Assembly: GCA_003165795.1 (NCBI GenBank)
Contig: PMWW01000150.1
Location: 24,060 to 57,445, forward strand
From: Acidobacteriaceae bacterium
GTDB taxonomy: Bacteria > Acidobacteriota > Terriglobia > Terriglobales > Acidobacteriaceae
Reading direction: 5' to 3'
DNA length: 33,386 bases
Made by a program: the position numbers and the translations under genes. Below the pieces are notes generated by a model, which searched no databases, was not told the origin of the DNA, and saw only the letters and a list, made by a program, of their open reading frames with translations. Positions 1 to 33,386 of the stretch are shown here, one piece after another. Within the stretch, counting starts at the first letter, position 1. Every line of letters begins with the position of its first letter.

Positions 1-402
1 GACTGGCCGGGAAATGTCCGCGAGTTGAAGAACGCAGTCGAGCGCGCCATGATTTTGGAGGACGAGAACCAGCTCCGTCCCGACTACCTGCCCTTTGCCG
101 TCGCTCAACAACATTCGGCCTTCACCGCGTTCGAACTATCGTCGGGCAATAACAATGGCGGTGTAGTGGGCAAGGCATTGCCCGACGGCCGCAGCCTGCC
201 CAAGCTGGAGATCCCCGAGGGTGGTACTTCTCTGGAGGAAGTGGAACGCGAGCTGGTAGACCTGGCGATGACGCAGGCCAACGGAAATCAGACCCATGCC
301 GCCAAGCTGCTCGATATCAGCCGCGACGCGCTGCGCTACAAGCTGAAGAAGTTCGGCCTGATTCATGTGGAAGAAGACGAACCTTCAGCGGCCACCTCGT
401 AG
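1..402 (+). CDS. Sigma-54-dependent response regulator, C-terminal part (cut by window start)
   Basis: The reading frame is open at base 1 and ends at a TAG at 400-402, so only about 133 C-terminal residues are present. The first residues (DWPGNVREL) are the conserved end of the AAA+ domain of NtrC-family bacterial enhancer binding proteins. After a variable linker comes a Fis-type helix-turn-helix (about residues 88-122, NGNQTHAAKLLDISRDALRYKLKKFGL) that would bind upstream enhancer DNA. The family activates sigma-54 RNA polymerase using ATP. The receiver domain and GAFTGA loop lie outside the window, so the phosphoacceptor cannot be checked. The AsmA-like gene follows 57 bases later on the same strand. 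The family call is secure; the target genes are unknown. Confidence 0.93.
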   Translation, partial: DWPGNVRELKNAVERAMILEDENQLRPDYLPFAVAQQHSAFTAFELSSGNNNGGVVGKALPDGRSLPKLEIPEGGTSLEEVERELVDLAMTQANGNQTHAAKLLDISRDALRYKLKKFGLIHVEEDEPSAATS

Positions 403-459
403 CCTGCGCTGACGGGCCACTCTCTAACCGTCCTCCCGGGATACATCGGTAAGGAGCCA

Positions 460-3219
460 ATGCGAAAGCTGGTCGTCGCTATCGTCGTGATCGTTGTCCT
501 GGTGGCCGGAATGGTATTGGCACTCCCCCACCTGGTCGACGTGGACCGGTACCGAGGACAGGTACAGGCCGAATTACAGAAGCGGCTCAATCGACCGGTG
601 CAACTGGGGCAGCTGTCGCTGAGTGTTTTCCCCCTCAAGGTCAAGGCGTCGAATGTCATCATCGGTGACGATCCCAGCTACCACAGCAATGTGCCGTTCG
701 CGCAGGTGGCGGAACTGGACCTCAGCGTCAAACTGTTTCCGCTGCTGACCGGGAAGGTTGAGGTCACGAGCCTGCAGATGAAGCGGCCCCAGATCGAGTT
801 GATCTGTAACGCACAGGGCGTATGGAACTTTTCGACGGCGGGAAACTTTCCCGCCGCCGCTGCGGCTAGTCAGGCAGCGCCCAGCCAACCACGGCCGCCG
901 GCTACTGCCGCTCAGCCCCGCGAGTTCGCCCTCGGCGAGCTGAAAATCAGCGACGGCCAAATCGCCATCAGCAACGATCAGAAGCGCCAGTCGCGCGCGA
1001 TCTACGACCACATTGATGTGACGCTGAAGAACTACGCGCCGGGCCAGCCCTTCGCACTTGATCTTACGGCCCACCTGCCGGGCAGCGGCCCGCAGACTCT
1101 TCGTGTGACTGGAAATGGCGGCCCGATCGATAACGCCAACATCGCGAGTACAGCGTTCAAGGGAACTTTGAAACTGGATGAGGTTTCGCTTGTCGCGGCC
1201 CAGACTTTCATGAACCAATCTGCGCTGGAAGGAACGGATGCGACCATCTCGGGATCCATAAACCTCTCCAATGCGGGTGGAAAGATTACGGCGGATGGTT
1301 CGCTGAAGCTTGAGAAGGTGGTCATTCACCGGGTCGAGGTTGGATATCCGATCGTCGCCGATTTCGACTTGACCGACGACCTCACCAGCGACGTGCTTCA
1401 GATTAGAAAGGGAGCGGTCAAGCTAGGCTCGACTCCGGTCTGGCTGAATGGAATGGTTGAAACGCGGGCGCATCCCAACCTCGTGGACGTGAATGTGAGC
1501 GCGTCCAATGCGTCGATCCAGGAAGCGGCCCGCCTGGCGGCGGCGTTCGGCGTCGCCTTCAATCCTAACGCCAAGATCTCTGGACAAGTGACGGCCAACA
1601 TTCGGGCGCAAGGTCCGACTGACAACTTGGGATTCAATGGCAGCTTGAATGTTAGAAGCCTGGAAGTCACTGGCAAGCAGATTCCGCAACCGGTGCGCGT
1701 GTCGTCTGTCGACCTGACGATGACACCGCAGCACATTCAATCCAACCATTTCACCGCAACCTCAGGCGCGACATCGTTGGCGGTGCAGGTGGCGATCGCG
1801 CAATACACCAGCAACTCGCCGAACATCGATGCGTCACTGAAGACCAGTAACGGCAAAGTCGATGAGTTGCTGAATATCGCTAAGGCTTATGGCGCCGGCG
1901 GAGTTGAGGGCATGAGCGGGAGCGGCGGCATCAGCATCGACCTTCATGCCAGCGGCCCCATCAAGCGTACCGCCGCGATGAAGTTCAGCGGCAGCGGCGC
2001 GCTGCAGGATGCTTCGCTAAAGATGCCGTCTCTGACCAAGCCGATCGATGTCCGCGGCGCGAACCTGCAGTTCAGCCAGAATTCCGTGAACCTGACGGAC
2101 CTCTCGGCGTCGCTGGGATTGACCCACGCCAGCGGCAATCTGAGCATTGCGAATTTTAAGGCGCCGCGGCTGACCTTCGCGCTTTCTGCCGACCAGCTGA
2201 ACGTAATCGAACTGGAGCAAATTGCCGCCGGATCGAGTCAGAAACTGCCGGCCAAGAAGAGGGCTGAAGCGTCATGGAGCCTGGTTCCCACGGCCGATGC
2301 CGCGTCCGCTGCAACCGCGCAGCCCAGCTTCCTGCAAATGGCGACGGGCACGGGCACGTTGACCGTTGGCACCATCGTCTATGAGCAGACCGTGCTGACC
2401 GGCGTGCGCTCCACGGTCGCGCTGAATCATGGCATCATTCAGCTCAATCCGCTCACGGCGCAGATTTACGGCGGGCAGGAGAGCGGTAGCGTGACCGTGG
2501 ATACGCGTCCCAATCCCATGACCTACGCGGTCAACGCCAAGCTCACCAACGTGGAGGCCAACCAACTGCTGTCGTCTGTCTCCTCGATGAAAGACACGCT
2601 GTACGGAACTTTGTCGGCGACGACGAACCTGACTTTCGCCACGCCCCAGTCGGGCCAGATCGTCCAGACCTTGAGCGGGACGATGACGATGAATCTGGTG
2701 GATGGCAAGATCATGAAGCTCGATCTTCCAGGAGAGCTGTCGAAGATCGGGAAGTTCGGCGGCGTGGCGCCCAAGGGCTACACTGCAATTACGCTGATGA
2801 GCAGTACGTTTAACATCAACAACGGTGTCGCCCAAACCAACGACATGAAAGCGGCGTTGGATATCGGCAGCATGACGGCCAACGGCGCGATCAACCTGTT
2901 TAACCAGGAGCTGAATCTGCACCTGGCCGCCGTCTTGAGCAAGAGTTTCAGCCAGTCGGTCGGGGGGACGGCAGTGGGTGGCTACCTGAACACCGCGCTG
3001 GCCAACAAGAACGGCGAACTGGTCCTACCGGTGATCGTTACCGGAACCACGAACCACCCTAAGGTCGCGCCGGACATCCAGCAGATTGCCAAGATGAAGT
3101 TGAGCGGCCTTTTGAATGGCAAAGGCGGTCATGGCCTCGGCGGACTGCTGGGCGGCATACTGGGACGACAGCCGCAGAGTCAGCAAGCACCGGCCAAGCC
3201 TGGCCAGAAGCAGGAATAG
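460..3219 (+). CDS. AsmA family envelope protein
   Basis: This is a 919-residue protein. One N-terminal membrane helix (about residues 3-22) is followed by VDVDRYRGQVQAELQKRLNR and then QLGQLSLSVFPLKVKASNV, the typical start of AsmA-like proteins. The long middle is beta-rich with low-complexity Ala/Gly/Ser/Thr. An AsmA-type C-terminal region follows (around residues 715-860, with GTLSATTNLTF and LSGTMTMNLVDGKIMKLDL). The tail is Gly-rich, then Gln/Pro-rich. AsmA-like proteins are thought to be anchored in the inner membrane and to span the periplasm as lipid-transfer or outer-membrane-maintenance factors; a specific role here is inferred. The ATG start is supported by AAGGAG at 451-456, four bases upstream. 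It may be co-transcribed with the regulator gene before it. Confidence 0.88.
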   Translation: MRKLVVAIVVIVVLVAGMVLALPHLVDVDRYRGQVQAELQKRLNRPVQLGQLSLSVFPLKVKASNVIIGDDPSYHSNVPFAQVAELDLSVKLFPLLTGKVEVTSLQMKRPQIELICNAQGVWNFSTAGNFPAAAAASQAAPSQPRPPATAAQPREFALGELKISDGQIAISNDQKRQSRAIYDHIDVTLKNYAPGQPFALDLTAHLPGSGPQTLRVTGNGGPIDNANIASTAFKGTLKLDEVSLVAAQTFMNQSALEGTDATISGSINLSNAGGKITADGSLKLEKVVIHRVEVGYPIVADFDLTDDLTSDVLQIRKGAVKLGSTPVWLNGMVETRAHPNLVDVNVSASNASIQEAARLAAAFGVAFNPNAKISGQVTANIRAQGPTDNLGFNGSLNVRSLEVTGKQIPQPVRVSSVDLTMTPQHIQSNHFTATSGATSLAVQVAIAQYTSNSPNIDASLKTSNGKVDELLNIAKAYGAGGVEGMSGSGGISIDLHASGPIKRTAAMKFSGSGALQDASLKMPSLTKPIDVRGANLQFSQNSVNLTDLSASLGLTHASGNLSIANFKAPRLTFALSADQLNVIELEQIAAGSSQKLPAKKRAEASWSLVPTADAASAATAQPSFLQMATGTGTLTVGTIVYEQTVLTGVRSTVALNHGIIQLNPLTAQIYGGQESGSVTVDTRPNPMTYAVNAKLTNVEANQLLSSVSSMKDTLYGTLSATTNLTFATPQSGQIVQTLSGTMTMNLVDGKIMKLDLPGELSKIGKFGGVAPKGYTAITLMSSTFNINNGVAQTNDMKAALDIGSMTANGAINLFNQELNLHLAAVLSKSFSQSVGGTAVGGYLNTALANKNGELVLPVIVTGTTNHPKVAPDIQQIAKMKLSGLLNGKGGHGLGGLLGGILGRQPQSQQAPAKPGQKQE

Positions 3220-3315
3220 AACTTGGCGAGTAAGGTACTTGATCGATCCATCAAACCGGGGCCAATGCTGGACCTCCTGGTGAAGCCGCTTCGCCGCCGG
3301 AGCTGCTGAAGTAGA

Positions 3316-3327
3316 CTCGACGTCGAG
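3316..3327. promoter_or_regulatory. 12-bp perfect palindrome upstream of the DUF4105 gene
   Basis: CTCGACGTCGAG is a perfect palindrome 12 bases before the ATG at 3340, next to the GGAG ribosome binding site. It could be an operator or a small RNA hairpin masking the start site. No binding protein can be named from sequence, so the regulatory reading is weak. Confidence 0.25.
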
Positions 3328-3339
3328 ATTCGGAGTGTC

Positions 3340-4383
3340 ATGAATACTAAGCAAGTTCCTTCTTGGCCTACCTCACCGCCAACTCGGTCCCGACCGCTGC
3401 GGAGGCTTGTGCTTGCGATCATGTGGTTCGTTCTCACCCTGCTCACCCTATGGGGCATAGCGGCCCTTTACGTTGACTTTCGCGTGCCCGCGCTGCGCAT
3501 TCCGGTGACCGTGATCTACGTTCTTGTGGTCATCGCAATCCTGCTGAAGGTCAAACCACGGCTTGGTGCCGCCGCCCTCTGTTTTGCAGCCTTCTGCATC
3601 GTGCTCACGTGGTGGCTCAGTCTGAAGCCGTCGAACGATGGCGAGTGGCAACCAGATACTGCCCGAACCGCCTGGGCCGAGATCGATGGAGATCGAGTTA
3701 CGATCCACAACCTGCGCAACTGCGACTATCGCACCAAGACCGAGTACTCCAATTGCTGGAGCGATAGGACGGTCTATCTATCGCAACTCCGTTACGCCGA
3801 CCTTTTCTTCACCACCTGGGGACCGAAGTACATCGGCCATCCGATTATCAGCTTCCAATTCGGCGACAACGATCACATCGCTTTTTCGATCGAGGCACGC
3901 TATAAAGTCGGCCAGGCGTACTCGGCGGTCCTGGGATTCTTCCGGCAGTACGAGCTGATCTTTCTCGCCGCCGACGAGCGCGACGTCATCCGCTTGCGTA
4001 CCAACTACCGCAAGGACGAGCAAGTGTTCCTGTATCGCACCACCGTGTCACCGGAGAGATCGCGAGAAGTATTTCTCGTCTACATCGATTACCTGAACAA
4101 GTTGAGAGATCATCCGGAGTGGTATAACGCGGTGACGCGAAACTGCACCACGACACTCGATAGCCAGATTGCCGCTAACCTCAAAGATCCCCAATCCTGG
4201 AACTACCAGCTTTTGTTGAACGGCACGCTGGATGAACTGCTATACGACCGGGGGCGTCTGGTCACGGGCGGACTTCCGTTTCCAGAATTGAAGCAACGAG
4301 AGCACATCAATGCCGCGGCCCAGGCGGCGAACCAATCTGCTGATTTCTCGGAGCTGATTCGCGTGGGGCGGGTCGGATTCTGA
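3340..4383 (+). CDS. DUF4105 (Lnb N-terminal-like) membrane protein
   Basis: This is a 347-residue protein. The N-terminal 90 residues hold about three hydrophobic helices (roughly 24-48, 50-70 and 75-95). The soluble domain that follows matches the DUF4105 family, with WAEIDGDRVTIHNLRNCDYR, a long alpha/beta stretch and NAVTRNCTTTL near residue 265-275. DUF4105 is related to the N-terminal domain of lacto-N-biosidase and is usually placed outside the inner membrane; the conserved Asn-Cys-Thr-Thr motif suggests a cysteine-type active site, but the reaction is not established. ATG follows a GGAG at 3332-3335. A perfect 12-bp palindrome (3316-3327) sits just upstream. Gene and family are well supported; function is not. 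Confidence 0.85.
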   Translation: MNTKQVPSWPTSPPTRSRPLRRLVLAIMWFVLTLLTLWGIAALYVDFRVPALRIPVTVIYVLVVIAILLKVKPRLGAAALCFAAFCIVLTWWLSLKPSNDGEWQPDTARTAWAEIDGDRVTIHNLRNCDYRTKTEYSNCWSDRTVYLSQLRYADLFFTTWGPKYIGHPIISFQFGDNDHIAFSIEARYKVGQAYSAVLGFFRQYELIFLAADERDVIRLRTNYRKDEQVFLYRTTVSPERSREVFLVYIDYLNKLRDHPEWYNAVTRNCTTTLDSQIAANLKDPQSWNYQLLLNGTLDELLYDRGRLVTGGLPFPELKQREHINAAAQAANQSADFSELIRVGRVGF

Positions 4384-4518
4384 GGACGAGATTCCTGGTA
4401 GCTTGTAGCAACCGAGGCTGAGGCATAGGGGAAGCGGACCCGATTGGCCTAATTCGACAGGACGACGCGCGCAACCCCGATGCGGGTTGCAACTGAGAGA
4501 CACCAAGCACCACAGACA

Positions 4519-4541
4519 CAAAAGCCGCCCCCTGGGGCGGC
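4519..4541 (-). terminator. Intrinsic terminator of the DksA-like gene
   Basis: Arms 4524-4531 (GCCGCCCC) and 4534-4541 (GGGGCGGC) pair perfectly. On the minus strand the hairpin is followed by TTTTGTG, and it lies about 20 bases past the stop of the DksA-like gene. Confidence 0.75.
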
Positions 4542-4563
4542 GTCGCCGGTGAGCTACTGCAAC

Positions 4564-4932
4564 TTATGTACTACTGTGTTCCAGAATGCCTTTCTCCAGC
4601 TTCTCCTGGCACTCGATGCAGTGACGCGTCCAGGGGACGGCTTCCAACCGCTTGGCATTGATCTCTTCGCCGCAGGAGATGCACTGCCCGAAGGATCCCT
4701 CGCGAATGCGGTCGAGGGCGCCGTCCACCATCTGCAGGAGCTGGCGTTCATTGTTGCTCTGGTGGAACAGAAATTCCTTATTGTAGGAATTGGCCGCCCG
4801 GTCCGCGATGTCCTGCGCCGATTCCACGTCGGCCTCGCGCCCGTCCTGAGCGGTACGACTCATGGCGTACCGCAATTCCCGTTGACGGTCTTCCAAGCGC
4901 TTCCTAAAAACTTCTAGTTTCTTTTTCTCCAT
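4564..4932 (-). CDS. DksA/TraR-family zinc-finger protein
   Basis: This is a 122-residue protein starting at the ATG at 4932 (MEKKKLEVFRKRL). An upstream in-frame ATG at 5025 would add 31 residues that do not look like the family. A charged coiled coil (about 1-75) carries DIADRA at 41-46, matching the DxxDxA tip that DksA inserts into the RNA polymerase secondary channel. The C-terminal zinc finger has C84, C87, C105 and C108 in a C-x2-C-x17-C-x2-C layout with the family's RLEAVPWTRHC. DksA proteins work with ppGpp to retune transcription in starvation. The length is shorter than E. coli DksA and close to many acidobacterial and TraR-like homologues. The gene is monocistronic, with its own terminator at 4519-4541. 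Whether it is the main DksA of the cell cannot be told. Confidence 0.87.
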   Translation of the reverse strand: MEKKKLEVFRKRLEDRQRELRYAMSRTAQDGREADVESAQDIADRAANSYNKEFLFHQSNNERQLLQMVDGALDRIREGSFGQCISCGEEINAKRLEAVPWTRHCIECQEKLEKGILEHSST

Positions 4933-5437
4933 ACGTACGTCCCTACCGGTCTCGCAGAATCCCAACAGGTGTCTCAGGGGAAATTGCGGCCTGCGAAGCG
5001 GAATGATATGCGCCCAAGCGAACACACGTCAAATCGAATCGCTCAGCGCCAGGCCTCATGACGTAATCTAGAAACCTTGGATGTGGGCGCCGCGAGGGTG
5101 ATTCAAGCCGAAAAAAAGCGGCCTCTGGGCCGCTTTCAGAAAAGAGGCAAGGAGGTAGGAGTCTTCAGTGGAGGCGATATAAGGGGCTGCCCCGCAGTGC
5201 GGGACAAGCAGAGAGATGTCGAGACAGACGGCAGAGGATTAATTTCAAGGTTTTTGTGCCTCTTCGGTTGCCTTAGCTTTAGCACTTGAATGTCCAAAAC
5301 ATTTCCCAAAGTTCTTGTTTTCCAGAGGTGTCCTCGAAGTGATTGCGAACAGGCAAGATAACCACCTTTCGCAGGAAACATAGGCCCTCGATCCCAAATC
5401 CAAGCCGCCCCAGGAAGTGGTAGTGGAGTGCAAACTC
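4933..5437. other. 505-base gap between the DksA-like gene and the response regulator
   Basis: The gap contains the upstream region of the DksA-like gene, a strong minus-strand intrinsic terminator (5112-5136) and about 300 bases between that terminator and the response-regulator stop at 5438. An 81-codon minus ORF (5136-5381) ends at the terminator but has no recognisable family or ribosome binding site. Two overlapping small hairpins lie at 5183-5193 and 5191-5203 and share bases, so only one could form at a time. Confidence 0.5.
5112..5136 (-). terminator. Strong intrinsic terminator on the minus strand
   Basis: An AAGCGGCC / GGGCCGCTT hairpin is followed on the minus strand by about seven T residues (the A-run at 5112-5118 on the plus strand). 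It lies about 300 bases past the response-regulator stop, so it ends either a long 3' untranslated region or a separate small transcript. Confidence 0.7.
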
Positions 5438-6940
5438 TTAGGCTGTCAGGTTCTTATTCTGGGCTGCGTTCTGCTCTTCAATTACCTTCAATTTATTGAG
5501 CAACGCTTTGTAGCTGACCTTGAGAATTTTCGCCGCCTGCCGCCGGTTCCACCGGGTTTGGGTCAACACTCGCTCGATCGCTTCCCGTTCCGCCGACATG
5601 GCGGCGCGTCTTCCAATATCGAGCAAAGATAGGGTTTCGGCATCGGCGGCATTTCCTTTGGGAGTATTGATCGGAATGGCTGACGGTTTCTGCTGCCATC
5701 GGTCGCCGGAGTTTGTATCCTGCAATCCCCACCCGGGGCTTGCGCCGTCCATGGAGCTGACGATGGGTTTGGGGACCGAGAGCTCACGAATGATCTGGGC
5801 TTCGTTGCCCACGATGACGTAGCGCTTGACCAGGTTCTCCAACTCGCGAATGTTGCCCGGCCAGGTGTACTCCATCATGCAGCTGGCGGCATAGTCACCG
5901 AAGGGCGCCGGCTGCTTGCCGTAGAACTCGCTGTACTTCCGCAGAAAATAATCAAGAAAGATGAGGATCTCTTCCCGGCGCTCGCGCAGCGGAGGAATGT
6001 GAATGGTGATGACGTTCAGGCGATAGAACAGATCTTCGCGGAAGAGTCCCTCTTGGACGGCTCTTTCCAACGGCTTGTTGGTCGCGGCCAGGACGCGAAC
6101 ATCGACCGAAATGTCACGCTTGCCGCCCAGGCGGGAGAACTCGCCGTCCTGAAGAACGTGTAGCAGCTTGGCCTGCAACGCGGGATGCATCTCGCTAATT
6201 TCATCGAGGAACAGCGTCCCGGTATTGGCCAAATCGAATTTTCCCAGCTTCTGACGGTTGGCCCCGGTGAAAGCGCCGGGCTCGTAACCAAACAGCTCAC
6301 TTTCCAGCAGCTCGTGAGGAATGGCAGCGCAATTGACTTTGACGAATGGCTTGTCGCCGCGGCCGGAGTGGGCATAGATCATGCGTGCGACCACTTCCTT
6401 GCCGGTCCCGCTTTCACCTCGAATCAGCACCGTGACGGTGGTATCGGCAACCTTCTCGATCGTGTTCTTTACCTCTTCCATCTTTGGACTGGTGCCGAAC
6501 AAGCCGGCGAAGTCGCCGTTGCGCCGCACCCGATCGCGCAGGGGCGCAACTTCGGAAGACAGGCGTTGCCGATCGATAACTTTGTCGATGCGCAGGTCAA
6601 GATCTTTGAACTCGACAGGCTTACTCAGGTAGTCGTCGGCACCCAGCTTGGAAGCGGTGAAGATGACCTGGGTACTATGCTCGGACGACAACATGATCAC
6701 CGCGACTTCAGGCTTGATTTGTTTGAGCCGCTCCAAGGTATCGAGAGCGTCCGATCCCGAGCTTGACAGGTCCAGTAGTACGAGGGCCGGATCGTAAACC
6801 CGAAACATGCGACGAGCTTCCTCGCCGCTGGCGGCACTGCTCACCTCAAATCCCCGGCGCACCAGGTGCGCAGTCATTGACCTGCCCGCGTGGGCGTCAT
6901 CGTCCACCACCAGGACGCGGATCTTTGGATGTGGAACCAT
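5438..6940 (-). CDS. NtrC-family sigma-54-dependent response regulator
   Basis: This is a 500-residue protein with three complete parts. The receiver domain (1-125) has acidic D13-D15, phosphoacceptor D57, S85 and K107; the loop after D57 reads LSSSG instead of the usual xMPG. The AAA+ domain (about 145-385) has Walker A GESGTGKE at 175-182, GAFTGA at 222-227 for sigma-54 contact, Walker B TLFLDEI and WPGNIRELENLV. A Fis-type helix-turn-helix lies near 460-490 (NRRQAAKILKVSYKALLNKLK). It should be activated by phosphorylation and drive sigma-54 promoters. No histidine kinase is adjacent, so its partner is encoded elsewhere. The ATG at 6940 follows AGGAG. An isolated terminator lies 300 bases downstream. 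Confidence 0.95.
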   Translation of the reverse strand: MVPHPKIRVLVVDDDAHAGRSMTAHLVRRGFEVSSAASGEEARRMFRVYDPALVLLDLSSSGSDALDTLERLKQIKPEVAVIMLSSEHSTQVIFTASKLGADDYLSKPVEFKDLDLRIDKVIDRQRLSSEVAPLRDRVRRNGDFAGLFGTSPKMEEVKNTIEKVADTTVTVLIRGESGTGKEVVARMIYAHSGRGDKPFVKVNCAAIPHELLESELFGYEPGAFTGANRQKLGKFDLANTGTLFLDEISEMHPALQAKLLHVLQDGEFSRLGGKRDISVDVRVLAATNKPLERAVQEGLFREDLFYRLNVITIHIPPLRERREEILIFLDYFLRKYSEFYGKQPAPFGDYAASCMMEYTWPGNIRELENLVKRYVIVGNEAQIIRELSVPKPIVSSMDGASPGWGLQDTNSGDRWQQKPSAIPINTPKGNAADAETLSLLDIGRRAAMSAEREAIERVLTQTRWNRRQAAKILKVSYKALLNKLKVIEEQNAAQNKNLTA

Positions 6941-7249
6941 ACACTCCTGACAGCGCTAAAAACGAGGAAGCTAGTCTCCGGCCCACACCGGAAAATCAGC
7001 CCTAAACTATGAGAATCCCGATACCCACTTGGAGGTTGTACCTGCTCGACAACGCGGCCGAATGAGCACCACACGGCCGGCTGCGGTCAGGAACAACTCT
7101 AAATTCAAACGAACGTTTGGGGTGATTGTAACTCCAGGTTCGGCAGTTAGGACACTCGCGAGCGATATTTTCCGAAGATGCGAAGCCTGGCGGCAAACAG
7201 AAAGGCGACCCATTGGGTCGCCTCGCCAAACACTAGTCAGAGTTGGTCC
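6941..7249. other. 309-base gap upstream of the response regulator
   Basis: The gap holds the GvpL/F terminator (7203-7223) and the upstream region of the response regulator. A small inverted repeat AAACGAACGTTT (5-2-5) lies near 7107-7118 and could be an operator. No convincing gene or sigma-54 promoter was seen. Confidence 0.4.
7203..7223 (-). terminator. Intrinsic terminator of the GvpL/F-family gene
   Basis: Arms 7203-7211 (AGGCGACCC) and 7215-7223 (GGGTCGCCT) pair perfectly around a 3-base loop. On the minus strand TTTCTGTTT follows. It lies 27 bases after the GvpL/F stop codon. Confidence 0.72.
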
Positions 7250-7987
7250 CTAATTCCCGCCCGGGACCGTCCGTAGCTTTCCAGGCATGAAGTGGTACGG
7301 CGGCCACGGTCCGGTGATGGAGATGCGGCAGTCTTTGAAGTGCCGGGTAGCGGTGCCGTAGCGGTTCTGGTATTTGGCGACGGAACTGGAGTCGATGAGG
7401 TGGGCAAAATCAATGAGCATTCCGCCGGAATCGGTGCGCTTACAGATCACGTCTTCCTCCAGCGGAGAGAAGAGCTTATGCACCTGCATGGAGAGCGCGC
7501 GGGCCTTGGTCTGCCGTTCCCTTACGCGCGTGGCCTGCTCGCGCAGCTGGCGCAGGTATTCGCCACCCACGCCGGCTGGCAGCTCGGCGACAGCTTCTTC
7601 CAGGGTCCCGTCCTTGACCACGAGTTTGAAGTGCATTTCCGCCTTGCCGCGCAAACGGTCCACGGTTTCCAGGAATGTCTTGCGATTGTTTCTGACCGCG
7701 CGGCGCAGGGCGTCGTCGGAATCGAAGATGGTACCAAAGCGAAAGGGAAGAACAGTGAGGGTCCGGAAACACTCGCTAACCACCCGGGCGTGGTCGACGA
7801 TGGATTGCTGGGTGAGGGTTTGACCCGCGGAGTAATCGCTGACGATGACCGCAAACTCTCCGCTGGGACACGCAAATACCGATGCGCCGTTGACGCCTCG
7901 GAGGTTCTCTATGGCAAAGGGGCGCCGGGCGCGGGTGCCGCCTTGGAGGCCCTGTTGCTCAGTAATACAATACGCGTACCACGCCAT
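7250..7987 (-). CDS. GvpL/GvpF gas-vesicle family protein (orphan)
   Basis: This is a 245-residue protein starting at the ATG at 7987, preceded by AGGAGA about nine bases upstream; the longer start at 8014 lacks this support. It opens with MAWYAYCITE, has LPFRFGTIFDS near residue 94 and ends with CRISITGPWPPYHF near 230, all hallmarks of GvpL/GvpF. In gas-vesicle makers these proteins help shell nucleation and bind GvpA. No gvpA, gvpN, gvpJ or gvpK lies nearby. A lone member may have a different role, such as in an unlinked cluster or in a nanocompartment-like complex; this is inference. It is monocistronic, with a terminator at 7203-7223. Confidence 0.85.
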   Translation of the reverse strand: MAWYAYCITEQQGLQGGTRARRPFAIENLRGVNGASVFACPSGEFAVIVSDYSAGQTLTQQSIVDHARVVSECFRTLTVLPFRFGTIFDSDDALRRAVRNNRKTFLETVDRLRGKAEMHFKLVVKDGTLEEAVAELPAGVGGEYLRQLREQATRVRERQTKARALSMQVHKLFSPLEEDVICKRTDSGGMLIDFAHLIDSSSVAKYQNRYGTATRHFKDCRISITGPWPPYHFMPGKLRTVPGGN

Positions 7988-8297
7988 CTTAGTCTCTCCT
8001 GGGAGTGCTCGCACACAGATTTACAGGCGCTGTGCATGAGGGAACGCTGACTTTCGAACGTGGAGCTGTAGATTCAGGGTTTAGCTGGGGATGGACGAGG
8101 TACCAGCCCCAACAGTTCCATCCTATGCCTTGGGCGTAACAAACTGCAATCAGTAACTTACGTGAACCGCAGGTTTTTTTGGATTGGGGCACGGTCGCCT
8201 GTCCCAGCGGACGTTTTCCCTCTGGTGGACGGAACCAGAGACCAGTAACCCTGAACTTAGATGGATACGACGTAGCGACTGAGACAAACTTGCGAGT
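7988..8297. other. 310-base gap between aroDE and the GvpL/F gene
   Basis: The gap should contain the GvpL/F promoter. On the minus strand TTGCAG (8144-8149), an 18-base spacer and TAGGAT (8120-8125) form a weak sigma-70-like candidate, giving a leader of about 125 bases. No gene, RNA or clear terminator was recognised. Confidence 0.35.
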
Positions 8298-9914
8298 TCA
8301 TTTCCGGGGAGCGGGTTTCGCCGATTTCTTCGCGGCTTTCTTGGCGGGAGCCTTGGTCTGCTCCGCCAACTCTTCCGCCGCGCGGCGTTCCAGCGCTTTG
8401 GTCACGACGTAGGCCATCTCAGCCATGGGAGCGGGTTTGCCGGTCCATATCTCGAATTGGCGGGCCCCTTGTTGAACGAACATCTCCAGCCCAGGAATGA
8501 CTTGCAGGCCCTTGGCGACGGCCATCTTCGTCAGCTTGGTCTCCGCCGGGCTGTAAACCAGGTCGAAGACGAACTTGGTGTTCAGCTCTTTTTCTTCCAG
8601 CGGCGACTGCTTATTCCCGTTCATTCCGACGGGGGTTGCGTTGATGATGACGTCGAACGCCTGCTTGGCGACCTCGACGCGCTTCAGGTACTTGACCTTC
8701 GCCTGCCGGGCCAAGCTCTGACCCTTTTCGGCGGTGCGATTGGTGAGGAAGACCTCGGCCCCCTTGTTCTTCAGTCCGAAAGCCGCCGCCCGGGCGACCC
8801 CACCGGCGCCGACGATCAGGACCCGCGTGCCGGCCAGCTGCAAACGCTGTTCCAGCGGAACCATGACGCCGGCTACGTCGGTATTGAAGCCGTAGAGCTT
8901 GCCATCGGCGGCCCGCACCACCGTGTTGCAGGCGCCAATTTGCCTGGTCAGGGGATCGGAATTCTCCAGCGCGTCTACCATCTCCTGTTTGTAAGGCATG
9001 GTGATGCTGAGGCCGCGAAGGGGAATGTCCCTGACGCAGGCCAGGAGATCTTTCAGGCTCTTGGCATGCAGAGCCAGGTAAACCGCATTGACCGTTTCGC
9101 GGCGAAAGGCGGCATTCATCATTGCCGGCGACAGGGAGTGATTGATTGGGTCGCCCGCCACGCCATAGACTTGGGTGGCCTGGTCAACCATGTCGATCCG
9201 GTAAGTGTCGCGGAGTTCACCGGCCAACACCTGGCCGGGAGCGGTTTCCTCGCCCCGCGTCGCCGCCCCAAAGGTGAAGATGCTGCCGGCGCGGACGCCT
9301 AGAACGCGGCTGATGATGCCTTGCTCTCCCATACACAGCCCGACCATCTCGTGTTTGCCCGAGCTGGCCTCCACGAACCTCATCATGGCCACGTTGTCGT
9401 ACAGGTTAGTCGCGGTGGAAACCACCTTGTAGAAATCCGCCGGATACTTGCTCATTTCCCCGAACTGCTCATCTAACTTCTTGGTGCTCTTGAAGTTGTG
9501 ATACGACAGGACCACTCCCACGCGGTTGGAAAGATCCTTTAGATCTTCTGCCTTCAGGGCCTCGGCACTCTGTAACTCCAAATCCACCAAGGGGAAACCG
9601 GAGTCGGCTGCCTTGCGGAGGACTGCCAGTTCGGCGGCAACCGAGCCCTTGAACTTGCCTCCGTTGACCGTCCGCCGGCAGGTCGCAATGAATGTCGCCT
9701 CGGGATGCATCTCTAGGAAAGCCTTGAGCTTAGGGAGTGCCGACAGCGGTTGGGAAAGGTAGTCTAACCTTAACTCAATAAAGGGGTTATCACGCACCAA
9801 AGACTCAGCGCGCTCGATCATCGTGGGGGCATCGGGGCCGACCACCGCTATGCAGAGGCGGGGCAGCCGAAAACGCCTGATCCGGGATGCGTAAGTGCTT
9901 GAAGACTCGCGCAT
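8298..9914 (-). CDS. Bifunctional 3-dehydroquinate dehydratase / shikimate dehydrogenase (AroDE)
   Basis: This is a 538-residue fusion carrying out steps 3 and 4 of the shikimate pathway. The N-terminal type I dehydroquinase (about 18-240) has Schiff-base K163 (in DFYKVV) and H139 (in SYHNF), with ELRLDY near residue 47. The shikimate dehydrogenase part (about 248-510) has GDPINHSLSP, the catalytic-lysine motif MPYKQE, NTDVAGV and an NADP-binding GAGGVARA loop with NRT after the next strand. The last 25 residues are Lys/Ala/Pro-rich and probably disordered. The fused AroDE form is known from plants, Chlamydia and several bacteria. The product feeds chorismate, the substrate of TrpE/TrpG encoded 6 kb away. 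No strong ribosome binding site precedes the ATG; a GTTTGCA-like inverted repeat lies in the leader (9935-9956). Confidence 0.95.
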   Translation of the reverse strand: MRESSSTYASRIRRFRLPRLCIAVVGPDAPTMIERAESLVRDNPFIELRLDYLSQPLSALPKLKAFLEMHPEATFIATCRRTVNGGKFKGSVAAELAVLRKAADSGFPLVDLELQSAEALKAEDLKDLSNRVGVVLSYHNFKSTKKLDEQFGEMSKYPADFYKVVSTATNLYDNVAMMRFVEASSGKHEMVGLCMGEQGIISRVLGVRAGSIFTFGAATRGEETAPGQVLAGELRDTYRIDMVDQATQVYGVAGDPINHSLSPAMMNAAFRRETVNAVYLALHAKSLKDLLACVRDIPLRGLSITMPYKQEMVDALENSDPLTRQIGACNTVVRAADGKLYGFNTDVAGVMVPLEQRLQLAGTRVLIVGAGGVARAAAFGLKNKGAEVFLTNRTAEKGQSLARQAKVKYLKRVEVAKQAFDVIINATPVGMNGNKQSPLEEKELNTKFVFDLVYSPAETKLTKMAVAKGLQVIPGLEMFVQQGARQFEIWTGKPAPMAEMAYVVTKALERRAAEELAEQTKAPAKKAAKKSAKPAPRK

Positions 9915-9934
9915 ATAGCTTCAGGGATGGTACA

Positions 9935-9956
9935 GTTGCACAACTCCGGATGCAAC
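9935..9956. promoter_or_regulatory. Inverted repeat in the aroDE leader
   Basis: GTTGCA and TGCAAC, separated by 10 bases, are perfect inverted half-sites centred about 31 bases before the aroDE ATG. It could be an operator or leader hairpin; no regulator can be assigned. Confidence 0.25.
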
Positions 9957-10088
9957 ACCCTTGTTACGAAATTGTAGGAGAAAAGCACGAAAGTAACCTG
10001 GAGAACACGAATCAGGGGTGGTACTAAGGGCGAAAAAGCTCTGTCGAAGTAGGGAAACGGAGCAGCCAAACGCCGCCGATCCGCACTC

Positions 10089-10673
10089 CTACTCTTCCCC
10101 AAACACTTCTGCGGTAAAGGCTTGCAGTTCGGCACCATGCCGCCAGGCGTCAGGGTCGAGGCCGGCTTTCAGGCAGGTCTGGGCCAGAAAGGTCTCGCGG
10201 TCCCAATCCCATTCGATCGGAACTTGCGGCAGGAGCAGTCCCCGGCGACTACCCTGGGTTACCACCAAGCCGTGCTGTCCTAGCAGAACGTCTTCCGCCG
10301 CGACCGGGCGAAGCGGCGACAGGACGCTGATTTCGATGGTCACGGTCAACGCCTCGGCCAAACTGACCGGCTCGAAACGCGGGTCGTCGAAGGCGGCAGC
10401 CCGGGCCGTTTCGGCTACGGTTTGGTAGAGGGACTGAGTGGGAAAGACGTATCCGATACATCCCCGCAAGCGTCCATGGTGGCGCAGCGTGGTAAAGGCA
10501 CCGCGGTATTCGGCCAGATGCTGGCTAGGCGGACTCAGATCGAGATGGCGTTCTTCGAGTGCAGCTTCAATGGATTGATGAGCCAGCCTCAGCAGCACGG
10601 TGCGTTCCGCAGGCGAGTATTCCGCAGGCTCCGAAAGGACTTCCGGGCGCACCGGCTCAGATTGCGGGGACAT
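10089..10673 (-). CDS. AMMECR1-domain protein (AmmeMemoRadiSam system protein A type)
   Basis: This is a 194-residue protein from the ATG at 10673 (MSPQSEPVRP), chosen because AGGAAG lies just upstream and the 30 residues before it (from 10763) read as a shadow of the overlapping pgsA end. The AMMECR1 core includes YRGAFTTLRHHGRLRGCIGY, AAAFDDPRF, VTIEISVLSPLRP and GRRGLLLPQVPIEWDWDRETFL-type sequence, with the RGCIGY motif conserved from bacteria to humans. Members often sit with Memo-like and radical-SAM partners; neither is here. Its biochemical role is not established. The start overlaps the end of pgsA by 17 bases, so the two are probably translationally coupled. Confidence 0.88.
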   Translation of the reverse strand: MSPQSEPVRPEVLSEPAEYSPAERTVLLRLAHQSIEAALEERHLDLSPPSQHLAEYRGAFTTLRHHGRLRGCIGYVFPTQSLYQTVAETARAAAFDDPRFEPVSLAEALTVTIEISVLSPLRPVAAEDVLLGQHGLVVTQGSRRGLLLPQVPIEWDWDRETFLAQTCLKAGLDPDAWRHGAELQAFTAEVFGEE

Positions 10674-11310
10674 CGTTGCGCTTCCTGCGCCGGCTGAGGA
10701 TGAAGGCACGCCGGCGGCGGCGCTTCTCGGCATGGCGGTCGATCTTCTTCCAGAACGCCACAAAATAATCGATCGCCGAAAGTAACGACAAGCCGACCAT
10801 CACCCAAATCGAGACCAAGGCGATGGGATGCACCGGCAAGTTCAGGAAGTACCAGGGCAAGTGGGTCCAGTGATGATCGATGATCGCGGCCACCACGGAG
10901 ACGATTTGCACCAGCATCTTGCTCTTGCCGAGTTCACTGGCCTGGATGGTGAAGCCTTCCGAGGCAGCAATCGAGCGCAGGCCGCTGACCAGGAATTCGC
11001 GGCCGATGATGATCACCGCCATCCAGGCAGGGACGGTGCGCGGATTGAACTGCACCAGGGTGATGAACGCGGCGGCGATCAGCAGCTTGTCGGCCACGGG
11101 ATCGAGCAGCATGCCCATGGTGGTCACCTGCGCGCGCCGGCGCGCCAGATAGCCGTCGATGGCATCGGTCAACGAGGCCGCGATGAAGACAAACGAAGCC
11201 AGCAGTTCGCGGTCGCCGTTGGTGGAACTGAAACGGTTGCTGGACAAAATCCAGATCAGCACGGGAATGCTGAAGATGCGGGTCAGCGTGATGTAGTTCG
11301 GCAGATTCAC
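10657..11310 (-). CDS. pgsA: CDP-diacylglycerol-glycerol-3-phosphate 3-phosphatidyltransferase
   Basis: This is a 217-residue integral membrane enzyme making phosphatidylglycerol phosphate from CDP-diacylglycerol and glycerol 3-phosphate. The CDP-alcohol phosphotransferase signature is complete: D-x2-D-G-x2-A-R-x8-G-x3-D-x3-D, within DAIDGYLARRR and GMLLDPVADK (about residues 49-74). The N-terminus NLPNYITLTRIF is typical of PgsA. Several hydrophobic helices follow, and the C-terminus is strongly basic (EKRRRRRAFILSRRRKRN). The start is GTG at 11310, directly after a run of six T residues and a small hairpin (11311-11333), with no ribosome binding site. A promoter candidate lies at 11361-11390. 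The AMMECR1 gene overlaps its end. Confidence 0.93.
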   Translation of the reverse strand: MNLPNYITLTRIFSIPVLIWILSSNRFSSTNGDRELLASFVFIAASLTDAIDGYLARRRAQVTTMGMLLDPVADKLLIAAAFITLVQFNPRTVPAWMAVIIIGREFLVSGLRSIAASEGFTIQASELGKSKMLVQIVSVVAAIIDHHWTHLPWYFLNLPVHPIALVSIWVMVGLSLLSAIDYFVAFWKKIDRHAEKRRRRRAFILSRRRKRNDVPAI

Positions 11311-11333
11311 AAAAAACAGGGTGGCACACCACC
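11311..11333 (-). terminator. Hairpin plus T-run directly before the pgsA start
   Basis: On the minus strand GGTGG-TGTG-CCACC is followed by CTGTTTTTT and at once by the GTG of pgsA. It may terminate the small membrane-protein gene upstream, or act as an attenuator in the pgsA leader. The stem has only five pairs. Confidence 0.4.
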
Positions 11334-11360
11334 GCGACCGATTGCGGCGGCAACAAGCCG

Positions 11361-11390
11361 ATTATGCTCTACAGATTGGATTGAAAGCAA
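11361..11390 (-). promoter_or_regulatory. Candidate sigma-70 promoter for pgsA
   Basis: On the minus strand TTGCTT (11385-11390), an 18-base spacer and CATAAT (11361-11366) resemble -35 and -10 boxes. Transcription would start near 11354, leaving a leader of about 44 bases that includes the hairpin at 11311-11333. Confidence 0.35.
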
Positions 11391-11415
11391 TCGCAGAAAA
11401 GAGGTCTCGCCGACG

Positions 11416-11664
11416 CTAGTCGTCATGATGAACGACGATCTCGTCGAGCATGGAGGGCGCCTCGTACTGCTCCCAATAGCTGTAGCCCACCGGAATTCCC
11501 CTGACCCAATCGAGAGCGCCCATCCAGATGCGCAACGGGGTGCGAAACTGGTAGCGCACGGCGGCCACCGGGTGGGCCAAAGTCGCCAGCAGGATGTAGA
11601 CCAGGATAGCGGGAAAGGCCACCGCTACCGCAAGCAAGCGTAAGCAGAAATACAGGCGAGGCAT
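11416..11664 (-). CDS. Small membrane protein of unknown function
   Basis: This is an 82-residue protein from the ATG at 11664 (MPRLYFCLRLL). One hydrophobic segment (about residues 5-29, LLAVAVAFPAILVYILLATLA) precedes an aromatic-rich stretch (YQFRTPLRIWMGALDWVRGIPVGYSYWEQYE) and an acidic/His tail. No family was recognised. The frame could extend upstream to 11754, but the extra 30 residues look non-coding and a CATAAT candidate -10 box (11713-11718) lies inside that extension. It sits between gdh and pgsA on the same strand. Coding is likely, because the composition matches a single-pass membrane protein and the gene fills the gap; the function is unknown. Confidence 0.55.
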   Translation of the reverse strand: MPRLYFCLRLLAVAVAFPAILVYILLATLAHPVAAVRYQFRTPLRIWMGALDWVRGIPVGYSYWEQYEAPSMLDEIVVHHDD

Positions 11665-11777
11665 GTAGACCCTACAAGGAGAAATTCCCCACGGCTGCAC
11701 AAACTGCACGCTATTATGCCCCAACTGGAGCGATGATGGCCGGGTGTTCAGCAAATTATTTTTGCCCTAAAACGGTC

Positions 11778-11800
11778 ACGGCTCCCGGGTGGGGAGCCGT
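11778..11800 (-). terminator. Probable terminator of the glutamate dehydrogenase gene
   Basis: Arms 11778-11786 and 11792-11800 (ACGGCTCCC / GGGAGCCGT with one-base offset) form a stable hairpin 28 bases after the gdh stop. On the minus strand the T-run (GACCGTTTT) starts several bases after the stem, so termination may be partial. Confidence 0.55.
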
Positions 11801-11828
11801 CCGATTCCTGCGGTTAACTGGATTCTAA

Positions 11829-13097
11829 CTAAGCGTAGATCCCGCGTTGACGGATCGTATACGCCACCCGATCGATGGCCAGCATATAAGCCGCGATGCG
11901 GTTGTTCACCTTATGGGTTTCGGCATAGCGCACCACGTCTTCGAAAGACGAGACCATGATGTGTTCCAGTTGCTCGTTGACCACCGACTCTTTCCAGAAA
12001 TAGCCCTGGCGGTCCTGTACCCACTCGAAGTAGGAAGCGGTAACGCCGCCGGCATTGGCCAGAATGTCGGGCATGACGAAGACGTGCTTGTCGGCCAGGA
12101 TGTCGTCAGCGGCCGCCGTGGTCGGTCCGTTGGCGCCCTCGACCAGGATTTTCGCCTTAACGTCGTCAGCATTGGCGGACGTGATGACGCTTTCGGTTGC
12201 GGCTGGAACCAGGATCTCGCAATCGGTGATGAGCAGGTCTTCGGTTGCGGCGCGCTCCGCCCCTTTGAATCCGTGGACGCTGCCTTCCTTCTGGCGATAT
12301 TCCCACAACGCGGTGATATCGATTCCCTTGGAGTTGTACAGGCCTCCGTCCCACTCGCCGATGCCAACCACCTTGTAGCCGGCCTGGTGCATGAGTAGCG
12401 CGGCGTTGGAGCCGACGTTGCCGAAGCCTTGGATGATGACCCGCGTGCTCTCGCGCGTCATGTTGTTCTTCTTGATGGATTCGTCGCAGATGATCATCAC
12501 GCCACGGCCGGTAGCTTCGCGGCGGCCACGCGAGCCGCCCATGTTCAGCGGTTTTCCGGTCACGACCGCGGTTACCGTCTGCCGCATGTGCATGGAGTAG
12601 GTGTCCATCATCCACGCCATCGTCTGCTCATTGGTGTTGACGTCGGGAGCGGCTACATCCTTCTCCGGGCCAATAAACTCGATGAGCTCGGAAGTGTAAC
12701 GGCGGGTCATGCGCTCCAGTTCGCCGCGCGACATGTTCTTGGGATCGCAAATGATACCGCCCTTGGCGCCGCCGAACGGGATATTCACTACCGCGCACTT
12801 CCAAGTCATCCAACTGGCCAGGGCGCGAACTTCGTCCAGCGTCACATCGGGTGCATAGCGCACGCCGCCCTTGGCGGGACCGCGCGCGATGGAGTGCTGC
12901 ACGCGATATCCGGTGAACACCTCCAGTTGTCCGTTGTCCATGTTGACGGGAATGTGGACGATGATCTCGCGGTTGGGTTGTTGCAGCACCCGCCACAAAC
13001 CTTGTTCGAGGTTCAATTTTTCGGCGGCCAGGTTAAAGCGCGCCGCTTGTTGTTCCCAGGGATTACTTTCTTTTTCCAGCATCTGTGTGGTAGCCAT
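11829..13097 (-). CDS. gdhA: Glutamate dehydrogenase (Glu/Leu/Phe/Val dehydrogenase family)
   Basis: This is a 422-residue enzyme, a normal length for the hexameric family, that interconverts glutamate and 2-oxoglutarate plus ammonia. K76 ([10 protein letters not shown]), K100 (WMTWK) and K112 (PFGGAKGGI) match the three active-site lysines with the family spacing of 24 and 12. APDVNT (about 152) contains the catalytic Asp. A Rossmann domain with GFGNVGS follows (about 222), and the conserved [14 protein letters not shown] lies near the end. NAD versus NADP preference was not judged. The ATG at 13097 follows CGGAGA. A candidate promoter lies at 13187-13216 and a terminator at 11778-11800, so the gene is probably monocistronic. 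Confidence 0.94.
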
Positions 13098-13186
13098 AGA
13101 TTCTCCGAAGATTGCTTACATCGTGCAGCATGATCAAAGGACGCAGCCAGCGCAGCGCGCGTCCTGCATTTCGGCCAAACCTTTTA

Positions 13187-13216
13187 AGTATATGCAGTGG
13201 CATGTCATGCGCGCAA
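13187..13216 (-). promoter_or_regulatory. Candidate sigma-70 promoter for glutamate dehydrogenase
   Basis: On the minus strand TTGCGC (13211-13216), an 18-base spacer and TATACT (13187-13192, five of six matches to the -10 consensus) lie 90 bases upstream of the gdh ATG. Confidence 0.35.
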
Positions 13217-13261
13217 GGTAAAGCCTGTTGGGGTGGTGGCGCTGTTTGAAACAGGAGCAAC

Positions 13262-13609
13262 CTACTCACCCTGCTGAGGGAACAGATAGTGGGTGACGAT
13301 AACGAAAATCCCGAGGACGTTTAGGGTTGTGCTTCCGATGATTGCGAGCACAACACCTTCTGGAAGCGAAAAGTGAGTGAATCCACTTTCGCCATCGGCG
13401 ACGAGGAGCAGGAAAACCCCCGCCAACCAAAAGCATATGAGCAAGAAAATGCGATGAGCGTACTTCTTGCGCTCTTTAATGTTTTGCTCATAGCTCTGGG
13501 CTTTTAGAAGTTCTAGGCTTGTCGCCTTGTCTGGTGAATCTGGGGCCTTTTCCACCTCATCAGCGGTAATCGAATTAGTTGAGGATGAGACCCCTTCGCA
13601 ATCGGTCAT
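13262..13609 (-). CDS. Small two-helix membrane protein, partner of the Panacea gene
   Basis: This is a 115-residue protein. A polar, Ser/Glu-rich N-terminus (1-40) and a Lys/Glu-rich helix (ERKKYAHR) precede two hydrophobic helices (about 54-71 and 84-110). The second carries LAIIGSTTLNVLGIFVIVTHYLFP, a pattern I recall from many uncharacterised small proteins in accessory regions. Its ATG overlaps the TGA of the Panacea gene by four bases (ATGA, 13606-13609), which means tight translational coupling. Panacea antitoxins are known to pair with varied toxins, some of them membrane-active, so a toxin role is a reasonable inference. No enzymatic motif is visible. Local GC is lower than in neighbouring housekeeping genes. 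Confidence 0.72.
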   Translation of the reverse strand: MTDCEGVSSSTNSITADEVEKAPDSPDKATSLELLKAQSYEQNIKERKKYAHRIFLLICFWLAGVFLLLVADGESGFTHFSLPEGVVLAIIGSTTLNVLGIFVIVTHYLFPQQGE

Positions 13610-14109
13610 CCGGGAATCATGCTCTTGAAATATTCTTTGATAAGCTCATTCGGAATGACCTTGTGTCGCTGTCCCTCGCGGTATACCTGATACCAAGGGG
13701 TGCCGACCATATGGGTCGCATTGGAGAGTTTTACGGCCCCGTATTTTCCATATGTATCCCACACCTTGCGGACGACGTCTAACGCACACACATTGCTATC
13801 GTCATCCTCAAAATCAGCAATTCTGGGGGCGTGAAATACGATCTTGTGATTTCGCAGGGTCATCTCCCTGGCTGGCTCAGTTACTGCCTCGCTCCCGAAT
13901 CGCTTAAACGCTTGATATAACTCAGGTACGACCGGGCCGAATTGCCACGCCTGCACGTTTTCTTGCAGGAGCGGTTGATTCATAAGAGCCAAATGCCAAC
14001 CGTGAGCGAAGTAAACGAGCTTCTGTAGCTTCATAGCGGACAGGCTGTCCCCGCTGTTTTCGGCGATGTCTAGAAATTCGTTGGCTACGGCTTTTGCAGG
14101 ATACGACAC
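13606..14109 (-). CDS. Panacea-domain (SocA-like, DUF4065) protein, likely antitoxin
   Basis: This is a 167-residue protein from a GTG at 14109 with GGAGG eight bases upstream. The DUF4065/Panacea signature is clear: the N-terminal ANEFLDIAENSGDSLSAMKLQKLVYFAHGWHLAL, then WQFGPVVPELYQAFKRFG, and near the end LSNATHMVGTPWYQVY. Panacea proteins, including Caulobacter SocA and phage GepA-like proteins, act as antitoxins that neutralise many unrelated toxin types, or as adaptors for proteolysis. The next gene overlaps by ATGA and encodes a small membrane protein, fitting an antitoxin-first operon. Codon use is more AT-rich than in gdh or trpE, and a transposase remnant lies 120 bases upstream, both fitting horizontal gain. 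Confidence 0.88.
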   Translation of the reverse strand: MSYPAKAVANEFLDIAENSGDSLSAMKLQKLVYFAHGWHLALMNQPLLQENVQAWQFGPVVPELYQAFKRFGSEAVTEPAREMTLRNHKIVFHAPRIADFEDDDSNVCALDVVRKVWDTYGKYGAVKLSNATHMVGTPWYQVYREGQRHKVIPNELIKEYFKSMIPG

Positions 14110-14231
14110 GGTTCGCCTCCATCTAAGTGAGGGTTAGACGGTTAAGGCTTAGAAAAGGTTTCGCGGTTCTTTCGCCAGCAGTCTGATGCTACCATATTTT
14201 TTCACAGCAAATCCACTCAAATCGGCATGGT

Positions 14232-14579
14232 TCAACCCTGTTCCATGAGTCGCAGCAAGTCATTCAGCGACCATACGTGGTCTGACAGGCCAGCTTCCAT
14301 TGCTGGCGTGACGCGAAGCGTTTGATGCACGCGGCAGAAATTGTAATATCCGAACCAAAACGCGACCGACGCGGCGTGGTTCTCAACTTTCTTAGAAAAC
14401 GCATTGGTCAAACGTGTGAAACGCCGTATGCCCATCCTCATGCTGAGATTCTGGCGCTCCACAAACGATGTGCTTACGTGCTTCGGATCGGGATCGCCCA
14501 TGACGGTTTTCATTTCACAACCGACACAGGTTGCAGGACTGTACCGCCCCTGGTCTGGCGACGCGCCAAAAATCTTAAT
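14232..14579 (-). pseudogene. Transposase C-terminal remnant (IS1-like family)
   Basis: The frame encodes about 115 residues with RYSPATCVGCE, DPDPKHVSTSFVERQNLSMRM, RRFTRLTNAFSKK and YYNFCRVHQTLRVTPAM, the C-terminal catalytic part of DDE transposases usually annotated as IS1-family in acidobacteria. The homology continues in frame upstream of the first ATG (14513) to about 14579, then is lost, and a stop lies at 14640-14642. The N-terminal half, including the helix-turn-helix and first catalytic acids, is missing. The conserved FVERQN and FYNF-type residues look intact, so the loss is a 5' truncation, not scattered decay. The 138-bp inverted-repeat element begins 49 bases further on. It cannot move on its own. 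Confidence 0.82.
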
Positions 14580-14627
14580 GCAATTGCGGGTAGTGGCGCA
14601 GTTTGGTTTCGGATTCGAAACCAGAGA

Positions 14628-14765
14628 TAGAGCGGGCCTTCAGGCTCGCGTCAAGCGCCCCCGGCAGCCAGAAGCCGGAGGGGCGGCAGAGCTATTGCCG
14701 GTGTGTCGTGTCTCGGCACTCACATCCCCCGGACGGTATTAACGCGGTCCTGAAGGCCCGCTCTA
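14628..14765. repeat. 138-bp MITE-like element with perfect 17-bp inverted ends
   Basis: The ends 14628-14644 (TAGAGCGGGCCTTCAGG) and 14749-14765 are exact reverse complements. Inside is a second GC-rich hairpin (14656-14665 with 14674-14685). No coding capacity is seen. The element abuts the truncated transposase end. A related sequence (TAGAGCGG, CTTCAG, CGCGTCA in the same order) occurs after superoxide dismutase near 32266, so it probably belongs to a dispersed family. Confidence 0.75.
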
Positions 14766-14870
14766 CCTGAATTCTCCCTGCATTAGAAATGCGCAAATTG
14801 CACCACTACCCCCTGTTTCCTAGTCAGCGACTCCTCGTGGTATAAAAATTTCTAGCACGCCATCCCGAAT

Positions 14871-15719
14871 TTGAAGGCGGATGGAGTTCCTCTTGGGTCC
14901 TTCGCACCCTTTCTTGTTTCTACGCTGGGCACCGTGTTGCGGATACTAGTCCTCCTCCTCGGCCTCTTGGTTGCTCCGACCTCCGCATTTGCCCAAGGCG
15001 GCCCACCCTTTTACACCAACGATCCCGGCACTCCCGGCCCTCGCAATTGGGAAATCAATGTCGCCTACATGCCCTTCTTCTACAGCGGCCAGTCGGTCTC
15101 TCACACCCCCGACCTCGACATCAATTTCGGCATTGGCGACCGCGTCCAACTCACTTACGAAAATGCCTGGCTGCGCGTCCAACGGCACTCGTCCGCGGCT
15201 GAATTTGGTCTGGGTCAATCCAATCCCGGCGTCAAGTGGCGTTTCTACGACGGCGGAGAGTCCGGCCTCTCGATCTCGGTTTTTCCGCAGCTTTTCGTCA
15301 ATAATCCCAACCACGCGGTCCACCGCGGCGTCACGCCTGCGACCGATACTTTCCTCTTGCCCTTCGAATTCGCCAAGAAATTCGGCCCCATCGGCGTGAA
15401 TTACGAAGCCGGTTATCAGTTTGTCCATAACGGACCGGACGGCTGGCTCATGGGCCTGGTTCTCGGCCACGAGTTCACCAAGAAATTAGAAATGGGAGGG
15501 GAGTTCTATTCGCAAGGCGCCTTCCATCCCTCCAACGCCCAACCCACGATTGGCATGGGCGCTCGATACAAGATCCATAGCCCCGTGGTCGTGCTCCTCA
15601 TGGCCGGACGCAGCCTGGAATCCACCAGCCCGAACCAGTCCTATTTCGTCGGTTATTTTGGGCTGCAATTCCTACTGCCTCCCAAGTCCTACGATCCGAT
15701 CGACCCCGGCCATCCTTAA
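14871..15719 (+). CDS. Outer-membrane beta-barrel-type exported protein
   Basis: The open frame encodes up to 282 residues. A signal peptide is visible (RILVLLLGLLVAPTSAFAQ, with cleavage likely after the AFA at about residue 41). The mature part is rich in Gly, Tyr and Phe, with alternating hydrophobic strands such as NWEINVAYMPFFYSG, IGDRVQLTYENAWLRV, GLSISVFPQLFVN and QSYFVGYFGLQFLL, and it ends with a Pro-rich tail. This fits a small outer-membrane barrel of the type often annotated as 'transporter' or phenol-degradation MetA-like; the exact family is not certain. The start is unclear: TTG at 14871 gives a long leader, while GTG at 14934 would put the signal peptide at the N-terminus. A TATAAA (14841-14846) could be a -10 box. 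Confidence 0.7.
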   Translation: MKADGVPLGSFAPFLVSTLGTVLRILVLLLGLLVAPTSAFAQGGPPFYTNDPGTPGPRNWEINVAYMPFFYSGQSVSHTPDLDINFGIGDRVQLTYENAWLRVQRHSSAAEFGLGQSNPGVKWRFYDGGESGLSISVFPQLFVNNPNHAVHRGVTPATDTFLLPFEFAKKFGPIGVNYEAGYQFVHNGPDGWLMGLVLGHEFTKKLEMGGEFYSQGAFHPSNAQPTIGMGARYKIHSPVVVLLMAGRSLESTSPNQSYFVGYFGLQFLLPPKSYDPIDPGHP

Positions 15720-15777
15720 AGGCTGCGGGGAAAGTATGATTCAGAACCTCTTGAAGGGGCGATTGCAGCGCCTGCCG

Positions 15778-15783
15778 TATAAT
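15778..15783 (+). promoter_or_regulatory. Perfect -10 hexamer upstream of trpE
   Basis: TATAAT lies 34 bases before the ATG at 15818. The best upstream -35 candidate (TTGAAG, 15751-15756) has a 21-base spacer, which is too long, so only the -10 is credible. No Trp-rich leader peptide or attenuator was seen. Confidence 0.4.
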
Positions 15784-15817
15784 CCCAGTAAACTTCGCAT
15801 CTGTGCTTAACAATCCG

Positions 15818-17299
15818 ATGCTTACGCCCGACCTCAAAAGCTTCCTGCAGCTCAGCCGTGAGGCCACGCTCATACCGGTGGCAAGAACTTTGAGCGCCGA
15901 CTTGTTGACTCCGGTGGGAGCATTTCTCAGTATCGCTGCCCGGCAGAAGTATGCCTTCCTGCTGGAATCGGTTGAGGGCGGCGAGAAGATTGGGCGCTAT
16001 ACCTTCCTGGGCGCTCAACCACGGACCGTGATCACCGCGCGGGGAAAAGATTTGACACTCCGCGAGGGCTCGTCGGTGCGTTGCTGCCAGGGCAGCGTCA
16101 TGGACTTGCTGCGAGAGCACTTGCGGCAACATCGTCCCGCTATCTTGCCGGACCTGCCGCCGTTTACTTCCGGTTGCGTGGGGTATTTCGCCTATGACAT
16201 GGTTCGTCAATTCGAGCGGCTGCCGAATCGTACGAAGGATGATGTAGGGCTTCCAGATTGCGTTTTCACCTTCTACGACCGGCTGCTGGCTTTCGATCAT
16301 TTGCGCCATCAGCTTCACATTATCGCCGCCGCTGACGTGCGCTCGGAGTCGCCGCGCAAGGCCTATGACCGCGCTCTCGCCGACATCGCTGTAATCGAAG
16401 CAAAACTTCAGCGCGGGGTTCGCGCGCAGCACGTTCACTGGTCCGACAGCGGCAAGAAGAAGTCCATCAAGATCCATCACAGCACTTCGCACGACAAGTT
16501 TCTGCAAAGCGTGCGCAAGGCCAAGGAATACATTGCGGCCGGCGATGTCTTTCAGGTTGTGCTGTCGCAGAGGCTGGACTTCAAGCCCCCAGCCGAGCCG
16601 TTCCAAATCTATCGCGCGCTGCGCACGGTGAATCCGTCGCCGTACATGTATTTTCTGAAGCTCGATGACATTCACGTGGTGGGAGCGTCGCCGGAGATGC
16701 TGGTGCGCGTGTCGGGACGGAAGCTGGAATACCGGCCGATCGCCGGCACCCGCAAACGCGGCGCTGATGCGGCCCAGGACGAGCGCCTTACCGAGGAGTT
16801 GCGCACTGACGAAAAGGAACGCGCCGAGCACGTGATGCTGGTCGACCTGGGACGGAACGACTTGGGCCGCGTCAGCGAATATGGCAGCGTGAAGGTTCGC
16901 GACCTGATGTACGTGGAGAAGTATTCCCATGTCATGCACCTGGTCTCGGCGCTGGAAGGGCAGTTGCGCGGCGATCTTGACGCGCTGGCCGCGCTAGCGG
17001 CGTGCTTTCCCGCTGGCACGCTGAGCGGCGCGCCCAAAGTGCGGGCCATGGAGATCATCGAGGAGCTGGAGCCGGTGCGCCGCGGAGTTTATGGCGGCTC
17101 GGTGCTGTATGCGGATTATGCGGGCAATCTGGATTCCTGTATTGCCATCCGGACGATGGTAGTGCATGGCGATCGCGCCTACGTGCAGGCCGGTGCGGGC
17201 ATCGTAGCCGACTCCGATCCCGAAAGCGAGTATCAGGAGTGCATGAATAAGGCGAGTGCAGTGTTGCGGGCTTGCGAGAAGGCAGGGGCTAGGGATTAG
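15818..17299 (+). CDS. trpE: Anthranilate synthase component I
   Basis: This is a 493-residue protein from the ATG at 15818 (a GTG at 15803 would add five residues). It converts chorismate to anthranilate using ammonia supplied by TrpG. The N-terminal domain has FLLESVEGGEKIGRYTFLGAQP, where the LLES motif is part of the tryptophan feedback site. The chorismate-binding domain has VFQVVLSQRL, PSPYMYFL, GASPEMLVRV, RPIAGTRKRG, DEKERAEHVMLVDLGRNDLGRV, FPAGTLSGAPKVRAMEII and the C-terminal GAGIVADSDPESEY, all conserved. The length is normal. trpG would be expected next; instead a four-helix-bundle gene flanked by inverted repeats sits between them. The tract after the stop starts with AGGGGCTAGGGATTAGGGGC-like repeats. 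Confidence 0.96.
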   Translation: MLTPDLKSFLQLSREATLIPVARTLSADLLTPVGAFLSIAARQKYAFLLESVEGGEKIGRYTFLGAQPRTVITARGKDLTLREGSSVRCCQGSVMDLLREHLRQHRPAILPDLPPFTSGCVGYFAYDMVRQFERLPNRTKDDVGLPDCVFTFYDRLLAFDHLRHQLHIIAAADVRSESPRKAYDRALADIAVIEAKLQRGVRAQHVHWSDSGKKKSIKIHHSTSHDKFLQSVRKAKEYIAAGDVFQVVLSQRLDFKPPAEPFQIYRALRTVNPSPYMYFLKLDDIHVVGASPEMLVRVSGRKLEYRPIAGTRKRGADAAQDERLTEELRTDEKERAEHVMLVDLGRNDLGRVSEYGSVKVRDLMYVEKYSHVMHLVSALEGQLRGDLDALAALAACFPAGTLSGAPKVRAMEIIEELEPVRRGVYGGSVLYADYAGNLDSCIAIRTMVVHGDRAYVQAGAGIVADSDPESEYQECMNKASAVLRACEKAGARD

Positions 17300-17317
17300 G
17301 GGCTAGGGGCAGTAGAT

Positions 17318-17347
17318 AGTTTCAAGTTTCAAGTTTCGAGTTTCGAG
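17318..17347 (+). repeat. GTTTCRAG tract, left arm (trpE/trpG gap)
   Basis: Four units of GTTTCAAG/GTTTCGAG begin 19 bases after the trpE stop. Bases 17325-17340 are an exact reverse complement of 17763-17778, so the four-helix-bundle gene lies between inverted arms. Confidence 0.8.
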
Positions 17348-17354
17348 CAAGAAC

Positions 17355-17711
17355 GTGTCGCACTCCTACAAAGACTTGATCGCGTGGCGGAAGTCAATGA
17401 TGTTGGTGAAGTGTATCTACATGCAAACGCGCGGATTTCCTAAGGAGGAAGTTTATGGATTAGCGGGACAACTGAGGCGCGCTGCCGTATCGTTCCCGAG
17501 CAACATCGCGGAAGGACAAGGGCGATTGTCGAAGAAGGAGTTCAAGCATTTCCTCTCGTTGGCCAGAGGCTCGTTGCTCGAAGTTGAAACACAGATTTTG
17601 ATCGCTGCGGATTTGAACTACCTGAGCGAGCAGAATGCTCATGACCTGGAAATTCAAACGCAAGAGGTGCTGCGGATTCTTAACGCATTAATGGATTCAC
17701 TCGCGTGCTAA
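17355..17711 (+). CDS. Four-helix-bundle protein (S23 / 23S rRNA intervening-sequence family)
   Basis: This is a 118-residue protein from a GTG at 17355. SYKDLIAWRKSMMLVKCIY, GLAGQLRRAAVSFPSNIAEGQGR and FLSLARGSLLEVETQILIAADL are the diagnostic blocks of the S23/IVS family, which is also related to the Avd accessory protein of diversity-generating retroelements. Family members were first found inside insertions in bacterial 23S rRNA genes and form pentameric barrels; their job is unknown. Here the gene separates trpE from trpG and sits between inverted GTTTCRAG arms ending eight bases before its start and beginning about 50 bases after its stop. No ribosome binding site is clear. It reads as an inserted cassette, not as a trp function. 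Confidence 0.88.
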   Translation: MSHSYKDLIAWRKSMMLVKCIYMQTRGFPKEEVYGLAGQLRRAAVSFPSNIAEGQGRLSKKEFKHFLSLARGSLLEVETQILIAADLNYLSEQNAHDLEIQTQEVLRILNALMDSLAC

Positions 17712-17762
17712 GAACCGCTTGGTCGTTTTTTAGCGGTGCGAGACCAGGTCCCGCTTTCTATA

Positions 17763-17779
17763 CTCGAAACTTGAAACTG
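17763..17779 (+). repeat. GTTTCRAG tract, right arm ending just before trpG
   Basis: CTCGAAACTTGAAACTG ends four bases before the trpG ATG. Bases 17763-17778 pair exactly with 17325-17340. Confidence 0.8.
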
Positions 17780-17783
17780 CCCT

Positions 17784-18359
17784 ATGGTTTTCGTCCTCGA
17801 CAACTACGACTCCTTCACCTATAACCTGGTCCAATATTTTGGCGAGTTGGAACAGGAGGTGGTGGTGCGCCGCAACGATCAGACTACCGTCGCCGAGATC
17901 GAAGCGATGCATCCCGAGCGAATCGTGATCTCTCCTGGCCCATGTACCCCACACGAAGCTGGGATCAGCATTGACGTGATCCGGCACTTCGCCGGACGGG
18001 TTCCGCTGTTGGGGGTGTGCCTCGGACATCAGGCGATTGGAGCAGCGTTCGGCGGGAAGGTAATTCGCGCCGCCAATCTGATGCACGGCAAGACAAGTTC
18101 AGTGGAGCACGACGGCAAGACCATCTTTCGTGGCATTCCGTCGCCCATGATTGCCACGCGCTACCATTCGCTGATTGTTGAAGAGAAGAGTCTTCCCGAC
18201 GAATTGGAGATTTCCGCAACCTGTCATGACCGCGACGGCGAGCGCGTGATCATGGGGCTGCGGCACCGCAAGTTCGCCGTCGAGGGCGTGCAGTTTCATC
18301 CCGAGAGCGTGCTGACAGAACAAGGAAGACAGATCGTGCGCAACTTCATGGAACTGTGA
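17784..18359 (+). CDS. trpG: Anthranilate synthase component II (glutamine amidotransferase)
   Basis: This is a 191-residue class I glutamine amidotransferase that hydrolyses glutamine and passes ammonia to TrpE. It opens with [34 protein letters not shown] lies near residue 50. The catalytic Cys is C79 ([12 protein letters not shown]), and the His and Glu are in [13 protein letters not shown] near residues 171-174. The length is normal. In many bacteria the same protein also serves p-aminobenzoate synthase as PabA; with trpE so close, the tryptophan role is primary. The ATG lies four bases after a GAAACTG repeat end, with no ribosome binding site. It is not coupled to trpE because of the inserted gene. 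Confidence 0.95.
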
Positions 18360-18410
18360 TCCCGGTGGTCTCGACAGGCGTCAGCGGCGGCCTTTATAGT
18401 GGCCACGGGA

Positions 18411-18440
18411 AGTTTCGAGTTTCCAGTTTCGAGTTTCCAG
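18411..18440 (+). repeat. GTTTCGAG/GTTTCCAG tract, left arm (trpG/ABC gap)
   Basis: Four units begin 52 bases after the trpG stop. The first ten bases are an exact reverse complement of 18551-18560, and 18433-18440 pairs with 18524-18531. Confidence 0.72.
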
Positions 18441-18523
18441 TAACGGCGCTCGTCGTGAAACTCCAGGCTCGCAGCTCGAAGATGAGCTTGTATTGCTCGA
18501 AGCTCGTGGCTCGAAGCTCGGAG

Positions 18524-18561
18524 CTGGAAACTTGAAACTCGACACTCGACACTCGAAACTG
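18524..18561 (+). repeat. Right arm ending just before the ABC ATPase start
   Basis: CTGGAAAC, CTTGAAACTC and ACTCGAC units end with CGAAACTG five bases before the ATPase ATG. Between the two arms are several GCTCGAAG units (about 18473-18515). Confidence 0.72.
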
Positions 18562-18566
18562 ACCAC

Positions 18567-19466
18567 ATGTCCAACGCCGTAGAACTGCGGGGAATTCGTA
18601 AGACCTACGACCACTTCGTCGCGGTCGATCAGCTTTCCATCAACATTCGCCAAGGTAGCGTCTACGGCTTGCTCGGCCCCAACGGCGCGGGCAAGACTTC
18701 GTCTATCCGCATGATGATCGGCATCACCATGCCCGACGCCGGAGAAGTCTGGCTGTTCGGCGAAAAGTTTCATCGCCAGCAACTGCATCGCGTGGGTTAT
18801 CTGCCCGAGGAACGCGGTCTGTACAAGCGAATGAAGGTCATCGATCATCTGGTCTTCCTCGGCCGCTTACACAATCTCTCTGAGCACGAAGCGCGAGAAC
18901 GCTCGCTGGTGTGGTGCGAACGATTACAACTCAGCGAATGGACCCAGAAGAAAGTGGAAGAGCTCTCCAAAGGAATGCAGCAGAAGATCCAGTTCATTGC
19001 CGCACTCCTGCATGATCCTGATTTGATTATTATGGACGAACCGTTTGCCGGGCTCGATCCGGCCAACGCCGTCATGTTGAAGGACGTTTTGATCGAGTTG
19101 AAGAAATCCGGCAAGACCATTCTGTTTTCCACCCATCGCATGGACCAGGTGGAGCGGCTGTGCGACGCGATCTGCCTGGTCGATCACGGCCGCGCGGTGC
19201 TGGAGGGCGACCTAGTCAAGATCAAGGCCAGCTATGGCAAGAACCACGTGCAGATGCAGTACGAAGGCGATCCGCAACTTGAGGGTTGCGACTTGGTGGA
19301 GTCGTTCAACAACTACGGGAACTACGTGGAGGTGCGATTGAAGCCGGGCGCCGATGCCCAACAGTTGCTGCGTCTGGCCTCAGACCGCGCCCGCATCAGC
19401 CGGTTCGAGCTGGTCGAGCCTTCGCTGGAAGAAATCTTCATCGACCAGGTGGGAAAAAATGCATAA
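18567..19466 (+). CDS. ABC transporter ATP-binding protein (NatA-like)
   Basis: This is a 299-residue protein. It has Walker A GPNGAGKTSS (about 37-46), a Q-loop region, the signature LSKGMQQK (about 137), Walker B LIIMDEPFAGLDP and the switch His in FSTHRMDQ. After the nucleotide-binding domain (about 1-230) comes a C-terminal domain of the DUF4162 type (RFELVEPSLEEIFIDQVG), common in exporters of the NatA group. The next gene overlaps it by eight bases and encodes the permease. Together they would form an exporter; the NatAB relatives move sodium or drugs, but the substrate here is not known. The ATG follows a GAAACTG repeat end by five bases. Confidence 0.94.
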   Translation: MSNAVELRGIRKTYDHFVAVDQLSINIRQGSVYGLLGPNGAGKTSSIRMMIGITMPDAGEVWLFGEKFHRQQLHRVGYLPEERGLYKRMKVIDHLVFLGRLHNLSEHEARERSLVWCERLQLSEWTQKKVEELSKGMQQKIQFIAALLHDPDLIIMDEPFAGLDPANAVMLKDVLIELKKSGKTILFSTHRMDQVERLCDAICLVDHGRAVLEGDLVKIKASYGKNHVQMQYEGDPQLEGCDLVESFNNYGNYVEVRLKPGADAQQLLRLASDRARISRFELVEPSLEEIFIDQVGKNA

Positions 19467-20742
19467 CGTGTGGACGCTGATGCAACGCGAATATCTGGAG
19501 CGCGTCCGCTCGCGGTCGTTCGTGATCTTTACCCTGCTGATGCCGGCGTTCATGGCGGGCAGCGTGCTCATTCCCGCCAAGCTTGCGGAGATGAACTCGG
19601 GCGGCGTGCGTCACTTGGTTCTGGTGGTCAACAATCCCCAGATCGCGACGGCGGTGATGCAGGAGTTGGGCCCGTCCAAGCCACAGGCCAGCACGTCGCC
19701 GGATGAGGAAGCTCTGGGACCGACGACCTATGTGGTCCAGGTGGACACGACGCCTACCGAAGCCGAGCGCGACTTGCTGCGCCAGCAGGTGAGCGACGGC
19801 AAAATCACCGGCTTTCTCTGGCTGACCGATGACGCGCTGGCCAAGCATAGCGTCACGTATAGCACCAAGGAAGCTGCCGACTTTGGCCAGTCCGTCGAAC
19901 TGCGCAATGCGGTGAGGACGGCGATCACCAAACAACATCTGACGGCCAAGGGCATGAGCGGACCCGAGGTCGAGTCGCTGCTGACGCCGATCGACCTCAA
20001 GACGGTACGCATTGAAAAGGGCAGGGAAGGCGCCAGCGGAACCGCCGTTTTTGTAACCGCAATCGGCATGGTGATGCTGCTCTATGTCGTCGTCATGATC
20101 TATGGCGTATCGGTTATGCGCTCGGTCATCGAGGAGAAAAGCACGCGCATTCTGGAAGTGCTGCTATCGTCGGTCACGTCGAAAGAGCTGCTCGCGGGGA
20201 AAATCCTGGGGGTCGGCGCCGTGGGGCTGACGCAGATTCTGATCTGGGTGACATGCGCAGTGCTGTTCTCGGTTCCCGGACTCATTGCGAGCAAGTCGTT
20301 TCTGGGCGAAGTTCACATTCCGATCGCGGGGATGGTCGCGTTCGCCATCTTCTTCCTGCTCGGCTATTTGCTTTACAGCTCCATGTACGCCGCCATCGGT
20401 TCCATGGTGACCACCGACCAGGAAGCGCAACAGATGCAGTGGCCGGCCATGATCCCCATCATTCTAGCGGTTTTCATGATGAATCCGGTGCTGCAGCATC
20501 CCAACTCGCCGCTGTCGTTCTGGCTTTCGATGGTTCCGTTCTTCGCGCCTATCCTCATGCTGGTACGCGTGCTCATCGAGCAACCGCCGCTTTGGCAATT
20601 GGCGCTCTGCGTGGTGATCATGCTGGGAACCATCTATGGACTGCTTGCGCTCTCGTCGCGCATCTATCGCGTGGGCATTCTGATGTACGGCAAGCGGCCT
20701 ACTCTGGCCGAGTTGCGCCGCTGGCTGCGTTACGCCGGGTAG
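19459..20742 (+). CDS. ABC-2 type permease (NatB-like)
   Basis: This is a 427-residue protein from the ATG at 19459 (MHNVWTLMQREYLERVRSRSF), the usual N-terminus of this permease type. The ATPase stop lies at 19464-19466, so the genes overlap. One helix (about 20-40) is followed by a large extracytoplasmic domain (about 45-200), then five or more helices, with the conserved YGVSVMRSVIEEKSTRILEVLLSSV near residue 215 and AGKILGVGAVGLTQ. This layout matches NatB/YhaP-type ABC-2 permeases. It would pair with the ATPase before it. The substrate is not predictable. Confidence 0.93.
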   Translation: MHNVWTLMQREYLERVRSRSFVIFTLLMPAFMAGSVLIPAKLAEMNSGGVRHLVLVVNNPQIATAVMQELGPSKPQASTSPDEEALGPTTYVVQVDTTPTEAERDLLRQQVSDGKITGFLWLTDDALAKHSVTYSTKEAADFGQSVELRNAVRTAITKQHLTAKGMSGPEVESLLTPIDLKTVRIEKGREGASGTAVFVTAIGMVMLLYVVVMIYGVSVMRSVIEEKSTRILEVLLSSVTSKELLAGKILGVGAVGLTQILIWVTCAVLFSVPGLIASKSFLGEVHIPIAGMVAFAIFFLLGYLLYSSMYAAIGSMVTTDQEAQQMQWPAMIPIILAVFMMNPVLQHPNSPLSFWLSMVPFFAPILMLVRVLIEQPPLWQLALCVVIMLGTIYGLLALSSRIYRVGILMYGKRPTLAELRRWLRYAG

Positions 20743-20834
20743 GCGCCTATGTCGATGCGAGGTCGCAGTTACAGCCAGTGTGGACGAATGTGGGGAAGGT
20801 CGGATCTAAACATCATTTAGACTAGGTAGTCGCA

Positions 20835-21218
20835 ATGAAACATGAACCATTGGGCGAGAGGCTTCATTCATTAGTCTTAGAAGACAACTGTAGACAGGTA
20901 GTGCTTGCAACTGAGCACGATTTAGAGGGATTTGAACCCGAATGTGATGATTGTCATGGTAATGCTAAGAAGTGGGTTGATCTACATCCTCGACACAAAA
21001 TCGTTCGCGGTTTTCTCGTCGTGAATGACTGCATCTTCAATAAGCACTCCGTCATTGATACCGGCTCAATGCTGCTGGATATAACGCCTCACAACCCAAA
21101 CGAATCCCGGAACCTGCTCAGGTTCGTTGAGTTTGACGGGGGCAACCGCGCTCTCTTTGAAGCCATGCCAAACGTGATAATCTGGCAACCAAGCTTTAGG
21201 TCGGACAAGAATTTGTGA
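20835..21218 (+). CDS. Hypothetical protein of unknown family
   Basis: This is a 127-residue protein with no recognised family. It is Asp/Asn/His-rich and contains a CDDCHGN motif near residue 37-43, which could bind a metal, and a C-terminal half rich in hydrophobic strands (RFVEFDGGNRALFEAMPNVIIWQP). No signal peptide or membrane helix is seen. The gene and its flanks are clearly more AT-rich than the ABC and VWA genes on either side, which suggests recent gain. ATG at 20835 has no strong ribosome binding site. The coding call rests on the codon pattern and the absence of competing frames. Confidence 0.6.
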   Translation: MKHEPLGERLHSLVLEDNCRQVVLATEHDLEGFEPECDDCHGNAKKWVDLHPRHKIVRGFLVVNDCIFNKHSVIDTGSMLLDITPHNPNESRNLLRFVEFDGGNRALFEAMPNVIIWQPSFRSDKNL

Positions 21219-21311
21219 GCGGTAAATCAACCAAGTCCGCCCCAGCGATGGCGTAAGGCCGTTTGAAACACGGTACTCGCAAGTACAGGCGATGCAATCG
21301 GAGCCAGCAGC

Positions 21312-21317
21312 TATAAT
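21312..21317 (+). promoter_or_regulatory. Perfect -10 hexamer 11 bases before the VWA gene
   Basis: TATAAT ends at 21317 and the ATG is at 21329. A transcript would start near 21324, leaving a leader of about five bases with no ribosome binding site. No -35 match is seen. Confidence 0.4.
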
Positions 21318-21328
21318 TAAAGATCCAC

Positions 21329-22525
21329 ATGAATTACTGGTTGATCCTGGTTTTGATGGCGGCGTTACCGTGGGGGCCGGTCGCCCAAGACTCGCCACCA
21401 CAGCAACTTCCTACCGCGCCTTCAGCGACCAAATATCCTCCAGCACCGCCTACGCCGCCCGCTTCGTCAACCTCAACTGGATCGGAGCAGAGCGTCGCAC
21501 CGGCGCAAACTCCTGCTCCGCCGAGCGCGAATAGCGGTGCATCAAGCAATGGCAGCAGCCCGGCGGCCTCGCCGTCAGGTAACGCGCAGACCGGTAATGC
21601 TTCTTCGCCACGGGATATTGGAGTGGGATCAGCGCCGGCGACCGTAACTCCGGGGGGATCGGCCGCTGGCGGGGTTGACGACACGCTCACCGTCATCCGC
21701 AAGCGCGTGGACGAGGTCAATGTGGTCTTCACCGTCACCGACAAGCGCGACCACTTCGTGAAGGACTTGACGCAGAATGATTTCCGCGTGTTCGATGACA
21801 GCAAGCCGGCGCTGAGCATTCAATCGTTCAACCGGCAGACCAACCTGCCGTTGCGCGTGGGCCTGCTGATCGACGCCAGCAACTCGGTGCGCGACCGCTT
21901 CAAGTTCGAGCAGGAGGCGGCGATTGAGTTCTTGAACCAGATTATCCGGCCCCGGTTCGACAAGGCATTCGTCATCGGCTTCGATACCACGCCCGAGGTG
22001 ACGCAGGACTTCAGCGACGATGCCGAGGCGCTCTCCAAAGGCGTGCGCATGTTGCGCGCGGGCGGCGGCACCGCCATGTATGACGCCATCTACTTCGCCT
22101 GCCGCGACAAGCTGATGCAGGTGGATAAAGGTCAGATCGCCACCCGGCGGGCCATCATTCTGCTAAGCGATGGTGAGGACAATCAGAGCCGAGTGTCGCG
22201 CGACGAGGCGATCGAGATGGCGCAACGCGCCGAGGTCATCATCTACGCCATCTCGACCAACACCAGCGGGATCAAGCTGCGCGGCGACAAGGTGATGGAA
22301 CACTTCGCCGAAGAAACCGGTGGCAAGGCGTTCTTTCCCTTCAAGATCGAAGACGTATCCAATGCGTTCCTGGAAATCTCTGACGAGCTGCGCAGCCAGT
22401 ACGCCATCTCGTACAAGCCGGCCGATTTTGTGGCCGACGGCAAGTATCGCAAGATAGAAATCCTGGCCGACAATAAGAAGTACCACGTGCGGGCCAGGAA
22501 GGGATATTACGCGCCCAGGCAGTAA
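21329..22525 (+). CDS. VWA-domain exported protein (acidobacterial VWFA-related)
   Basis: This is a 398-residue protein. A short signal peptide (MNYWLILVLMAALPWGPVAQ) is followed by a 90-residue Pro/Ala/Ser/Gly-rich linker, then VNVVFTVTDKRDHFVKDLTQNDFRVFDD, the family's conserved entry strand, and the VWA domain from about residue 165. The metal-binding motif DASNS (D-x-S-x-S) is present, followed by GGGTAMYDAIYFA and ILLSDGEDNQSR. This matches the VWFA-related domain expanded in Acidobacteriota. VWA domains bind other proteins through a metal ion; the partner here is unknown and it likely acts outside the inner membrane. The small membrane protein gene follows within an inverted-repeat bracket. 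Confidence 0.9.
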   Translation: MNYWLILVLMAALPWGPVAQDSPPQQLPTAPSATKYPPAPPTPPASSTSTGSEQSVAPAQTPAPPSANSGASSNGSSPAASPSGNAQTGNASSPRDIGVGSAPATVTPGGSAAGGVDDTLTVIRKRVDEVNVVFTVTDKRDHFVKDLTQNDFRVFDDSKPALSIQSFNRQTNLPLRVGLLIDASNSVRDRFKFEQEAAIEFLNQIIRPRFDKAFVIGFDTTPEVTQDFSDDAEALSKGVRMLRAGGGTAMYDAIYFACRDKLMQVDKGQIATRRAIILLSDGEDNQSRVSRDEAIEMAQRAEVIIYAISTNTSGIKLRGDKVMEHFAEETGGKAFFPFKIEDVSNAFLEISDELRSQYAISYKPADFVADGKYRKIEILADNKKYHVRARKGYYAPRQ

Positions 22526-22530
22526 AAGCA

Positions 22531-22554
22531 AGTTTCAAGTTTCGAGTTTCAAGT
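22531..22554 (+). repeat. GTTTCRAG tract, left arm (VWA/mutL gap)
   Basis: This 24-base arm begins five bases after the VWA stop and is an exact reverse complement of 22830-22853. Confidence 0.85.
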
Positions 22555-22581
22555 GTCAGGTTGAGGTCGGGTGGAGGGGGC

Positions 22582-22800
22582 ATGGTTCTCCGTATCGCCT
22601 TTAATACGATTTGTGGAGCAGGTTTCCTCGCTGCCGTATTATTTCTCGTCCGCCCCGATTGGCTCCGACGCTACGAACGTCATCTCCGACCGCACGCATT
22701 GGAGTTTGAGCACGCCAGGCGTAACCCGCAGCAAGTCATCGCGCTGGTAATCATCGCGGGCGTCGCCTTATCCATGCTGATTGGTTCGCTTTCTCATTAA
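22582..22800 (+). CDS. Small two-helix membrane protein
   Basis: This is a 72-residue protein from the ATG at 22582 with GGAGGGGG just upstream. Two hydrophobic helices (about residues 6-23 and 50-67) flank a basic, amphipathic middle (RPDWLRRYERHLRPHALEFEHARRNPQQ). No family was recognised. It lies alone between perfect 24-bp inverted arms (22531-22554 and 22830-22853). It could be a small membrane regulator or a passenger of the repeat bracket. The good ribosome binding site and membrane-type composition support coding. Confidence 0.62.
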   Translation: MVLRIAFNTICGAGFLAAVLFLVRPDWLRRYERHLRPHALEFEHARRNPQQVIALVIIAGVALSMLIGSLSH

Positions 22801-22829
22801 CCTTTCGATATCTCGCTTCGCCACTTGAA

Positions 22830-22854
22830 ACTTGAAACTCGAAACTTGAAACTG
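22830..22854 (+). repeat. Right arm ending just before mutL
   Basis: Exact 24-bp reverse complement of 22531-22554 (bases 22830-22853). The tract starts earlier, at 22823, and ends in GAAACTG five bases before the mutL ATG. Confidence 0.85.
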
Positions 22855-22859
22855 TCTCC

Positions 22860-24836
22860 ATGGGCCGCATCCACGTTCTCTCGGAAAATGTCGCCAACAA
22901 GATCGCCGCCGGCGAAGTGGTGGAGCGCCCTGCCTCGGTAGTGAAGGAGTTGCTGGAGAACTCGCTCGACGCGGGGGCGCAGCGTATCCGAGTGAACGTC
23001 GAAGCCGGCGGAAAAAAACTGATCCAAGTGACCGACGACGGCTGCGGCATGGTGCGCGACGACGCCATGCTCGCCTTCGAGCGCCATGCCACCTCGAAGA
23101 TTCGCAACACCGATGACTTGCTGAACATTGCAACTCTGGGCTTTCGCGGAGAGGCGCTGCCCTCGATCGCATCCGTCAGCCGACTGCGGTTGGAGACGCG
23201 CGCCGCCGAAGAGCCCGCCGGAACAGTGATCGAGATCGCCGGCGGAAAGCTGCTCACGGTGGAAGAAGCCGGGCTGCCGCTGGGCACCTGCATCACCATT
23301 CGCGATCTGTTCTTCAACATTCCCGCGCGGCGCAAGTTTCTAAAAGCTGAGTCGACGGAGCTGTCGCACATTGCTTCGCTGGTGACGCACTACGCGCTGG
23401 CCCATCCTGAAATGCATTGGGAGCTGCACTCGGCGACCAATGCCATGCTAGTGGCGCCGCCGGTCGCCGGTCATTCGGAGCGGATCTACCAGGTATTCGG
23501 CAAGGAGACGCTCGACCAGTTAATTCCGCTGAGCGCGCTGCTGCCGTTGGAGCGCGTGGGACTGCCGCAGCCTCCGCCGTGGCGACGGAGCGAACTGGAA
23601 GACCCGCTCGAAGAGCCGGTGAAAGGCGAGATCAAGCTGCACGGCTTTGTCTCGCGGCCGGAGATACAGAAGCTCAATCGCAACTCCATTTTCATCTTCG
23701 TGAATGGCCGGCTGATTCGCGATCGCCTGGTGCAGCACGCTCTGACTGAAGCCTATCGCAACATCATTCCGCCAACCGTATACCCGGTTGTGCTGCTCTT
23801 CTTCGACATGCCGTTCACCGAAGTCGATGTGAACGTACACCCGTCGAAGACCGAGGTTCGCTTTCGTCAGCCGTCGATCTTGCACGACTTCATTCGCGAC
23901 TCGGTGCGCGCGGTGCTGATGAAGTCGCGGCCCGTGCCGGCATTCATGACCGAGATCCACGCCGGCGCAACCGCGTCGCCTTCGCTGACCCCGGGCGCGC
24001 GCGACTTCGGTAGCAGCGAGTTGCAGGTGATGGAAGCGGATGCGGCATTCGCGCTGCGGGCGCGGGAGATCCCACCGTTCACCGCGTCATTGCAATTTGA
24101 AGGCAGCGGATTCGCGGTTGAAGGAAACGCTGCGGTTCCGGTAGCGCGGTTTGGACCGCAGACATTCGGAGGTCCGGGGGCGGCAATGCTTCCCTCGGGC
24201 GGAAACGGTTGCTCGCCGGAGCTGGCCGACGAAGACGCACCCGTCGGACTGGAGTCGCTAGCAAGCCTCAAGCCAGTGGGGCAGATTCGCGAGTCGTTCA
24301 TCCTGGCAATCAATTCGCAGGGGCTGTGGATTATCGATCAGCACGTGGCGCACGAACGCATCCTGTTCGAGAAGATTAGCAAGCAGCGGCTGGCGGAGTC
24401 GCCGGAGAAGCAGCAACTGTTGATGCCGCTGATCGTGGAACTGACGCCGGGACAGATGGCCGTTTTCGCCGAAATTTCCGACGAACTGAATCGCAATGGC
24501 TTCGAGGTGGAACCTTTCGGTTCGCGCACCATCGCGGTGAAGACAACGGCAGCAGGGGTCACGCCGGGTGACGTTGAGCATCTGCTGCACGAAATCCTGG
24601 AGCAGTTCGAGCGCGAGGAGCAGTCGCTGAATCTGGACAGGATCCGCACTAACATTGCCGCCAGCATCGCCTGCCACGCCGCTATTAAAGTCAACATGCC
24701 GCTGGAGCAGAACAAAATGGAGTGGCTGCTGAGCGAGCTGGCCAAAACCGATTGTCCCATGAGCTGTCCGCATGGCCGGCCGGTGGTTCTGCGGTATTCT
24801 GTAAGGGACATTCAGCGGGCGTTCAAACGCATTTAG
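22860..24836 (+). CDS. mutL: DNA mismatch repair protein MutL
   Basis: This is a 658-residue protein. The N-terminal GHKL ATPase (about 1-330) has NKIAAGEVVERPASVVKELLENSLDAG, DDGCGM, RHATSKI and GFRGEALPSIASV, with the catalytic Glu in KELLEN, and HPSKTEVRF near residue 328. A variable linker (about 360-460) precedes the C-terminal dimerisation domain. The endonuclease motif appears as DQHVAHERILFE (about 493), with Val where most have Ala, plus ACHAAIK and the zinc-site motif CPHGRP (about 636). It is therefore probably a nicking-type MutL, unlike the E. coli protein, used with MutS and not MutH. The ATG at 22860 has no ribosome binding site and follows a repeat end. Confidence 0.95.
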   Translation: MGRIHVLSENVANKIAAGEVVERPASVVKELLENSLDAGAQRIRVNVEAGGKKLIQVTDDGCGMVRDDAMLAFERHATSKIRNTDDLLNIATLGFRGEALPSIASVSRLRLETRAAEEPAGTVIEIAGGKLLTVEEAGLPLGTCITIRDLFFNIPARRKFLKAESTELSHIASLVTHYALAHPEMHWELHSATNAMLVAPPVAGHSERIYQVFGKETLDQLIPLSALLPLERVGLPQPPPWRRSELEDPLEEPVKGEIKLHGFVSRPEIQKLNRNSIFIFVNGRLIRDRLVQHALTEAYRNIIPPTVYPVVLLFFDMPFTEVDVNVHPSKTEVRFRQPSILHDFIRDSVRAVLMKSRPVPAFMTEIHAGATASPSLTPGARDFGSSELQVMEADAAFALRAREIPPFTASLQFEGSGFAVEGNAAVPVARFGPQTFGGPGAAMLPSGGNGCSPELADEDAPVGLESLASLKPVGQIRESFILAINSQGLWIIDQHVAHERILFEKISKQRLAESPEKQQLLMPLIVELTPGQMAVFAEISDELNRNGFEVEPFGSRTIAVKTTAAGVTPGDVEHLLHEILEQFEREEQSLNLDRIRTNIAASIACHAAIKVNMPLEQNKMEWLLSELAKTDCPMSCPHGRPVVLRYSVRDIQRAFKRI

Positions 24837-24859
24837 CATTCAGCACTCAGCGTTCAGCC
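24836..24859 (+). repeat. CATTCAGC-type tract, left arm after mutL
   Basis: ATTCAGC, ACTCAGC and GTTCAGC units start at the mutL stop. They match 24941-24964 as an inverted repeat in 19 of 24 positions. Confidence 0.6.
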
Positions 24860-24940
24860 AGGCGAAGGGTCATGGCAAAGCAAGTCGTTTGTGCTGATGA
24901 TAGCCAGTCCATATTTTCGGGCTGACTAAGACACAACAGG

Positions 24941-24964
24941 GGCTGAATGCTGACGGGTGAGTGC
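24941..24964 (+). repeat. CATTCAGC-type tract, right arm before the winged-helix gene
   Basis: Imperfect reverse complement of 24836-24859. It ends 17 bases before the ATG at 24982. Confidence 0.6.
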
Positions 24965-24981
24965 CGATAACTGTCTTTCTT

Positions 24982-25971
24982 ATGTTTGAACAGCAACTGC
25001 AAGAGCTGCGCCGGGAGAAGTGGCGCTTGAGCGGGCGGCCGGTCCGCACGCTGGACGAGGCGCGCGAGTTCATCGACTCGGTAGGCTTCTGTCTGCTCTA
25101 TCCGCAGCGGCCAGCGGTGCTGGTGCCGACGTTTGTCGGTGCCCACGCAGGTAGTGACGAGAAATTGCCCACGGCGCAGATGGCGTTCGCAAATTCTGGA
25201 GCGCGCGAGGCCAAGGAGTTGATGGTCCGCCTGCTGCGCGAGAAGGCGGCCTATGAGGCGAACGTCTTCCCGGACAACAATTTCATTGTGTCGGCGTCGG
25301 CCTTTCCTTATTTTTACGGACTAGTTGGCGATCGCAACCCGCGCCAGGCGCCGAAAGCGGCTGCGCGATCGGGCTACTCTCCGCTGGCGGTCGACACCTT
25401 TCCCATCATCCAGAAAGAAGGGCCGATCTCCAAGTACCGGCTGCGCGAGCTGCTAGGCGGCGACATTTCCGAGGCAGCGCTGGACCGCGCGCTGGACGAA
25501 TTGTGGGCCAAGCTGCGCATTACCCGCGTCGATTACAAGCATGACGAAGGCGTCTTCTGGGATGTGCTGTTTCGTTGGTCGCCGGACGCAGTGAAAGAGG
25601 GCATGCACGTTTCGGTGGCGGAAGCGCTGACCGCGTTAGTTTCGAAATATCTTGACTGTGTGCTGGCGGCGCAGCAGGAAGAAGTGGAGCACTTCTTCTC
25701 CAACCTGATTGGCCGCGCACGGGTGCGGGAAGCCATCAACGCGTTGCAGGCGGCACGCGAATTGAGCTTTGTGCATGTGGGCGGACGCGTGATGTTGCAG
25801 GTGACATCGCTGCAAGCGCAGCAGCCGCTGGTGGTGCGCGAGCCCAAGTCCAGACCAAAGTTCGAAGCGTTTCCGCCGCGACCGGGCATGCCGCTGGTGC
25901 AGCGGCGGCCAGTGAAATCCAGGGTGGCAAGCAGGCCCGATCGCTCCCCGCAGGACACCCGCAAGAAATGA
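24982..25971 (+). CDS. Winged-helix protein, probably AlkZ/YcaQ-related
   Basis: This is a 329-residue protein from the ATG at 24982 (MFEQQLQELRREKW); GTG at 24961 is an alternative inside the repeat arm. EAREFIDSVGFCLLYP, a central SASAFPYFYGLVG and LAVDTFPIIQKEGPISKYRLRELLGGDISEAALDRALDELWAKLRI look like the tandem winged-helix layout of AlkZ/YcaQ-related DNA glycosylases. I am not certain of the family, and I could not confirm the catalytic QxQ motif. The C-terminal 60 residues are Arg/Pro-rich. The stop overlaps the cmk start by ATGA, so the two are coupled. A DNA-repair role next to mutL would fit, but is inferred. Confidence 0.6.
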   Translation: MFEQQLQELRREKWRLSGRPVRTLDEAREFIDSVGFCLLYPQRPAVLVPTFVGAHAGSDEKLPTAQMAFANSGAREAKELMVRLLREKAAYEANVFPDNNFIVSASAFPYFYGLVGDRNPRQAPKAAARSGYSPLAVDTFPIIQKEGPISKYRLRELLGGDISEAALDRALDELWAKLRITRVDYKHDEGVFWDVLFRWSPDAVKEGMHVSVAEALTALVSKYLDCVLAAQQEEVEHFFSNLIGRARVREAINALQAARELSFVHVGGRVMLQVTSLQAQQPLVVREPKSRPKFEAFPPRPGMPLVQRRPVKSRVASRPDRSPQDTRKK

Positions 25972-26648
25972 CCGCGCCGCGCAAGTTGGTCATCGCCATC
26001 GACGGGCCGGCAGGATCGGGCAAGAGCACCATCGCCGCGCGCCTGGCGAAGAAGCTGGGCTATACCAACCTGGAGAGCGGCGCCATGTACCGCGCGCTGG
26101 CGCTGAAGGCGATGGAGCAGCCGGTTTCGCTCGAAGACGCGGAAGCGTTGCGCGAGATGGCGGAAAATTCCGTGATGCAACTCGATCCGAGCGGTGAAGG
26201 CAATCGTGTGCTGTTGGATGGGCGCGATGTCACACAGCGAATTCGCGAGGCTGACGTGACCGCGGCGGCGTCGCGCGTGTCGGCACACCCTCAGGTGCGG
26301 CAGGTGCTGGTGGGACGACAGCGCCAGTTGGGCGCCGATGGCGGCGTGGTAATGGAAGGACGCGATATCGGCACGGCCGTGTTTCCCAACGCCGACGTTA
26401 AAGTTTTTCTCGACGCGGATGCGAGCGTGCGGGCGGAGCGGCGGACCCTGCAAAACGGACCACCCTCAGCCGAGGAAGCAAAGCGGGTCCAGGCCGAGAT
26501 CGCCGCCCGCGATGAACGCGATCGCACGCGAAAAGCGTCGCCGCTGGCGCCGGCGGCTGATGCGGTCATCCTGGATACCACGCGGAAGAGCATTGATGAG
26601 GTCGTGGCGGAAGTGGAGGGGATTGTGAAGCGAGTGGCTGGGGAATAG
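25968..26648 (+). CDS. cmk: Cytidylate kinase
   Basis: This is a 226-residue enzyme that phosphorylates CMP and dCMP with ATP. The N-terminus VIAIDGPAGSGKSTIAARLAKKLG contains the P-loop (about 12-20); LESGAMYRALALK, DGRDVTQRIREADVTAAASRVSAHPQVRQVL, GRDIGTAVFPNADVKVFLDA and DERDRTRKASPL are the other family blocks. The length is normal. The ATG overlaps the stop of the preceding gene by four bases. No terminator was seen directly after it; the plus-strand operon probably ends in the 26.65-26.78 kb gap, where minus-strand convergent transcription also ends. Confidence 0.94.
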   Translation: MTAPRKLVIAIDGPAGSGKSTIAARLAKKLGYTNLESGAMYRALALKAMEQPVSLEDAEALREMAENSVMQLDPSGEGNRVLLDGRDVTQRIREADVTAAASRVSAHPQVRQVLVGRQRQLGADGGVVMEGRDIGTAVFPNADVKVFLDADASVRAERRTLQNGPPSAEEAKRVQAEIAARDERDRTRKASPLAPAADAVILDTTRKSIDEVVAEVEGIVKRVAGE

Positions 26649-26779
26649 TTTCGAGCGTGGTCCTTGGACTCGGATGCGATCTGTTCGCCGCGTCCTCGCT
26701 CGGGATGACAATCGGTAATGAGGCGGAGGTGCGACTTTATGGCTGCCGAAGCAACGGGAGCGGGCCGGTTGGTTAAACG

Positions 26780-26815
26780 AAAAACCCCGCCCAAGCAAAA
26801 GGAGCTTGGACGGGG
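26780..26815 (-). terminator. Intrinsic terminator of the sigma-factor operon
   Basis: CCCCGCCCAAGC (26785-26796) pairs with GCTTGGACGGGG (26804-26815), with one mismatch. On the minus strand GTTTTTCGTTT follows. It lies about 125 bases past the DUF4097 stop. Confidence 0.75.
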
Positions 26816-26883
26816 CACGATCAAGATTTTCGCTCTTGCCGGAATTTATACCAGTCGGCGAAAAATTCTCGTTTCCACAATCT

Positions 26884-26934
26884 CTATCCACTAGTCACTA
26901 TCCACTAGTCACTATCCACTAGTCACTATCCACT
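26884..26934. repeat. Tandem repeat, 14-bp unit, 3.6 copies
   Basis: Three exact copies of CTATCCACTAGTCA and a partial CTATCCACT lie between the DUF4097 stop and the operon terminator. The CACTAGTCACTA core is nearly self-complementary in part. Confidence 0.9.
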
Positions 26935-26938
26935 GCCT

Positions 26939-28399
26939 TCATCCCTTGCCGATCTTGATGTCGCCGGTGTCGGTGTTGATTTGCAGTTTGCTGATACCGT
27001 TGCCTACGGTGCCGGTGGCGTGGGAAGTGCCGTTGCTCTCATCGACCTTCACGGCGCCGAAATCCGAAGTAATGTCGCCCTTACGGGTGCCGGCCGTGAT
27101 CTGGAAACCAGGATTCGAGGGCAGCGTCAGCGTGATGTCGCCGTGGGTGGTAGTTACATCCACCCTATCCGACGGCGGCTTGCTGGCGAGCGTCAAGGCC
27201 ACGTCGCCGTGTTGGGTGCTCACCGTCATTTTGCCAGGCTTGCCGGCGGTGGTGACTTCCACGTTGCCATTGTTGGATTCCACCTGCAGATCGCCGGAGA
27301 TGTCTTCCAGGTGTATATTCTTGGAGTTGGTGACCACGCGGCTAGGCCCGCTTAAATCGCTGCCCCGCACTTCGTCGCTGGCAATCTCGATGTCGCCGGG
27401 CACGGAAGCGATCTCCATGTCGGAGCGTGAGGTTTTAAAGGTTACGGTCTTGGCGATCTTGCTGAGACGGATGTCGTCGTAGAAGTCGCCGTTCAGATGC
27501 ACCGCGCCGGCAACTTCATCGATGGTGACGTTGTCGAGGCGGCCATCTACATCCAGATCGCCGGCAATCTTGGAGGCGCGCAGCGAACCTTTTTCCAGGC
27601 CCACCTTAGCCGCACCGGCGATGTCGTTGAGTTCGACGTCGCCATGTTGCAGAGCGATCTTGACGTCGGCCTTGCGCTCGGTCACGGTCACGTCGCCACG
27701 CTTGCCGGCCACGTCGAGCGCGGCATCGGCAGGCACATAGATATCCAAGTCCGCCTGCACGCCATGTTCACCGGCGCCATCGGTGTTGGCGTTCACTAAT
27801 ACGGAGTTACCGGTTACCGTGATTTGCGGCTTGGTCTGGCCGTTATATTGGTCGGCATCTTTCTGGTTTTGCGCATACAGCTTCTTGTGGACCACGACGC
27901 GCAACGTGTTGTCGTCGGACGGGGAAATGTTCAGCGTCCCACGGTCGCACACTACGCGCAGGTTGCCATGGGCGGGAAACGACTGCTGCAGGGTGTCTTC
28001 GAAGGTGAATGCGGTTCCGAAGATGCCGCCCAGATCGTCGTCCATCTGGATCTGGTTACGCACCCCGCTCCAATCGACATCGGAACTGTAATGAGCAGAG
28101 ACCCCCAGCCCAACCAGCAGCACCAGCAAGACGATGCCGCCGGCGCCGAGATGACGGGTGCGATATCCCATGCGCTGCGCCGAGGCGTGTTCAATCAGCG
28201 CGATCACGCCCCACAGGATCAGCAGCACCGGCCACCAATGTCCGAACCAGTGCCAGATGGGAAAGCGAAAGCCGAAGTTCCGCAGAAAGAACAGCAGGCC
28301 GATCACGATCAGAATCAGTGGCCCGGCGATCGAGCGGTGTTGACGACATACCGGCGGCGGCGCAACCGGAGGAGGAGGATACAGATTTGGGCTAGCCAT
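26939..28399 (-). CDS. DUF4097 beta-repeat protein with N-terminal membrane helices
   Basis: This is a 486-residue protein. After a Pro-rich start, two helices of the LiaI/LiaF-like type (about 24-68, with GPLILIVIGLLFFLRNFGFRFP) and a third (about 84-102) anchor it. From about residue 130 on it is a DUF4097-type beta solenoid with repeats ending in GDI, GDV or GNV (for example KRGDVTV, QHGDVEL, SNNGNVEV, THGDITL, RKGDITS, DTGDIKI). Such proteins are often near sigma/anti-sigma genes and are thought to sense or line the cell envelope. The start overlaps the preceding gene by eight bases and has GGAGGT upstream. It is the last gene of the operon. The function is inferred only from context. Confidence 0.88.
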   Translation of the reverse strand: MASPNLYPPPPVAPPPVCRQHRSIAGPLILIVIGLLFFLRNFGFRFPIWHWFGHWWPVLLILWGVIALIEHASAQRMGYRTRHLGAGGIVLLVLLVGLGVSAHYSSDVDWSGVRNQIQMDDDLGGIFGTAFTFEDTLQQSFPAHGNLRVVCDRGTLNISPSDDNTLRVVVHKKLYAQNQKDADQYNGQTKPQITVTGNSVLVNANTDGAGEHGVQADLDIYVPADAALDVAGKRGDVTVTERKADVKIALQHGDVELNDIAGAAKVGLEKGSLRASKIAGDLDVDGRLDNVTIDEVAGAVHLNGDFYDDIRLSKIAKTVTFKTSRSDMEIASVPGDIEIASDEVRGSDLSGPSRVVTNSKNIHLEDISGDLQVESNNGNVEVTTAGKPGKMTVSTQHGDVALTLASKPPSDRVDVTTTHGDITLTLPSNPGFQITAGTRKGDITSDFGAVKVDESNGTSHATGTVGNGISKLQINTDTGDIKIGKG

Positions 28400-28817
28400 T
28401 GTGCACCTCCCGGTCGTCGGGACCTTGCACCGAGGAACCGGGCGCGATGAAGCCGGCCGGAGGAGCCGCAGGCGGCGTCACCACCGGGCCTTGCGGCTGA
28501 ACCGGATATCCCGGATAACCCGGGTAGTTGGGATAACCTGGGTATCCCGGAGGAATAGGCTGCGCCGCATTCGGTGGCAGGGTCGCGTTGTATTCGCGCG
28601 GGATGTGTCCGTTGGTGGAGGCGCTGTGCTCCAGCAGCTTAAGCAGGCCGATCACGATCAACAGCGCCGGCCAGGTAAATCCGAAGTCCATCCAGTGGGC
28701 GCGGCCCATCTGATCCAGCAGAAACAGTACGCCGATGGTGATGAGGACAGCGGGCCCCATGAAGCCATGAGCACGGCAGCGGGCGCAGGAGCAACTCTTA
28801 TTGTAACGATATCTCAT
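28392..28817 (-). CDS. Small LiaI-like membrane protein with Pro/Gly/Tyr repeats
   Basis: This is a 141-residue protein. Near the N-terminus several Cys residues occur in CSCARCRAHGF, which may bind a metal. Two hydrophobic segments follow (about 20-35 and 48-62; GPAVLITIGVLFLLDQMG, TWPALLIVIGLLKLLEHS), a layout also found in its two neighbours. The C-terminal third is PGYPGYPNYPGYPGYP-like, flexible and proline-rich. ATG at 28817 follows GGAGG. Its end overlaps the DUF4097 gene by eight bases. It is probably one piece of an envelope complex with the genes around it. Confidence 0.78.
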   Translation of the reverse strand: MRYRYNKSCSCARCRAHGFMGPAVLITIGVLFLLDQMGRAHWMDFGFTWPALLIVIGLLKLLEHSASTNGHIPREYNATLPPNAAQPIPPGYPGYPNYPGYPGYPVQPQGPVVTPPAAPPAGFIAPGSSVQGPDDREVHNG

Positions 28818-28826
28818 GATGTCCTC

Positions 28827-29573
28827 CTACCAGCCTCTCCGCTGACGCTGCATCAGGACGCGAACCCCGATGGCGATCAGGATGAGCGGCCAGAAACGCC
28901 AGATCCAATCAAAGTGCAATGCGCCCAGTTCATCGAGCAGGAACAGCACGCCCAGACCGATCAGGATGAATGCCCCTATCGGAACTTGGGAACGTGGAGG
29001 CTCCTCGACCGGGACGTCCTGGGCGGTTCCTGGAATCGTCCCCGGATTGGCAGCGGTTGGTGCGGCATTGGTAACTACTCCGGGAGCGGGTCTGGCAGTT
29101 CCATGTCCCGAAGCGAACAGGTGGTTGAAGCCGAAGGGATCGGGCGCCGGCAGCCCCATTTCACGCGCCCGCGCCGTCTTGTAAGCCTCGATGGGCATGT
29201 AGATGGCGAATGCCGCGATCGCCAGGCCAAACAGGCCACTGCCGTGATCGGGATTGGCTAGCCAGATCAGGGTGGCGAAAATCAGCACGTGAATGAAGCC
29301 CTTGGCGAACTCACCGTTGTACATGGCTCCTACCCCGGGGATGAATCCCAGGATAGCGGCCACCTTTGGACTTGGCATTCCGGTTTGGGGTATGGCACCC
29401 GGAGGCACGGCGGTCGAGCCGGGCGGCGGCATGGTGCCGCTCAAATGCGAGGCCAAACATTCCTCGCAGTAAATAACGCCACGGACGTCTCGCACGCAGG
29501 TGCTGCACAGTGGTTTCCCACAGGTGCGGCAGAATGCGGTGGCGGGAACGTCGACATGATTGGCGCAGTTCAT
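28827..29573 (-). CDS. B-box zinc-finger membrane protein with LiaI-like helices
   Basis: This is a 248-residue protein. The N-terminal 45 residues form a B-box-type zinc finger with C3, H6, C15, C18, C23, C26, C36, C39 and H43. A Pro-rich linker precedes helices at about 68-135 (VAAILGFIPGVGAMYNGEFAKGFIHVLIFATLIWLA), a second linker with Ala/Pro/Gly, and a C-terminal membrane pair (about 203-240, FILIGLGVLFLLDELGALHF) like those in the next two genes. Its ATG overlaps the anti-sigma stop by ATGA. B-box fingers are usually protein-binding; here it may connect the anti-sigma factor to the envelope proteins. This is inference. Confidence 0.85.
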   Translation of the reverse strand: MNCANHVDVPATAFCRTCGKPLCSTCVRDVRGVIYCEECLASHLSGTMPPPGSTAVPPGAIPQTGMPSPKVAAILGFIPGVGAMYNGEFAKGFIHVLIFATLIWLANPDHGSGLFGLAIAAFAIYMPIEAYKTARAREMGLPAPDPFGFNHLFASGHGTARPAPGVVTNAAPTAANPGTIPGTAQDVPVEEPPRSQVPIGAFILIGLGVLFLLDELGALHFDWIWRFWPLILIAIGVRVLMQRQRRGW

Positions 29574-30514
29574 GCGGTTCTCCTGTTCAGCCGGGCCTGA
29601 TTGGTTGCCTGCTCAACCTCGTGGGCTAAAGCCCGCTCGGAAGGGTAGGAATAGGGAGCTGGTACGGCACACCTAAAGGCGTACCCCTTCAAATCATTGT
29701 GAAGAACACTTGCAGCGTGAAGAACACCTGCGGCATTCCGAGCGGCCGGGAAGGTGGCCAGCATGGGCGGACCATCGTCGCGGCTAGAGTTCTGGTTGCT
29801 GCGATTCTGCGGTTGCCGATTATCGCTCTTCTTCGGATCGGGATTCTTCGGATTCGTGGGCGCGGGGGCCTCCTGCTGCTGGTTGTTGTCCTTGCTCTCG
29901 GAAGCACCCACCCGGCGCAGATCGCGCACGCGCGACTCAATCTCGTACACCAGACGGATGTTCTCGTAATAACGCACGACGCGCGCCTGGGTGGCGTAGT
30001 AAGTCTTGGTTATTCCCTTGGAGCTGAGATCCAGGTTACGCAGATCGCTCATGTGAAAGCCGGCGATGCCCAACAACAGGGTGATGGAAAAGAACGCCAT
30101 ACCGAACGACATGGCGAAGCGCGGCGTCACCACCGGTCCGAAGACCGGAGTCAGCCGGGCCTTCAACTTGTCGAACCATCCCTCGCCGCGCGGAGCCGGT
30201 ACAAGGTGCTCCGAGGGCAGCGCTCCGATGGTCTGGGCCAGGATGTTGTGCACCAGGTTGCGCGGCGGCTCGGCTTCGTCTAGCCCCTTCAGCCAGTGCA
30301 TGCCGGCGCCGGCTTCTTCCACCATGGTGCGGCAGGCCGGGCAAGCCTGCTGATGGGCCTCGAAGGCCGCCAGCATGGAGCCTTGCAGCGTACCGTCGAG
30401 GGCTTCGGCCAAAACGGCCTCGACCTCGACGCACTGCACCACCCCAGCTCGCGCAGATGCGGCGCGAGCTGGGGATCCCGGCTGCATTGCGGATTGGTTC
30501 TCGCCTGCCATCAT
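29570..30514 (-). CDS. Anti-sigma factor, zinc-finger (zf-HC2) membrane type
   Basis: This is a 314-residue protein. The cytoplasmic zf-HC2 zinc finger has C28, H54, C58 and C61 (H-x3-C-x2-C). One membrane helix follows (about 132-154), then a long outer region with a Gln/Asn/Pro/Lys-rich linker (about 215-255). The last 40 residues translate repeat DNA: GGGCTAAAGCCC (29623-29634) and a hairpin at 29661-29685 are typical intergenic repeats, so the true ancestral C-terminus is probably shorter. It should hold the ECF sigma factor inactive until an envelope signal. Its start overlaps the sigma stop (ATGA), and its stop overlaps the next start. Confidence 0.87.
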   Translation of the reverse strand: MMAGENQSAMQPGSPARAASARAGVVQCVEVEAVLAEALDGTLQGSMLAAFEAHQQACPACRTMVEEAGAGMHWLKGLDEAEPPRNLVHNILAQTIGALPSEHLVPAPRGEGWFDKLKARLTPVFGPVVTPRFAMSFGMAFFSITLLLGIAGFHMSDLRNLDLSSKGITKTYYATQARVVRYYENIRLVYEIESRVRDLRRVGASESKDNNQQQEAPAPTNPKNPDPKKSDNRQPQNRSNQNSSRDDGPPMLATFPAARNAAGVLHAASVLHNDLKGYAFRCAVPAPYSYPSERALAHEVEQATNQARLNRRTA

Positions 30515-31110
30515 CCTACCTGCCTATAGTTACGTTGCAAAAGCCTCGCCAGTTCCGTTCGTCCCCGATTTATGCGACTTTTCACGGTTCCCTCGGGTAC
30601 ATTGAGGACTTTGGCAATGTCCTTGTAGTCCAAATCCTGCAAATCGCGCAAAATCACCGCTTCCCGTAGTTCGGGCGAAAGCCGCCGCAGGGCCTCGTGT
30701 ACCAGCTTTTGGGTTTCCTGGCTGCGCATCCGGGCCTCTGGGCTGGGAGTTCCGTCCTCCAACTGATCGGCCAGGGTCAGCCCGTCTTCCTGGTTGCCGG
30801 GAGTCGCGTCCAGCGAATCGGTAATCCGGTCATACTTTCCCTTACGGAAGTGGTCCACCAGCAGATTGCGCGTGACCGTGGTGACCCAGGTCATGAACGA
30901 AGCCCGCGAAGTGTCAAACGTGCTGAGTGTGCGATACATCTTGATGAACACTTCCTGGCTCAGGTCCGCCGCATCATCCGCCGATCCCGAAAAGCGGTAG
31001 CAAATGTTGTAAATCCTCCGGTGAAACTGCTGGACAATCTCCTGCCATGCCGCGGCGTCGCCAGACACACAGCGACGGACAAGGGCATTGACGGCTTGGT
31101 TGTCGTCCAA
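30511..31110 (-). CDS. ECF-type RNA polymerase sigma factor
   Basis: This is a 199-residue protein. The start is TTG at 31110 with GGGAGCG upstream. Region 2 (about 22-90) includes FHRRIYNICYRFSGSADDAADLSQEVFIKMYRTL and WVTTVTRNLLVDHFRK for -10 recognition. Region 4 (about 138-192) includes LSPELREAVILRDLQDLDYKDIAKVLNVPEGTVKSRINRGRTEL, a helix-turn-helix for the -35. The linker carries an acidic stretch. The overlap with the anti-sigma gene is ATGA (30511-30514), typical of pairs made in fixed ratio. A GAAC-N17-CGTA sequence upstream (31165-31193) resembles an ECF promoter, so it may control itself. Confidence 0.94.
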   Translation of the reverse strand: MDDNQAVNALVRRCVSGDAAAWQEIVQQFHRRIYNICYRFSGSADDAADLSQEVFIKMYRTLSTFDTSRASFMTWVTTVTRNLLVDHFRKGKYDRITDSLDATPGNQEDGLTLADQLEDGTPSPEARMRSQETQKLVHEALRRLSPELREAVILRDLQDLDYKDIAKVLNVPEGTVKSRINRGRTELARLLQRNYRQVG

Positions 31111-31164
31111 TCAGCGCTCCCAAGGGGCGTGACTCCTGGCCCAAATCCCACTCACTGCTCGAGA

Positions 31165-31193
31165 GTTATACGGAGGCAAGGGGCCAGTAGTTC
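31165..31193 (-). promoter_or_regulatory. Candidate ECF-type promoter of the sigma operon
   Basis: On the minus strand CGAAC (from 31188-31193 region) and CGTATAAC (31165-31172) are separated by 17 bases, resembling the GGAAC...CGTC layout used by ECF sigma factors. It lies about 55 bases upstream of the TTG start. Confidence 0.3.
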
Positions 31194-31356
31194 GATGAAT
31201 TCGGGCCCGGAAGGGCGTAGCTTCGTCCCACTCCGTTCGACCCGATTTCGCCTGAATTGTAGCAGGGGCGGAAGGGGCACACCTTCAGGAGCGCGGTAGC
31301 AGCGGTTTGCCTGTTAGGGGTCATCCCAAGCGTAGCGAAGCGGAGTCGAGAATTGC

Positions 31357-31465
31357 TTTGTGTCAGGGCACGGCTTCAGCCGCTGAGGAAAATCGGAGCA
31401 GGGGCTAAAGCCCTGAGCTTTTTTGCATTCCGTTCGGCACGAGTAAACTCGTGCCCTGACACAAA
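31357..31465. repeat. Nested palindromic repeat element
   Basis: The outer arms 31357-31372 (TTTGTGTCAGGGCACG) and 31450-31465 are exact reverse complements. Inside are GGGCTAAAGCCC (31402-31413), followed by TTTTTT, and a perfect 8-bp hairpin GGCACGAG-TAAA-CTCGTGCC (31436-31455). A further CCCTGACACAAA copy lies at 31481-31492. Confidence 0.8.
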
Positions 31466-31550
31466 CCAGTTTCAGCACGACCCTGACACAAATCAAGTTC
31501 AACAATGCACTCGAAACTCTCTTCACGACTCGAAACTGACTTCACCGCTC

Positions 31551-31556
31551 TATAAT
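31551..31556 (+). promoter_or_regulatory. Perfect -10 hexamer upstream of superoxide dismutase
   Basis: TATAAT followed by GTC lies 88 bases before the ATG. A TTGACA-like -35 at normal spacing is not seen; the place where it should be is occupied by a GAAACT repeat. Confidence 0.4.
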
Positions 31557-31644
31557 GTCTGAGCGGCCGAGATTCGCATCTGGCCCGCGCTTTTGAAACC
31601 ATCCGTCGTTCCCTCGCATCAACGCCACTGGAGGAAGAAACAGA

Positions 31645-32259
31645 ATGGCTCATGAAGTTCCTGCCCTGCCTTACGATTACGCTGCCCTTGAACCTTACAT
31701 CGATACGCAAACCATGCACCTGCATCACGACAAACATCATCAGGCCTACGTAACCAACCTGAATGCGGCGCTGGAGAAGGCTCCCGAGCTGCAGAAGCTG
31801 AGCGCCGAAGATCTGATCAAGGGTCTGGAGAACGTGCCCGAAGCCATCCGCGGCGCGGTGCGCAATAACGGCGGCGGCCACGTGAACCACTCCATGTTCT
31901 GGAAGATCATGGGTCCCAACGCCGGCGGCGACCCCAACGGCGCCATCGCCGACGCCATCAAGAGCACATTCGGCGACGTCAACGCGTTCAAGGAGAAGTT
32001 CAACGACGCCGGCCTGAAGCAGTTCGGCAGCGGATGGGCGTGGCTGGTGCGCGACCAGGGCGGCAAGCTGCAGGTCGTCAGCTCGGCCAATCAGGACAAT
32101 CCCCTGAGCCAGGGCTTTTACCCAATCATGGGCAATGACGTGTGGGAGCACGCGTACTACCTGAAATACCAGAACCGCCGCGCCGACTACCTGAAGGAAT
32201 GGTGGAACGTGGTGAACTGGGCGGAAGTCAACAAGCGCTTCCAGGACAGCCAGAAGTAG
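31645..32259 (+). CDS. Superoxide dismutase, Fe/Mn family
   Basis: This is a 204-residue enzyme that converts superoxide to oxygen and hydrogen peroxide. The metal ligands are present: H27 (HLHHDKHH), H82 ([11 protein letters not shown]), D165 and H169 (NDVWEHAYY). Gly is found where iron enzymes usually have Gln near the second His, and Gln follows in SSANQDNP (about 148-153), which favours manganese; metal use still needs testing. The length is normal and no signal peptide is present, so it is cytoplasmic. ATG at 31645 has GGAGGAAG about seven bases upstream, one of the best ribosome binding sites in the window. A RAYT element follows directly. Confidence 0.95.
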
Positions 32260-32367
32260 AACGGGTAGAGCGGTGCTTCAGCGCCGCGTCAGAAGCTTCA
32301 CTTTTGACACTCCGAGGCGACTTTAGTCGTCAGTGGGTGGCCCACCCAACCATTCCAATGAGGGCGC

Positions 32368-32397
32368 CCCATCCAAGCCGGGTTTGCTTGGGTGGGG
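32368..32397. repeat. REP-like hairpin, left copy (30-bp inverted repeat)
   Basis: This 30-base sequence is an exact reverse complement of 32978-33007. It folds alone as an 11-bp stem (one G-T pair) around a 7-base loop, which is the shape of REP sequences recognised by RAYT proteins. Confidence 0.85.
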
Positions 32398-32441
32398 ATT
32401 TCCGTCGCAGGTCACAGACTCGCTTCGGCAGGGCGTTGTAG

Positions 32442-33025
32442 GCTACTCTCGTACCTTGGGAACTGAAGCGGTATCAACAAGCTCGCGACCTCCACTTCGT
32501 CACCTTCAGTTGTTACCGGCGTCAGCGCTTGCTGGAGTCGGCCCATGCCAAGCGCCTGTTCGAGGGCGGGTTGGGACAAACGCGCCGGCAGTACGACTTC
32601 TTTGTAACCGGCTATGTCGTCATGCCGGAGCATGTGCATCTGCTGGTGAGCGAGCCACAGCGCAATACTCTGGCGACGGCGGTGCAGGCGTTGAAGCAAT
32701 CGGTGGCTCGCAAGTTGATTGGCGAGAGAAAGCATTTCTGGCAGGCCCACTATTACTCTTTAATGTACGGACGGCGAACAAGCGAATTGAGAAGTTGCGC
32801 TACATCCATCGCAACCCGGTGAAGCGAGGGCCGGTGGAGAGACCCGAGGACTGGGAGTGGAGCAGCTTTCGCCACTATGCCAGCGGAGTGGAGGGTGTGG
32901 TGGAGATCGAATCCGAGTGGACGGGACGTAAGGGAGAGCGGATGGGAATGCCATTGCGAGTGAAGGTGTTGGAACGGCCCCACCCAAGCAAACCCGGCTT
33001 GGATGGGACACCCACACCGTGCTAG
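32442..33025 (+). pseudogene. REP-associated tyrosine transposase (RAYT), frameshifted
   Basis: The N-terminal part (frame from 32442) reads WELKRYQQARDLHFVTFSCYRRQRLLE, FVTGYVVMPEHVHLLVSEP and ALKQSVARKLIGERKHFWQAHYYS, the Y1-transposase (HUH) family, with the metal-binding HVH in MPEHVHLL. Near 32757-32761 the homology shifts into another frame, FNVRTANKRIEKLRYIHRNPVKRGPV, where YIHRNP should hold the catalytic Tyr. A one-base loss in CTCTTT explains it. No start codon lies in frame before 32529, so the N-terminal start also appears lost. Inverted 30-bp hairpins flank the gene, and the second frame runs through the right copy. RAYTs cut single-stranded REP hairpins; this copy is probably dead. 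Confidence 0.85.
32978..33007. repeat. REP-like hairpin, right copy (30-bp inverted repeat)
   Basis: Exact reverse complement of 32368-32397. A second, outer pair (GGGTGGCCCA at 32335-32344 and TGGGCCACCC at 33028-33037) marks the probable outer ends of the element. Confidence 0.85.
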
Positions 33026-33047
33026 GCTGGGCCACCCGCCAATTACA

Positions 33048-33386
33048 ATGACTACAACTATTCCTACATATGCTCTTGGGCCGATTAGGGACTGTCGCGA
33101 TTATTGGATTGATGCTCTACGGCTGCTAAGGATTAGCTCGCAGGGCATCGATGAATTAGCTGCCCTGCCGAACCTGATGGAAGCTCTTGGATATTCCGGT
33201 AAACCAACCCTGGGACGAAAACGAACGCCACAAAAGATGGAGGAGGAACGCGCTACGTGGCAAGAGGCCAAGGAAACGGCACTTTTCGCTCAAAAGGAAG
33301 TTGATTCGAAGTACCCATTACTCCACGCTCACACCCTAGTAGGCGTGTGGGGAGCGCTAGCTAGCTTTATTCGTGAAGGCGCTGAG
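33048..33386 (+). CDS. Hypothetical protein, cut by the window end
   Basis: An ATG at 33048 opens a frame with no stop to base 33386, giving at least 113 residues. It begins MTTTIPTYALGPIRDCRDYW, is helical and charged in the middle (KRTPQKMEEERATWQEAKETALF), and near the end reads YPLLHAHTLVGVWGALASFIREG, a pattern seen in some HEPN-like helical proteins; this resemblance is only suggestive. No family is claimed. Base composition is more AT-rich than that of superoxide dismutase. It starts 11 bases past the outer end of the RAYT element, so the element may have landed in its promoter. Confidence 0.6.
   Translation, partial: MTTTIPTYALGPIRDCRDYWIDALRLLRISSQGIDELAALPNLMEALGYSGKPTLGRKRTPQKMEEERATWQEAKETALFAQKEVDSKYPLLHAHTLVGVWGALASFIREGAE

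Follow-up and report, generated by a model that had tools for sequence, protein, structure and literature searches.

Inverted heptamer arms around IVP genes in bacterial intercistronic gaps suggest the probable ends of an IVS-family element

The window analysed here is a 33,386-nt stretch of DNA from an Acidobacteriaceae bacterium (genome G000), in which three gaps between forward-strand genes are each bordered by inverted arms, as an earlier note on this DNA had observed. The first gap follows trpE (anthranilate synthase I; 15803..17299; PF00425 and PF04715; stop TAG at 17297-17299), over whose stop codon lies a short run of AG-core heptamers on the same strand (AGGGGCT; 17284..17310; TRF period 7). 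A left arm of four AGTTTCR units (17318..17345, forward, matching array L042:1577-1604) precedes an intact forward-strand gene for a 23S rRNA-intervening sequence protein (IVP; 17358..17711; PF05635, E 1.2e-36), of 117 aa as read here with the start codon not established. The right arm (17763..17778, reverse) is the perfect 16-bp inverted match to 17325-17340 that had been claimed, and trpG (17784..18359; PF00117) follows it. Between trpG and an ABC transporter ATPase gene (18567..19466; PF00005), TRF and inverted-repeat comparison delimit a left arm of AGTTTCG and AGTTTCC units (18411..18441, forward) and a right arm in which GCTCGAA grades into ACTTGAA units (18495..18560, reverse; period 7, 9 copies), the arms being complementary at 80-87% over 31-35 nt. 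In the third gap, between a gene for a VWA-domain protein (21329..22525; PF13519) and mutL (22860..24836; PF08676 and PF01119), the arms at 22531..22561 (forward) and 22823..22853 (reverse) agree over 31 nt at 94% and, at 22531-22554 and 22830-22853, are indeed exact reverse complements over 24 bp; they enclose a 72-aa forward ORF (22582..22800) with no Pfam match and a hydrophobic look by inspection. The spacing required revision: right arms end 5, 6 and 6 nt before the ATGs at 17784, 18567 and 22860, instead of 4-5, and left arms do begin shortly after the stop codons, at distances of 18, 51 and 5 nt (trpE/trpG, trpG/ABC and VWA/mutL, respectively) and not over the range of 5-52 that had been given. 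Elsewhere in the window, a Y1_Tnp profile match lies at 32490-32783, no reverse transcriptase (RT) was found among the genes scanned, and a defence library gave no match for the IVP or for a 127-aa ORF at 20835-21218.

The string GTTTCRAG, in which the arms were originally described, is enriched in the window (21 occurrences against 2.33 expected; none of 100 shuffles reached 21), and 17 of the 21 octamers fall within the three gaps. The repeat is thus present, but the 7-mer AGTTTCV describes its unit more naturally, GTTTCRAG being a reading that overlaps it; moreover, GTTTCRAG is one local flavour of a more general AG-core 7-nt unit, so that a search by this string would overlook most of the system. 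Scanning G000 for AGTTTCV with at most one mismatch, and joining arrays within 45 nt, gave 86 matches in 41 arrays. Pairing held among neighbours, where 11 of the 12 array pairs within 600 nt were in +/- orientation and one was ++, with no -/+ or -/- pairs, but not throughout, since for 18 of the 41 arrays no partner lies within 600 nt at this stringency, contrary to a strict bracket rule. The AGTTTCV copies in this genome have ends in common, and other loci carry other units. Within mnmG there are two bracketed inserts and one single-sided insert, and the reading frame continues through the bracket. The unit structure rules out a plain REP or CRISPR.

Comparison of orthologous gaps within the genus (G001-G008) reveals presence and absence at the trpE/trpG and trpG/ABC sites. 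Between trpE and trpG, the IVP is intact in G000, G001, G007 and G008 and broken in G002, whereas the gap is reduced to a single array in G005, is empty (7 nt) in G004, and holds unrelated sequence without arms in G003. The trpG/ABC gap has arms and no IVP in G000, an IVP element flanked left and right by AGTTTCV arms and with a broken IVP frame in G006, only right-type arrays in G003, and no arms in G002 and G004; a different gene lies downstream of trpG, without arms, in G001, G005, G007 and G008. Upstream of mutL, arrays of the VWA/mutL unit occur farther from the ATG in G001, G002, G005, G007 and G008, with none in G003, and inspection of 13 mutL loci brought up no IVP motif. At trpE/trpG, dN/dS for the IVP is 0.05-0.10 (six comparisons among the four intact orthologues, in which dS of G000 against the others, at 1.3-1.9, is near saturation), and the protein is under purifying selection at this one locus. 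By eye, no target-site duplication was seen between full and empty trpE/trpG sites, which have diverged too far to give proof, and no defined junction of the element was found.

The same architecture extends across Bacteria. By eye, all seven IVP genes of G000 lie between inverted arms of roughly 7-nt units, each locus with a unit of its own. An inverted-repeat score of at least 24 was reached by 107 of 115 IVP loci (7/7 in G000, 27/29 in relatives and 73/79 GTDB-wide), against 4.6% of 1,665 control pseudo-genes placed inside those loci, and a score of at least 30 by 99 of the 115 against 1.1% of controls; eight loci fell below 24. These loci are best-scoring matches, not a random sample, and are partly orthologous (the arms of L205 and L217 are identical). 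A test by swapped arm pairs was weak, with 45 of the 115 loci exceeding all 120 swaps; because unrelated loci have similar, identically oriented AG units, this control was judged too strict, and the in-locus pseudo-genes were therefore added. A lag-7 signal (at least 20/28) was present in 64.8% of 230 IVP flanks versus 2.3% of 2,062 control pieces, and a lag-14 signal in 37.8% of the flanks, with other lags from 3 to 15 reaching at most 2.6%. Among held-out named plasmids, inverted arms frame 16 of 17 IVP loci, with controls that are not clean, as a score of at least 24 is likewise reached by 40 of 272 swapped pairs and by 4 of 34 outer pieces; lag 7 was detected in only 19 of 34 of these flanks, and the Gemmatirosa and Picosynechococcus arms appear to be 8-nt periodic. 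One IVP query gave no match in phages. The element under study lies between protein genes and not inside an rRNA gene, and six 23S motifs were found in none of 116 IVP loci.

What the arms have in common across loci is an AG core facing inward. Upstream flanks with a clear array (91) show A at.83, G at.96 and T at.70, and the 94 such downstream flanks show A at.74, C at.95 and T at.77; AGT prevails over ACT by 66:6 upstream (19 ties), and ACT over AGT by 71:5 downstream (18 ties). The modal number of tandem units, counted in 111 loci with wrong-orientation chains tallied alongside, is 4-5 upstream and 5 downstream. At pdxS/pdxT the unit varies between species and both arms agree within each, left/right scores averaging 38.3 within species and 19.8 across species. 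Array abundance also follows the IVP between genomes, the only comparison used, because heptamers such as AGTGACN match the backward-read pattern and make it a poor control. Over 81 genomes, IVP counts correlate with AGT-heptamer matches (rho 0.70; 0.57 allowing for Y1_Tnp), although 12 of 59 IVP-bearing genomes have no AGT-array match and G057 has 178 such matches with none to PF05635.

Together these findings lead us to read the brackets as the ends of IVP/IVS-family elements, and those that lack an IVP as remnants or non-autonomous relatives, with a probability of roughly three in four. An intact IVP enclosed by the arms, presence and absence within the genus, and a Bacteria-wide layout make a mobile-cassette boundary the best supported of the three roles that the earlier note had offered, and the element is probably mobile. 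It would consist of an IVP gene between two inverted arms, each of some 4-5 tandem 7-nt units, in the form 5'-AG(T)NNYY-...-RRNN(A)CT-3'; as the element sits mostly in tight intercistronic gaps, its arms come to lie near neighbouring stop and start codons. The trpG/ABC and VWA/mutL brackets and the in-frame mnmG inserts may be remnants or non-autonomous relatives, although the interiors of IVP-less brackets are unrelated by eye, unlike simple internal deletions, and 23S rRNA intervening sequences (IVSs) with an IVP/S23 ORF would be the known rRNA-inserted members of the family. We infer movement as DNA, now or in the past. The IVP is a four-helix protein of 110-130 aa, and its solved relatives 2gsc and 2rld have five chains each; a ring of this kind may recognise the AG cores repeated in both ends. 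Matched arms may be kept so by slippage and by arm-to-arm copying through hairpin template switching, a process familiar from quasi-palindromes. A fuller model is one that we advance tentatively and would not bet on: a pentameric IVP ring might read one AG core per subunit along about five units per end, on single-stranded DNA or RNA and much as TRAP reads a repeat, then join the ends and favour integration where gaps are tight; slippage and copying through hairpins would meanwhile keep the two ends alike as the unit drifts. The result could be a Bacteria-wide minimal mobile element with rewritable ends, of which intergenic heptamer arrays (TAACTGA, STRRs and others) might largely be footprints.

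Alternatively, the repeats may be passive, slippage generating 7-nt arrays, hairpin template switching matching the arms, and IVP genes being mere passengers. In one survey most genomes had heptamers as their commonest long simple repeats, and a connection with the polymerase was put forward (Mrazek et al., 2007, as related in passages of PMC4679880); unpaired arrays, IVP-less brackets, the IVP-less arrays of G057, and arms that vary between species yet agree within each all accord with such a process. We nonetheless consider it unlikely as the whole account, as it leaves unexplained the framing of IVP genes in distant phyla (107/115; 16/17), the AG core, the inward orientation and the empty sites; for the way arms stay matched it could nevertheless hold.

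A device acting in RNA, whereby arms pair in the mRNA for cleavage by RNase III or for apposition of stop and start codons, and so serve processing or translational coupling, appears quite improbable. Predicted folds do close all three brackets with a long stem (z of -1.4 at trpE/trpG, -4.1 at VWA/mutL and -5.5 at trpG/ABC), RNase III cuts rRNA IVSs out at a comparable stem according to passages of PMC4990558, and for 52 of 82 IVP elements both neighbouring genes run in the direction of the IVP. These 82, of 96 eligible loci, are flanked on each side by an ORF no more than 200 nt away, with stops exact and start distances rough, ORF starts being taken as the earliest possible. The other 30 occupy convergent (14) or divergent (8) gaps or are antisense to both neighbours (8), and arm mismatches are G.U-compatible on the transcript strand no more often than on the other (114 vs 115; by locus, 36 lean one way and 36 the other, with 35 ties). 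Unbiased mismatches and the use of convergent and divergent gaps argue against an RNA stem or translation device, as does the mnmG bracket read through in frame, and the earlier note's suggestions of mRNA processing or stability and of translation control consequently find no backing at the sequence level.

Movement in trans of non-autonomous MITE- or REP-like elements by a Y1/RAYT transposase or RT, with the IVP as an Avd-like accessory, is highly improbable: Y1_Tnp counts follow arrays (rho 0.50), a Y1_Tnp match lies in the window and the IVP resembles Avd (a bAvd match under its cut-off; PMC10053308, in part), but Y1_Tnp adds little given the IVP (partial rho 0.09), RT counts show no significant relation (rho 0.19), and G037, G053 and G067 hold 2-4 IVP genes with neither Y1_Tnp nor RVT_1 matches. 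Neither enzyme finds backing here as a required partner.

The IVP/IVS-family element that we favour shares features with several known systems. MITEs and REP/BIMEs likewise have terminal inverted repeats, intergenic locations and, as here, many IVP-less copies; they differ from this element, for which no target duplication was seen by eye, whose ends vary by locus, and which occurs in five draft genomes with at least two IVP genes and no Y1_Tnp match (G008, G037, G053, G067 and G077, where a missed gene is possible). Avd of diversity-generating retroelements is described as a structural relative of the IVP in passages of PMC10053308, although RVT_1 matches are missing from 24 of 43 genomes with at least two IVP genes. 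Rickettsia palindromic elements are short palindromic in-frame inserts in conserved proteins, which the mnmG inserts resemble in description, and the passages of PMC10969869 consulted mention neither heptamer ends nor an IVP. TAACTGA arrays of Beggiatoaceae, Cyanobacteria and Bacteroidetes, like the arms, are tandem 7-nt intergenic repeats, lying mostly just before starts in one Beggiatoaceae genome; they are described as direct repeats, inverted in a single case, and the words S23, four helix, intervening and IVS are absent from that paper (MacGregor, 2015). TAACTGA fits the NNNNACT form of right arms. Cyanobacterial STRR1, which we take to be CCCCAGT, is a further such repeat, and IVP elements are a possible source of heptamer repeats noted earlier in bacterial genomes.

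The IVP was first met inside ribosomal RNA genes. The family (PF05635, also named 'four helix bundle protein' or 'S23') occurs widely and is described as functionally uncharacterised; with a simple DNA signature that can be searched for, its role becomes open to test. In open-licence literature, judged mostly by listings, we found no paper making a general link between IVP and heptamer arms. Arms that vary between species yet match within each would also offer a naturally occurring example of how palindromes are maintained, of interest in its own right. The closest known system is the 23S rRNA IVS of Leptospira, Coxiella and CPR bacteria, which shares the IVP/S23p gene family, terminal inverted repeats and sporadic distribution (PMC4990558, in part). 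In G000 the protein is present at trpE/trpG and absent at trpG/ABC and VWA/mutL, and terminal inverted repeats with a predicted stem are present. Whereas those IVSs sit in rRNA, the elements described here occupy intercistronic gaps and protein-coding loops, and, while Coxiella S23p is reportedly unlikely to be produced, the trpE/trpG IVP is under purifying selection. The Coxiella IVS itself carries tandem heptamers with an AG core (GACAGAT) ahead of its S23p ORF, along with a terminal stem of 28 bp (passages of PMC4990558). IVP elements place rRNA intervening sequences in a wider setting than rRNA alone.

The trpE/trpG, trpG/ABC transporter ATPase and VWA/mutL gaps are each flanked by inverted arms of tandem AGTTTCV units, and hold 17 of the 21 GTTTCRAG copies in the window, where 2.33 would be expected. 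The perfect 24-bp and 16-bp inverted arms described in the earlier note were confirmed, as was the adjacency of right arms to start codons, although the spacing is 5–6 nt rather than the 4–5 nt given there. The bracketing is not only real but larger than first stated. The trpE/trpG bracket encloses an ORF (17358-17711) for a 23S rRNA-intervening-sequence protein (IVP; PF05635, 23S_rRNA_IVP, E 1.2e-36), and the VWA/mutL bracket a 72-aa ORF (22582-22800) with no Pfam match. In the source genome, 86 matches to two units (at most one mismatch; reversed control, 0) group into 41 arrays. Twelve neighbouring array pairs lie within 600 nt of each other, 11 of them +/- and one ++, with none -/+ or -/-; a further 18 arrays are unpaired at this stringency. 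We consider it likely, with a probability of about three in four, that the brackets are the ends of elements of the IVP/rRNA intervening sequence (IVS) family, together with their remnants.

All seven IVP matches in the source genome lie, by eye, between inverted arms of ~7-nt units, and each locus uses its own unit (GGATAGG-type, CAGCAGT, AGCAGCT, TTGGCAC, AGTTTCR, TTCGCTC and CAGCCGT); GTTTCRAG is therefore one flavour among several. Scanning GTDB contigs with an IVP alignment returned at least 573 relatives among at least 585 pattern hits, and record titles among the best 80, which were kept, include Acidobacteria, Bacteroidales, Planctomycetes, Anaerolineae, Clostridia, Verrucomicrobia, Spirochaetaceae, Pseudanabaena and others. 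An arm score was obtained at 115 IVP loci (7 own, 29 from relatives, 79 from GTDB; one was left out as its flank was too short) by reverse-complementing the 250 nt downstream of the IVP gene and aligning it with the 250 nt upstream. Among these best matches, a non-random sample with overlapping orthologues (the arms of loci L205 and L217 are identical), the score was at least 24 at 107/115 loci versus 4.6% of 1,665 same-locus pseudo-genes, and at least 30 at 99/115 versus 1.1%. Strong period 7 marked 64.8% of 230 IVP flanks versus 2.3% of 2,062 control pieces, and among the remaining lags (range 3–15), lag 14 alone stood out. Arms most often comprise 4–5 units, and flanks with clear arrays (91 upstream, 94 downstream) yield the logo AG(T)NNYY on the upstream side and the complementary form on the downstream side, in which AG is nearly fixed and units point inwards from both ends. 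Of 96 eligible IVP loci, 82 have an ORF no more than 200 nt away on each side, at a median 5–6 nt from the arm; these neighbours are codirectional with the IVP gene at 52 loci, convergent at 14, divergent at 8 and antisense to it on both sides at 8.

A held-out test used IVP loci on named, mostly cyanobacterial complete plasmids (17 of 27 records matched). The arm score was at least 24 at 16/17 of these loci, although controls were less clean, as 40/272 swapped pairs and 4/34 outer pieces also reached 24. Lag 7 was found in 19/34 flanks, whereas lags 5, 6, 8 and 9 together gave 6 positives in 136 tests; units look 8-nt at two loci. Plasmid IVP genes sit, for example, between the two ribonucleotide reductase genes, at cas6/cas4 and at cmr2/cmr3-family gene junctions; IVP genes in cas loci have been noted previously (PMC3936711).

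Presence of the elements varies among congeners (G001–G008). An intact IVP gene occupies trpE/trpG in the source genome (G000), G001, G007 and G008, with dN/dS of 0.05–0.10 in six comparisons, dS being near saturation in those with G000. In G002 the gap is also filled, with a broken IVP gene; G005 has a single array there, G004 is empty save 7 nt, and in G003 the gap contains different, armless sequence; G006, whose contig begins within trpG, was left out. At trpG/ABC, G000 has arms without an IVP gene, and G006 carries an IVP element whose ORF is broken, with arms on both sides and the ABC gene following it, so the window's IVP-less bracket can be read as a remnant. G003 shows right-type arrays alone, arms are missing from G002 and G004, and a different gene follows trpG in G001, G005, G007 and G008. 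At VWA/mutL no such IVP-bearing counterpart turned up, the IVP motif being found at none of 13 mutL loci examined.

Besides a mobile-cassette boundary, the earlier note had proposed an mRNA signal or translation device, and all three window brackets are closed by long stems in predicted RNA folds. Selection on a transcript stem would bias arm mismatches towards G.U pairs on the transcript strand. Because G.U-compatible mismatches are equal between strands (114 vs 115, among 442 mismatches at 107 loci; by locus, 36 lean one way, 36 the other and 35 tie), the comparison points to a cause of the arms that would be strand-symmetric and act on DNA. At pdxS/pdxT, resolvable in 7/9 congeners, matched arms occur in 7/7 species with differing units (CGCTNTT-like in G000, G002, G005 and G006, AGCTCTT in G007, AGCYATC in G008, AGTTGTC in G004), the close pairs G002/G005 and G000/G006 having units in common; the IVP motif is present in 2/7. 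Mean left-right arm scores are 38.3 within species versus 19.8 across species (left-left 25.4, right-right 21.3 across species). As arms match within species while units differ across them, we read this small sample of seven related species as probable concerted evolution.

We conjecture that IVP binds the repeats and mobilises the element. Across 81 genomes, whose relatedness means that p-values overstate independence, IVP count correlates with AGT-heptamer matches (rho 0.70; 0.57 given Y1_Tnp). Once IVP is allowed for, Y1_Tnp contributes 0.09; reverse transcriptase is not significantly correlated (rho 0.19). Three genomes with at least two IVP genes match neither Y1_Tnp nor reverse transcriptase. 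Against a one-to-one rule, array matches occur in 3/22 IVP-less genomes, and 12/59 IVP genomes lack an array match of strict form; G057 has 178 AGT-heptamer matches and no PF05635 match, and its congener G077 has 251 array and four IVP matches. The solved IVP relatives 2gsc and 2rld have five chains each, and Lin et al. 2006 refer in their title to five four-helix bundles.

Arrays also lie in frame within mnmG of the source genome (772 aa in the reading used), as two bracketed inserts and one single-sided. Relatives carry other inserts at the same loop sites, several with heptamer-encoded ends by eye. Where the frame reaches the conserved start, copies from the same family span 647–770 aa (n=21), the other two being 507 aa (cut by a contig end) and 659 aa (start motif unmatched); copies outside the family span 617–662 aa (n=7, start motif absent in two). 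The final part of G002 mnmG matches as a separate stretch containing a stop, so not all copies are open along their full length. In this family, mnmG (L034:8372-10690) has two to three loop sites where in-frame inserts vary between the aligned species, and some of the inserts look like interspersed repeats. A hairpin after mnmG (CCCATCCAAGC...GCTTGGATGGGG, L034:10732-10761) resembles a 39-nt inverted repeat in the window (32359-33016; 92%, 580 nt apart) around a RAYT-like Y1_Tnp match (32490-32783).

Other window repeats include nested inverted repeats of 18 and 30 nt with an interspersed-repeat appearance (14588-14811), CGTGCCCTGACACAA as an inverted pair with a 19-nt tandem containing ACTCGAAACT (31351-31545), and a 14-mer in 3.6 perfect copies (26884-26934), equivalent to two AG-core heptamers on the minus strand (AGTGGAT/AGTGACT type), just past the 3' end of the minus-strand gene at 26939-28399. 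G055, of another family in the same class, has long perfect AGTTTCG arrays of more than 10 units (C4:78886-78991, C7:105882-105973).

Among known systems, PMC4990558 describes rRNA IVSs as selfish elements that have inverted repeats at their ends and an S23p ORF and are excised by RNase III, and the Coxiella IVS as carrying tandem GACAGAT heptamers ahead of its ORF; rotated, this heptamer reads AGATGAC, an AG-core unit. IVP is also reported within rRNA insertions of CPR bacteria (PMC11270868). The TAACTGA arrays that precede start codons in Beggiatoaceae (PMC4679880), compared by their published unit alone, fit the right-arm form NNNNACT of IVP loci.
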